64,000 nt of DNA from positions 4,606,279-4,670,278 of the forward strand of contig NZ_CP011514.1 in assembly GCF_001653795.1 (NCBI RefSeq), read 5' to 3'. Origin of the DNA: Mitsuaria sp. 7 (GTDB lineage: Bacteria; Pseudomonadota; Gammaproteobacteria; Burkholderiales; Burkholderiaceae_C). Made by a program: the position numbers and the translations under genes. Below, piece by piece: positions 1 through 64,000 of the stretch (positions within the stretch are counted from its first letter, which is position 1; each line of letters begins with the position of its first letter). A model generated the notes under the pieces. It worked only from the letters and a program-made list of their open reading frames with translations, searched no databases and was not told the origin of the DNA.

Positions 1-128
1 AGGAACTCGCGAACTTGCAGATCTTCGGCCAGCATCGTGGCGAAGTTCTGGTTGTTCGCGTACCAGCGCGACGCCCAGTTACGGGTGACGGGCAGGCGGA
101 AGCCAGTCGGATGAATTTTCTGTCCCAT
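1..128 (-). CDS. rpsC: 30S ribosomal protein S3, N-terminal part (cut by window edge)
   Basis: Only the first 42 codons are inside the window; the rest lies beyond position 1. The visible product starts [18 protein letters not shown], the conserved S3 N-terminus. S3 sits at the mRNA entry tunnel of the 30S subunit and contributes to mRNA helicase activity. The gene follows rplV with a 15-nt gap in the S10 operon. The start ATG (126-128) has a purine-rich stretch (GAAGG) just upstream. Identification is firm; completeness cannot be judged. Confidence 0.95.
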
Positions 129-143
129 AGTCTTCCTTCAGGC

Positions 144-473
144 TCAGTGGCCGACGGTCACGTAGATATGGCAGGTCGGCTTGCTGATGCGATTGCCGCG
201 GCCCTTGGCGCGCGCGGAGAACCGCTTCAGCGTGGTGCCCTGCTCCACGTAGATCGAAGTGACCTTCAGCTCGTCAATGTCGGCACCGTCGTTGTGCTCG
301 GCATTGGCGATCGCCGATTCCAGCGCCTTCTTGATGATCAGCGCGGCCTTCTTCTGGGTGAACTCGAGGATGTTCAGCGCTTGATCCACCTTCTTGCCGC
401 GGATCAGGTCCGCCACGAGGCGGCCCTTATCAAACGACAGGCGGACGCCACGAACGATTGCTTTGGTTTCCAT
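144..473 (-). CDS. rplV: 50S ribosomal protein L22
   Basis: A protein of 109 residues, normal for L22, which lines the polypeptide exit tunnel. The family signature is clear ([50 protein letters not shown]). An in-frame ATG lies three codons upstream at 482, only 2 nt from the rpsS stop. I chose the ATG at 473 because AAGGA lies 8 nt upstream of it and because L22 homologues begin METKAI or METIAK. It lies between rpsS and rpsC in the S10 operon. Confidence 0.95.
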
Positions 474-484
474 CGTCGTCATCC

Positions 485-763
485 TTACTTCTTGCCGGCC
501 TTCTTGTCGGCCGGGTGGCCTTTGAAGGTACGGGTCAGAGCGAACTCACCCAGCTTGTGACCAACCATCTGGTCGGACACATAGACCGGCACGTGCTGCT
601 TGCCGTTGTGCACAGCGATCGTCAGACCGATGAACTCGGGCAGGATCGTCGAACGGCGCGACCAGGTCTTGATCGGCTTCTTGTCCTTGATGGCAACAGC
701 CTTGTCGACCTTGGCCATCAGGTGATGGTCCACGAAGGGACCCTTCTTGAGGGAACGAGCCAT
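485..763 (-). CDS. rpsS: 30S ribosomal protein S19
   Basis: A full-length S19 of 92 residues, which binds the head of the 30S subunit together with S13. It opens with [15 protein letters not shown] and carries [20 protein letters not shown], both diagnostic. It follows rplB by 13 nt and precedes rplV in conserved S10-operon order. No oddities seen. Confidence 0.97.
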
Positions 764-776
764 GTTGGTCTACCCC

Positions 777-1601
777 TTACTTCTTGCGACGCGAGACGAT
801 GAAAGTCTGCGTGCGCTTGTTGTTGCGAGTGCGGTAGCCCTTCGTCAGGGTGTTCCACGGCGACACAGGGGCCTGACCTTCACCCGTACGACCCTCACCA
901 CCACCGTGCGGGTGGTCGACCGGGTTCATGGCGGTACCACGCACGGTCGGGCGGATGCCCTTCCAGCGGATGGCGCCGGCCTTGCCGTACTGGCGCAGGC
1001 TGTGCTCTTCGTTGCTCACTTCACCGATGGTGGCGCGGCAGTCGATGTGCACGCGGCGGACTTCGCCGGAGCGCAGACGGATCTGGGCGTACGAACCATC
1101 ACGCGCCATCAGCACCACGGAGGTACCAGCGGAACGCGCGATCTGGGCACCCTTGCTCGGCAGCAGTTCCACGCAGTGGATCGTCGAACCCACGGGAATG
1201 TTGCGGATAGGCAAGGTGTTGCCGACCTTGATCGGAGCCTCAGCGCCGCTCAGGATCGTCGAGCCGACTTCCAGATTGCGCGGAGCAATGATGTAGCGAC
1301 GCTCGCCGTCGGCATAGCACACCAGAGCGATGTGGGCCGTACGGTTCGGGTCGTACTCGATGCGCTCGACCTTCGCCGGGATGCCATCCTTGTTGCGACG
1401 GAAGTCGACCACACGGTAGTGGTGCTTGTGACCACCGCCCTTGTGGCGCATCGTGATGTGACCGTTGTTGTTACGGCCGGAGTTCTGCTTCTGGGGCTCG
1501 AGCAGCGAAGCCTCGGGAGCGCCCTTGTGCAGGTGCTTATGCACCACCTTCACCACGCCACGACGGCCTGGCGAAGTCGGCTTGACTTTAACGACGGCCA
1601 T
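777..1601 (-). CDS. rplB: 50S ribosomal protein L2
   Basis: The protein has 274 residues, the expected L2 length. L2 is part of the peptidyl-transferase centre and is needed for subunit association. The C-terminal [17 protein letters not shown] motif, containing the essential His, is intact, as is the N-terminal OB-fold region. Its ATG shares one base with the TAA of rplW (overlap at 1601), which suggests translational coupling. Confidence 0.97.
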
Positions 1602-1915
1602 TACGCAGCCTCCCCGGAGAAGTTGAGCTCCTGGCCAGCCTTCAACGACACATACGCCTTCTTGACGTGGTCGCGACGGCCTTGACGGCCACCGAAGCGC
1701 TTGGTCTTGCCCTTGACGTTGACGACGTTCACAGCGTCGACCTCGACCTTGAACATCAGTTCAACAGCGGCCTTGATCTCGGGCTTCGTCGCATCGCGCA
1801 AGACCTTGAACAGGACTTGGTTGTGCTTTTCGCCAGCCATCGTGGCCTTCTCGGACACGATCGGAGCGAGCAGCACCTTGGCCAGACGGCCATCAGCAAA
1901 CTTGGGCGCGCTCAT
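1601..1915 (-). CDS. rplW: 50S ribosomal protein L23
   Basis: L23 of 104 residues, found at the exit-tunnel rim where trigger factor and SRP dock. It shows [12 protein letters not shown] near the N-terminus and the [19 protein letters not shown] segment typical of L23. It overlaps the rplD stop by 4 nt (ATGA) and the rplB start by 1 nt, so the rplD-rplW-rplB block is tightly coupled. Confidence 0.96.
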
Positions 1916-2532
1916 GCCAGCATCTCCTTCAATTGCTCGATCGCAGCCTTCGTCACCAGGATCTTCTTGTAGAAGACCAGCGACAGCGGATCGACGTAAC
2001 GCGGCTCGACCACCAGCACGTTCGGCAGATTGCGCGAAGCGAGCAGCAGGTTGTCGTCCACTTGGTCGGAGATCACCATGACGTGATTCAGACCCATGCC
2101 CTTGAGCTTGGCAGCCAGCAGCTTGGTCTTGGGCGCCTCGATCGAGATCGAGTCCACCACAGCCAGACGGCCTTCACGGGCCAGTTGCGACAGGATCGCA
2201 ACCATGCCAGCGCGGTACATCTTCTTGTTCAGCTTGTGCGAGAAGTTCTCGTCAGGCTTGTTCGGGAAGATGCGACCGCCCCCACGCCACAGCGGCGAGG
2301 ACGTCATACCAGCACGCGCGTTGCCAGTGCCCTTTTGACGGAACGGCTTCTTCGTCGAGTGACGAACTTCAGCACGAGTCAGCTGGGCGCGGGTACCTTG
2401 ACGGGCATTGGCCTGATAGGCCACGACCACCTGGTGCACCAGGGCTTCGTTGTAGTCACGAGCGAAAAGGGTATCGGGAGCGTCGACCTTCGACGTCGCC
2501 TGACCCTGCTCATTCAGGAGCTCGAGTTGCAT
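1912..2532 (-). CDS. rplD: 50S ribosomal protein L4
   Basis: L4 of 206 residues with the long loop region ([20 protein letters not shown]) that reaches into the exit tunnel. In Escherichia coli L4 is also the autogenous repressor of the S10 operon. Whether it acts so here is unknown, but the leader between rpsJ and rplC would be the place to look. It overlaps rplC by one base and rplW by four. Confidence 0.96.
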
Positions 2533-3203
2533 CAGTTGGCTCCCTTCTTGGCCTTGACCTTGACGGCCGGATGGATCACGACGAATCCTTCCTTCGCGCC
2601 AGGAACGGCGCCACGCACCAGCACCAGCTGACGGGCTTCGTCGATGCGGACGACATCCAGGTTCTGGACGGTCACGGTGACGTCACCAAGGTGGCCCGAC
2701 ATCTTCTTGCCCGGGAACACGCGACCCGGATCCTGCGCCATCGAGATGGAGCCAGGAACATTGTGCGAGCGGCTGTTACCGTGCGAAGCGCGTTGCGAAC
2801 TGAAGTTGTGGCGCTTGATGGTGCCTGCGAAGCCCTTACCGATCGAGGTGCCCTGCACGTCGACCAGTTGGCCGGCGGCGAGCAGCGTCACGGGGACTTG
2901 AGCGCCGGCCTTGTATTCGGCGGCGACCGCGGCATCCACGCGGAATTCTTTGATGATTTCACCGGCTTCAACACCAGCCTTGGCGAGGTGACCCGCTTGC
3001 GGCTTGGTGACGCGCGATGCCTTGCGAGCACCGTACGTCACCTGGATGGCGCTGTAGCCGTCGGTTTCTTCGGTCTTGATCTGGGTCACGCGGTTGTTGG
3101 ACACGTCCAGCACGGTCACGGGGACGGTATCACCGTCAACCGTGAACACACGCATCATGCCCACCTTGCGGCCCAGCAATCCGAGACGATTGCTAAGACT
3201 CAT
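2532..3203 (-). CDS. rplC: 50S ribosomal protein L3
   Basis: L3 of 223 residues starting [20 protein letters not shown], with the conserved [13 protein letters not shown] and [15 protein letters not shown] segments. The open frame extends 78 codons further upstream, but that extension has no resemblance to L3. The ATG at 3203 has AGGAG 6 nt upstream. It is the first gene after a terminator and promoter that separate it from rpsJ, so it probably starts its own transcript. Confidence 0.97.
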
Positions 3204-3425
3204 GGTTTTCTCCTGACCCCGAACGCTTCGACGGAGACACCGCCGAACGCCTGAAGTCATTTCACACACCCGACATCGATTGGCCGGGCCGACAAGCATC
3301 GCTCCTTCGATGAGGACAGGGGTAAAGGCCCCAAACCCCTTCGACGGCGATGCGACGAAGCCGCGCCAGGGAATCCCGGCGCGGAAAAGCTGCGGAGTAT
3401 AGCGCCAACCCTGACCGCACCGCAA
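3204..3425 (-). promoter_or_regulatory. Probable promoter and leader of the rplC-rpsC part of the S10 operon
   Basis: On the minus strand TTGCGG (3420-3425), an 18-nt spacer and TATACT (3396-3401) make a reasonable sigma-70 promoter. It lies directly downstream of the terminator that follows rpsJ. Transcription from it would give a leader of about 185 nt before rplC, long enough for an L4-type autoregulatory structure, though no specific fold was worked out. The stretch holds no credible gene. Confidence 0.5.
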
Positions 3426-3446
3426 GCCGAGCGCCACCTGCGCCCA

Positions 3447-3475
3447 AAGAAAAAGGCGACCCGAAGGTCGCCTTT
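3447..3475 (-). terminator. Intrinsic terminator downstream of rpsJ
   Basis: On the minus strand GGCGACC, loop TTCG, GGTCGCC is followed by a T-rich tract (TTTTTCTTT), a textbook intrinsic terminator. It lies 35 nt after the rpsJ stop codon and ends the rpsL-rpsG-fusA-tuf-rpsJ transcript, or attenuates read-through into rplC. Confidence 0.85.
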
Positions 3476-3509
3476 CAATAAGCAGCCGGATCGCTCCGGC
3501 GCGACTGCA

Positions 3510-3824
3510 TTACTGCAGCTTGATCTCGACGTCCACGCCGGCCGGCAGGTCCAGCTTCATCAGCGCGTCGACGGTCTTGTCGGTCGGGTCGACGATGTCC
3601 ATCAGACGCTGATGGGTGCGGATTTCAAACTGGTCACGCGACGTCTTGTTGACGTGCGGCGAACGCAGGATGTCGAAACGTTCCTTGCGGGTCGGCAGGG
3701 GCACGGGACCCTTGACGATCGCGCCAGTGCGCTTGGCGGTTTCCACGATTTCCAGGGCCGATTGGTCGATCAGCTTGTAATCGAAGGCTTTCAGCCGGAT
3801 GCGGATCTTTTGCTTGGTAGACAT
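3510..3824 (-). CDS. rpsJ: 30S ribosomal protein S10 / NusE
   Basis: S10 of 104 residues starting [16 protein letters not shown], with [20 protein letters not shown] and [12 protein letters not shown]10 is a 30S head protein and, as NusE, pairs with NusB in antitermination. It follows tuf by 134 nt and is separated from rplC by a terminator. It therefore behaves as the last gene of the str operon rather than the first gene of S10. Confidence 0.97.
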
Positions 3825-3958
3825 GACTTTTCCTTCAAAGAGCGACGCAATGCTCGAGGCATCGCGGAGGCAGCGATGGCGCCGCCGAGTGGGGGACGAG
3901 CCACCCGCCGAAGTGGGCGACTCGTCTCACCGGTACCCGACGGGTACCAGCAAAAGAT

Positions 3959-5149
<1,191 letters not shown>

Positions 5150-5307
5150 TTCAATTCTCCAAAAAGAGCATCTGCCCGGTCTGTTGGTTTAGCGTTTCCG
5201 CAGTGTCCTGATGCCCCGGCGACCGGCAACCGGGAGGAGTCACTGCGAAGACGATTCGGTGATCGAAAACGAAGCGAGCCGGCGCGCAGGAGCACCGGCT
5301 CAGGTCA

Positions 5308-7410
5308 TCACTTCGCGCGAGCGGTGACGATCGCGTCGGCGACGTTCTTCGGAGCTTCGCTGTAGTGCTTGAACTCCATCGTGTACGTCGCACGGCCCTG
5401 CGTGGCCGAACGCAGCGAGGTCGAGTAACCGAACATCTCGGACAGAGGAACTTCTGCCTTGATGATCTTGCCACCACCGATCATGTCGTCCATGCCTTGC
5501 ACCATGCCGCGACGGCTGGACAGATCGCCCATCACCGTACCAGCATAGTCTTCCGGCGTTTCGACTTCCACGGCCATCATCGGCTCGAGGATGACCGGGC
5601 TGGCGCGACGGCAGGCTTCCTTGAAGCCCATCGAGGCAGCCATCTTGAACGCGTTTTCGTTCGAGTCCACATCATGGTACGAACCGAACGTCAGCGTGAC
5701 CTTCACGTCCACAACCGGGTAACCGGCCAGCACGCCATTCGGCAGGCTGTCGACGACACCCTTCTCGACCGCGGGGATGAACTCGCGAGGCACCACGCCA
5801 CCCTTGATGGCGTCGACGAACTCGAAGCCCTTGCCGGCTTCTTGCGGCTCCAGCGAGAAGACGACGTGACCGTACTGGCCCTTGCCGCCCGACTGACGCA
5901 CGAACTTGCCTTCGACGTCGGTGACCGACTTGCGGACCGTTTCGCGATAAGCCACCTGCGGCTTGCCCACGTTGGCTTCAACGCCGAACTCACGCTTCAT
6001 GCGGTCGACGATGATTTCCAGGTGGAGCTCGCCCATGCCCGAGATGATGGTCTGGCCGGACTCTTCGTCGGTACGCAGGCGGAAGGACGGATCTTCGGCA
6101 GCCAGACGGCCCAGCGCGATACCCATCTTTTCCTGGTCAGCCTTGGTCTTCGGCTCGACAGCCTGCGAGATCACCGGCTCCGGGAACACCATGCGCTCGA
6201 GCGTGATGATGCTGTCGGGATCGCACAGGGTTTCGCCCGTGGTAACGTCCTTCAGACCCACGCATGCAGCGATGTCGCCCGCCAGAATTTCCTTGATTTC
6301 CTCACGCTGGTTGGCGTGCATCTGCAGGATCCGGCCGATGCGCTCTTTCTTGCCGCGGACCGGGTTGTAGACGGTCGCACCCGACTGCAGCACGCCCGAA
6401 TAGACGCGCACGAAGGTCAGTTGGCCGACGTACGGGTCGGTCATCAGCTTGAAGGCCAGGGCCGAGAACTTCTCTTCGTCAGTACGCTGACGCGAGATCG
6501 GCTGATCATCTTCGTCCGTGCCCGAAACCGGCGGGATGTCCAGCGGCGACGGCAGGAAGTCGATGACGGCGTCCAGCATGCGCTGCACGCCCTTGTTCTT
6601 GAACGCGGTGCCGCACAGCATCGGCTGGATCTCGGTCGCGATGGTGCGCTTGCGGATCGCGAGCTTGATTTCTTCCTCGGTCAGGTCGCCCGTCTCAAGG
6701 TACTTGTTCATCAGCTCTTCGGTGGCTTCCGCAGCAGCCTCGACCATCTTCTCGCGCCATTCGTTGGCGGTGTCGACGAGGTTTGCCGGAATGTCCTGGT
6801 ACTCGAACTTCATGCCCTGCGAAGCCTCGTCCCAGATGATGGCCTTCATCTTGAGCAGGTCCACGACGCCGGTGAAGTTTTCTTCAGCACCGATGGGAAT
6901 CACGATGGGCACCGGATTCGCCTTCAGGCGGGTCTTCATCTGGTCGACGACCTTGAAGAAGTTGGCACCGGTACGGTCCATCTTGTTCACGAACGCCAGA
7001 CGCGGCACACGGTACTTGTTGGCCTGGCGCCAGACGGTTTCCGACTGGGGCTGCACGCCGCCGACGGCACAGTACACCATGCAGGCGCCGTCCAGCACGC
7101 GCATCGAACGCTCGACTTCAATCGTGAAGTCAACGTGTCCGGGGGTGTCGATGATGTTGAAGCGGTGCTCAGGGTAGGACATGTCCATGCCCTTCCAGAA
7201 GCAGGTCGTCGCAGCCGACGTGATCGTGATGCCGCGCTCTTGCTCCTGCTCCATCCAGTCCATCGTGGCAGCGCCGTCGTGCACTTCACCGATCTTGTGG
7301 TTCACACCGGTGTAGTACAGGATGCGTTCCGTCGTGGTGGTCTTGCCGGCATCGATGTGCGCCGAGATACCGATGTTGCGGTAGCGCTCGATGGGGGTCT
7401 TGCGGGACAT
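5308..7410 (-). CDS. fusA: Elongation factor G
   Basis: EF-G of 700 residues, the translocase GTPase. It starts [20 protein letters not shown] and has P-loop [19 protein letters not shown] and NKMDRTGA, followed by domains II-V. Ten extra in-frame codons upstream are not homologous. The ATG at 7410 has GGAG 8 nt before it. It lies between rpsG and tuf. Confidence 0.98.
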
Positions 7411-7479
7411 GGTGTCACTCCAAATGCATGGAGCCGCCATCGGGTCAGTAGTAACCCGAGGCGGCCAGAGAGGTCTTGA

Positions 7480-7950
7480 TTAGAAGCGGAAGTGCGAGAA
7501 CGCCTTGTTGGCGTCTGCCATGCGGTGGACTTCGTCGCGCTTCTTCATCGCGCCACCACGGCCTTCAGAGGCCTCCAGCAGTTCGTTGGCCAGACGTTGG
7601 GCCATCGACTTCTCACCGCGCTTGCGCGCGGATTCCTTCAACCAGCGCATGGCGAGGGCCAGACGGCGGACGGGGCGAACTTCCACGGGAACTTGGTAGT
7701 TCGCACCGCCAACACGGCGGGACTTCACTTCGACCATGGGCTTCACGTTGTTGATCGCGATCATGAAGATCTCGAGCGGGTCCTTGCCGGACTTCTGCTC
7801 GACTTGCTCCAGGGCGCCGTAAATGATGCGCTCTGCAACAGCCTTCTTGCCCGATTCCATGATGACGTTCATGAACTTGGACAGATCAACGCTACCGAAC
7901 TTCGGGTCCGGGAGGATCTCGCGCTTGGGTACTTCGCGACGACGTGGCAT
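7480..7950 (-). CDS. rpsG: 30S ribosomal protein S7
   Basis: S7 of 156 residues, which nucleates assembly of the 30S head. It starts [20 protein letters not shown] and carries [20 protein letters not shown]. The start at 7950 has GGAAG nearby; five in-frame upstream codons are excluded. It follows rpsL with a 159-nt gap and precedes fusA by 69 nt. Confidence 0.97.
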
Positions 7951-8109
7951 GGATTCTTCCTTCAATGCTTCAGTTGGTCAGGGCTTTCACCCCGCCGGGG
8001 ATCTCCACCGACATCTGGGGGGATCCACTTACTCGGCTTCCGGTGCACAAGCACTCGGGCCGCAAATATTCGATGACCTCTCGGCCACCAAGACCTTGGC
8101 TGTGAAGCC

Positions 8110-8484
8110 TTACTTCTTCGGGCGCTTCGCGCCGTACTTGGAACGCGACTGCTTGCGATCCTTGACGCCTTGCAGGTCGAGCGAACCGCGCACGATGTGG
8201 TAACGCACACCCGGCAAGTCCTTGACCCGGCCACCGCGCACGAGCACGACACTGTGCTCTTGCAGGTTGTGGCCTTCACCGCCGATGTACGAGATGACCT
8301 CGAAACCGTTGGTCAGACGCACCTTGGCGACCTTACGAAGCGCCGAGTTCGGCTTCTTCGGCGTGGTGGTGTACACGCGGGTGCAGACGCCACGACGTTG
8401 CGGGCACGACTGCATAGCCGGCGACTTGGATTTCGTCACCTCGGTCTCACGACCGTGGCGAACGAGCTGATTGATGGTTGGCAT
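8110..8484 (-). CDS. rpsL: 30S ribosomal protein S12
   Basis: S12 of 124 residues, the decoding-centre protein. It starts [16 protein letters not shown]. The two lysines whose substitution commonly gives streptomycin resistance are both present ([13 protein letters not shown] and [13 protein letters not shown]), so the allele looks streptomycin-sensitive. The start at 8484 excludes nine extra non-homologous codons. It is the first gene of the str transcript and has a promoter about 180 nt upstream. Confidence 0.97.
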
Positions 8485-8667
8485 AAGTAACTTGTTCCCG
8501 TTTGAAGTCACAACCCCAGCACGCCCTGGCCTTCCGGAAGCCCGCGAGATCGAGGGCCTTCCACAAGCGACAAAAGCGCAGCACCTTGCGGCACCACGCT
8601 CGAATCAACCCCAGCCCGGTTCGAAACCTGGACTCGGGACGCATCAAGACATGCTGGAGAGCCGGCG

Positions 8668-8697
8668 ATTGTAGGCGAGTTCATCCCGAACACACAA
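8668..8697 (-). promoter_or_regulatory. Promoter of the rpsL-rpsG-fusA-tuf-rpsJ transcript
   Basis: The minus strand has TTGTGT (8692-8697), an 18-nt spacer and TACAAT (8668-8673), followed by a GC-rich discriminator (CGCCGGC). Such discriminators are typical of promoters for ribosomal genes under growth-rate or stringent control. The leader would be about 175 nt. Confidence 0.6.
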
Positions 8698-8718
8698 GAC
8701 GCTATGCTCCCGGACCCT

Positions 8719-9207
8719 ATGAACGACGCCGCTTCGACCGCTTTTCCGCTGCATCCGGACAACGCCCACACCGCCAGTCCGCTGGTCATCCTGGACACGC
8801 AGATCGTGATGGACTGGCTGGTCTTCGATGAGGCCAGCCTGGTTCCGCTGATTGCAGCCGTAGTAAGCCGGCGCTTGAATTGGACCGCAACGTTCGCCAT
8901 GAAGGGGGAGCTCCTCCATGTCATCAGCCGCGGCGTAGCCGCGCGTTATGCGCCGGATCTCGCGCGCATCCATGAAGCCTTCGAACAGCATTGCCACTTC
9001 GTGGAGGAGCCGGAGCTCGGCATCGCTCGCCCGCGCTGCAGTGACACCGACGACCAGAAGTTCATCGATCTTGGCCTCGCCTTGGCCGCCTCGCGGCCGA
9101 CAACCCTCATCTCGCGCGATCGGGCCGTCCTCAAGGTGGCCAAACGCGCGGCGAAGCTCGGGCTCCCCATCCTGTCCCCCGCGGCCTGGCTGAAGCTCAA
9201 CCCTTGA
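8719..9207 (+). CDS. PIN-domain protein (putative VapC-like nuclease)
   Basis: A 162-residue protein with a PIN-like acidic pattern: an N-terminal Asp in LVILDTQIVMDW (D26), a mid-protein Glu (KGELLH), an Asp-rich CSDTDDQKFIDLGLA and LISRDRAVLKVA. This matches the bacterial PIN family annotated as putative toxin component or ribonuclease. No antitoxin-like gene is adjacent, so a housekeeping RNase role is as likely as a toxin. It is the only plus-strand gene among the translation genes. The start at 8719 was preferred to an ATG five codons earlier; neither has a strong ribosome site. Confidence 0.75.
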   Translation: MNDAASTAFPLHPDNAHTASPLVILDTQIVMDWLVFDEASLVPLIAAVVSRRLNWTATFAMKGELLHVISRGVAARYAPDLARIHEAFEQHCHFVEEPELGIARPRCSDTDDQKFIDLGLALAASRPTTLISRDRAVLKVAKRAAKLGLPILSPAAWLKLNP

Positions 9208-9208
9208 C

Positions 9209-9271
9209 GCCCGACGGTTGATTCCGTCGGGCCAATGAAAAAAGGCTGCCGCCCTTGCGGGACGGCAGCCT
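9209..9271 (-). terminator. rpoC: Intrinsic terminator of the rpoBC transcript
   Basis: On the minus strand GGCTGCCG (9263-9270), an 11-nt loop and CGGCAGCC (9244-9251) are followed by TTTTTT, 36 nt after the rpoC stop. Next to it a perfect GCCCGACGG/CCGTCGGGC hairpin (9209-9232) follows the convergent PIN gene but lacks a T-tract. Together they insulate the two convergent genes. Confidence 0.85.
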
Positions 9272-9306
9272 CCGGATCAAGCCGCAAGCGGCTCGATGTC
9301 TTGCGC

Positions 9307-13524
<4,218 letters not shown>

Positions 13525-13542
13525 ACGATTCTCCTGTTCTCT

Positions 13543-17664
<4,122 letters not shown>

Positions 17665-17970
17665 AAAGACTCCGTGTCGAGCGCGCCCCTGGCCTGGAGG
17701 CGTGCTGCGTCGGCGACTGGCTGTTCGGGCGTTGCACCACGAAGCTTGGTGGTTGGCCACTACCAACCGCTGGCGGACAACCCCGATCACCGAACGGCAC
17801 GGAGGGCGTTGCACCCCACGCGTGACGCACGGCTTGACCGCGGTCCGACCAAACCGTTCTCTGCAGTCGGATCAGAGAACACTCGAAAGAACCGTGCATG
17901 ATACAGCACGATGCTTTCGATTGCACTTTGTCAACCGAAACCGCCCCAGGACAAACCCTGAAACGAGGAA

Positions 17971-18030
17971 AGGGGAGGCCCCATGGGACCACCCCTCTCG
18001 CGGTGCAGAACCCGGTGAACGCGTCACCGG
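17971..18030 (-). promoter_or_regulatory. Hairpins in the rplL-rpoB intergenic region (candidate attenuator/processing site)
   Basis: The 380-nt rplL-rpoB gap holds no gene. Two hairpins lie just after rplL: a perfect CCGGTGA/TCACCGG stem (18012-18030), and an AGGGG-type stem with one mismatch (17971-17996) followed on the minus strand by TTCCTCGTTTC. In E. coli this gap carries a partial terminator and an RNase III site that lower rpoBC relative to rplJL. A similar role is likely here but not shown. Confidence 0.45.
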
Positions 18031-18044
18031 ATCCCCACAAGGTC

Positions 18045-18425
18045 TTACTTGAGTTCGACCTTGGCGCCGGCTTCTTCCAGCTTCTTCTTGGCGGCTTCGG
18101 CGTCGGCCTTGGCGATGCCTTCCTTGACGGGCTTCGGAGCGCCGTCGACCAGGTCCTTGGCTTCCTTCAGGCCCAGGCCGGTGATTTCGCGAACGGCCTT
18201 GATGACCGAGACCTTCTGAGCGCCGGCGTCGGTCAGGACGACGGTGAACTCGGTCTTTTCTTCAGCGGCGGCAGCGCCACCGGCGGCAGCGCCACCAGCA
18301 GCCGGAGCGGCCATCGAAGCGGCGGACACGCCGAACTTCTCTTCAATCGCCTTGACCAGGTCGTTCAGTTCCAGAACGGTCATGCTGTCCAGGGCAGCCA
18401 GGAAAGCGTCTTTGTCGAATGCCAT
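18045..18425 (-). CDS. rplL: 50S ribosomal protein L7/L12
   Basis: L7/L12 of 126 residues: an N-terminal dimerisation domain ([20 protein letters not shown]), an Ala/Gly-rich hinge (about residues 40-55) and a C-terminal factor-binding domain with [20 protein letters not shown]. It forms the ribosomal stalk with L10. It follows rplJ by 49 nt. Confidence 0.97.
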
Positions 18426-18474
18426 GATAGGTTCCTAAATACAGAGAGATTTGAATGCGCGAATGCAGCGTCGA

Positions 18475-19002
18475 TCAGGCCGCGGCGGGAGCTTCTTCGG
18501 CGACGGCTTCGGCGCCGCCACCCTTCTGCTGAGCCAGGGCAGCCAGCACGGCGGCGGTGCGTTGCACCGGCGACATGAGCAGGCCGGCGATCTGCGACAG
18601 CAGGACTTCCTTGCTCGGGACAGCCGCCAGCGCCTTCACGCCATTGACGTCCAGAGCCTTGCCGCCGTAGGCACCACCCTTGATGACGAGCTTGTCGTTG
18701 GTCTTGGCAAAGTCAGCGATGACTTTGGCAGCCGCGACAGCGTCTTCGGAAAAGCCGTAGATCAGCGGGCCGACCATGGCATCCGTTGCAGCTTCGAACG
18801 AAGTACCGGCGACAGCACGACGTGCCAGGGTGTTCTTCAGGACATGAAGGTACACGCCTTGGGCACGCGCGGTGACGCGCAGCTTGTTCAGGGCTTCAAC
18901 GGTGAGGCCACGATACTCAGCCAACGCCAGCGTCTGGGACTTGGCGGCTTGCGCTGCCACGTCGGACACGACGGCTGCTTTCTCGTTGCGATTGAGACTC
19001 AA
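18475..19002 (-). CDS. rplJ: 50S ribosomal protein L10
   Basis: L10 of 175 residues, the stalk base. The start codon is TTG (19000-19002) with GAGGAG 6 nt upstream. The product then begins [15 protein letters not shown], matching betaproteobacterial L10, and no better ATG exists. The rare start codon may moderate synthesis of this autoregulatory protein. The C-terminal L12-binding helix region ([14 protein letters not shown]) is present. Confidence 0.95.
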
Positions 19003-19291
19003 GGTCTACTCCTCACATTTCGCCCTTGACGCGATGTTTGACCACCGCGTCTCGGGCACCGGAATCAGCGACCTCCTGTCAGGAACCCATCGCGACGCAT
19101 CGCGATTCGAATCCTTTCAGCGGGACCGCCATCTGCGCTGGCTGGAGGCCGGAGCCTCCGATTAAGCGATCTCCCCAGAACTGCGGGATCTCTCGCCAGC
19201 GGTCTTGGATGACCTGACCGGATTGCTCCAGCCAGCCCACCAATTCATCAGCATCACGCCAGACTCGCGCGACGCCTCAATTGAATGCAGC
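19003..19291 (-). promoter_or_regulatory. rplA-rplJ intergenic leader (candidate L10 autoregulatory leader)
   Basis: A 289-nt gap without a gene precedes rplJ. It contains a compact GGAGGC/GCCTCC hairpin and other inverted repeats. In many bacteria the L10-L12 complex binds an RNA leader at this place to repress rplJL. The position fits, but I did not verify the conserved kink-turn motif, and no clear promoter was assigned. Confidence 0.35.
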
Positions 19292-19999
19292 TTAGGCGGC
19301 GGCCGCGGCGTTGATCGTGCCGACATCCACGCGGGCGCCAACGCCCATCGTCGACGAGACAGCGACCTTGCGCAGGTAGATGCCCTTGCTCGAGGCCGGC
19401 TTGGCCTTGTTCAGGGCTTCGACCAGCGCGCGCAGGTTGCCTTCCAGCTTGTCGGTGTCGAACGAGCGACGGCCGATCGTGCCGTGGATGATGCCGGCCT
19501 TGTCGACGCGGAACTGGACTTGACCAGCCTTGGCGTTCTTGACGGCGGTGGCGACGTCCGGGGTCACGGTGCCGACCTTCGGGTTCGGCATCAGGCCGCG
19601 CGGGCCCAGGATCTGACCCAGGGTACCGACGACACGCATGGTGTCCGGCGAGGCGATCACGACGTCGAAGGGCATGTCGCCCGCCTTGACGCGTTCGGCC
19701 AGGTCTTCCATGCCGACGACGTCGGCGCCGGCGGCCTTGGCTTCTTCAGCCTTGGCGCCTTGGGCGAACACGGCGACGCGCGTGGTCTTGCCGATGCCGT
19801 TGGGCATCACGACGGCGCCACGGACCACCTGGTCCGACTTCTTCGCGTCGACACCCAGCTGGATCGACACGTCGATGGCTTCATCGAACTTGGCGGTGGC
19901 GCATTCCTTGACCAGGTTGAGCGCGTCGGACAACGCGTACAGCTTGGTCGATTCCACCTTGCCCTGCAGGGCTTGTTGACGCTTGGTCAGCTTGGCCAT
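19292..19999 (-). CDS. rplA: 50S ribosomal protein L1
   Basis: L1 of 235 residues starting [15 protein letters not shown], with the L1 signature around [20 protein letters not shown]. It forms the L1 stalk at the E site and represses its own operon in other bacteria. One base separates it from the rplK stop, so the two are coupled. The longer in-frame upstream extension belongs to the rplK region and is excluded. Confidence 0.97.
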
Positions 20000-20000
20000 G

Positions 20001-20432
20001 TCAGACACCTTCCACGATGATGCCCATCGAGCGGGCGGAGCCGGCGATGGTACGGACTGCGGCATCCATGTCGGCGGCCGTCAGGTCCTTCTGCTTGGTC
20101 TTGGCGATCTCTTCCAGCTGGGCGCGGGTCAGCTTGCCGACCTTGTCCAGATGGGGGCGCTGCGAGCCCTTTTCGATCTTGGCTGCCTTCTTGATCAGCA
20201 CAGTCGCCGGGGGCGACTTGATGATGAAGGTGAAGCTCTTGTCCGCGAAGGCGGTGATCACGACGGGCAGCTTGAGGCCCGGCTCATAGCTCTGCGTCTG
20301 GGCGTTGAACGCCTTGCAGAATTCCATGATGTTCAGACCACGCTGACCCAGCGCGGGACCGACCGGAGGCGACGGGTTCGCCTTGCCAGCCGGGATTTGC
20401 AGCTTGATGTAGCCGACAATCTTCTTGGCCAT
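20001..20432 (-). CDS. rplK: 50S ribosomal protein L11
   Basis: L11 of 143 residues starting [20 protein letters not shown], with [20 protein letters not shown]. It forms the GTPase-associated centre and is needed for RelA activation. The start has AGGAG close upstream; ten non-homologous codons before it are excluded. A 211-nt gap separates it from nusG. Confidence 0.97.
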
Positions 20433-20643
20433 GTTTTCTCCTGATGGCAACGCGACGGCCACGCCGCATCGCCTGAGTGCTAACGCAAGGGGCTGGTCTG
20501 AGACTTACCCTTGCTCCTCTTGTCCGCCTCTCGTTGCGGACTGGTCACGGAAGGTTGTGCCGGCTTGCGCCGTCTAGCACCTTCAAGCTCTCAACTTTGA
20601 AACGGCCAATGGCGACCGAAGCCGCCATGCCGTTCTTGCGCGC

Positions 20644-21228
20644 TCAGACCTTTTCGATCTGCGCGAAATCCAATTCGACAGGCGTCGCACGACCGAAGAT
20701 CGTGACCGAGACGCGCAGCTTCGACTTGTCGTAGTTGACTTCCTCGATGCTGCCGTTGAAGTCGGTGAACGGGCCTTCCTTGACGCGGACGATCTCGCCG
20801 ACGATCCATTCAACCTTCGGACGCGGCTTGTCGACGCCTTCCTGCATCTGGTTGACGATCTTCATGACCTCGGCTTCCGAGATCGGCGCCGGGCGGTTCT
20901 TGGCGCCGCCGACGAAGCCGGTGACCTTCGACGTGTGCTTGACCAGATGCCAGCTGTCGTCGTCCATGAACATCTCGACCAGCACATAGCCGGGGAAGAA
21001 GCGGCGCTCGGTCACGGCCTTCTTGCCATTCTTGAGCTCGACGACTTCTTCGGTCGGCACCAGGATGCGACCGAACTTGTCCTGCATGCCAGCGCGGTCG
21101 ATGCGCTCACGCAGATTGCGCTCGACAGCCTTTTCCATGCCCGAATAGGCGTGGACGACATACCAGCGCTTGGCCGGGCCAGCGGGCGCGGTCGACTCGG
21201 TCGCAACGACGTTTTGATCTTCGCTCAT
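20644..21228 (-). CDS. nusG: Transcription antitermination protein NusG
   Basis: NusG of 194 residues with an NGN domain ([20 protein letters not shown], residues about 19-40) and a C-terminal KOW domain ([19 protein letters not shown]). It binds RNA polymerase and links it to Rho or S10. It follows secE by 22 nt, the standard order. Confidence 0.97.
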
Positions 21229-21250
21229 CTTGGTCCCTATCCGTTCCGAC

Positions 21251-21634
21251 TCAGCGCTTCCAACCCAGGATCAGGTCGTAGAACACCCACTCCAGCGTCT
21301 TGTCGGTGAGCCACAGGAACAGCGCCATCACGACGACGAACGCGAATACGTACAGCGTCATCTGGCGGGCCTCCTTGTGGGTCGGCCAGACCACCTTGCC
21401 CACTTCCTTGATCGAATCCTGACCGTAGGCGATCAGCGACTTGCCGGATTCCGACGTGAAGAACGCAGCCACGGCGGCCGCCAGCAGGACCAGCAGGGCG
21501 CCCCATTGCACCCACGGACCCTGCTTGCTCAGCACATAGAACGCCACGATGGCCGCGACCAGCAGCACCACGGCGCCGGCCAGCTTGACCTTGTCGGCGC
21601 CCGTCGTGACGGTTTCGACTTGAGGATTGGACAT
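21251..21634 (-). CDS. secE: Preprotein translocase subunit SecE
   Basis: SecE of 127 residues. It has three predicted membrane segments: two N-terminal ([19 protein letters not shown] and [16 protein letters not shown]) and the conserved C-terminal SecE segment after [13 protein letters not shown]. It is the clamp subunit of the SecYEG channel. The start at 21634 (MSNPQVETV) has GGAAG/GTGAG upstream and removes an unlikely 18-codon extension. Confidence 0.95.
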
Positions 21635-21780
21635 TGAACTCACTTCCGTGCCACGACACGCTGTCGCAGCCTTTGTCCGTCCAAACATTTGGACGAACCC
21701 ACCAGCAGCAAAGCCCGCCGAGATAACTCCCGCGGGCTTGCCTTGACCACTAGGACCAACGTTCGCTTATCGCTGATCGT

Positions 21781-21856
21781 TGGCAGGGGCAGAGGGTCTC
21801 GAACCCCCAACCTTCGGTTTTGGAGACCGACGCTCTGCCAATTGAGCTATGCCCCT
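21781..21856 (-). tRNA. tRNA-Trp (anticodon CCA)
   Basis: A 76-nt cloverleaf with encoded 3' CCA. The acceptor is AGGGGCA/TGCCCCT, the D-arm AGCTCAATTGGCAGAGC and the T-arm GGGGGTTCGAGACCC. The anticodon loop CTCCAAA gives CCA. It lies between tuf and secE, a common proteobacterial position. Confidence 0.97.
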
Positions 21857-21873
21857 GTGGCCTCAAACTTGAA

Positions 21874-23064
<1,191 letters not shown>

Positions 23065-23113
23065 CATGCGCTCCTGGCGATCAGATCAATCAAGAAACGG
23101 GATAGAAGAGTTG

Positions 23114-23188
<75 letters not shown>

Positions 23189-23259
23189 ATCGACACAGGA
23201 TTGATGACCTTATCAGCAAACCTGTGTCGATATCTCGACACGATACCTAGAACTTCCGA

Positions 23260-23333
23260 TGGAGCGGGAAACGGGAATCGAACCCGTGTCATTAGCTTGG
23301 AAGGCTAAGGTTCTACCATTGAACTACTCCCGC
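23260..23333 (-). tRNA. tRNA-Gly (anticodon TCC)
   Basis: A 74-nt tRNA with acceptor GCGGGAG pairing TTCCCGC (one G-T pair), encoded CCA, anticodon stem TTAGC/GCTAA and loop CTTCCAA, giving anticodon TCC. It lies between tRNA-Tyr and tRNA-Thr. Confidence 0.96.
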
Positions 23334-23416
23334 CCGGGAGTTTTCCAATCCCCAACCGCTTGAACCGCGAAGCGGGTGACGATCACCCGCTTCGTTGCTC
23401 ATGCATTGGTCTGCCT

Positions 23417-23502
23417 TGGTGGAGGAGGCTGGATTCGAACCAGCGTACGCGTTAGCGGGCAGATTTACAGTCTGCTGCCTTTAACCACTCGGCCACCCCT
23501 CC
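23417..23502 (-). tRNA. tRNA-Tyr (anticodon GTA)
   Basis: An 86-nt class II tRNA with a long variable arm. The acceptor is GGAGGGG/CTCCTCC with encoded CCA, and the anticodon stem GCAGA/TCTGC with loop CTGTAAA gives GTA. It is the first gene of the tRNA-tuf transcript. Confidence 0.96.
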
Positions 23503-23516
23503 GAGGCAAGCCCACG

Positions 23517-23544
23517 ACTATAGCACCGTTATTTTTTGGCGCAA
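23517..23544 (-). promoter_or_regulatory. Promoter of the tRNA-Tyr-Gly-Thr-tuf transcript
   Basis: The minus strand has TTGCGC (23539-23544), a 16-nt spacer and TATAGT (23517-23522). The -10 end lies 15 nt before the mature tRNA-Tyr and is followed by a GC-rich discriminator. The A/T-rich segment just upstream could act as an UP element. Typical of a strong stable-RNA promoter. Confidence 0.65.
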
Positions 23545-23683
23545 ACAAAAAATCCACTGAGGACCGCTCGCGTGCGATTGCCGTTCTCTAACGCGCAGCC
23601 TGGACAGCCGCTGTCGCTGAGCGCGCCCCCCACGCTGGATGCGCCCCAGCGCACACTCCCACACGCCGCGATACGGACCACTC

Positions 23684-23710
23684 TTAATACCAATTTACGA
23701 CCAAGTGGTC
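23684..23710 (+). promoter_or_regulatory. Candidate GntR (NagR/NagQ-type) operator upstream of the TonB-dependent receptor
   Basis: TTAATACCAATTTACGACCA (23684-23703) matches 17 of 20 positions with a motif in front of the kinase operon (36261-36280). The right part also forms an imperfect palindrome GACCA-AG-TGGTC (23699-23710). The 486-bp gap between tRNA-Tyr and the receptor holds no gene; this motif and the tRNA promoter are the only features I could support in it. Confidence 0.6.
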
Positions 23711-23988
23711 TCCTCGACCGGCGGCTCCGCAGGCCGACCCCGACCCTGACCTCAGACACCCGGACACCGCTGTCCATGCGGGTCGCGGCGATGCCACAGC
23801 AGGGAAAACACCGGCCTGAAACTGGTAGCAAAGTGGCTTTACCGCTCGTTATAGTGGCATGGCATTGGTTGCATTGAGGTGTATCGGGGGCGCCAGCTGC
23901 ATGCCACTCCGCCGAAGGGTGTCGTGATTTCAGGTGCCAAGTCTTCATCACGGCCACAACTCCCTGGCCACTCGAGGAGCAGTTCATC

Positions 23989-26628
23989 ATGAAGGTCAAC
24001 AAGACCCCAATCGCGGCGGCGGTGACGCTGGCGCTGCTGAGCGCGGCGTTCGCCGTGCAGGCGCAGGAACAGAAAAAAGACGACAACACGCAGCTGGATC
24101 AGGTGGTTGTCACCGGCATCCGCGCTTCGCTGGAATCGGCGGCCAACATCAAGAAGAACGCCAGCGCCGTCGTGGACGCCGTGACCGCCGAGGACGTGGG
24201 CAAGCTTCCCGACTCCGACGTCGGTCAGGCGCTGGGCCGGATCCCCGGCATTTCGGTTGGCCGGGCGTTCGGCCAAGGCGCCTCGGTGTCGATCCGCGGC
24301 ACCGACCCGCAGATGACGTACACCACGCTGAACGGCCAGACCGTCGCGTCCACCGGCTGGTATGACCAGATGGACATCGACCGGTCGTTCAACTATTCGC
24401 TGCTGCCCTCCGAAATGATCGGCGGCATGGAGGTCTACAAGTCCTCGCAGGCCAACCTGACCGAAGGTGGCATCGGCGGCACGGTGATCGTCAAGACCCG
24501 CAAGCCCCTGGACCTGAAGGCCAACACGGTCTTCGGCAGCGTGCGTTATGGCGACGGCACCATCAGCGACTCGGAGAAGGAAGTCTCCGGGCTGTACAGC
24601 TGGCGCAATGAGGGCCGCAACTTCGGCGTGCTGGTCGCCGCCGGCCTGTCCAAGGGCGACTACATCCGCCGCGGCGTCGAGGCCGACAGCCGCTGGAACA
24701 GCGACGTGGCCCCCACCGCCTTCGTGGCGGAGCGCAAGCGCACCTCGTTCAACGTCGCCCTGCAGGCGCGCCCGGTCGAGGGCTTCGAAGTCGGCCTGAA
24801 CCTGCTGAAGCTGAAGCTGGATTCCGACAGCTCCAACGCCAGCGACTACCTGATGCATGACGCGAATTGCGACAAGCGCAATACCGAGGTCAAGTCCGAC
24901 TTCAACCCGAACGGGATGTGCCTGCACAGCACGACCACGGCCGCCAACCCGCTGCCGCACAAGTTCTTCCAGGTCTGGGCGCGCGGCGCCAGCATGGACT
25001 CGGAAAGCGCGGTGGCCGACGCCCACTACACCCTCGGCAGCGCCAAGTTCGACTTCGTCGTCGGCACGACCAAGGCTGACGGCGGCACGTCGGCGACCAC
25101 CAACTACCAGACTGCCGCCTTCGATGGCGCTGCCGGCCCCTTCACGCGACCGAACTGGCAGGGCACGATCGACGCCACCGGCAAGCAGATCAGCATCAAC
25201 CCGAGCAACAACCAGTCCTGGGGCGTCGGCGCCCTGCCGGCGCAGATGTCGCCGGAAACCTGGGCCACCTCCGCCGGCCCCAACAAGGACAAGGAGAAGT
25301 TCGGCCAGCTCGACGCCACCTTCGACCTGGACTGGGGCGTCATCAACGCCTTCAAGACCGGCGTGCGCTTTGCCGACCACACCTTCGAAAAGCGCAGCTT
25401 CCGCCCGATCTGGAACGCGACGATCACGCCGGTCGCCACCTCGGGCCTGTTCGACGGCTCGGTGAACGTCGGCGGTTGGACGGTGCCGCGCGCCAACATC
25501 GGCGCGATGCTGGACAACACCAACCGGAACATCGCCGGCTGGGTCGAAGACCGCTCCGGCTACGGCGAGCTGAACGAGAAGAACCGTTCGGCCTACGGCA
25601 TGTTCGAGTTCGAGACCAAAGGCCTGCGCGGCAACTTCGGCGTGCGCTACGTCTCCACCAAGGCCACCAGCACCGGCTACAAGTTCGACGGCGTGACCCC
25701 GGCCGACCAGTACGCCGGCAACCAGAACTGGGCGACGACCACCGCGTCGACCAAGTCGTCCTACAACGACGTGCTGCCGAGCATCAACCTGGCCTTCGAC
25801 CTGAAGAGCAACCTGGTGCTGCGTGCCACGGCGTCGCAGGCCATCACCCGCCCGAACTTCGCCAACATGTTCGGCGTGACGGTGTCCGGCTACAACGACG
25901 ACCGCAACGGCAACGAGACCTGGACCATCGGCAACATCGGCCTCAAGCCGATGAAGTCGAGCCAGGCCGACCTCGGCCTGGAGTACTACTACGGCCGCGG
26001 CAACATGATGTCGGCCACCTACTTCGTCAAGGACATCTCCAACTTCGTCGTCGCCAACGCCACGCCGAACCAGAAGGTCGGCCTGGTCGATCCCAAGACC
26101 GGCGTCGACAACTGGACGGTGCAGAGCTTCCAGAACGCCGGCGGCGGCAAGATCCGCGGGGTGGAACTGCAGGCCAACCATGCCTTCGGCAACGGCTTCG
26201 GCGCGCAGGGCAACTACACCTTCACCGAAGGCACTGCGCCGGCCAGCAGCTACCTGGACCAGCTGAGCGTGTTCACCCAGTCCTCCAAGCACAACGTGAA
26301 CCTGGTCGGCTACTACGAGACCGAGCAGTACTACGCCCGCCTGGCCTACAACTGGCGCTCGAAGTACATGATCCGCGAAGGCGCATTCTGGTACGGCAAC
26401 CGCATGCACGATTCCTACGGCACGCTGGACGCCAGCGCGGGCTGGAACATCACCAAGAACCTGCGGCTGTCGTTCGAGGCGATCAACCTGACCAAGGAAG
26501 ACGACGTCCAGTACGGCGCCGCCGCGGCCTCCAACACCGCCATCAAGGACCCGCTGCGCGCCGGCTACCCGGCCTGGAGCTTCAAGGGCGAGACCACCTA
26601 CAAGGTGGGCCTGAGCGCGAAGTTCTGA
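23989..26628 (+). CDS. TonB-dependent outer-membrane receptor, probably for chitin-derived sugars
   Basis: The protein has 879 residues: a signal peptide (cleaved about after AVQA), a plug domain starting QVVVTGIRASLESAANIKKN with LGRIPGISVGRAFGQGASVS, then a large beta-barrel ending in Phe (VGLSAKF). The plug matches the TonB receptor family common in Xanthomonas and Caulobacter sugar-uptake loci. It uses TonB/ExbBD energy to bring a substrate into the periplasm. The neighbouring GlcNAc operon and the shared operator motif suggest chito-oligosaccharides or GlcNAc. GAGGAG lies 9 nt before the ATG. Confidence 0.85.
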   Translation: MKVNKTPIAAAVTLALLSAAFAVQAQEQKKDDNTQLDQVVVTGIRASLESAANIKKNASAVVDAVTAEDVGKLPDSDVGQALGRIPGISVGRAFGQGASVSIRGTDPQMTYTTLNGQTVASTGWYDQMDIDRSFNYSLLPSEMIGGMEVYKSSQANLTEGGIGGTVIVKTRKPLDLKANTVFGSVRYGDGTISDSEKEVSGLYSWRNEGRNFGVLVAAGLSKGDYIRRGVEADSRWNSDVAPTAFVAERKRTSFNVALQARPVEGFEVGLNLLKLKLDSDSSNASDYLMHDANCDKRNTEVKSDFNPNGMCLHSTTTAANPLPHKFFQVWARGASMDSESAVADAHYTLGSAKFDFVVGTTKADGGTSATTNYQTAAFDGAAGPFTRPNWQGTIDATGKQISINPSNNQSWGVGALPAQMSPETWATSAGPNKDKEKFGQLDATFDLDWGVINAFKTGVRFADHTFEKRSFRPIWNATITPVATSGLFDGSVNVGGWTVPRANIGAMLDNTNRNIAGWVEDRSGYGELNEKNRSAYGMFEFETKGLRGNFGVRYVSTKATSTGYKFDGVTPADQYAGNQNWATTTASTKSSYNDVLPSINLAFDLKSNLVLRATASQAITRPNFANMFGVTVSGYNDDRNGNETWTIGNIGLKPMKSSQADLGLEYYYGRGNMMSATYFVKDISNFVVANATPNQKVGLVDPKTGVDNWTVQSFQNAGGGKIRGVELQANHAFGNGFGAQGNYTFTEGTAPASSYLDQLSVFTQSSKHNVNLVGYYETEQYYARLAYNWRSKYMIREGAFWYGNRMHDSYGTLDASAGWNITKNLRLSFEAINLTKEDDVQYGAAAASNTAIKDPLRAGYPAWSFKGETTYKVGLSAKF

Positions 26629-26650
26629 CCGACGCCGCTGCGTCATCTCG

Positions 26651-26677
26651 AAAGCCCGGTAACCGCCGGGCTTTTTT
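26651..26677 (+). terminator. Intrinsic terminator of the TonB-dependent receptor gene
   Basis: AGCCCGG, a short loop and CCGGGCT are followed by TTTTTT, 22 nt after the receptor stop codon. A strong rho-independent terminator. Confidence 0.9.
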
Positions 26678-26764
26678 CATTGCACCGAGCGGCTGAGCAA
26701 CCGAGCAGCAGAGCAGCCGCGCAAACAAGAGGCGCCTTGTCTGCCGTCCGGCGGCGCTCGTGCG

Positions 26765-27475
26765 CTAGAAGTCGTAGAAGGTGGTGATGGTCAGCCGCCC
26801 CCGGCGCGGGTCGCTGCTGAGCGCCGGCGCGGGGTTGACGATGGCCGAATGCAGCAGGCTGCCCCGGTAGGCAACCAGGCGGTTGAATCGCGCCGGCAGC
26901 ATGCCCAGCAGCTCGAAGCAGTCGTCCGAGTCGCTGAAATAGCGCGGCGGTGCCGGGTTGCGCTCCATCTCCGCATAGATCAGGTCGCCGTAGCGTTCGC
27001 GCTGATCGGCGGTGATCTGCTGCAGGCCGCTGGCCTTGTGGCGGTAGAAGGCGGTGCCGCCATGGCGCTCGTCGCAGAGGTAGAGCATCACGGCCATGAA
27101 GTGCGGCGTGCTGGCATCGAAATGCGGCACCCGCTGCAGGGGCCCCAGGTCCTCGGGGGCCACCGTCGTCAGCGAGAAGGCGCACGGCGACTTGCGCAGC
27201 GGCAATTCCTCGGGAACGCCGAAGTTCAGCCGGATCAGCGGGTCAAGCAGCTCGGTCAGGCGTTCGGTATAGGCCGCAGGCACCGGCGCTCGCAGCCCGG
27301 GATAGCCTTTGCGCTCGTCGGCGCCCGGGCAGCGCTCGAAGCGGGCTTGGCAGGCCGCGTCGACCAGGGCCTGCGGATGCGCCATGAAATCGTCGATGAC
27401 GACGACCGGGTGCTCGCCGACCCGCACCGAGCGGATGTCGGGCGGCATGCGGATGGCGAAGGTCTCCGGGCTCAT
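26765..27475 (-). CDS. DUF6445-like (2OG-oxygenase-like) protein of the GlcNAc operon
   Basis: A cytoplasmic protein of 236 residues. HFDASTPHFMAVMLYL and a later LLHSAIVNP resemble the iron-binding His/Asp and distal His of 2-oxoglutarate oxygenase folds. It resembles the DUF6445 family often found next to TonB-dependent receptors for sugars, whose role is unknown. It is the last gene of the nine-gene operon, 27 nt after the NagX-like gene. Activity cannot be stated. Confidence 0.6.
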   Translation of the reverse strand: MSPETFAIRMPPDIRSVRVGEHPVVVIDDFMAHPQALVDAACQARFERCPGADERKGYPGLRAPVPAAYTERLTELLDPLIRLNFGVPEELPLRKSPCAFSLTTVAPEDLGPLQRVPHFDASTPHFMAVMLYLCDERHGGTAFYRHKASGLQQITADQRERYGDLIYAEMERNPAPPRYFSDSDDCFELLGMLPARFNRLVAYRGSLLHSAIVNPAPALSSDPRRGRLTITTFYDF

Positions 27476-27502
27476 GGCGCGTATTGTGCGGGCGCAGCCC
27501 GC

Positions 27503-28576
27503 TCAGATCTTCCAGTACCAGCGGCGCCGGTCGAGCTCACGCACGATCGCCCACCAGACGGCGACGAACACCAGCGCGAACGCCAGCGAGCGCCCGTACG
27601 GTCCGACGAGCGGCTCCAGCCAGCCGAAGCCGTGCGTATAGAGCGGATCCATCCAGCCGAAGCCGACGAGCGCGACGGTGCAGCACCATGCGCCGGCGTA
27701 GGCGGCGATCGCGTTGACACCGAAGCTTCGGAACAGCGGCGGCCAGCCGAGGCGATCGATCAGTCCGTGCGCGCCCAGCAACGCCAGCGCGGCGAGACCG
27801 CCGGTGAACAGGACGAACGACGGCGTCCACAGGTTCTTGTTGATCGGCATCAGGCCGATCGCATCGAGCGCGAAACCCGCTGCCGCAGCCGTGAGGCCGA
27901 TGGTCGCGAGCTGCTTCAGCGCGCCGGTGCGCAGCGCCTCACCGCAGCGCCAGCCGAGCAGCGTCGTCGCGAGCGCACCCAGCGTGGCGACGATGCCTTC
28001 AGGATCGTGGCCGAGGCCGGTGACCGGATCCCACTCGTAGCCATGAGGCCCCAGCAGCCAGGCGTCGATGCGGCTGGCGATGTTGCCGGCCTTGTCGAGC
28101 GGACCGCCCCACAGCAGCAACGCGCCGTAGCCGAGCAGCAGCGCAGCGATCCACAGACGCTGACCCGTCGCCCGCCACTGGATGGCGATCAACCCGGTGA
28201 AGGCGAAGCACAGACCGATGCGCTGCAGCACGCCGGGAATGCGCAAGGCCGGCTTGCCCATCAGCCACCACGCCAGCGCGTGCAGCACCAGTCCGAGCAC
28301 CAGGATGCGCAGCCCGCGCCTGATCACGGTGCCGCGCAGCGCATCGCCGCCGCCCGCCTCGATCCGTGCGCCCATCGCGAGCGACAGCGACACGCCCACG
28401 ATGAACAGGAAGAACGGGAAGACGAGGTCGGTCGGCGTCCAGCCGTTCCAGGCCGCGTGCTCCAACGGCGCGTAGACGTAGCCCCAGTCGCCGGGGTTGT
28501 TGACCAGCAGCATTGCGGCCACGGCCAGACCGCGCAGCGCGTCGACGGACGCGATGCGTTTCGAAGGAGCGTTCAT
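27503..28576 (-). CDS. nagX: NagX-like inner-membrane acyltransferase-family protein
   Basis: A protein of 357 residues with about ten hydrophobic segments. It opens with KRIASVDALRGLAVAAMLLV and has WTPTDLVFPFFLFIVGVSLS, the hallmark of the COG4299/DUF5009 family related to heparan-alpha-glucosaminide N-acetyltransferase. In proteobacterial GlcNAc regulons this family is called NagX and is thought to act on amino sugars at the inner membrane. The start at 28576 excludes a 31-codon extension that overlaps the GH16 gene. Confidence 0.8.
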   Translation of the reverse strand: MNAPSKRIASVDALRGLAVAAMLLVNNPGDWGYVYAPLEHAAWNGWTPTDLVFPFFLFIVGVSLSLAMGARIEAGGGDALRGTVIRRGLRILVLGLVLHALAWWLMGKPALRIPGVLQRIGLCFAFTGLIAIQWRATGQRLWIAALLLGYGALLLWGGPLDKAGNIASRIDAWLLGPHGYEWDPVTGLGHDPEGIVATLGALATTLLGWRCGEALRTGALKQLATIGLTAAAAGFALDAIGLMPINKNLWTPSFVLFTGGLAALALLGAHGLIDRLGWPPLFRSFGVNAIAAYAGAWCCTVALVGFGWMDPLYTHGFGWLEPLVGPYGRSLAFALVFVAVWWAIVRELDRRRWYWKI

Positions 28577-28595
28577 GGGAATGAGGTCGAAAGGA

Positions 28596-29495
28596 TCAGA
28601 AGTCGCAGCGGCTCTCAAGCGCCGGCTCGGCAGCCGGCACCTGGTCGAGGCGCGCGACGCCGCCGGCACGCCAGCGCTTCACCTGCGCCTCCACCGCGGC
28701 CGGACTCAGCACCGTGTCCTTTGCATGGAAGACCCAGTCGACGTCCTCTTCGTACACCCGCGGCGGACCGCCGGCGGGCCCCTGCGGCAGCGGCCCCTCC
28801 GGCGAGAACCACAGGTTGACGTTGATCGACATCGGCACCACCGGATAGTTCCGGCCGCCGTGCTCGTCGATCTTCCGGCCGTCGATGAACCAGTGCGTGC
28901 GGCCGTTCGCGACCTGCATCACCAGCGTGTGCCAGTCCTTGCCCCGCTCACCCAGCGCGCCGAATTCCTCGTGCTGCTGGTTGAAGGCGAGCCAAGGGTC
29001 CAGCCGCACCGTCTGCCAGGTGATGCCATAGATCCGCGTCTTCTCGCTGCCCCAGCCGCCGTTGGGCAGGTACTCCCAGTCGAGCTCGCTGAACTCGGGA
29101 TCGAAGTCGTGCTTCAGCGGGCTCACCGCGTAGAAGGTCTGGATCACCGGATCGCCGTCGGCGCCGCTCACCGGCTGGTCGCTGAAGCGCACGCGCGCGG
29201 CGTAGGTGCCTGCCAGGTACTTGCGCTGGTGACACACCTGCACCTGCGTCGTACCGGCGCCAGTGCCGTCCGTGGTTCCGCGCAGACGCAGCTTGCCGTC
29301 GACGAGGCTCAACGCTTCCGGCGCCCAGCGTGCGCCAGGCAGCCCCGGATGACCGGCCGCGCTGCGCGCCGTCCAGCCTTGCCTGAACATCGCCGCGGTG
29401 TCGGCGTAGCTGAAGTCGTCGAAGAAGAACTGAGGACTGGCGGCTTGAGCACTCGCGACGGTCAGGAGCGCAGCGGCGAGGACTGAGCACTTCAT
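28596..29495 (-). CDS. Secreted GH16-family glycoside hydrolase
   Basis: A protein of 299 residues with a signal peptide (MKCSVLAAALLTVASAQA). The family-16 catalytic signature is present as ELDWE (E137, D139, E141), giving nucleophile and acid/base. FDDFSY at the mature N-terminus and VHAKDT-like strands near the C-terminus fit the jelly-roll fold. GH16 enzymes usually cut beta-glucans, agar or carrageenan, so the substrate in a GlcNAc operon is unclear. Its ATG overlaps the transporter stop by 4 nt. Confidence 0.75.
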   Translation of the reverse strand: MKCSVLAAALLTVASAQAASPQFFFDDFSYADTAAMFRQGWTARSAAGHPGLPGARWAPEALSLVDGKLRLRGTTDGTGAGTTQVQVCHQRKYLAGTYAARVRFSDQPVSGADGDPVIQTFYAVSPLKHDFDPEFSELDWEYLPNGGWGSEKTRIYGITWQTVRLDPWLAFNQQHEEFGALGERGKDWHTLVMQVANGRTHWFIDGRKIDEHGGRNYPVVPMSINVNLWFSPEGPLPQGPAGGPPRVYEEDVDWVFHAKDTVLSPAAVEAQVKRWRAGGVARLDQVPAAEPALESRCDF

Positions 29496-30823
29496 GTCGC
29501 GCTCTCGATCGGAGTGGCGGCCACCTCCGCAGGCTTGGCGCCCTTCCCGGGAATCCGGATGAAGGGCAGCATGAGCAGGACGGGCAGTCCGCAGAACAAG
29601 GTCCACAGGAAGAAGTGCTCGTAGCCCACCTTCACCTGGATATCCCCGCTGATGCTGCGCGAGAAGATAAAGCCCAGCTGCATCACGCCAGAACCCAGGG
29701 CGTAGTGGGCCGTCTGGAATCGCCCCGGAGCAACCGCCTGCATGATGTACAGGATCATCCCGACGAAACCGAAGCCGTAGCCGAACATCTCCAGCAATAC
29801 CGCGCCGCCGATGTGCCACATGTCCTGTGGCTGGGTCACGCTGAGATAGTAGAACGTCGCGTTGGGCACGCACATCGCCAGAAGCAGCACCGGCATGGCT
29901 CGACGCAGGCTCAGCCATGCGGTGAAGTAACCGCCCAGCACGCTGCCGACGAGGAACGCACCCGTACCGACCCAGCCGTAAATGCCTGCGACGTCACCCT
30001 TGGTCAGACCCAGCCCGCCGGTCGATCGCGCATCGACCAGGAACAGCTGTCCCACCGTCTGGACCTGCCCCTCGGCGAAACGGAACAGCACGATGAACAG
30101 CACGGCCACCCAGATGCCCGGCTTTCGGAAGAACTCCACGATGATTTCGCGGGTCGTCTCCCAGATCGCCGCGGCACTCAGGTCGCTGTGCTCCGTGCTC
30201 ATCCGACCAGGAAGCGCGCGCGTGTTGTATCCGGCGAGCACTGCCGCCACCGCCGCCAAGCCGATGAAGATCGCCGACCAGGCGTTGAACACGCCCATGG
30301 GCTTCTGCAGCACGTCGGCAACGGTGAGCACGCCGCCGATGATGAAGAATCGCCCGCCGTTGAAGAACGCGCCCTGCCAACCCGCATAACGCGCCTGCCG
30401 CTCATGATCGAGCGAACTCATGTACAGGCCGTCGCACGCGATGTCATGCGTCGCCGACGTGAAGGACATGACGAACAGGACGCACAGCACGCCCGCGAAC
30501 CACCAGGGCGTGTGCAGCACCGCCGCGGCGAGCGCCAGCAACGCCGCACCGCTGAACTGCATCGCGACGACGATGATCTTCTTGCTGGAGAGCAGTTCCA
30601 GGAAGGGACTCCACACAGGCTTGAAGGCCCATGCGAGACCCAGCACGGCGGTCCAGCGGGTGATCTGCTCGTTCGGGACCCCCATGTCCTTGAACGTGTA
30701 GGTCAGCATCACGTTGATGGCGAAGAACTGCATGCCCTGCATGAAGTACAGGCTGGTCACCCAGCTCATCGGGCTGCGGTTGTCCCGCGCTTCTGCGGCG
30801 GGGGAAGTCTTCAGGGAGCTCAT
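29492..30823 (-). CDS. MFS transporter, AmpG-like (probable GlcNAc-saccharide permease)
   Basis: The product has 443 residues and about 12 transmembrane segments, with AmpG-type features such as YFMQGMQFFAINVMLTYTFK, WTAVLGLAWAFKPVWSPF and HDIACDGLYM. AmpG carries GlcNAc-anhydro-muropeptides. This relative sits beside a cytosolic GH3 hexosaminidase, so import of intact chitobiose-like disaccharides is a reasonable guess. The start at 30823 excludes 13 extra codons. It follows the GH3 gene by 46 nt. Confidence 0.8.
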   Translation of the reverse strand: MSSLKTSPAAEARDNRSPMSWVTSLYFMQGMQFFAINVMLTYTFKDMGVPNEQITRWTAVLGLAWAFKPVWSPFLELLSSKKIIVVAMQFSGAALLALAAAVLHTPWWFAGVLCVLFVMSFTSATHDIACDGLYMSSLDHERQARYAGWQGAFFNGGRFFIIGGVLTVADVLQKPMGVFNAWSAIFIGLAAVAAVLAGYNTRALPGRMSTEHSDLSAAAIWETTREIIVEFFRKPGIWVAVLFIVLFRFAEGQVQTVGQLFLVDARSTGGLGLTKGDVAGIYGWVGTGAFLVGSVLGGYFTAWLSLRRAMPVLLLAMCVPNATFYYLSVTQPQDMWHIGGAVLLEMFGYGFGFVGMILYIMQAVAPGRFQTAHYALGSGVMQLGFIFSRSISGDIQVKVGYEHFFLWTLFCGLPVLLMLPFIRIPGKGAKPAEVAATPIESAT

Positions 30824-30869
30824 GGGGGAGGCCTCGGTGCGATGCGGTGCGGTGCGGCGCAAGCCGGCT

Positions 30870-32351
30870 TCAATCCAGCGTGACCGGCGACTGGCCGCCG
30901 GCCTCGCCGCGGCCTTGCAGCCAGGCGCCGAGCGCGCCCAGCGCGCCGTCGGCGTAGCCCCAGCTGATCACCGTCGGTGCCGAGACATCCAGCGCCTGGA
31001 ACGGATTCCACAGCACCAGATGCAGGTCCGGTTGCCACGCGGCGGCGTTGGCGCCGTAACGCGCGCGGTGCGTCGAGGCCACGATCGTGAAGCGATCATC
31101 CTTCGGCACTTCCGACCAGTCGAGCGCCGCGATGTCGCCGAGCGACACGAACTCGACGTCGCCGTAGCCCTCGAAGAGCGCCCGCACCTGGGCACCGGTC
31201 GGGCCCGCCTCGGACACGCCGTCGGTCGGCACCTCGTCCTGCACCAGCACGCGGATCGGCCGGTCGACCGCCGGCGGCGTCGCACCGCGCAGCGCGCTCA
31301 GGCCCGCGGCCCAGGCGCGGCGCATCAGCACGTCGTCGGCCTCGCGCTGCGCGCCCTGGTAATCATCGAAACGGATGGGGAAATCGCGCGCCAGCTTGTC
31401 CAGCCGCGCTTCGGCCTGGCGACCGCGCTCGACGCTCAAGCCGCCGCGCGAAAGCGCATCCTGCAGCGCATGGATCGCCTGCGCCTGCTCGTCCAGCGAG
31501 CCCTGCGCGAGGATCATGTCGGCGCCCGCGTTGATCGCCAGCACCGCCGCCTTCGCGTAGCCGTAGCGCTCGGCGATGGCCTTCATCATCAGCGCGTCGG
31601 TGATGACGACGCCGTCGTAACCGTACTCGTCGCGCAGGATGCCGCCCAGGATCGTCTTCGACAGCGTCGCCGGATATTGCGGATCGATCTTCGGATAGAC
31701 GATGTGCGCCGTCATGATCGACGGCGCCACGTCGCGCAGCGCCTGGAAGGGCTTGAGCTCGAGCGCATCCAGTTCGGCGCGGGACTTCTCGACCGTCGGC
31801 AGGTCCAGGTGCGAGTCGACGTGCGTGTCGCCGTGCCCCGGGAAGTGCTTGATGCAGCACGCGACGCCCGCCGCCATCGAGCCCTTCATCCACGCGCCGG
31901 CCAGGCGCGTGACCGTGCCCGCGGTCTCGCCGAAGCTGCGCTCGGCGATCACCGGGTTGGCCGGGTTGTTGTTGATGTCGGTGACCGGCGCGAAGTTCCA
32001 GTTGATGCCGATGCCGCGCAACCCGCGCGCCACCGCGGCGCCGACCTGCTCGGCCAGCCCTTCGTCACCCGCTGCGCCCAGCGCCATCGCCGATGGCGGC
32101 TGCGGCAGGAAGGTCGCCCGCACCACGGAACCGCCCTCCTGGTCGAGCCCGATCAGCGCATCCGCGCCCATTGCGTCGCGCAGGTCCTGCGTGAGCTTGC
32201 GGACCTCCGCCTCGGTGCCGAGGTTCTTGCGGAACAGGCACACCGCGCGGATCCTGTTGTCGCGCAGGAAGGCTGCGGTCGTCGCATCCAGCGTCTTGCC
32301 CTGGATGTCCACCATCACCAGCCGGCCCGGATGGAATGCTGTCTCGCTCAT
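30870..32351 (-). CDS. Cytosolic GH3 beta-N-acetylhexosaminidase (NagZ family)
   Basis: The product has 493 residues, longer than classical NagZ (about 340) because of an extra C-terminal domain. The N-terminal barrel has the NagZ loop KHFPGHGDTHVDSH (residues 168-181), with the general acid/base His-Asp pair, and the nucleophile D252 in VVITDALMM. No signal peptide, so it acts in the cytoplasm on imported GlcNAc-disaccharides. It follows the deaminase gene by 68 nt. The start at 32351 (MSETAFHPG) excludes 24 non-homologous codons. Confidence 0.85.
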   Translation of the reverse strand: MSETAFHPGRLVMVDIQGKTLDATTAAFLRDNRIRAVCLFRKNLGTEAEVRKLTQDLRDAMGADALIGLDQEGGSVVRATFLPQPPSAMALGAAGDEGLAEQVGAAVARGLRGIGINWNFAPVTDINNNPANPVIAERSFGETAGTVTRLAGAWMKGSMAAGVACCIKHFPGHGDTHVDSHLDLPTVEKSRAELDALELKPFQALRDVAPSIMTAHIVYPKIDPQYPATLSKTILGGILRDEYGYDGVVITDALMMKAIAERYGYAKAAVLAINAGADMILAQGSLDEQAQAIHALQDALSRGGLSVERGRQAEARLDKLARDFPIRFDDYQGAQREADDVLMRRAWAAGLSALRGATPPAVDRPIRVLVQDEVPTDGVSEAGPTGAQVRALFEGYGDVEFVSLGDIAALDWSEVPKDDRFTIVASTHRARYGANAAAWQPDLHLVLWNPFQALDVSAPTVISWGYADGALGALGAWLQGRGEAGGQSPVTLD

Positions 32352-32419
32352 GTCGCTCTCTTCTGCCTGGCCCGCGGGTCGACGGCTGGGGATGGGGAAA
32401 TGGATGCGCGGTGGCGCGG

Positions 32420-33442
32420 TCAATGCGTCTTGGTGACCTTGGCCAGATGCCGCGGCTGGTCAGGGTTCAGGCCCCGCGCCTGTGCCAGCGCCTCGACCAT
32501 CGGATAGAAGCTCTGCACCGCCGCGATCGGATCCAGGTCCTCGTTGCCGGTGCAGGTCAGCGGCAGCTCGGCGCCCGGCGTGCCTTCGGGCGCCGCCAGC
32601 AGCACGCGCGCGCCACGCCCGCGCATCTCCTCGGCCAGCGCCAGCAGACCCGCCTGCGCCGGACCGCGCGGCGCGAAGACCAGCAGCGGATAGCCCTCCT
32701 CCACCAGCGCCATCGGGCCGTGCTTCACTTCGGCGCCGGAGAAGGCCTCGGCCTGGATGCCGCAGGTCTCCTTGAACTTCAGCGCCGCTTCCAGCGCGAT
32801 CGGCAGCGAGGTGCCGCGGCCGATGACGAACAGCTTGTCCGCGCCCTTGAGCACGTCCACCGCCACGTCCCAGCGCTGCTTCGCGGCCTGCTCCATCGCC
32901 TGCGGCAGGGTCTGCAGCGCGGCCGACAGATCCTCGTCGCCCTGCCACGCGGCAACGACGCGCGCACCCGCCACCAGCTGCGCGATGTAGCTCTTGGTCG
33001 CGGCCACGCTCTGCTCCACGCCGGCATGCAGGCGGAACACGTGTTCGGCGGCGGCCTCCAGCGGCGAGCCGTCGGCGTTCACGAACGCGACCGTGCGCGC
33101 GCCGTTGGCGCGGAAGTACTGCGTCGGGGAGACCAGGTCCGGACTCTGGCCCGATTGCGAGAACGCGAAGGACACCAGGCCCTGGCTCTCGATCTTGCTC
33201 TGGTAGAGCGTGATCAGCGACATCGGCAGCGAGGTCACCAGCCGGCCCAGTCGCGCCATCAGCAGATAGGCGAGGTAGTGGGACGCATGGTCCGAGCTGC
33301 CGCGCGCGATCGTCAGCAGCGAGGTCGGCGGCTGCTCGCGCAGCGCCTCGCCCAGCGAGGCGTAGGCGTTCTGATCGGCGGCCAGTTGGCGGGCCACCAC
33401 CTGCGGCGCGCTCAGCGCCTCATCCAGCATTCGCGAGGTCAA
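32420..33442 (-). CDS. nagB-II: SIS-domain glucosamine-6-phosphate deaminase (NagB-II type)
   Basis: The product has 340 residues with two SIS domains (IARGSSDHASHYLAYLL; FVIGRGTSLPIALEAALKFK) and the KHGPMALVEEGYP segment seen in GlmS-like proteins, but no glutaminase domain. This architecture is the NagB-II/AgaS type that makes fructose-6-phosphate and ammonia from GlcN-6-P. I chose the TTG at 33442 (GGAG 6 nt upstream); an ATG at 33430 is the alternative but lacks a well-placed ribosome site. The start lies inside nagA (23-nt overlap). Confidence 0.85.
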   Translation of the reverse strand: MTSRMLDEALSAPQVVARQLAADQNAYASLGEALREQPPTSLLTIARGSSDHASHYLAYLLMARLGRLVTSLPMSLITLYQSKIESQGLVSFAFSQSGQSPDLVSPTQYFRANGARTVAFVNADGSPLEAAAEHVFRLHAGVEQSVAATKSYIAQLVAGARVVAAWQGDEDLSAALQTLPQAMEQAAKQRWDVAVDVLKGADKLFVIGRGTSLPIALEAALKFKETCGIQAEAFSGAEVKHGPMALVEEGYPLLVFAPRGPAQAGLLALAEEMRGRGARVLLAAPEGTPGAELPLTCTGNEDLDPIAAVQSFYPMVEALAQARGLNPDQPRHLAKVTKTH

Positions 33443-34559
33443 TTGCTTCTCCTTCAACGACCACGCACTGCAACTGCAAGCCACGGTCCATCACAACGAA
33501 ATCCGCCCAGGCGCCCGGAGCCAGCCGGCCCCGATCGTCCAGACCCAAATAGTCGGCCGCGTTCGTCGAGACACGCTTGGACGCGTCCTCGATCGGCAGG
33601 CCGAGTTTCAACACCAGGTTGCGCAGCGCCTGGTCCATCGTCAGCGTCGATCCGGCCAGCGTGCCGTCGGGCAGGCGCACGCCGCCCAGGCACTTGGTGA
33701 CGCGGTGGCGGCCGAGGCTGTACTCGCCGTCGGGCATGCCGGCCGCGGCCGTCGAATCGGTGACGCAGAACAGATGCGGGATGCTGCGCAGCGCGACGCG
33801 GATCGCGCCGGGGTGCACGTGCAGCAGGTCCGGGATGATCTCGGCGTACTGCGCATGCGCCAGCGCGGCGCCGACCATGCCGGGCTCGCGGTGGTGCAGG
33901 CCCGTCATCGCGTTGAACAGATGCGTGAAGCCGCCGGCGCCGCGACCGAGCGCGGCCACGCCGTCCTCGTAGGTGCCCAGCGAGTGGCCGATCTGCACCT
34001 GGAATCCGGCGACGCGCAACTGCGTGACCAGGTCGAGGTGGCCGGGCAACTCCGGCGCCAGCGTGATCAGTCGGATCGGCGCGATCGCGTGCAGCTCGCG
34101 GATCTCGGCGATCGACGCGGCCTTGGCGAAGTCCGGCTGCGCGCCGAGCTTGCCGGGATTGATGTACGGCCCTTCGAGGTGCACGCCCAGCACGCGCGCA
34201 CCGCCTTCAGGACGCACGACGCAGAGCTCGGCCAGCCCGCGCATCGCCTGCCGGATTTCGTCCAGCGGTGCGGTCATCGTCGTCGCGAGCAGCGACGTCG
34301 TGCCGTGTTTCGCATGCAGCTTCGCGAGCTGCGCGGCGGCGTCGCCGCCTTCCATCGTGTCGCGGCCGGCGCCGCCGTGGACGTGGGTATCGATGAAGCC
34401 CGGGAGGACGATGGGCAGGTCCTGCGCGCCGTGGCGCACGTCGTACTCCGGCGCGGGCGTCCCGTCGATGCGGACGACGCGTCCCTTGTCATGTTCCAGC
34501 ACACCGCGGATGAACCCGCTGGGTGTCAATATGAATCCGTCGATGTGCTGGGTCGTCAT
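33420..34559 (-). CDS. nagA: N-acetylglucosamine-6-phosphate deacetylase
   Basis: The product has 379 residues of the amidohydrolase superfamily. Visible are GFIDTHVHGG (metal site, H59/H61), GVHLEGPYINPGKLGAQ, IGHSLGTYEDG, THLFNAM and the catalytic Asp in VTDSTAAAG. It removes acetate from GlcNAc-6-P to give GlcN-6-P for the next enzyme. Its start overlaps the regulator stop by 4 nt. Confidence 0.93.
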   Translation of the reverse strand: MTTQHIDGFILTPSGFIRGVLEHDKGRVVRIDGTPAPEYDVRHGAQDLPIVLPGFIDTHVHGGAGRDTMEGGDAAAQLAKLHAKHGTTSLLATTMTAPLDEIRQAMRGLAELCVVRPEGGARVLGVHLEGPYINPGKLGAQPDFAKAASIAEIRELHAIAPIRLITLAPELPGHLDLVTQLRVAGFQVQIGHSLGTYEDGVAALGRGAGGFTHLFNAMTGLHHREPGMVGAALAHAQYAEIIPDLLHVHPGAIRVALRSIPHLFCVTDSTAAAGMPDGEYSLGRHRVTKCLGGVRLPDGTLAGSTLTMDQALRNLVLKLGLPIEDASKRVSTNAADYLGLDDRGRLAPGAWADFVVMDRGLQLQCVVVEGEAIDLANAG

Positions 34560-35299
34560 CCGTCTCGCCTCATCTCCGCGACGAAGTCGTAGTAGTCGCT
34601 GCGGCAGTAGGAATGGGTGAGCTCCACGGCCTGACCCTGGTCGAGGTAGCCCACGCGGGTGATGAACAGCACCGCCTGTCCGACCGGCACCTGCAGCAGG
34701 CCGGCCAGACGCGAGTCCGCATTGATGGCGCGGATGTGCTGCAGCGCGCGCACCGGCGCGCCGCCGTGGCGGGCCAGGTGCTCGTACAACGAGGACTCGA
34801 CCTTCTGCGGATCGGGCAGCACGGCCTCGGGCAGGATCGAGAGTTCATAGGCCATGACCACGGCGTCCGCCAGGCGCAGGCGTTCCAGGCGCGCGACGCG
34901 TTGACCGGTCGTCAGGCCGAGCGAAAGCTGCTCGTCCGGCGCCGCCATGGCGAAGCCGCGCGTCAGCCAGCGGCTGCTGGGCTTGAAGCCGCGTTGATGG
35001 AGTTCTTCCGAGAAGCTGGTCAGGCGCGACAGCGGCTGTTCGAGCTTCGGGGCGATGTAGTTGCCCGAGCCGCGCTTGCGCACGATGAGGCCCTGCTCGA
35101 CGAGGCGGTCGATCGCCTTGCGCGCGGTGACGCGCGAGAGGTCGAGGGACTCCGAGAGCACGCGTTCCGACGGCAGGGCTTCGTCGGCCTGGTACTGGCC
35201 TTCGCGGATCGCCTGCGCCAGCTTGTGGGCCAGCTGCATGTACAGCGGCGAGGCGGCGGCGGGATCGGGCTTGAACTGGAAGGGCAGCTTGGTGCTCAT
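34556..35299 (-). CDS. GntR-family (HutC subfamily) regulator of the GlcNAc operon
   Basis: The product has 247 residues: an N-terminal winged helix (PLYMQLAHKLAQAIREGQYQ, SERVLSESLDLSRVTARKAI) and a C-terminal UTRA ligand domain ending SYCRSDYYDFVAEM. Such NagR/NagQ/DasR-type repressors usually respond to GlcN-6-P or GlcNAc-6-P. Location within the operon and a shared motif ahead of both transcription units make it the likely local regulator. The start at 35299 excludes a 104-codon extension that lies in the kinase gene. Confidence 0.88.
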   Translation of the reverse strand: MSTKLPFQFKPDPAAASPLYMQLAHKLAQAIREGQYQADEALPSERVLSESLDLSRVTARKAIDRLVEQGLIVRKRGSGNYIAPKLEQPLSRLTSFSEELHQRGFKPSSRWLTRGFAMAAPDEQLSLGLTTGQRVARLERLRLADAVVMAYELSILPEAVLPDPQKVESSLYEHLARHGGAPVRALQHIRAINADSRLAGLLQVPVGQAVLFITRVGYLDQGQAVELTHSYCRSDYYDFVAEMRRDG

Positions 35300-35313
35300 C
35301 GGGCTTCTCGTCT

Positions 35314-36258
35314 TCAACGGGGGTCGGAGAGAGCGCCGCGGACCAGCCGCAGCGCACCGTCGGCCGAGTCGCCTTGGGGCGACACGCAACGGGCCCGAAT
35401 GTTGCCTGAGAAAAGCGCGGCGAGCCGTTGCGCCACGCTGCCCGCGAGCGACAGCGGCAACTGCCGCGTCGGATCGAGTGCGAGCGCGAGCTGCTCCAGT
35501 TCCGCGACCGCCTGCGCGACAAGCGCGGCGGCGGCCGGATCGGCCTCCGACTGCTCGAACACCAGCGGCGCCAATTGCGCATACGCGTGCTGACCGGCCT
35601 GGGCGACCCAAGCGTTGATCGCATCGCGGTCCTCATGGTTCTGGCAACCGGCGGCCGCCCACACGGCGCGAGCCAGCGGTCCGGCGTCGATGCGGCCGTC
35701 CATGGCCTTCTGCGCAAGGCGCATCGCCTGGATGCCGAGCCACGCGCCGCTGCCTTCATCGCCGCCTATCCAGCCCCAGCCGCTGACGCAGACCATCGAG
35801 CCGTCCGAGCGCAGCGCCTCGCCCACCGTGCCGGTGCCGGCGGCCACCACGCCGCCGGGCCGGCCCGCATGCGCGCCGATCACGGTGGTGGTGCCGTCGT
35901 TCACGAGCTCGATGTGGGCGTAGCCGGGCTGTTGGGCAATGAAGGCCTGCGCCTGCGCCGCCACACCAGCGCCCGAGAGACCGAGGCCGATGGCCGTCTC
36001 ACCCAGCGGCAGTCGATCGATGTTCGCCTTGGCCGCGGCTTCCTGCACGGCCATCTGGATGTGGCGCCAGGCCTGGGCGATGCCCTGCCCCAGCGCCGAC
36101 GGTCCCGCCCATCCCTGTCCGAGCAGCTGTCCATCGACATCGCTGAGCCGGACCCGCGTGCCGGTGCCGCCGCCATCCACTCCCACCAGGAAGCGGACGC
36201 CCGCGAAGCGGGGTTGCAGAGGAGCGGACCAGGCGTCCGCCAGGGGGTGGCTTGTCAT
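35314..36258 (-). CDS. BadF/BadG-type ATPase, N-acetylglucosamine (or glucosamine) kinase
   Basis: The product has 314 residues of the ASKHA fold: phosphate-1 motif FLVGVDGGGTGTRVRL, LVNDGTTTVIGAHAG (phosphate-2), VVAAGTGTVGEAL and WGWIGGDEGSGAWLG. This is the family of bacterial NagK-II and GspK glucosamine kinases. It would phosphorylate imported GlcNAc before NagA. It is the first gene of the operon, directly behind the candidate operator. Confidence 0.85.
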   Translation of the reverse strand: MTSHPLADAWSAPLQPRFAGVRFLVGVDGGGTGTRVRLSDVDGQLLGQGWAGPSALGQGIAQAWRHIQMAVQEAAAKANIDRLPLGETAIGLGLSGAGVAAQAQAFIAQQPGYAHIELVNDGTTTVIGAHAGRPGGVVAAGTGTVGEALRSDGSMVCVSGWGWIGGDEGSGAWLGIQAMRLAQKAMDGRIDAGPLARAVWAAAGCQNHEDRDAINAWVAQAGQHAYAQLAPLVFEQSEADPAAAALVAQAVAELEQLALALDPTRQLPLSLAGSVAQRLAALFSGNIRARCVSPQGDSADGALRLVRGALSDPR

Positions 36259-36260
36259 GA

Positions 36261-36280
36261 TTAATACCAGTTTAGTACCA
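36261..36280 (-). promoter_or_regulatory. Candidate GntR operator in front of the GlcNAc operon
   Basis: TTAATACCAGTTTAGTACCA on the plus strand, starting 3 bp upstream of the kinase ATG. It shares 17 of 20 bases with the motif at 23684-23703 ahead of the TonB receptor. On the coding strand it reads as two TGGTA half-sites 11 bp apart. So close to the start codon, a bound repressor would block transcription or initiation. Confidence 0.6.
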
Positions 36281-36415
36281 AAAAACGCAGAGCGTCAATT
36301 GGTAGCGCACTGGACTTAACCCTGATGTCGAAGCCCCTTTCAGAGGGGTTGCGTGGTTATGACCACCAACGTACCAGTTATAGCTCCGCGAGGAATCAAG
36401 CGGGTGCCTGTTTTA

Positions 36416-36453
36416 CCCCCTCTCCCGCTTGCGGGAGAGGGTTGGGGTGAGGG
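36416..36453 (+). repeat. REP-like intergenic palindrome
   Basis: Between the kinase and ung lies CCCCTCTCCCGC TT GCGGGAGAGG followed by GTTGGGGTGAGGG. Elements of this wording are dispersed widely in intergenic regions of many proteobacteria. A 10-bp stem could also end transcripts from either side. No second copy was seen in this window. Confidence 0.6.
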
Positions 36454-36474
36454 CCAGCGGCCGCGGCAGTACGG

Positions 36475-37176
36475 TCAATCCAAGGACCAACCGAGCTCAA
36501 CGCCCTGCCCTTTGAGCCAGCTGCTTGCGGCGGAGAAATGCCCGCAGCCGATGAAGGGCACAGGACCCCGCGTGGCCGAGAGCGGCGAAGGATGGTTGGC
36601 CTGCAGCACGAGATGCCGATGGCCCGCGGCTTCGATCAACGGCGCCTTCGCCTGCGCATGGGCGCCCCACAGCAGATAGACCTTGGGGGTCGGGTCTTGC
36701 GCCGTAGCCGCGATCAGCGCGTCGGTGAGCGACTCCCAGCCCTTCTTCGCATGCGAGGCGGCGGCGCCGTCCTCGACGGTCAGGCTGGTGTTGAGCAGCA
36801 GCACGCCGCGCCGCGCCCATTGACCGAGGTGCCCCGACATCGCCGGCTGCTGCCCCAGGTCGCGCTGCAGTTCCTTGAAGATGTTGCGCAGCGAAGGCGG
36901 GAGCTTTTCGCCCACCGGCACGGAGAACGAGAGTCCCTCCGCCTGCCCCGGCCCGTGGTACGGGTCCTGGCCGACGATGACGACCTTGACCTTCGTCAGC
37001 GGCGTGAGACGCAACGCGCGCAGCGGATCGGGCGGATAGATCACCGCGCCTTCGGCGAGGCGCGTCTTCAGCAGCGCCTCGATGCGCTGGCCGTCGGCGC
37101 TCGCGCGCCAGGCGTCGATGAGGGGCTGCCAGCCATCACCGGCCGACCAGTCGAGGGACTTGAGCGTGGCAGTCAT
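36475..37176 (-). CDS. ung: Uracil-DNA glycosylase
   Basis: The product has 233 residues of family 1 UDG. It has the water-activating motif VIVGQDPYHGPGQAEGLSFS (D71), LLNTSLTVEDG and the HPSPLSA leucine-loop motif. It removes uracil from DNA. It starts 9 nt after the trpC stop, so it is probably co-transcribed at the end of the trp operon. Length is normal. Confidence 0.95.
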   Translation of the reverse strand: MTATLKSLDWSAGDGWQPLIDAWRASADGQRIEALLKTRLAEGAVIYPPDPLRALRLTPLTKVKVVIVGQDPYHGPGQAEGLSFSVPVGEKLPPSLRNIFKELQRDLGQQPAMSGHLGQWARRGVLLLNTSLTVEDGAAASHAKKGWESLTDALIAATAQDPTPKVYLLWGAHAQAKAPLIEAAGHRHLVLQANHPSPLSATRGPVPFIGCGHFSAASSWLKGQGVELGWSLD

Positions 37177-37185
37177 CAGCGCGAA

Positions 37186-37977
37186 TCAGCGGAACAGCGC
37201 CGACAACGCCACGCCCGGATCGGGCGCGCGCATGAAGGCCTCGCCGACGAGGAAGGCGTTGACCTGCGCGTCGCGCATGCGCTGCACGTCGACGGGGCCG
37301 AGGATGCCGGACTCGGTCACCAGCAGCCGGTCCGCCGGTACGTGCTTCAGCAGCCCGAGCGTCGTGTCCAGCGTGACCTCGAAGGTCTTCAGGTTGCGGT
37401 TGTTGATGCCGACCATCGGTGTCTTCAAGCGCAGCGCGCGCTCGAGTTCCGCGCCGTCGTGCACTTCGACCAGCACATCCAGGCCGAGGCCCAGCGCGCA
37501 GTCTTCGAGCTCAGCCATCAGGCCGTCGTCCAGGCTCGCCGCGATCAGCAGGATGCAGTCGGCGCCCATCACGCGCGCTTCGTAGACCTGGTACGGATCG
37601 ATCATGAAGTCCTTGCGCAGCACCGGCAGCGCGCAGGCCGCGCGGGCCTGCTTCAGGAACTCGACGGAACCCTGGAAATGCGGCGCATCGGTCAGCACGC
37701 TCAGGCAGGCCGCGCCGTGCTGCTCGTAGCTGCGGGCGATGTCGGCGGGACGGAAGTCCTCGCGCAGCACGCCCTTGCTCGGGCTGGCCTTCTTCACTTC
37801 GGCGATGACGCCGCTGCGGCCCTCGGCGATCTTGGCGCGCAGCGCGCTCACGAAACCGCGCGTCGGTTCGGCGCGCGATTCGGCTTCGGCACGCAGCGCG
37901 GCCAGCGGCACGCGAGCCGATGCGGCGGCGACTTCCTCGCGCTTGACGGCGTTGATGCGATCCAGGATGTCAGACAT
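37186..37977 (-). CDS. trpC: Indole-3-glycerol-phosphate synthase
   Basis: The product has 263 residues, a single-domain (beta/alpha)8 TrpC not fused to TrpF. Catalytic segments are [49 protein letters not shown] and VTESGILGP. It closes the indole ring from CdRP. It follows trpD by 25 nt. Confidence 0.96.
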
Positions 37978-38002
37978 ACGACTCTCTCGATTCCAAGCTG
38001 CT

Positions 38003-39043
38003 TCAGGCGTGCGCGGCGGCCTGCGCCTGCGTCTCGGCCACGAACTGGTCCAGCTTCGCGCGGGCGGCGCCGGACTCGATCGCGACGCGCGCCTTCACGA
38101 TGCCGTCAGCGATCGACTCGACCACGTTGGCCGCGTACAGCGTCGCGCCCGCATTCAGCAGCACGATGTCGCGCGCCGCGCCGGGCTCGTTGCCCAGCAC
38201 GCCCAGCAGCACCTGACGGCTCTCCTCCGGACCGCTGACCCGCAGGTTGCGGCTCGCGACCATAGCCATGCCGAAGTCCTCGGGATGGACCTCGTACTCG
38301 CGGATCTCGCCGTTCTTCAGCTCGCCGACCAGGGTCGCCGCGCCCAGCGAGATCTCATCCATGTTGTCCTTGCCGTACACGACCACGGCGTGCTGCGCGC
38401 CCAGGCGCTGCATCACGCGGACCTGGATGCCGACGAGGTCCGGATGGAACACGCCCATCAGGATGTTGGGCGCGTCGGCCGGATTGGTCAGCGGCCCCAG
38501 GATGTTGAAGATCGTGCGCACGCCCAGCTCCTTGCGGACGGGCGCGATGTTCTTCATCGCCGGGTGGTGGTTGGGCGCGAACATGAACCCGATGCCGGTC
38601 TTGCGGACGCACTCGGCCACGGCCTGCGGCGGCAGCGACAGCGTGACGCCGAGCGCCTCCAGCACGTCGGCGCTGCCGGTCTTGGACGACACGCTGCGGT
38701 TGCCGTGCTTGGCGACCTGCGCGCCCGCCGCGGCCGCGACGAACATCGAGCAGGTCGAGATGTTGAAGGTGTGCGCGCCGTCGCCGCCGGTACCGACCAC
38801 GTCGACCAGATGCGGGCCTGCCTCGATCGGCACCTTGACGGAGAACTCGCGCATCACCTGCGCGGCGGCGGTGATCTCGCCGATGGTCTCCTTCTTGACG
38901 CGCAGGCCGATCAGGATCGCCGCGGCGGTCACCGGCGAGATGTCGCCGCTCATGATGCGGCGCATCAGCGACAGCATCTCGTCGTGGAAGATCTCGCGGT
39001 GCTCGATGACGCGGGTCAGAGCCTCGTTGTCGGTGATGGGCAT
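38003..39043 (-). CDS. trpD: Anthranilate phosphoribosyltransferase
   Basis: The product has 346 residues with the PRPP-binding loop [18 protein letters not shown] and [20 protein letters not shown]. It transfers the phosphoribosyl group to anthranilate. The start at 39043 (MPITDNEAL) has GGGAG upstream; the longer frame runs into the aldolase gene. It follows ltaE by 13 nt. Confidence 0.96.
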
Positions 39044-39056
39044 GGCGATCTCCCGC

Positions 39057-40136
39057 TCAGGCGTTGAAGAACCGGCGCGTCGCCGCGACCGCGCGGTCGA
39101 CGCCCTCGGCGTCCACATCGAGGTGGGTCACGAAGCGCAGCTTGTACAGGCCGGTCGTGAGCACGCCTTCGGACTTCAGATGCTCGACCAGCTTCGCCGC
39201 AATGCCCTTGTCGACGTCGCAGAAGACGATGTTGGTCTGCGGTGCTTCGACGGTCAGCCCCGGCAGGCCTTGCAGTCCTTCAGCGAGGCGCTTCGCCAGC
39301 GCATGGTCCTCGACCAGGCGCTTCACCTGGTGGTCGAGCGCGTAGTGCGCCGCCGCCGCGAGCAGCCCGGCCTGGCGCATGCCGCCGCCCAGCATCTTGC
39401 GCCAGCGGTGCGCGCTCTTGATGAGCTCGCGCGAGCCGCACAGCACCGAGCCGACCGGCGCGCCCAGGCCCTTGGAGAAGCAGACCGACACGCTGTCGAA
39501 GTGCGAGCAGATGCGCTTCGCGGCGTCGTACGGATCGCTGCCGTCCTGCGCGGCGACCGCGACCGCCGCGTTGAACATCCGGGCGCCGTCGAGGTGGTGC
39601 GACAGGCCGTGCCGCTTCGCCAGGTCGGCGGCGGCGGCGAGGTAGTCCATCGGCAGCACCTTGCCACCGACCGTGTTCTCGAGCGCCAGCAGCCGCGTGC
39701 GCGCGAAGTGCGCGTCGTCGGGCTTGATGTTGGCTTCGATGTCGGCCAGCGGCAGCGAGCCGTCCGGCGCGTGGTTCAGCGGCTGCGGCTGGATCGAGCC
39801 CAGCACCGCGGCGCCGCCGCCTTCCCAGCGGTAGGTGTGGGCGTACTGGCCGACGATGTATTCATCGCCGCGCTGGCAATGCGCCATCAGCGCGCACAGG
39901 TTGCTCTGCGTGCCCGTGGGCATGAACAGCGCGGCCTCGAAGCCGAGCCGCTCCGCCAGCGCCGCCTGCAGCGCGTTGACGCTCGGGTCGTCGCCGAAGA
40001 CGTCGTCGCCCAGCGCCGCGGACGCCATGGCCGCGCGCATGCCCGCGGTCGGCTGGGTGACGGTATCGCTGCGCAGATCGACGATCGCGCCGATGTTGCC
40101 GCCGCTCTGACCTGCTGCCTTGCTGCCTTCGTTCAT
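39057..40136 (-). CDS. ltaE: Low-specificity L-threonine aldolase
   Basis: The product has 359 residues of fold-type I PLP enzyme: [19 protein letters not shown] at the N-terminus, [12 protein letters not shown] (PLP-binding Asp) and the Schiff-base Lys in [20 protein letters not shown]. It cleaves threonine or allo-threonine to glycine and acetaldehyde. It lies inside the trp operon, overlapping the trpG stop by 4 nt and 13 nt ahead of trpD, an unusual insertion. It has no known step in tryptophan synthesis. Confidence 0.9.
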
Positions 40137-40717
40137 CGTGCCAACTCCAGGAAGTTCTTGAGCATCGCGTGACCGTGCTCCGAGAGGATGGATTCGGGAT
40201 GGAACTGGACGCCTTCCAGCGGCGTCGCCGTGCCGGCGAGCGCGCGGTGACGCACGCCCATGATCTCGCCGTCCTCGCTGCGGGCGCTGATCTCCAGCTC
40301 TTTCGGGATCGTCGATTCCTCGATCGCGAGCGAGTGGTAGCGGATCACGTCGAAGCGCCCGGGCAGACCGCTGAAGACGCCTTGGTTGTCGGTCGTGATC
40401 GTCGAGGACTTGCCGTGCATCTGCACCTTGGCGCGAATGATGTTGCCGCCCAGCGCGGCGCCGATGCTCTGGTGCCCAAGGCACACGCCGAGGATCGGCA
40501 ACTTGCCGATGAAGCGCTGGATCGCCGGCACGCAGACGCCCGCTTCCTTGGGCGTGCACGGACCGGGCGAGAGCACCAGCTGCGTCGGGTTGAGCGCGGC
40601 GATCTCGTCCAGCGTGATCTGGTCGTTGCGGACCGTCTTCACCTCGGCGCCGAGCTCGGCGAAGTACTGCACCAGGTTGAAGGTGAAGCTGTCGTAGTTG
40701 TCGATCATCAGCAGCAT
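40133..40717 (-). CDS. trpG: Anthranilate synthase glutamine amidotransferase component
   Basis: The product has 194 residues, a class I glutamine amidotransferase. The nucleophile Cys is in [12 protein letters not shown], with His/Glu in GVQFHPESI, and the N-terminus is [19 protein letters not shown]. It supplies ammonia to TrpE, and probably to PabB. It follows trpE by 27 nt. Confidence 0.96.
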
Positions 40718-40744
40718 GTTCTTGCTCCTTCGTTCACTTCAGCT

Positions 40745-42229
40745 TCAGAAGCCTTCTTCGACCAGTTCCGCGGCGCGCAGCAGCGCGCGCGCCTTGGCCT
40801 CGGTCTCCTTCCATTCGAGCTCGGGGACCGAGTCCGCCACGATGCCCGCGGCCGCCTGCACGTACAGCACCTGGTCCATGACGATGCCGGTGCGGATCGC
40901 GATGGCCAGGTCCATGTCGCCGCCGAAGCTCAGGTAGCCGCAGGCGCCGCCGTAGATGCCGCGCTTGACGGGTTCGAGCTCGTCGATGATCTCCATCGCG
41001 CGGATCTTGGGCGCGCCCGACAGCGTGCCCGCCGGGAAGCTCGCGCGGAACACGTCCATGTTGCCGACGCCAGGTTTCAGGATCCCCTCGACGTTGCTGA
41101 CGATGTGCATCACGTGCGAGTAGCGTTCCACCGCGAAGGCGTCCGTCACCTTCACGCTGCCGGTCTGCGCGATGCGGCCGATGTCGTTGCGGGCCAGGTC
41201 GATCAGCATCAGGTGCTCGGCGCGTTCCTTCGGATCGGCCTTGAGCTCGACCTCCAGCGCCTGGTCCTGCTCCGGGGTGCCGCCGCGGGGACGCGTGCCG
41301 GCCAGCGGTCGGATCGTGACCTTGCGGCCGTCGGGCGTCTGCTCCTGGCGCACCAGGATCTCCGGCGAGGCGCCCACGATCTGGAAGTCCCCCATGTCGT
41401 AGAAGTACATGTAGGGGCTGGGATTCAGCGAGCGCAGCGCACGGTAGAGGCTCAGCGGCGACTCCGTGTAGCGCTTCTTCAGCCGCTGGCCGAAGACGAT
41501 CTGCATGCAGTCGCCGGCCGCGATGTAGGCCTTGGCCTTGTCGACGGAAGCGAGGAAGTCGGCCTTCGCGAACTCCCGTTCGACCGGATGCGCCTGCGCC
41601 CGCGCGACGCGCGGCGCGGCGACCGAGTAACCCAGCTTGTCCTTCAGTTCGGTGAGGCGCTTCTTCGCCTTGAAGTAGGCCTCGGACTGGCCCGGGTCGG
41701 CGTAGACGATCAGGTAGAGCTTGCCCGACAGGTTGTCGATGACGGCGAGCTCCTCGCACTGCAGCAGCATCACGTCCGGCGTCGGCAGGCCGCCGTCGGG
41801 CGTGGACTCGGCCAGGCGCGGCTCGATGTAGCGGACGGCGTCGTAGCCGAAGTAGCCGGCGAGTCCGCCGCAGAAGCGCGGCATTCCGGGACGGAGCGCG
41901 ACCTTGAAGCGCTGCTGGTAGGCCTCGATGAAGGCGAGCGGGTCGCCCTCGTGCGTCTCGATGACGGCGCCGTCGCGGATCACGCGGGTGACGGGGCCTT
42001 CGCTCTTCAGCACGGTGCGCGCGGGCAGGCCGATGAAGGAGTAGCGGCCGAAGCGTTCACCGCCGACCACCGACTCCAGCAGGAAGCTGTGGCGGCCCGG
42101 GCCGTTGCCGGCGCAGAGCTTCAGGTAGAGCGAGAGCGGGGTCTCGAGATCCGCGAAGGCCTCGCTGATCAGCGGGATGCGGTTGTAGCCGTCGGCGGCC
42201 AGGCTTTGGAATTCCAGTTCGGTGATCAC
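40745..42229 (-). CDS. trpE: Anthranilate synthase component I
   Basis: The product has 494 residues and makes anthranilate from chorismate. It shows the N-terminal feedback motif LLESVVGGERFGRYSFIG and the chorismate-binding core (AGTRPRGGTPEQD, DLARNDIGRIA, FPAGTLSGAPKIRAMEII). The start codon is GTG (42227-42229). It is the first structural gene of the operon, about 180 nt after a probable leader-peptide ORF. Confidence 0.96.
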   Translation of the reverse strand: MITELEFQSLAADGYNRIPLISEAFADLETPLSLYLKLCAGNGPGRHSFLLESVVGGERFGRYSFIGLPARTVLKSEGPVTRVIRDGAVIETHEGDPLAFIEAYQQRFKVALRPGMPRFCGGLAGYFGYDAVRYIEPRLAESTPDGGLPTPDVMLLQCEELAVIDNLSGKLYLIVYADPGQSEAYFKAKKRLTELKDKLGYSVAAPRVARAQAHPVEREFAKADFLASVDKAKAYIAAGDCMQIVFGQRLKKRYTESPLSLYRALRSLNPSPYMYFYDMGDFQIVGASPEILVRQEQTPDGRKVTIRPLAGTRPRGGTPEQDQALEVELKADPKERAEHLMLIDLARNDIGRIAQTGSVKVTDAFAVERYSHVMHIVSNVEGILKPGVGNMDVFRASFPAGTLSGAPKIRAMEIIDELEPVKRGIYGGACGYLSFGGDMDLAIAIRTGIVMDQVLYVQAAAGIVADSVPELEWKETEAKARALLRAAELVEEGF

Positions 42230-42411
42230 GTCGTCAAACCTCTTGGCGGATGCGGCGTGTCGTCAGTGACGCAGGGCATCACGACGCGCGCGCAAGCGGT
42301 AACTCAGGTCGCCTGTTGGACCTGCCCCGTACGGTAGGGTGCAGAGGATGTGTGACGGTTCCCGCGTCCGGGGGATAGGGGTGGACGGCGGGTGGCAAGC
42401 ATCAGGCGGCT
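42230..42411 (-). promoter_or_regulatory. trp operon leader region between leader peptide and trpE
   Basis: The leader RNA after the short ORF has a C-rich, G-poor run on the coding strand (complement of 42370-42396), like a Rho loading site. Two hairpins follow: CAGGTC/GACCTG (42305-42324) and GTGATGC/GCGTCAC (42266-42282). No U-tract follows either hairpin, so a classical intrinsic attenuator is not evident and Rho-dependent control is more likely if attenuation occurs. No other gene is seen in the 393-bp trpE to 42623 gap. Confidence 0.4.
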
Positions 42412-42492
42412 TCAGGTGAAGTCGGACCAGGATCGCCAGGGCCAGGCTCCCCGGTCGTTCGACCCCTTGATGTGCTTGCGCGTGATAAACAT
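42412..42492 (-). CDS. trpL: Probable trp operon leader peptide (TrpL)
   Basis: A 26-codon ORF with an ATG at 42490-42492, ending TGA at 42412-42414. Three Trp residues are clustered near its end (W17, W19, W22 in GAWPWRSWSDFT). This position and composition are those of a ribosome-stalling sensor of Trp-tRNA. A TACACT -10 element ends only 10 nt before the ATG, so the mRNA may be nearly leaderless; no Shine-Dalgarno sequence is visible. Regulation is inferred and the ORF could be chance. Confidence 0.5.
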   Translation of the reverse strand: MFITRKHIKGSNDRGAWPWRSWSDFT

Positions 42493-42622
42493 GGTGTTGA
42501 TCAGTGTAGCAGGCGACGTGGGCAGGAGGATTCCCGGAGGCCCGGCTTCGCATGGCTGTCGGATACTTCGCATCAGAGTCGACCGTGGAGTCGGCCGATC
42601 CTTCCGGAGGGAATGGAGACAC

Positions 42623-43315
42623 ATGTCCAAGCGCAAAGTCCTGATGGCCGCGGGCGTGCTCGCCGCCGCGATGCTGACGCCGATCGCCGCGTCGGCCCAA
42701 TCGTCGCCTCCGGCGGCTTCCGCGGCCGCTGCGGCCGCCACCACGGCGCCGATCGAGCTGGCCGGCGTCAAGTACGACGGCACCGCCGAGGTGGCGGGCC
42801 AGAAGCTGCAGCTCAACGGGGCGGGGATCCGCTACAAGGCGATCTTCAAGGTCTACACGGCCGGCCTGTACATGAACGCCAAGGCCACCACGCCCGAGGC
42901 GGTGCTGGCCAACACCGGCCCGAAGCGCATGCACATCCAGATGCTGCGCGACATCGACGGCGAGGAGCTGGGCAAGCTCTTCACCAAGGGCATGGAGCAG
43001 AACGCGACGCGCGAGGAATTCGGGCGTTCGATCGTCGGCGTGCTGCGCATGTCGGAGATCTTCGTGCAGAAGAAGAAGCTCAAGACGGGCGAGAGCTTCG
43101 GCGTGGACTACATCCCCGGGACGGGCACGGTGGTCTTCGTCAACGGCCAGTTGATCCCCGGCGAGCCGATCAAGGGCGAGGACTTTTTCAACGTGCTGCT
43201 GAAGATCTGGCTGGGCAAATCGCCGGCTGACAGCGACCTGAAGGTGGCCTTGCTGGGCGGCGGCAAGGCGGCGCCGGTGACCAGCAACCGCAACGCGGCG
43301 GGCAGCAGCCGCTGA
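42623..43315 (+). CDS. Periplasmic chalcone-isomerase-like protein
   Basis: The product has 230 residues with a signal peptide (KVLMAAGVLAAAMLTPIAASA), a low-complexity Ala/Pro linker and a chalcone-isomerase-like domain (IRYKAIFKVYTAGLYMNAKA, IDGEELGKLFTKGMEQNA, VVFVNGQLIPGEPIKGEDFF). Bacterial members are periplasmic or lipid-binding proteins of uncertain role and are not expected to isomerise chalcones. GGAG lies 5 nt before the ATG. It is divergent from trpE and convergent with gph. Confidence 0.8.
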   Translation: MSKRKVLMAAGVLAAAMLTPIAASAQSSPPAASAAAAAATTAPIELAGVKYDGTAEVAGQKLQLNGAGIRYKAIFKVYTAGLYMNAKATTPEAVLANTGPKRMHIQMLRDIDGEELGKLFTKGMEQNATREEFGRSIVGVLRMSEIFVQKKKLKTGESFGVDYIPGTGTVVFVNGQLIPGEPIKGEDFFNVLLKIWLGKSPADSDLKVALLGGGKAAPVTSNRNAAGSSR

Positions 43316-43388
43316 AGCCCCCAGGGCCGCCGGAGCCGGCACCCGACGATGCGCCGTTCCGCGTGATGCGGACGGCGCATCGTCGTTT

Positions 43389-44048
43389 TCAGCCCAGCAG
43401 TTCGTCGAGCCGGTCGATGTAGCGCTCCGCGGGCACCTCGCGGATGGGCTGTCCGTGGTTGTAGCCGTAGCTGACCAGCGCGATCGGGCAGCCGGCGGCA
43501 TGCGCGGCGCGCGCGTCGTTGCTGGAGTCGCCGATCATCCAGGTCGTCGCCGGCGTTGAGCCCAGCGCCTCGCAGGTCTTGAGCAACGGCATCGGATCGG
43601 GCTTCTTGCGCTCGAAGTCGTCGCCGCCGAAGACACGGTCGAAGTAGCGGTCCAAACCCTTGCGCTTGAGCAGCTCACGCGCGAACGCGGCGGGCTTGTT
43701 GGTCAGGCAGGCCATCGGCAGGCCGAGCGCCTTCAGCGCATCCAGTCCTTCGATCACGCCAGGGAAAACGTCGGCGTGTTCGCCGTTGAGCACTTCATAG
43801 TGGCGCTGGTAGAGCGCCCAGGCCTGCTCGTAGTGCTGCTGGGGAGCGCCGACTTCGGCGAGCACGCTGCGGATCAGGTGCTCGCTGCCCTGACCGATCG
43901 TGTGCTCGACGAAATCGCGCTGCACGGAAGGCAGCGACATGTCGGCCATCACGCGGTTCAGCACCGCAACGAAGTCGCCCAAGGTGTCGACGAGCGTGCC
44001 GTCGAGGTCGAGCATGAAGGCGGTGGGAGTCGGATGGAGCAAAGGCAT
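43389..44048 (-). CDS. gph: HAD-family phosphoglycolate phosphatase
   Basis: The product has 219 residues. HAD motif I is MLDLDGTLVDTLGD (nucleophile and acid/base Asp), motif II Thr in ACLTNKPAAF and motif IV in GDSSNDARAAHAAGCPI. Gph salvages 2-phosphoglycolate from DNA repair. In related genomes gph lies next to trpE; here the chalcone-isomerase-like gene separates them. Confidence 0.88.
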   Translation of the reverse strand: MPLLHPTPTAFMLDLDGTLVDTLGDFVAVLNRVMADMSLPSVQRDFVEHTIGQGSEHLIRSVLAEVGAPQQHYEQAWALYQRHYEVLNGEHADVFPGVIEGLDALKALGLPMACLTNKPAAFARELLKRKGLDRYFDRVFGGDDFERKKPDPMPLLKTCEALGSTPATTWMIGDSSNDARAAHAAGCPIALVSYGYNHGQPIREVPAERYIDRLDELLG

Positions 44049-44068
44049 GCCGTCATCCTAGCCGCGCC

Positions 44069-45001
44069 TCAGGCCTTCTTCGTCGAAGGCACCTCGCCCT
44101 GCGCTTGCACCTCGGCCGCGACCTCCGCCACCAGCGCCCTCAACCAACGGTGCGCCGGATCGTCCCGGTATCTGACGTGCCACGCGATCTCCACCGGGAA
44201 GGTTCCCAGGTCCACCGGCGACGGCAGCACCTTCAGCCGCTTGTCCGACGCCAGCTTCCGGCAGATCTGCGCCGGCAGCGTCGCGCAGTAGTCGGTCACC
44301 GCGACCACTTCCGGCACCGCCAGGAAGTGCGTCACCGACACCGCGACCTCGCGCTTCAGTCCCTGCTTCTCCAGCGCCTGGAACAGGCCCACGCGCAGAC
44401 GACCCGGCGGCAGCACGTTCACGTGCTTGAGCTGCTCGTACTGCTTGCGCGTCATCTTCCGGTCCACCGTCGGATGCCCGCGTCGCACGATGCAGGCGAG
44501 CCCGTCCTCCATCACGTGCTGCACGACGAGGTTGTCCGGCGGTTCGACCACCCGCCCCAGCACCATCGCCGTCGAGCCCGAGATCACGCCCGTCTCCGCC
44601 AGATCGGTACCGAACGGCGTGAGCCGCACCGCCATGTTCGGCGCCAGCTCCCGCAGCCGCGCGACGATGGCCGGCACCAGCACCAGCTCGACATAGCTGT
44701 TGGGCGCCAGCGTCACCAGCTGCGTCGACTTCGCCGGATCGAAGTCCCGCTGGCCGAGGATCGCCCCGTCCAGGCTGGCCAGCGCGGCGGCAATGATGGG
44801 CGCGAGTTCCTCCGCCTTCTGCGTGGGCTGCATGCCGTAGCGCTCGCGGATGAAGAGCGGATCCATCAGCATCGCCCGCAGCCGCGTCAACGCGTTGGAC
44901 AGCGCCGGCTGCGTGATGCCCAGCCGCTGCGCCGCGCGGGTCACGCTGCGCTCCTCCATCACCGCCAGGAAGACCGGCAGCAGGTTCAGGTCGTATCGCA
45001 T
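44069..45001 (-). CDS. LysR-family transcriptional regulator
   Basis: The product has 310 residues: N-terminal winged HTH (MRYDLNLLPVFLAVMEERSV, RAAQRLGITQPALSNALTRL) and a C-terminal effector domain. The N-terminus resembles the NodD/PcpR/LeuO-like group. The start at 45001 aligns with family members; an ATG six codons earlier (45019) is possible. No divergent target gene is adjacent, so the target is unknown. Confidence 0.88.
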   Translation of the reverse strand: MRYDLNLLPVFLAVMEERSVTRAAQRLGITQPALSNALTRLRAMLMDPLFIRERYGMQPTQKAEELAPIIAAALASLDGAILGQRDFDPAKSTQLVTLAPNSYVELVLVPAIVARLRELAPNMAVRLTPFGTDLAETGVISGSTAMVLGRVVEPPDNLVVQHVMEDGLACIVRRGHPTVDRKMTRKQYEQLKHVNVLPPGRLRVGLFQALEKQGLKREVAVSVTHFLAVPEVVAVTDYCATLPAQICRKLASDKRLKVLPSPVDLGTFPVEIAWHVRYRDDPAHRWLRALVAEVAAEVQAQGEVPSTKKA

Positions 45002-45082
45002 CCAGCCATGTTGCCCCATGCATATCTGTTGTTCAACGGATAAATCGGATGAATGCAACGGCAATGGAAACGGAAACGACAA

Positions 45083-45112
45083 GGGCCCGACGATCTTCCG
45101 ATCGCCGGGCCC
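45083..45112 (-). terminator. Terminator after the chemotaxis receptor gene
   Basis: A 13-bp stem, GGGCCCGGCGATC pairing GATCGTCGGGCCC with one G-U, loop GGAA, followed on the minus strand by TTGTCGTTTCC. It lies 19 nt after the receptor stop and upstream of the LysR gene. Confidence 0.7.
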
Positions 45113-45130
45113 TGCGTCATCGAGCAACGA

Positions 45131-46648
45131 TTACGAGAAGACGCCGACCGCGGTGACGAGCACCTGCGACTGCTGCTCCAGCGACTCCGCCGCGGCGGAT
45201 GCCTGCTCCACCAGCGCCGCGTTCTGCTGCGTCGCCTGGTCCATCTGCGCGATGGCCTGGTTGATCTGCTCGATGCCCGCGGTCTGCTCCTGGCTGGCGC
45301 TGGAGATCTCGCCCACGATGTCGGTGACCCGCTTCACGCTGCCGACGATCTGCGACATCGTCGCGCCCGCCTGGCTCACCAGCGCACCGCCGGCCTCGAC
45401 CTTCTGCACCGAGTCGCCGATCAGCGCCTTGATCTCCTTGGCCGCCGTCGCGCTGCGCTGCGCCAGCGTGCGCACTTCCGACGCCACCACCGCGAAGCCG
45501 CGGCCCTGCTCGCCCGCACGGGCCGCCTCCACCGCCGCGTTCAGCGCCAGGATGTTGGTCTGGAACGCGATCCCGTCGATCGTGCCGATAATGTCCACGA
45601 TCTTGTTGGACGAGCTGCTGATCGACGCCATCGTCGCCACCACCTCGTCGACGACCTTGCCGCCCTGCACCGCGATCTCGGACGCGGACATCGCCAGCTG
45701 GTTGGCCTGACGCGCGTTGTCGGCGCTCTGCTTGACCGTAGCGGTCAGCTCTTCCATCGAGGCCGCCGTCTCTTCCAGCGCGCTCGCCTGGGACTCGGTG
45801 CGCGACGACAGGTCGCGGTTGCCGGCGGCGATCTCGCCGGCAGCGGTCGCGATCGTGTCGGTGGAACCGCGGATCTGGCCGACGGTCGTCGACAGGCTGC
45901 GCTGCATGCGGTCCATCGCGGAGAGCAGGCTGTCCGCATGCGCGTCGCGCAGGTCCACCGCCACGTTCAGGTCGCCCGCGCCGATGCGGTGGACGATGTC
46001 CGAGGCATAGGCCGGCTCACCGCCCAGCTGCCGGTAGATGCTGCCCGCCAGGCGCCAGCCCAGCACGCCCACCACCGCCATCAGCGCCACGCCGATGGAC
46101 AGCAGCATCGTGGCGCTGCGCCAGAAGGCGTTGTCGATGTCGTCGATGTAGTCGCCGAAGCCGATGATCCAGTCCCACGGCTCGAAGCGGACCACCGCGT
46201 AGAGCTTCTCGACCTCGTCCTTCGTGTTGGGCCGCGTGCCCAGCGCGATCACGGTGCCGATCTTCTTGCCCTCGAGCGCGGTGCGATAACGCACGCCGGC
46301 CTCCTTGCCGCCCTTGGCGTCGACGATGCCGACGCGCTTCGGGTTCGGGTGCACGAGGTTGACGTCGTCGCTGTAGCCGCGGACGAAGAAGTACAGCTCG
46401 TCCTTGCGGAAGCTGCCGATGATCAGCTTGCCCTGCTTCTGCGCTTCCTCGCGGGTGATCTTGCCCGCGGTCTCCTGCTCATGCAGCTTCTCCAGCGCGG
46501 ACTGCGCCAGCACCACCAGCGTCGAGAGCTGCGCGGTGCGCTCCTTCATCATCGTCTGGCGCAGCGTCGTCAAGGACACCGCCGCCAGGACCACCATGCC
46601 GATCAGCGCGGCAAGACACAGGAAGAGGATTCGGGTTCGGAGTTTCAT
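45131..46648 (-). CDS. Methyl-accepting chemotaxis protein with single Cache domain
   Basis: The product has 505 residues: TM1 (about residues 7-28), a periplasmic single Cache-type sensor ([39 protein letters not shown]), TM2 (about 190-210), a HAMP-like linker and the cytoplasmic signalling domain. The CheA/CheW hairpin tip is [20 protein letters not shown]. It would steer motility towards small organic acids or similar ligands; the ligand is not predictable. No CheBR pentapeptide is seen at the C-terminus (ends VTAVGVFS). Confidence 0.92.
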
Positions 46649-46753
46649 GGGCGTGTGGAAGGCTGGCAGGCCGCGCACGGCGGACGGGATGGCCCGAACG
46701 GGCCAATCCGGGTTTATCGGCCAGATCCCCACTGGGATGAACCCTGGCGAGCG

Positions 46754-48208
46754 CTAACGCACGGCGTTATCCGTCACAACCGCACGGATCGGGGTACGGA
46801 GCGTGAAACCGATTTCGGTCTTCCCATCAACCGAGTCGACGAAGGTCTCGCCCCCGTGCATGCGGGCGACCGCGCGCACGATGGCCAGTCCGAGGCCGAA
46901 CCGGTCCCCCGCCTTGGAGCGCGAGGACTCGCCGCGCCAGAAGCGGTCGAACATCCGTCGGCGGACCTCTTCGGGGATCGGATCGCCGGGGTTGATCACG
47001 ACGATCCTTGCGCCTTCGACACCATTGGCGCTCTCGCCATTGCCGCCGTCGCGCAAGCCCTGACCCTTCGTCACCGACTCGATGCACACCGTGAGCGTCG
47101 CCCCTTCCGGCGCATGCCGCGACGCGTTGGTCAGCAGGTTCACCAGCGCGCGGCGCAGCAGCGCGCGGTTGGCGGGCAGCCGGTGCTCGCCGTCCACGAA
47201 GAGACGCTGATGTTTCTCGTCGAGCAGGATCTCGACGAATTCGCCCACGCCGTGCGCCTCATCCCGCAACGACAGCTCGACGAGGTCGGCCGCCGCGTCG
47301 CCCTGGTCGGCGCGCGCGAGGAACAGCATGTCGTTGATCATCGACGCCATGCCGCGCAGCTCCTCGAGGTGGGACTCCAGCACGTCGCGCATCTCGGCCT
47401 CCGGCCGGTCCCGCGACAGCACCACCTCCGCGCCGTTGATCATGATCGCCAGCGGCGTGCGCAGCTCGTGGGCCACGTTCGCGTTGAAGCCCTCGAGCTG
47501 TGTCCAGGCTTCCTCCATCCGCGACAGCACCTCGTTGAAGCGCTGCGCGAGCGGCATCAGCTCGGCGCTGTCCTCCGGCAACGTGAGCCGGCGCGACAAC
47601 GCGCCGGGCTGGATCACCGCCGCCTCGCGCGACAGCGCCGACAACGCGCGCAATCCGCGCCGCGTGGCGAGCCACGCCAGCGCGATCGTGCAGAGCACGC
47701 CGGCCACGCCGACCAGCAGTCCCGCGTCGTCGTAGGTCGCCAGCATCTGCTGACGCGGCCTGGGATCCATGCCGATCAGCACCTGCGCGTCGGGGAACAC
47801 CGCGTGATCGGGCAGCAGGAAATGCGCGCCGCGCAACTCGACGCCGTCCTGCCGCCGCAGCCAGACCTTGTCGCCGTCGCGCTGCACCGTCGGCGGCAGC
47901 GGCTCCGCACCGTACAGCAGCGCGCCATCGCGGCCGACCAGCCACACGTTCCAGCGGAAGCGCCCGCCGATGCTCGTCGCCGAGAGATGACGACGCAGCA
48001 TCGGCAGATCGTCCATCGAGTGCGCCTCGCCGATGAAGTGCTTCACGACCTCCGTCTTGCCGAGCAGGTCGGCACGCTCATCGGCGACCAGCACCTGCTC
48101 CAGCGCCTTGTGCAGCAGCAGGCCGGCGGCGGAGAACACCACCACCGCCACCAGCGCCAGCATCAGCACCAGCCGTGCGGAGATCGAGCCGAGACGCCCC
48201 GCGCTCAC
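46754..48208 (-). CDS. CusS/IrlS-type sensor histidine kinase
   Basis: The product has 484 residues: TM1 (about 11-33), a periplasmic domain (about 34-163), TM2 (about 164-183), HAMP, HisKA with the phospho-acceptor in FNANVAHELRTPLA (H247) and HATPase (LVNLLTNASRHAPEG; FGLGLAIVRAVARMHGG). The architecture fits the heavy-metal-sensor kinase family. The start is GTG. It follows its response regulator by 40 nt. No metal-efflux genes lie nearby, so the signal is open. Confidence 0.88.
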   Translation of the reverse strand: MSAGRLGSISARLVLMLALVAVVVFSAAGLLLHKALEQVLVADERADLLGKTEVVKHFIGEAHSMDDLPMLRRHLSATSIGGRFRWNVWLVGRDGALLYGAEPLPPTVQRDGDKVWLRRQDGVELRGAHFLLPDHAVFPDAQVLIGMDPRPRQQMLATYDDAGLLVGVAGVLCTIALAWLATRRGLRALSALSREAAVIQPGALSRRLTLPEDSAELMPLAQRFNEVLSRMEEAWTQLEGFNANVAHELRTPLAIMINGAEVVLSRDRPEAEMRDVLESHLEELRGMASMINDMLFLARADQGDAAADLVELSLRDEAHGVGEFVEILLDEKHQRLFVDGEHRLPANRALLRRALVNLLTNASRHAPEGATLTVCIESVTKGQGLRDGGNGESANGVEGARIVVINPGDPIPEEVRRRMFDRFWRGESSRSKAGDRFGLGLAIVRAVARMHGGETFVDSVDGKTEIGFTLRTPIRAVVTDNAVR

Positions 48209-48248
48209 CGGCGTTCCTCCGTCGACACGAGAGTCGCGGCCGCTCGCC

Positions 48249-48956
48249 TCATGACGACGACGCCTCCAGCACGTAGCCCATGCCGCGCACCGTGCGCAGC
48301 ATCTTGGTCTCGAACGGATCGTCGACCTTCGCGCGCAGGCGACGCACGGCGACGTCGACGACGTTGGTGTCGCTGTCGAAGTTCATGTCCCAGACCTGCT
48401 CCGCGAGCACGGTCCGCGACAGCACCTCGCCGCGACGCCGCATCAGCAGCGCGAGCAGCAGGAATTCCTTGTTCGTCAGGTCGATCGACTGCCCGCCCCG
48501 GAAGGCCTTGCGTCGCGCGAGGTCCAGCTGCAGGTCGCCGAGCGTCAGCATCGTCTCCGACGCGCCGCCCGATCCGGCGCCCGCGCCCGATCCCGAGCGC
48601 ACGCCGCGGCGCCGCAACGCCGTCAGCCGCGCGAGCAGCTCCGAGAAGGCGAAGGGCTTGACGAGGTAGTCGTCGGCGCCCTCCTGCAGGCCGTGGACGC
48701 GGTCCTCGACGCCGTCGCGCGCGGTCAGCATCAGCACCGCGACGTCCTTCTCCGCCTTGATCGCCTTCAGCACGCTGAAGCCGTTGATGCCCGGCAGCAT
48801 CACGTCGAGCACGATGAGGTCGTACTCCCCGTTCAGCGCCAGGTGGCGGCCGTCGATGCCGTCGGCGGCCACGTCGACGACGTAGCCGTTCTCCGTCAAC
48901 CCCTTGCGGAGGTAGCCGGCCAGCTTCGGTTCATCTTCGACGACGAGGACACGCAT
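48249..48956 (-). CDS. CusR/CopR-type OmpR-family response regulator
   Basis: The product has 235 residues: a receiver domain with phospho-acceptor D51 ([13 protein letters not shown]) and a winged-helix domain ([37 protein letters not shown]). Between them is a Gly/Ser/Ala-rich linker (about residues 117-132) longer than usual for this family. It is the first gene of the pair with the kinase. Confidence 0.9.
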
Positions 48957-49034
48957 CCCTGCTCCTTGGACGCCGCCGCCGGGCTCGAGTCCCGCGGCGG
49001 CACAGGCGTCACGTGGCGGATTATCGGCAGCAAG

Positions 49035-49856
49035 TCAGCGCTGGCCCTGCGCGGCCTTCACGATCAGGTCGGCGACCGCCTGCGGTTGCGACAGCAGCGA
49101 GACGTGGCTGGCGTTCAGCTCGATGGTCGAGGCGCCCATGCGCTGCGCCAGGAAGCGCTGCAGGTCGGGGTTGATGGTCCGGTCCTGCGTCGACACGGCG
49201 TACCAGCTCGGCTTCACGCGCCAAGCGGCGACCGTCGTCTTGCCGCTGGCCACGGCCCGGGCGAAAGGCTGCTGCACGGCGAAGTAGCTGAGCGCCTCGG
49301 CGGACGGCAGATCGCCGGCGAAGTCCTTCAGGAAGGCGTCCTGCGACAGGCTGCCCCAGTCGCCGTTCCACTTCAGGCCGGCGGCCGCGGGCGCCGTCGG
49401 GAACTTGCGGGTCAGGGCGGGATAGTCCTCGCCGGCGTCCGGCGCGCGGGCCGCGATGTAGACCAGGCCGCTGACCTTGGGGTCGGCGCCGGCCTCGCTG
49501 ATCACCATGCCGGCGTACGAGTGCCCCACCAGCAGCGTCGGGCCGTCCTGCTGCGCCAGCGCGCGCTTCACGGCGTCCGCATCGTCCTGCGGGCTGGTCA
49601 GCGGGTTCTGCACCGAGGTCACGTGCAGGCCCTTGGCCTGCAGCAGCGGGATCACCTTGCCCCAGCTGGAACCGTCGGCGTACAGGCCGTGCACGAGCAC
49701 CACGTTGTGGACAGCGACCGGCGCGGACTTGGCCGAGGCGGCCGCCGACTGCGGGACGGACGGCGCGGCATCGGTGTCGGCCTGCGCGGCGCCGATGGAC
49801 ACGGTGGCGAGGAAGGCGGTGGCCATCAACTGGCCGAGGAAGGTCTTGCGGTTCAT
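49035..49856 (-). CDS. Exported alpha/beta hydrolase
   Basis: The product has 273 residues with a signal peptide (MNRKTFLGQLMATAFLATVS, cleavage about after AAQA), an oxyanion region LVHGLYADGSSW and a nucleophile elbow LLVGHSYAGMV (S113), with the catalytic His near the C-terminus (NASHVSLLS). It resembles esterases of the RsbQ/EstC type that are often annotated as plant-esterase-like. The substrate is unknown. It is a single gene, with 78 nt to the two-component pair. Confidence 0.85.
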   Translation of the reverse strand: MNRKTFLGQLMATAFLATVSIGAAQADTDAAPSVPQSAAASAKSAPVAVHNVVLVHGLYADGSSWGKVIPLLQAKGLHVTSVQNPLTSPQDDADAVKRALAQQDGPTLLVGHSYAGMVISEAGADPKVSGLVYIAARAPDAGEDYPALTRKFPTAPAAAGLKWNGDWGSLSQDAFLKDFAGDLPSAEALSYFAVQQPFARAVASGKTTVAAWRVKPSWYAVSTQDRTINPDLQRFLAQRMGASTIELNASHVSLLSQPQAVADLIVKAAQGQR

Positions 49857-50072
49857 GAGGCTCTTTCGCGTGGAGGGATCCGCAGCGGCCCTGTGCCTAC
49901 TGCTTGGAATGGACTGTAGAAATCGGGCTCCCACGCGAAACGCACAGCCACATTACAAGTTTGAAATCTTCGCGGGGCGTCCCCTCCATTTCCTCGGTCA
50001 TCCCCAACTTCGCAGATTGCGGCCCGCTCGCGCGAAGCCTAGGCTGGGCGATCCATACAGCGGGAGACCGCC

Positions 50073-51200
50073 ATGCCCTTGGCCCATGACGCGCGCACCA
50101 GCGGCATCGCGCTGGCACTGTCGGGCGGCGGCTTCCGGGCCGTGCTGTTCCATGTCGGCGTGCTGTGGCGGCTCAACGAGCTCGGCGTGCTGGGCAAGCT
50201 GGCGCGGATCTCCAGCGTGTCGGGCGGCTCGATCACCTCGGGTCTTCTGGCCGTGCGCTGGCCGCGGCTCGCATTCGGGGCCGACGGCCATTCCGCGCAG
50301 TTCGAGTCCGAAGTCGTCGCGCCGCTGCGCGAGTTCTGCGCGCGCAACATCGACGTCGCCTCGGTGCTCTCCGGCGCGTTCAACCCGTTCCGCTCCGCGG
50401 GAGAAGCCGTCGCCGACGAGTACCGCAAGCGCCTGGGGCTCGATGCATCGCTGCAGTCGCTGCCGGACGACCCGCGCTTCGTGTTCAACGCGACCAACTA
50501 CGCGACCGGCGTCAGCTTCCGCTTCTCCAAGCCCTACGCAGGGGACTACCGCATCGGCCTGATCCCGAAGCCGCGCTTCGATGTGGCGACGGCGGTCGCC
50601 TGTTCCAGCGCGTTCCCGCCGGTGCTCGCGCCCATCGAGCTGGACGTGCGCCCCGAAGACTTCACCAAGGTCGACGGCGCCGATCTCTACGACCAGATCG
50701 ACTACCGGCGCCGCCTGATGCTGGCCGACGGCGGCGTCTACGACAACCTCGGTCTGGAGACGGTCTGGGGACGCTACGAGACGGTGCTGGTCAGCGACGC
50801 CGGCAAGCCCTTCGACATCGACGCGGGCATCGGCACGATGGCGCCGCGTCAACTGATGCGCACGATGGACATCGGCCTGAACCAGGCGCTGGCGCTGCGC
50901 AAGCGCATGCTGATCGCGGCCTACGCGCGCGGCGATGCGAAGGGCGCGTTCTGGGCCATCGACACCGACATCGCCGACTACCCGGCAACCGAAGAAGCGA
51001 AGCTTCCGGTGGCCCCGGCGCGCGTCGCCGACCTCGCGGCGATCCGCACACGGCTCGACCGCTTCAAGGAACAGGAGCAGTGCGAGCTGATCAACTGGGG
51101 CTACGCGGTCAGCGACGCCGCGGTGAGATCGCGCTCGCCGCATGCGGCGACGCGACACCAGTCGCCGGCCTGGCCATATCCGAAGCACGCGCTGAACTGA
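50073..51200 (+). CDS. Patatin-like phospholipase
   Basis: The product has 375 residues. Patatin features: oxyanion motif ALSGGGFRAVLFH, nucleophile S50 in ISSVSGGSITSG and the catalytic Asp in LADGGVYDNLG (D219). The Gly before the usual GxSxG is replaced by Ser, as in cPLA2-like SGGS variants. No signal peptide, so it is a cytosolic lipase acting on membrane lipids. GGGAG lies 6 nt before the ATG. It is followed 37 nt later by the metallo-hydrolase, so the two probably form one transcript. Confidence 0.88.
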   Translation: MPLAHDARTSGIALALSGGGFRAVLFHVGVLWRLNELGVLGKLARISSVSGGSITSGLLAVRWPRLAFGADGHSAQFESEVVAPLREFCARNIDVASVLSGAFNPFRSAGEAVADEYRKRLGLDASLQSLPDDPRFVFNATNYATGVSFRFSKPYAGDYRIGLIPKPRFDVATAVACSSAFPPVLAPIELDVRPEDFTKVDGADLYDQIDYRRRLMLADGGVYDNLGLETVWGRYETVLVSDAGKPFDIDAGIGTMAPRQLMRTMDIGLNQALALRKRMLIAAYARGDAKGAFWAIDTDIADYPATEEAKLPVAPARVADLAAIRTRLDRFKEQEQCELINWGYAVSDAAVRSRSPHAATRHQSPAWPYPKHALN

Positions 51201-51237
51201 CGTCGCTCAACGCACGCTGCTTCCGAACACGCCCGCG

Positions 51238-52461
51238 ATGTCTGACATCTTCCGCATCGAACTGCTGCCCGCGCGCCACGGCGACTGTCTGCTGCTCGAA
51301 TACGGCGACGCCGCGCGACCGCATCGCGTGCTCATCGACGGCGGTCCGATCGGCGCGTACGGCGCGCTGTCGCAGCGACTCGCGGCGCTCCCTGCGGACC
51401 AGCGCGAGCTGGAGCTGCTCGTCATCACGCACGTCGACGGCGATCACATCGAGGGCTGCCTCAAGCTGCTGAACCACCGCGAGCTGGCCACCTTCCGCGA
51501 CATCTGGTTCAACGGCTGGCCGCATATCGCGCAGCCGCTGAAGGAGCCGCCGCCGCCACGGCCCGGTGCGACAGGCACTACGGGAGCGATAGGAGCGATA
51601 GGAGCGGCGGGAACGATGGGAGCGATGGGCGGCCTTGCGGCCGCCGAGGCCAACGCCCAACGCAGCGCACTGCAGGGCTCGATGATCAGCGTCCGCATCG
51701 AAGACCGTCAGTGGAACGCGGCCTTCCAGGGCGCACCGATCTTCGTGCCGGCGATCGGTCCGCTGCCCGTGCGCGAGCTGCCCGGCGGCCTGCGCCTGAC
51801 GCTGCTGTCGCCGACGCTGGAGAAGCTCGAGAAGCTGCGCGCCGCCTGGGATCGCGCGCTGGACCGCGCCGAGCTGGACGCCACCGATGACGCCGCGCTG
51901 AGCGCGCGCCTCGAAGGCCGCGCGGCCTTCCGTTCCGGCGGACTGCGCCGGCGGCCGAAGCCCGAGGAGATGCTGTCCTCCGCCGCGCTGGCGCTCGGCC
52001 CGATCGACAACGCCGTGGCCAACGGCTCCAGCATCGCCGTGATCGCCGAGTACCAGGACCGGCGCATCGCGCTGCTCGGCGATGCGCACGCGCCGACGCT
52101 GACCGCCGCGCTGCGCCGCCTGGCCGGCGCGGCAGGAGAACCGCGCCTGCGACTCGACGCGGTGAAGATGGCCCATCACGGATCGGCCGCCAACCTGAGC
52201 GAGGACCTCCTCAGTCGCATCGACTGCAAGACCTGGCTGGTCTCGACCGACGGCAGCATCTTCAACCACCCCGACGACGAGGCGATCCACACCGTCGTGA
52301 GGAACGTGCCGGGGGTACGGCTGCTCTTCAACTACCGCTCGGTGCGAACGGCGCCGTGGGACGACCCGGCCCTTCGCGCCGCGCACGGGCACGAGGCCAT
52401 CTACCCCGCCGACGCCGCGGCGGGTCTCTCGCTCGACCTCATGACAGGACGCCCGACGTGA
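51238..52461 (+). CDS. ComEC-like metallo-beta-lactamase-fold hydrolase with Gly-X-X insert
   Basis: The product has 407 residues of the ComEC/Rec2-type MBL fold: ITHVDGDHIEG (H65, D67, D69, H70), LLGDAHAP (D282) and MAHHGSAANL (H313, H314). An insert near residues 110-132 consists of eight Gly-X-X triplets encoded by 9-bp repeats. No membrane segments, so it is a soluble hydrolase, possibly a nuclease or phosphodiesterase. Its end overlaps the convergent CHAT gene by 23 nt. Confidence 0.85.
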   Translation: MSDIFRIELLPARHGDCLLLEYGDAARPHRVLIDGGPIGAYGALSQRLAALPADQRELELLVITHVDGDHIEGCLKLLNHRELATFRDIWFNGWPHIAQPLKEPPPPRPGATGTTGAIGAIGAAGTMGAMGGLAAAEANAQRSALQGSMISVRIEDRQWNAAFQGAPIFVPAIGPLPVRELPGGLRLTLLSPTLEKLEKLRAAWDRALDRAELDATDDAALSARLEGRAAFRSGGLRRRPKPEEMLSSAALALGPIDNAVANGSSIAVIAEYQDRRIALLGDAHAPTLTAALRRLAGAAGEPRLRLDAVKMAHHGSAANLSEDLLSRIDCKTWLVSTDGSIFNHPDDEAIHTVVRNVPGVRLLFNYRSVRTAPWDDPALRAAHGHEAIYPADAAAGLSLDLMTGRPT

Positions 52462-54055
52462 CCAGCATCGCCGAGGCCCAGGCGTTGTCCTGCCCTTCGT
52501 AGCGGCGGTAGAGGCGACGCCGCGCGTGACCGAAGGCGGCATCCAGCGAGCGGCTGCGCTGCAGCATCCGGTAGAAGAGCAGCGCCTGCACGGCCGCCGT
52601 CCGGTCGTTCACCCGGCAGCGATAGCCGAGCAGCGCATGGATGCCGGCCTCCGCGGCCAGCGTCGCGAAGCCCGAATTGCCGCTTTCGCAGCTGCTCAGG
52701 TAGACGAAGCGCGTGTCGCGCAGATAGCTCAGGATGTCGCCGAAGTCGACGCACTGCGGCTCCTCCTTCGGCCCGACGAACAGGAACCCGGTGCCGCCCA
52801 GCTGCCGCGCGCCGGCCGGCTGGAAGCAGGTGTGGCCGGCGAAGTGGATCAGGTCCCAGCCGCCGTCGCCCAGCGCCGCCACGAGGCTCTCCCGGCTGAG
52901 CGGGCCGTCGAGGCCGATGACGCTGACGTTGCGCTCGTGGAAGAGCGGCTGGCCGCTGCGCGGATCGGGCCGCGTCAGCAGCTTCTTCACCCGCGCGCAT
53001 TCGCGCCGCACCGCCGTCAGCGGCGCCAGCTGCAGCGCCCCGCCCTTGAGCTGGTCGTCGTACGCCGTGCCATGCGTGTCCGCGCAGATGAGCAGCGCGC
53101 GGCGTGCCGCCACCGGACCGGCGAACAGGCTGCTCTGGCTCTCCTTCGAGGCCGCGAGCCGCCGCGACATCGACGCCGCCTTCGCCAGCCAGGGCACTTC
53201 CTGCGAGGGCTCGAACATCGCTTCGAGCAGCAACGGATAGCAGTCCTCCGACACCTCGAAGGTGATGCGGTCGGTCACGTCCTTGCCGGCATCGCCGAGC
53301 TGCTGGAAGGCCTTGAGGCGCGCGTTCTCGCGCTGCAGCCGGAAGCTCTCCTGGTCCTCGCACAGCGCGATGCGGATGCTCTTGCCGATGCGGGAGAACT
53401 CCTTGTACCAATCGGGCTCGTGCATGTACTGGGCCTGCCAGTCGAGCCGCGCCGACTTGCTGACGGTCAACGGCCCCGCCCCCGTGAACTGGAAATCGAT
53501 GCCGTGCATCTCGAAGCGCCAGTTGTCCGCGATCGCGGACACCCGGATGTCGAGGCACGGATTCAGGGCCGCCACGCGCGCCCGTCCGCCGCGGCCCGCG
53601 AGCGCGCCATCCGCTGCGCCACGGCCTGCGCCGCCTGCATCGCCGCCGGCAAAGGCACCGTCCGCTTCAGGCGACTCCAAGCCCAGCAGTTCGAGCGCGA
53701 AGCTGCCCGCCGACGCCGGATCCGCATGCAGCGTCACGCGCAGGCGGATGCAGGCCATGTTCAGTTCCGTGGTCATCGCCGGCGCGAGCAGCATCATCGG
53801 CGTGCTGCCGAGCACGCGCACCTCGCGGCAGAACGCCAGACCGCCGTCCTCGGCGACGACCGCGCCCGCGTCGTCGGCCAGTTGGCTGCCGACGATGATG
53901 TAGTCGAAGGGCTGGCCGGTCAGCAGTTCGAGCCCGGTCTCACGGTTGGTCTCTTCCTGGATCGTGTGACGGCCCAGCTGCCGCAGCCGCTTCTTGATCT
54001 GCGGACCGAGGCTGCCCTGCTGCTGCGGGCTGAGCACGAGCAGGATGTCAGCCAT
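52439..54055 (-). CDS. CHAT-domain (caspase-like) protease with receiver-like N-terminus
   Basis: The product has 538 residues. The C-terminal CHAT domain (about 320-538) has the catalytic His in WDLIHFAGHTCF (H408) and Cys in VYLSSCESGNSG (C456). The N-terminal 125 residues have the strand pattern of a response-regulator receiver (ILLVLS; FDYIIVGSQLADD; PMMLLAPA), but the phospho-acceptor Asp position is Gly/Ser and the conserved Lys is not visible. A Gly/Ala-rich linker (131-160) and a middle domain of unknown type follow. Its start overlaps the sensor gene by 8 nt. The substrate is unknown. Confidence 0.85.
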   Translation of the reverse strand: MADILLVLSPQQQGSLGPQIKKRLRQLGRHTIQEETNRETGLELLTGQPFDYIIVGSQLADDAGAVVAEDGGLAFCREVRVLGSTPMMLLAPAMTTELNMACIRLRVTLHADPASAGSFALELLGLESPEADGAFAGGDAGGAGRGAADGALAGRGGRARVAALNPCLDIRVSAIADNWRFEMHGIDFQFTGAGPLTVSKSARLDWQAQYMHEPDWYKEFSRIGKSIRIALCEDQESFRLQRENARLKAFQQLGDAGKDVTDRITFEVSEDCYPLLLEAMFEPSQEVPWLAKAASMSRRLAASKESQSSLFAGPVAARRALLICADTHGTAYDDQLKGGALQLAPLTAVRRECARVKKLLTRPDPRSGQPLFHERNVSVIGLDGPLSRESLVAALGDGGWDLIHFAGHTCFQPAGARQLGGTGFLFVGPKEEPQCVDFGDILSYLRDTRFVYLSSCESGNSGFATLAAEAGIHALLGYRCRVNDRTAAVQALLFYRMLQRSRSLDAAFGHARRRLYRRYEGQDNAWASAMLVTSGVLS

Positions 54056-56579
54056 GGATCCTCCGGCGCAGGAAGCTCAGCACGAACTCGGTGTCGCCGT
54101 CCGGCAGCACGCCGGCCTTGAGCGCGCCCCCCTGGTTCTTCATCAGCTTGCCCAGCAGCGGGTTGGCCAGGCGCAGGTCCGCCTGCGCCGCCTCGGGCGC
54201 GGAGAAGCGCTCGCCGTGGCGCCGCGCGGGCGGCAACCGGCCGCGCAGCCGCAGGAAGACGAGCTCGTCGTCCGGCACCAGCGTGAGCCGCACCATCGCC
54301 GTCTCCGGCGCCGCGCGCAGCAGCACCGACAGCAGGCTCTCCACGACGATGTGCATCTGCATGTGGTCGGCTTCCACTTCCACCTTGCGCGCCGCGGTCT
54401 CGAAGACGACCTTGCGGCGCTCCGACGCGGCCAGGCTGGCGAGCAGCGCGTCGATCTCGCAGTCGAGCCGGATCGTGCTCGCGACGCGCGAGGCCACACG
54501 CGCCTCGCGGTTGTACATGGCGAGCCGCGTGAACGCGTGCTTCACGCGCCCCAGTTGCCGCAGCACGGTCTGCAGCTCCCGCCCGCGTGCCTGCTCGCGC
54601 GCCGCCTCGGAGGCGAACGCGGCTTCGAGCTGATCCTCCAGGCACGACATCGCCATGCCCAGCGGCGCCTGCGTCTCGACGGCCAGCTCGTAGGCGGTCT
54701 CCTCGAGGAACTCCAGCTGCACCGAACGCCGGATCGGCCGCAGGTCGCGCGCGATGAAGACGTGACCGCCGAGCCTGCCCGGGAAGTCGCGCCGCGTGAC
54801 GAAGACGGAGATCGCGCCTCCGTCCGCCGCCGGCGCAGCGGCGTCCGCGCCCGGCACGACGGCACCGGGCGCTTCATCGACCACGGCGCTTGTGACGCTC
54901 GCAACGCCCGCGACACCCGGACGGCAGACGCGCAACTCGCCGATCCGGTCGCCCGCCTCGGTGCCGTCGAGCAACGCCGCCAGCGGCTCCGGGTTCTGGA
55001 ACAGCGCCAGCAGACTGCGTCCTTCCAGCGCCTTTCGGCCAACGCCGAACAGCGCTTCCGCCGCCGGATTGACACGACGGATGCGCAGCTTCGCGTCGGT
55101 CGCGATGATCGGATCGGAGACGTTGTTGACGCACTCCGTCATCAGCGTCAGATCGCTGATGCGCTCCATCGCGCCGGCCACCTCCTGCGCGATGTCGGCG
55201 AGCTGCCGCACGTGCTCCCGCGAGAACGCGTTCACCCGCGGATCGTCGACGTTGACGATGAAGCGCACGCGCTCGCCTTCCGAGAACACGATCGGCACGG
55301 CCAGCTCCGAACGGATGGGCTCGCCGTCCGGCGTCTTGACATACTCGGGGTCGCGCGTCACGTCGGGAATCTTCTGCGGCTGCATCGTCCGCACGACCCG
55401 GCCGAGGATGCCCTGGCAGAGGCCCTGCGCGTAGTCGCCCCAGGACACGCCCGTATCCACCGCAAGCCCGTCGTCGCCGCGCCGGGCCGAGGCCACGCGC
55501 ACGATCGCATCCCGCGCGCTGTCGATCCGGAACAGCGACACGTGCTGCCAGTCGAAGATCTCGACCAGCGCATCGGACAGGCAGCGGCAGGCGCCCTGGA
55601 TGTCGACGCAGCGGTTGAGCTCGCGGAACATCTTCAGCTGACGCCGGTCGCGCACGCGCTCCGCGTGGTCGAGGCTGCACAGCACCGCCTCGATCAGCGG
55701 CAGCTGGTTGAACAGCGCCAGGTGCTGCTCGTCATAGGCGCCGCGCTCGCGGCTGAGCAGCGTCATGATCGCCACGGTCCGTTCGTCCTCGCCCTCGCCG
55801 CGCGTGATGCGGCGCCACATGCTGGACTTGAGGTCCATGGCGTGCATCTGCCGGCTCATCGGCTCCTCCGCCATGTCGGACCAGGGCGGCTCGCTCATCA
55901 CCGTCTCGAAGTCGTGCACGCCGCCGCACTGGCTCTCCATGAACGCGCGCTGCGCGGCGTTCAGCTCGTACCACGCGGTCGGCACGTCCTGCCGGAACGG
56001 CGGGTGGTTGAAGACGATCTCCGACTCCCAGGCGCTGTCGTCCTCGACGACGCGCGACACCAGCATGAGGTCGAAAGGAAGCTCCCGACGCAATGCTTCC
56101 GCCACCAGCGGCAGCAGGTCCGGGCGGCCGGCGTGGCTCAGCGTGAGCGCGCGTACCTGGTCGGTCAGCACCTGGTGCTGCAGGCTGCGGAAGAAGCCGA
56201 GCGACCCGACCACGGTGCCGCGCTCGTCCATCAGCGGCAGACCCGTGACCTCGACGGCGACCTGCCGTTCCGGATCATCCTGGCAGGTCAGCGTGACGCG
56301 GTAGGCGCCGAGCTCGCGGTTGCGACGCCCGCGCGTCTCCTCGTCGAGCACGCGGCCCGCCTCGCCGGCGAAGAGCCGGTCCAGGCGCAGCTGGTCGACG
56401 TGCTCGACGCCGCTCATCGCCAGCGCCGCGGCATTGGCGTAGAGCACGTGGTTGTCGAGGTCGCGCTGGATCACGGCGATGCGCGAGCCGTCGAAGACCG
56501 CCCGCTTCATCTGCCCCAGCATCGCGGCGGCGGCCGCCGAGGTGGGCCGCAGCGCGGCGTCTTGCGCGGAGTCATCCAT
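54048..56579 (-). CDS. PAS-GAF-PAS sensor with degenerate histidine-kinase-like C-terminus
   Basis: The product has 843 residues: PAS 1 (about 25-135), a region about 140-310 possibly GAF-like, GAF (about 325-475), PAS 2 (about 478-620, IIATDAKLRIRRVNPAAEAL), then a helical and ATPase-like part (620-843). The expected H-box reads ETAYELAVETQAPL with no His, and the N-box region (HIVVESLLSVLL) lacks Asn, so autophosphorylation is unlikely. No membrane segment. I chose the ATG at 56579 (GGAGG upstream) over 56597. It is translationally coupled to the CHAT gene. Confidence 0.8.
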   Translation of the reverse strand: MDDSAQDAALRPTSAAAAAMLGQMKRAVFDGSRIAVIQRDLDNHVLYANAAALAMSGVEHVDQLRLDRLFAGEAGRVLDEETRGRRNRELGAYRVTLTCQDDPERQVAVEVTGLPLMDERGTVVGSLGFFRSLQHQVLTDQVRALTLSHAGRPDLLPLVAEALRRELPFDLMLVSRVVEDDSAWESEIVFNHPPFRQDVPTAWYELNAAQRAFMESQCGGVHDFETVMSEPPWSDMAEEPMSRQMHAMDLKSSMWRRITRGEGEDERTVAIMTLLSRERGAYDEQHLALFNQLPLIEAVLCSLDHAERVRDRRQLKMFRELNRCVDIQGACRCLSDALVEIFDWQHVSLFRIDSARDAIVRVASARRGDDGLAVDTGVSWGDYAQGLCQGILGRVVRTMQPQKIPDVTRDPEYVKTPDGEPIRSELAVPIVFSEGERVRFIVNVDDPRVNAFSREHVRQLADIAQEVAGAMERISDLTLMTECVNNVSDPIIATDAKLRIRRVNPAAEALFGVGRKALEGRSLLALFQNPEPLAALLDGTEAGDRIGELRVCRPGVAGVASVTSAVVDEAPGAVVPGADAAAPAADGGAISVFVTRRDFPGRLGGHVFIARDLRPIRRSVQLEFLEETAYELAVETQAPLGMAMSCLEDQLEAAFASEAAREQARGRELQTVLRQLGRVKHAFTRLAMYNREARVASRVASTIRLDCEIDALLASLAASERRKVVFETAARKVEVEADHMQMHIVVESLLSVLLRAAPETAMVRLTLVPDDELVFLRLRGRLPPARRHGERFSAPEAAQADLRLANPLLGKLMKNQGGALKAGVLPDGDTEFVLSFLRRRIHG

Positions 56580-56912
56580 GAGCCGCCTCCCGGCCATCCC
56601 TGGCCATCGTTGCTTGCCGACACTCCCCTGCCAACGGCTCGAAGGCTACGCCGATTGATCCGGCGACGCGCCTGACAACCTAGGGATCCGCGATCCCGAC
56701 GCGTGCCCTGCACAGGTGTCGGTGGGTGCCATGACTCATCGACGGCATCAGCCGTTGAAAGTCCACCAATCGGAGAGCGCTCCGACGCTGGCGTTGCGAA
56801 TTCCACCCCCGTAGAGTGACTGCCCTCCCCGCGACATTCCGCAGTGGAGCAGGCGCCGGCAGCCAGGGCTCGGCGATGTCGAACGCAGCGTTGCCGAGGA
56901 TGCATTCCGGCC
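56580..56912. other. Intergenic region between divergent sensor and nuclease genes
   Basis: A 333-bp stretch between two divergent transcription units. I see short inverted repeats but no convincing sigma-70 promoter, operator, RNA gene or coding ORF. It should contain promoters for both sides. Confidence 0.4.
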
Positions 56913-57857
56913 ATGAAAAAAGACCGACCGACTGATCAACACTCGCCTGATCCGGGCATTCGCATTGCATGGTGGAACACGGGACTGTCGCCGACGCGAG
57001 TGCCCGACAGGGCAAGCCCGGACGACTTCAAGCTGGCCAGCAAGATGCTGCGCCATCTGGTGGAGGACATCCGGGCGGATGTCGTCGTCCTGGGAGAGAT
57101 GGCGGAGTGCAGCGTCAAGGGCCTGCGCGAGGCCTGCCCCATCGCCCGTGCCGAATTCACCTGGCTACCCGCCTTCCACAAGGCAGGCCTGAGTCGTTTC
57201 TCGTTCTGCGTGCTCAGCAGGACGAATCGCCTCACCGTCAGTTTCAGCTCGCCCATCGTCAAAAACGACGGGGAGCGCATTTGCAAGGTGGGCCTGCACT
57301 TTCTCATCCGCCTGCACGAAGGTGGGCGACCTTTCAGCCTGATCGCGTCGCACTGGCCCAGCAGGCTCCATCTGGATCGCAGCGACAGCGCGCGAACCCA
57401 CATCGCTGCCCATCTGCGGCGATGGATAGACGACCGCATCCTCTCTCTCAGGAGCGAGAACGTCATCCTGATCGGCGACTTCAACGACGAGCCCTTCGAC
57501 GAGGGGCTGGAACGATATCTGTATGCGAGCCGGGACAGGAACAAGGTCTTGCGGAATCCCAACTTTCTCTACAACCCGTTCTGGCGCCATCTCAGTTCGC
57601 TCCCACAGCGCTCGCCCAAGGAACAGGAATGCGATGCCGGCACCTACCACCACCCCGGCGCGCAGTACTCCGACTGGCATACCTTCGATCAATTGATCGT
57701 GTCTTCGGCGCTGCTCTTCGGCCAATCCGGATGGCGTCTGAACGAAGAAAACACCCGGGTTTCAAGCGTCCCGGCGCTGGACGACGGCGAGGCATTTCCC
57801 CACGGCATCTTCGACCACCTTCCCATCATCGGACACCTGGAAAGGACTTTCCCATGA
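56913..57857 (+). CDS. Endonuclease/exonuclease/phosphatase (EEP) family protein
   Basis: The product has 314 residues of the DNase I-like fold: RIAWWNTGLS (Asn), VVVLGEMAE (metal Glu), IASHWPSR, LIGDFNDEPFDE (Asp/Asn), DWHTFDQLIVSSA and a terminal FDHLPIIGHLE (Asp-His). All catalytic motifs are present, so it is probably active, on nucleic acid or a phosphoester. The start MKKDRPTDQ at 56913 was chosen over an upstream extension. Its stop overlaps the next start by 4 nt. Its codon use looks less GC-biased than that of its neighbours, a hint of transfer. Confidence 0.82.
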   Translation: MKKDRPTDQHSPDPGIRIAWWNTGLSPTRVPDRASPDDFKLASKMLRHLVEDIRADVVVLGEMAECSVKGLREACPIARAEFTWLPAFHKAGLSRFSFCVLSRTNRLTVSFSSPIVKNDGERICKVGLHFLIRLHEGGRPFSLIASHWPSRLHLDRSDSARTHIAAHLRRWIDDRILSLRSENVILIGDFNDEPFDEGLERYLYASRDRNKVLRNPNFLYNPFWRHLSSLPQRSPKEQECDAGTYHHPGAQYSDWHTFDQLIVSSALLFGQSGWRLNEENTRVSSVPALDDGEAFPHGIFDHLPIIGHLERTFP

Positions 57858-58261
57858 CTGATTTCCTGCGACACATCCAGGAGGGCATAGCGACCGCAAA
57901 CACCGCTGAGGCGGAACGCGCGGAGATACGCGGCATCCTCGATCAACTGAATCTCGCGGTCCGGACCGCCACCCTCGGCAATGCCGAGCTTTATGTCGGC
58001 GAATTCCGAAACAAGGAGGACGAGAAGCTCATGAGCATCTCTGATCTGCCGCAGCGGCTTGTGATCCGAAGCACCAAGAACGACAAGGAGGGCCGGATCA
58101 TTGCAGGCTGGGACGTCGACATCGACGGCGGCTACTCGGTCAGCCTCGTCTACAACTTCATGCGCATTCCCTGCGGCACTGCCTATCAACTGACGGAGGA
58201 ACTGAGCGTGCTCATGGAAAGCGCCCGCGTGGGTCGAGCGATTCAACAGTTCTCTGTCTGA
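57854..58261 (+). CDS. Unrecognised 135-residue protein coupled to the EEP nuclease
   Basis: The start ATG overlaps the nuclease stop (ATGA) and has AAGGA 8 nt upstream, so the two are translated together. The N-terminal 45 residues look helical (EAERAEIRGILDQLNLAV); the rest seems beta-rich with KNDKEGRIIAGWDVDIDGGY. No signal peptide or membrane segment. I do not recognise the family. It could be a regulator, immunity partner or subunit of the nuclease; this is inference from gene order only. Confidence 0.7.
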   Translation: MTDFLRHIQEGIATANTAEAERAEIRGILDQLNLAVRTATLGNAELYVGEFRNKEDEKLMSISDLPQRLVIRSTKNDKEGRIIAGWDVDIDGGYSVSLVYNFMRIPCGTAYQLTEELSVLMESARVGRAIQQFSV

Positions 58262-58298
58262 GCCACACCGACGCACCGCATCCGCAGCCCAAAAGACG

Positions 58299-58328
58299 AA
58301 GGCGGACATCCTTTCGAATGTCCGCCTT
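58299..58328. terminator. Bidirectional hairpin between convergent genes
   Basis: A perfect 11-bp stem AAGGCGGACAT/ATGTCCGCCTT with an 8-nt loop, 37 nt after the small coupled gene. On the minus strand it is followed by CGTCTTTTGG, so it may also end the convergent regulator transcript. The rest of the 229-bp gap shows nothing else. Confidence 0.6.
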
Positions 58329-58490
58329 ACCCATTGACGTCCGGCTTGCGCCTTTGCGATCCACCACCAGGAACCCTGGACCGCATGAACCAAAGAATAC
58401 GCAGCGACGCGCGCCCTCGGAAGGCGGGTTCACCCCATCGCGGCTTCAGCGGATCGCTGATGCGCATGTGAGGCGATGCCCTACGCTGCT

Positions 58491-60550
<2,060 letters not shown>

Positions 60551-60653
60551 GCCGTTGTCTCCTTGGCATTTTTCATGGACGTCACCGGCCCTTTGCGGGC
60601 TCTCGATCGTCTCGGCGCGTGATGCCCGCCGGGTTGAACCGGATTCGGCGATC

Positions 60654-60711
60654 AGGTGTTCCATTCCGGAACACCTGTCCCACCGTTCAGGCGTCTGGTC
60701 CAGCGTGGACC
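60654..60711 (+). promoter_or_regulatory. Two inverted repeats, candidate upstream activator sites
   Basis: Perfect AGGTGTTCC-ATTCC-GGAACACCT (60654-60676) and GGTCC-AGCGT-GGACC (60697-60711), both with 5-bp spacers. They lie 77-134 bp upstream of the -24/-12 promoter, the usual distance for an enhancer-binding protein acting by DNA looping. The AcoR-like activator is the obvious candidate. Confidence 0.65.
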
Positions 60712-60787
60712 GATCCTGACCAACTCTGCCCTCGATGGGAAGAGGCTTTCCGCCCGGCAAGGAGGGTCTTGCGTCCGAAGCCCGCGT

Positions 60788-60803
60788 TGGCACGGGCCAT
60801 GCA
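60788..60803 (+). promoter_or_regulatory. Sigma-54 (-24/-12) promoter of the aldehyde dehydrogenase
   Basis: TGGCAC-GGGCC-ATGCA matches the consensus TGGCAC-N5-TTGCW at all but one base, with the invariant GG and GC exactly 10 bp apart. Transcription would start about 35 nt before the ATG at 60850. Together with the 60551-60849 gap it holds no gene. Confidence 0.8.
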
Positions 60804-60849
60804 ATGAGGTCTCCGGCGTCCCTCGCCTCAACTACACGGAGACAACACC

Positions 60850-62370
60850 ATGATCTACTCCAAGCCCAACGCGGCCGGCGCGCCGCTGGAGTTCAAGAAG
60901 CGCTACGACAACTTCATCGGCGGCCAGTGGACGGCGCCGCGCGACGGCCAGTACTTCGACGTGATCACGCCCATCACCGGGCAGGTCTTCACGCAGGCTG
61001 CGCGATCGACGGCCGCGGACATCGAGCTCGCGCTGGACGCCGCGCACGCCGCCTCTGAAAAGTGGGGAGCCACCTCCGCCGCCGAGCGCGCCAACGTGCT
61101 GCTGCGCATCGCCGACCGCATCGAGCAGAACCTGGAGCTGCTCGCCTACGCGGAGACCGTCGACAACGGCAAGCCGATGCGCGAGACGCTGAACGCCGAC
61201 CTGCCGCTGGCGGTCGACCACTTCCGCTACTTCGCCGGCTGCCTGCGCGCGCAGGAAGGCGGCCTCAGCGAGATCGACGCCAACACCATCGCGTACCACT
61301 TCCACGAGCCGCTGGGCGTGGTCGGCCAGATCATCCCGTGGAATTTCCCGATCCTGATGGCGGCGTGGAAGCTGGCGCCGGCGCTGGGCGCGGGCAATGC
61401 GGTCGTGCTCAAGCCGGCCGAGTCCACGCCGGTCAGCATCCTGGTCCTGGCCGAACTGGTCGCGGACCTGCTCCCGCCGGGCGTGCTCAACATCGTCAAC
61501 GGCTACGGCAAGGAAGCGGGCATGCCGCTGGCGCAGAGCAAGCGCATCGGGAAGATCGCGTTCACCGGTTCGACCGCGACGGGCCGCGTCATCGCGCAGG
61601 CGGCGGCGACCAACCTCATCCCGGCCACGCTGGAGCTGGGCGGCAAGAGTCCGAACGTCTTCTTCCCCGACATCGCCGCGCAGGACGACGACCTGTTCGA
61701 CAAGGCGATCGAGGGGCTGGTGCTGTTCGCGTTCAACCAGGGCGAGGTCTGCACCTGCCCGTCGCGCGCGCTGATCCATGAATCGATCTACGACAAGTTC
61801 ATCGCGCGGGCGATCGACCGCGTGAAGGCCATCAAGCAGGGCAACCCGCTGGACACCGAGACGATGATGGGCGCGCAGGCCTCGTCGATGCAGCTGGACA
61901 AGATCCTGTCCTACCTGGAGATCGGCAAGCAGGAGGGCGCGCAGTGCCTCATCGGCGGCGGACGCGCGCAACTGGGCGGCGACCTGGCGGGCGGGTACTA
62001 CATCGAGCCGACGCTGTTCAAGGGCACCAACGACATGCGGATCTTCCGCGAGGAGATCTTCGGCCCGGTGCTGGCGGTCACGACCTTCAAGACGGAGGAA
62101 GAGGCCCTGCGCATCGCCAACGACACGCCGTACGGACTGGGCGCGGGCGTGTGGTCGCGCGACATCAACACGGCTTTCCGCATGGGCAAGGGCATCAAGG
62201 CCGGACGCGTGTGGACCAATTGCTATCACGCGTATCCGGCGCATGCGACCTTCGGTGGCTACAAGGAGTCGGGCATCGGTCGCGAGACCCACAAGATGAT
62301 GCTGGACCACTACCAGCAGACGAAGAACCTGCTCGTCAGCTACTCGCAGAAGAAGTTGGGATTCTTCTGA
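60850..62370 (+). CDS. NAD-dependent aldehyde dehydrogenase (ExaC/AcoD type)
   Basis: The product has 506 residues of the ALDH superfamily: [17 protein letters not shown], cofactor loop FTGSTATGR, general base in LELGGKSPN (E262) and catalytic Cys in [13 protein letters not shown] (C301). The C-terminal [20 protein letters not shown] and the ending QKKLGFF match the acetaldehyde dehydrogenases ExaC/AcoD that act in ethanol or acetoin breakdown. It is divergent from an AcoR-like activator and preceded by a sigma-54 promoter. No alcohol dehydrogenase is adjacent inside the window. Confidence 0.92.
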
Positions 62371-62494
62371 CGGAGTCCTGAGTCCCAAGGCCCGCAGGCA
62401 GTGAGCGCGGGTGGGGCCGGAATGTCGCTGGGGGTTCCCGGAGTGAAGTGCACCCCGAAGGTTGGACATCAATCCAACCGATGGGGTGTTTTTC

Positions 62495-63043
62495 ATGGCG
62501 AAGCACAGTGAGCGTCTGAAGCTCGAAGTTGTTCAGCGGTATCTATCGGGAGAGGCTGGCCACAGAGTCTTGGCCGCAGAGTACGGCGTGGCTCAGGAGC
62601 TGCTACGGCGCTGGATAGCGGCTTATCGCGTGCATGGAAAGGCGGGGCTGGAGGGCACCAGGCTTGGCAAGCGCTACAGCGCGGAGTTCAAGCTGGACTT
62701 GTTGCGCCGGGCCGAGTGCGAGAAGCTGTCCAACACCAAAGCGGCCATGCTGTTCGACGTGCGTGGGGGTGGTGCCGTGGTTGCCCTGTGGCGGCGCCAG
62801 TACGATGAGGGTGGCCCGCAAGCGCTTCATCCCAAACCCCAGGGTCGCCCTCCGAAGAACATGCCAACGCCCAAGCCCACCCCAGTCGCGCCCGAGAAGA
62901 CGGAAGACAAGCGCTCCTTGGAAGAGTTGCGCGAAGAAAACGAGCAATTGCGTACGGAGGTCGCCTACCTAAAAAAATTAGAGGCCTTGGTTCGAGCCAA
63001 TCGGCAAGCTGCGCTGAAAGGGCGCAAGCCGTCCTCGAGCTGA
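62495..63043 (+). CDS. IS150-type transposase OrfA
   Basis: The product has 182 residues with two helix-turn-helix segments (LKLEVVQRYLSGEAGHRVLA; SAEFKLDLLRRAE) and a C-terminal coiled coil (RSLEELREENEQLRTEVAYL). It binds the IS ends. The start at 62495 (MAKHSERLK) matches family members; a TTG further upstream lies within the inverted repeat. The A7 slip site at 62971-62977 allows fusion to OrfB. Confidence 0.88.
   Translation: MAKHSERLKLEVVQRYLSGEAGHRVLAAEYGVAQELLRRWIAAYRVHGKAGLEGTRLGKRYSAEFKLDLLRRAECEKLSNTKAAMLFDVRGGGAVVALWRRQYDEGGPQALHPKPQGRPPKNMPTPKPTPVAPEKTEDKRSLEELREENEQLRTEVAYLKKLEALVRANRQAALKGRKPSSS
62971..62977 (+). other. Programmed -1 frameshift site of the IS
   Basis: Seven consecutive A residues read as CTA AAA AAA TTA in orfA. 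A -1 slip leads to an open frame without stops through QAVLELRPQFLLRRLLLAAC into OrfB, producing the OrfAB transposase. This is the standard IS3-family expression mode. Confidence 0.8.
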
Positions 63044-63054
63044 GGCCGCAGTTT

Positions 63055-63864
63055 TTGTTGCGTCGGCTTTTGCTGGCCGCATGTCTGCCGCGCAGCACGT
63101 TCTACTACCAGGCCGCGCAGCGGCAGGCCGGCGACAGGTACGCCGGCCTGAAGGCTGGCATTCGTGCTGTGTACGAGCGCCACAAGGGCCGCTATGGCTA
63201 TCGCCGAATCACTGACGAACTCGGACGAAGCGGTCTGGCGGTCAACCACAAGACGGTGCAGCGCCTGATGCGGGATCTGGGCTTGAAGTCGCTGGTGCGT
63301 CCCAAGAAGTACCGTTCCTACCGCGGCGAAATGGCCACGATGCCCAACCTGCTCAACCGGCAGTTCACGGCTGAGCGGCCCAACGAGAAATGGGTGACCG
63401 ACGTGACCGAGTTCAATGTCCGAGGAGACAAGCTGTACCTGTCGCCCGTGATGGACCTGTTCAACGGAGAGATCGTGGCCTACGAGATGAACGAGCGTGC
63501 ACTCTTCCCACTGGTGGGAAACATGCTCAAGAAGGCGCTATCGCGGCTCATGGCCCACGAAGCTCCGATGCTGCACTCGGACCAGGGCTGGCAGTACCAG
63601 ATGCCGGCGTATCGACAGCAACTGGCCACGCGAGGCCTGACTCAGAGCATGTCCCGTCGGGGAAACTGCCTGGACAACGCGGCAATGGAGAGCTTCTTCG
63701 GAACGCTGAAATCGGAGTTCTTCCGGCTCAACAAGTTCGACAGCGTCGAGCAGCTACGACATGGGCTGCACCGCTACATCCACTACTACAACCACCACCG
63801 CATCAAGCTCAAGCTGAAAGGCCTGAGCCCGGTGGCGTACCGAGCTCAGGCCTTGGGGGCCTAG
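63055..63864 (+). CDS. IS150-type transposase OrfB (rve/DDE domain)
   Basis: The separately startable frame has 269 residues; in vivo it is mainly made as the C-terminal part of OrfAB. It has HTH_21-like GRYGYRRITDELGRSGLAVN and the DDE catalytic residues in NEKWVTDVTEF, MLHSDQGWQYQ and NAAMESFFGTLKSE. The frame is intact, so the element may be active. Confidence 0.9.
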   Translation: MLRRLLLAACLPRSTFYYQAAQRQAGDRYAGLKAGIRAVYERHKGRYGYRRITDELGRSGLAVNHKTVQRLMRDLGLKSLVRPKKYRSYRGEMATMPNLLNRQFTAERPNEKWVTDVTEFNVRGDKLYLSPVMDLFNGEIVAYEMNERALFPLVGNMLKKALSRLMAHEAPMLHSDQGWQYQMPAYRQQLATRGLTQSMSRRGNCLDNAAMESFFGTLKSEFFRLNKFDSVEQLRHGLHRYIHYYNHHRIKLKLKGLSPVAYRAQALGA

Positions 63865-64000
63865 CTTCCTACTGTCCAACTTCTTGGGGTCACTTCAGAG
63901 GGACGCCCCCTGCGACGTGGAGTGCCCGCGCTTGGCCGTCCGGAGTCGGTCGTCGCGCGGCTCCCTTGCAAAATCCCAAGATAGAACAAATGTTTAACTA

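What the first reader, a model, noticed from the sequence alone, without database searches (positions are those of the whole stretch)
52439..56579. Two-component-like pair that lost both phosphotransfer residues, with the output replaced by a CHAT protease
The sensor has PAS and GAF input domains and an ATPase-like C-terminus, but the H-box His and N-box Asn are absent. The CHAT protein begins with a receiver-like fold whose acceptor Asp is Gly/Ser (about residue 56), then carries an intact His408/Cys456 protease. The genes overlap by 8 nt, so they are made together. This suggests a sensor that controls a caspase-like protease by direct binding rather than phosphorylation. The domain loss is seen in the sequence; the mechanism is inferred.
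Basis: partly seen in the sequence, partly recalled or inferred. Interest (0 to 1): 0.8.

Follow-up and report, generated by a model that had tools for sequence, protein, structure and literature searches.

The report
Dead two-component pair with caspase-like protease
A soil bacterium carries a gene pair that looks like a standard bacterial sensor-and-switch but has lost the parts that pass phosphate, while the switch is fused to an intact-looking caspase-like protein cutter; related pairs occur in distant bacteria, some beside other destructive enzymes, so it may be an undescribed kind of bacterial alarm.

Summary
The sensor (54048-56579, -) has PAS/GAF domains and a degenerate histidine-kinase end (H-box His is Val634; N-box Asn are Ser748/Val752). 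The CHAT gene (52439-54055, -), overlapping by 8 nt, begins with a receiver-fold domain (acceptor Gly56) and ends in a CHAT protease with His408/Cys456 intact. I found 16 related loci, 3 on alphaproteobacterial plasmids, with sensors down to about 20% identity. In each the sensor gene lies directly upstream of the CHAT gene, and 14 overlap by 4-8 nt. None of nine divergent sensors has the His by alignment; eight of eight divergent CHAT proteins keep the His/Cys dyad. A receiver profile recognises five of ten CHAT N-termini, and none of these five has the acceptor Asp; the other five N-termini are unresolved. In Roseateles the pair forms a four-gene cassette with a patatin and an Avs1a-like metallo-beta-lactamase, present together in 7 of 16 genomes. 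Some other copies lie near TIR, second-CHAT, peptidase or nuclease genes. Best reading: a sensor-protease module working without phosphotransfer, perhaps in defence. Direct binding, activity and role are inferred. Nine searches of open-licence papers showed no description.

The parts
54048..56579 (-). Sensor gene, 843 aa (PAS - GAF-like - GAF - PAS - pseudo-DHp - pseudo-HATPase)
56187..56471 (-). PAS domain 1 (residues 37-131)
   Evidence: Pfam PAS_9
55680..56132 (-). GAF-like domain (about residues 150-300; from the model only, no Pfam hit)
   Evidence: model secondary structure; match to tandem-GAF PDE5 structures
55164..55598 (-). GAF domain (residues 328-472)
   Evidence: Pfam GAF_2 8.5e-17
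54786..55133 (-). PAS domain 2 (residues 483-598)
   Evidence: Pfam PAS at 483-534, extent from model
54516..54740 (-). Pseudo-DHp helical hairpin (residues 614-688)
   Evidence: helices 614-656 and 660-688; profile aligns to ThkA, KinB, ZraS
54678..54680 (-). Val634 codon at the H-box His position
54066..54479 (-). Degenerate HATPase-like domain (residues 701-838) without N-box Asn or G-box glycines
54048..54055 (-). 8-nt overlap of sensor stop and CHAT start
   Evidence: start and stop codons checked, same 8 nt in 6 of 6 loci of the genome-contig scan
52439..54055 (-). Pseudo-receiver CHAT protease gene, 538 aa
53681..54055 (-). Pseudo-receiver domain (residues 1-125)
53888..53890 (-). Gly56 codon at the phospho-acceptor position
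53192..53566 (-). Middle region (residues 164-288) between receiver and CHAT parts
   Evidence: alignment A5; model
52460..53191 (-). CHAT (caspase/separase-fold) protease domain, residues 289-532
   Evidence: Pfam 1.5e-23; Foldseek to Csx29, separase, SAVED-CHAT
52832..52834 (-). Catalytic His408 codon
52688..52690 (-). Catalytic Cys456 codon
50073..51200 (+). Patatin-like phospholipase, cassette partner
   Evidence: Pfam 1.4e-16; close orthologue (77% or more) only in the 7 of 16 genus genomes that have the pair; others have at most distant patatins
51238..52461 (+). Avs1a/LmuA-like MBL-fold hydrolase, cassette partner; 3' end overlaps the CHAT 3' end by 23 nt
   Evidence: PADLOC LmuA 3.6e-63, Avs1a 6.7e-42; close orthologue (59% or more) only in the same 7 of 16 genomes; distant ones in G399 and G407

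Best explanation
This is one member of an apparently undescribed family of sensor-protease pairs derived from two-component systems. A soluble PAS/GAF sensor with a dead histidine-kinase core holds or releases a protease made in the same operon. The N-terminus of that protease is a receiver fold without phospho-chemistry, and its C-terminus is an intact-looking CHAT (caspase/separase-type) protease. The old kinase-receiver docking surface is kept as a regulated protein-protein contact: a ligand or state sensed by PAS/GAF changes the helical hairpin, which changes the pseudo-receiver and licenses the CHAT active site. In Roseateles the output is widened by a patatin and an Avs1a-like MBL hydrolase in the same cassette. 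The likely role is a suicidal or defensive response. Shown: domain make-up, loss of phosphotransfer residues in the window pair, conserved pairing and catalytic dyad, co-presence of the four genes in the genus, and plasmid relatives. Inferred: direct docking, direction of control, protease activity and substrates, the defence role, and that relatives with unresolved CHAT N-termini work the same way.
For: Fold and homology. A receiver profile built from 25 genome receivers and the window's own response regulator scores five of ten CHAT N-termini well above shuffles: window 8.4e-11, L040 2.5e-9, L038 9.1e-8, L039 2e-7, L149 1.4e-6; best shuffle 1.3. These five have G, E, E, G, H at the acceptor column, none Asp. 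Kinase His absent in 9 of 9 divergent sensors by alignment (G, I, V, S, Q, R, N, R, A), while CHAT His/Cys are present in 8 of 8 divergent CHAT proteins. All 21 pairs of seven sensors match by BLASTP, E 3e-13 or better over 610-930 columns. Sensor-first searches: in the genus 9 loci with strong hits, all 9 with CHAT alongside; in plasmids 3 records, all 3 with a CHAT gene overlapping the sensor end by 4 nt. Four-gene cassette: close orthologues all present in 7 and all absent in 9 of 16 genus genomes. Effector-type neighbours: second CHAT, TIR, S8 and trypsin-like peptidases and an endonuclease. Relatives of the MBL elsewhere in the genus sit in an Avs1 system and beside a caspase-like and an IetA-like gene.
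Against: No complex could be modelled and no interaction data exist. CHAT N-termini of L106 (0.62), L140 (5.1), L151 (7.7), L150 (22) and L139 (no score) are not recognised by the receiver profile; L139/L140, L150 and L151 N-termini gave no receiver in the PDB, so receiver docking is not shown for those loci. If L139/L140 are receivers, they keep an Asp at the aligned acceptor column. D51, D112 and H606 are conserved in the window's subtype. No sensor or CHAT protein tested has a significant PADLOC hit (best is L151 CHAT to SAVED_CHAT at 0.017), so defence rests on neighbours. The receivers behind the profile had first been found with a CHAT-family profile, which helps the window, L038, L039 and L040; L149 was not in that profile. 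In Roseateles the sigma-54 regulator flank is shared by 5 of 7 loci, so co-presence partly reflects shared ancestry. Prophage, integrase or tRNA association was not tested. Models are of moderate confidence (CHAT pTM 0.67, sensor pTM 0.54).
Confidence: 0.57

Rival explanations
1. The receiver-like domain is a small-molecule switch: a nucleotide or other second messenger binds in the vacated phosphorylation pocket, and the sensor only tunes it or answers a different signal.
For: Receiver domains without kinases in bacterial conflict systems have been predicted to act as nucleotide-responsive switches (PMC8195603, passages seen). The acceptor column varies (G, E, H in N-termini recognised as receivers). 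A TIR gene is adjacent in L106 and lies about 2.8 kb downstream of the CHAT gene in L149.
Against: The sensor gene is directly upstream of CHAT in the 16 loci found, 14 of them overlapping, and its kinase-derived core is retained, which a free-standing ligand switch would not need.
Confidence: 0.19
2. The sensor is a substrate or anchor of the CHAT protease, not its regulator: cleavage of the sensor releases a signal, as in other caspase-type cascades.
For: CHAT and caspase-type systems can act on a partner encoded nearby (recalled; Craspase abstracts seen in the listing). One subtype has a CHAT gene on each side of the sensor gene, which would suit a cascade.
Against: In the window the receiver fold of CHAT and the kinase-derived end of the sensor match a docking pair.
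Confidence: 0.13
3. It is a regulatory protease module for ordinary physiology (redox, light or metabolite response) and not a defence system.
For: The input part resembles PDE-type GAF pairs and, loosely, phytochromes. The sigma-54 flank is shared by 5 of 7 loci. No significant PADLOC hit for any sensor or CHAT protein tested.
Against: Patchy presence (7 of 16 in the genus), plasmid relatives, and defence-type neighbours of several copies.
Confidence: 0.3
4. A decaying two-component system: chance loss of residues in genes on their way out.
For: Several phosphotransfer residues are missing.
Against: Open frames, a conserved protease dyad and conserved pairing over sequences only about 20% identical.
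Confidence: 0.02

Closest known systems
DivL of Caulobacter (pseudokinase histidine kinase)
   Same: PAS-bearing histidine-kinase core without kinase activity that works by docking a receiver (PMC4211667, abstract and section headings seen)
   Different: DivL binds a phosphorylated receiver (DivK~P). Here the receiver partner has itself lost the acceptor and is fused to a protease.
Craspase / TPR-CHAT (Csx29)
   Same: CHAT protease of the same fold (Foldseek 8eex 6.2e-7) switched by a partner protein
   Different: Partner is an RNA-guided CRISPR effector; TPR instead of receiver; no PAS/GAF sensor (recalled apart from the titles seen).
SAVED-CHAT (8tl0)
   Same: Closest solved CHAT by sequence profile (3.1e-4 with A5; 6.7e-11 with A10); sensor-gated caspase-type protease (recalled)
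   Different: SAVED sensor domain in the same chain and filament form (entry title); here a separate sensor protein and no SAVED hit in Pfam.
HetF and PatA of Anabaena
   Same: A CHAT protease and a receiver-domain protein in one regulatory pathway (recalled); HetF model hits weakly at 2.9e-5
   Different: No pseudo-kinase sensor gene pair (recalled); the HetF hit is far below its cut-off (22.6 against 1200 bits).
Avs1 (Avs1a MBL + Avs1b)
   Same: The MBL partner is an Avs1a/LmuA relative
   Different: MBL scores 203.7 bits against a cut-off of 420 and its neighbours are patatin and CHAT; an Avs1a-Avs1b pair exists in another genome of the genus (L124).

Membership tests
Canonical two-component system | H-box phospho-accepting His in the kinase | tested here: not met
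   Val634; 0 of 21 rows of A2 and 0 of 9 divergent sensors of A11 have His at the column
Canonical two-component system | N-box Asn and G-box glycines for ATP | tested here: not met
   Ser748 and Val752, no Asn at either column in A2, A6 or A11; no GxG at the lid by my reading
Canonical two-component system | Receiver acceptor Asp | tested here: not met
   Gly56 in the window; G, E, E, G, H in the five CHAT N-termini recognised as receivers
Canonical two-component system | Phosphotransfer activity | not testable with these tools
   needs biochemistry
CHAT protease family (PF12770) | Profile above Pfam cut-off | tested here: met
   84.1 bits against 24
CHAT protease family (PF12770) | His/Cys dyad | tested here: met
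   His408/Cys456; 8 of 8 divergent members
CHAT protease family (PF12770) | Proteolytic activity | not testable with these tools
   needs assay
Receiver-bearing CHAT as a trait of all relatives found | N-terminus recognised by a receiver profile | tested here: inconclusive
   5 of 10 N-termini recognised, 5 not
Avs1 | Avs1a MBL above curated cut-off | tested here: not met
   203.7 bits against 420
Avs1 | Adjacent Avs1b | tested here: not met
   MBL neighbours are patatin and CHAT; neither hits an Avs1b model
Craspase / SAVED-CHAT | TPR or SAVED domain with the CHAT | tested here: not met
   Pfam shows only CHAT; a CRISPR or cyclase partner elsewhere in the genome was not searched
Phosphorylation-independent two-component-derived pairs (DivL-like) | Physical docking of pseudo-kinase and receiver | not testable with these tools

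The most novel reading that the evidence does not exclude
A general, mobile bacterial immune or death module: a phosphorylation-free two-component hub in which a pseudo-kinase sensor and a CHAT protease with a receiver-derived N-terminus form the conserved core, and interchangeable partners (patatin plus MBL, second CHAT, TIR, peptidases, nuclease) are plugged in, much as NLR-type sensors are paired with exchangeable executioners.
Probability: 0.32. Interest if true: 0.9.

Novelty: new variant of a known kind. Interest (0 to 1): 0.72.

Why it matters
Dead kinases and dead receivers are known one at a time. A pair in which both partners have lost phospho-chemistry, yet stay together beside an intact-looking caspase-type protease, with relatives in Burkholderiales and on alphaproteobacterial plasmids, would show that two-component architecture can be recycled into a pure protein switch for regulated proteolysis. 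It gives a directly testable pair, and the company it keeps suggests a route to defence or cell-death systems that the PADLOC 2.0 models do not pick up.

Tried and rejected
Rejected: (1) Decay of a normal two-component system, because of conservation of the pair and of the protease dyad. (2) A domain swap in L007/L039 (profile match only over 3-282): the 4914-base contig ends inside the gene, so its CHAT domain is unseen. (3) Filing the cassette as Avs1 or Lamassu from the MBL alone: score below the curated cut-off. (4) A phytochrome: the top Foldseek rows are phytochromes but with whole-length rmsd around 40; I give this little weight. (5) My earlier reading that one subtype (L139/L140) keeps the acceptor Asp: their N-termini are not recognised as receivers, so I no longer claim it.

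Led nowhere: the third protein search (A3) returned the 16 proteins already known and missed the second subtype, which was in the query, so its reach is limited. The viral-contig scan gave no relative. The plasmid search with the CHAT protein gave only the Azospirillum record; sensor queries gave three or two. Nine literature searches listed no paper describing this pair; only open-licence PMC papers are held, so this is not proof of absence. Papers opened: PMC7159879, PMC8195603 and PMC10907252 (passages only), PMC4211667 (abstract and section list only).

Limits: a locus entered the count of 16 only once both genes were seen, so 16 of 16 is descriptive; the sensor-first searches are the fairer test. 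Two weak PAS-only matches (G403:C3, G406:C12) were not followed. Of 12 matches confined to the CHAT part whose surroundings I examined (L139-L148, L001, L002; my choice, not all such matches), 2 have the sensor and became members, 10 do not; L001, L002, L142 and L147 are short or end-limited. Large genome searches scored only the best few candidates per genome, so prevalence is a lower bound. A1 left out one fragment (P0013); A2 used 20 of 27 full-length proteins plus the window (P0017 of the 27 is the window's own). In one search, 36 N-terminal-only matches with fetched loci were read: 3 were too short, 33 look to me like receivers, 32 with Asp at the site; matches without loci were not read, and the script's pattern itself counted 31 of 36 and hit an off-site stretch in 3.
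Full report
What is in the window. Two overlapping minus-strand genes lie at 54048-56579 (sensor, 843 aa from the start shared by its homologues) and 52439-54055 (538 aa). Pfam finds PAS, GAF and PAS in the first and a CHAT domain (1.5e-23) in the second, and no kinase or receiver domain in either at E<=1.

Receiver part. The CHAT family profile matches receiver domains in the PDB (RpfC 3.7e-4 over profile positions 8-113, KdpE 0.0058), with Gly56 on the acceptor Asp. The model (mean pLDDT 76.6) has alternating strands and helices typical of a receiver at 3-125, residue 56 ending the third strand. Foldseek recovers receivers such as VicR (rmsd 2.2, TM 0.81 on the target) and, for the protease part, Csx29, separase and SAVED-CHAT. 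Of 36 fetched genome matches confined to the profile's N-terminus, 3 were too short to read and the other 33 look to me like receivers. A profile made from 25 of these plus the window's own response regulator scores the window N-terminus at 8.4e-11, against 1.3 for the best shuffle.

Kinase part. The sensor family profile matches histidine kinases over its C-terminal part (ThkA 1.4e-10, KinB 4.5e-8, ZraS 8.9e-6). The His is replaced by Val634, the two N-box Asn by Ser748 and Val752, and I see no G-box glycines. The model (mean pLDDT 80.9, pTM 0.54) shows a two-helix hairpin (614-688) and an alpha/beta domain (701-838). None of the 21 rows of A2 or the 23 of A6, which overlap, has the His.

A wider family. 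I found 16 loci: seven of the window's type in 16 genus genomes; a distant one in another family of the order (G010, contig ends in the CHAT gene); a second type in the own genome and in G410; a third in G1018; a fourth in G297 and G138; and plasmids of Azospirillum brasilense, Sinorhizobium meliloti and Rhizobium sp. TH2. The sensor gene is directly upstream of the CHAT gene on the same strand in each. The overlap is 8 nt in the window and in the six loci of the genome-contig scan and 4 nt in seven others; L106 and L140 have gaps of 11 and 36 nt. Since a locus was counted only when both genes were seen, the fairer test is sensor-first: 9 of 9 strong genus loci and 3 of 3 plasmid records have a CHAT gene alongside.

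What is conserved and what is not. In eight divergent CHAT proteins His404, Gly407, His408, Ser454 and Cys456 are invariant. In nine divergent sensors the H-box column reads G, I, V, S, Q, R, N, R, A. Across the CHAT proteins the aligned acceptor column reads G, E, G, D, D, H, N, S, but only part of these N-termini is recognisable as a receiver: window, L038, L040, L039 and L149 score from 8.4e-11 to 1.4e-6, while L106 (0.62), L140, L150, L151 and L139 do not rise clearly above shuffles, and searches of L139/L140, L150 and L151 N-termini in the PDB gave no receiver. So the acceptor is lost in all five recognisable receivers, and the two D columns (L139, L140) cannot be interpreted. Against a clean story: D51, D112 and H606 are conserved within the window's subtype, and one N-terminal column is Asp in 6 of 8 divergent CHAT proteins, Pro18 in the window.

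Control. Among 12 matches confined to the CHAT part whose surroundings I examined, 2 had the sensor (L139, L140, then counted as members) and 10 did not at tblastn E<=1e-3. Four of the ten are short or end-limited, and they were not chosen at random.

Neighbourhood. The pair faces a patatin-like phospholipase gene (50073-51200) and an Avs1a/LmuA-like MBL gene (51238-52461) whose end overlaps the CHAT end by 23 nt. Close orthologues of patatin and MBL are present in exactly the 7 of 16 genus genomes that have the pair; other genomes have only distant relatives or none. The sigma-54 regulator flank is found in 5 of the 7 and the hydrolase/response-regulator/kinase flank in 3, so ancestry explains part of this. 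Other copies: a second CHAT gene with a weak DUF7363 match and an unassigned gene; a TIR gene and what I read as a type I restriction system; an unassigned third gene; and, on the plasmids, pentapeptide, TIR, endonuclease, S8 and trypsin-like genes within a few kb. Relatives of the MBL elsewhere in the genus sit in an Avs1 pair and beside a caspase-like and an IetA-like gene.

Mechanism. The simplest reading is that kinase-receiver docking survived the loss of chemistry and became an on-off contact controlling the protease. This is inferred. DivL is a precedent for a kinase core used as a binding module (PMC4211667, abstract and headings). Receivers acting without kinases as possible nucleotide switches are predicted in conflict systems (PMC8195603, passages); I keep that as the main mechanistic rival. 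The defence role rests on neighbours and patchy distribution, not on a defence-model hit for the pair.

Novelty. Nine searches of the open-licence literature listed no description of the pair. Each component family is known; the combination and its conservation appear new, hence a new variant of a known kind, with a bolder reading given separately.

Noticed in passing
L038 5602-13147 (own genome, contig C1 about 1715600-1723150): Second, diverged copy in the same genome: unassigned gene, CHAT gene with a weak DUF7363 match (below cut-off), pseudo-kinase sensor, pseudo-receiver CHAT, overlapping as longest ORFs; its acceptor position is Glu.
   Followed up: partly
L139 7548-8918 and L140 5346-6899: An unassigned protein follows the sensor-CHAT pair in both members of the fourth subtype; no useful Pfam hit.
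   Followed up: no
L123 3425-8565: MBL next to a caspase-like protein, an unassigned protein and an IetA-like AAA ATPase in another genome of the genus; looks like a separate candidate defence locus.
   Followed up: partly
L124 2477-9522: Avs1a and Avs1b side by side in another genome of the genus.
   Followed up: partly
window 56844-57857: Endonuclease/exonuclease/phosphatase-family gene divergent from the sensor; a relative lies near the sensor in only 2 of the 6 other loci of this type compared (L043, L044), so I do not count it in the cassette.
   Followed up: partly
window 52439-52461: CHAT and MBL genes overlap tail to tail by 23 nt; the same in L012 and L017, a gap in L013 and L015, and not determined in L014 and L016.
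   Followed up: partly
L106 1265-10106: What I read as a type I restriction-modification system lies downstream of the third-subtype sensor-CHAT pair, with a TIR gene upstream of the sensor; the restriction genes were not run against a family library.
   Followed up: no
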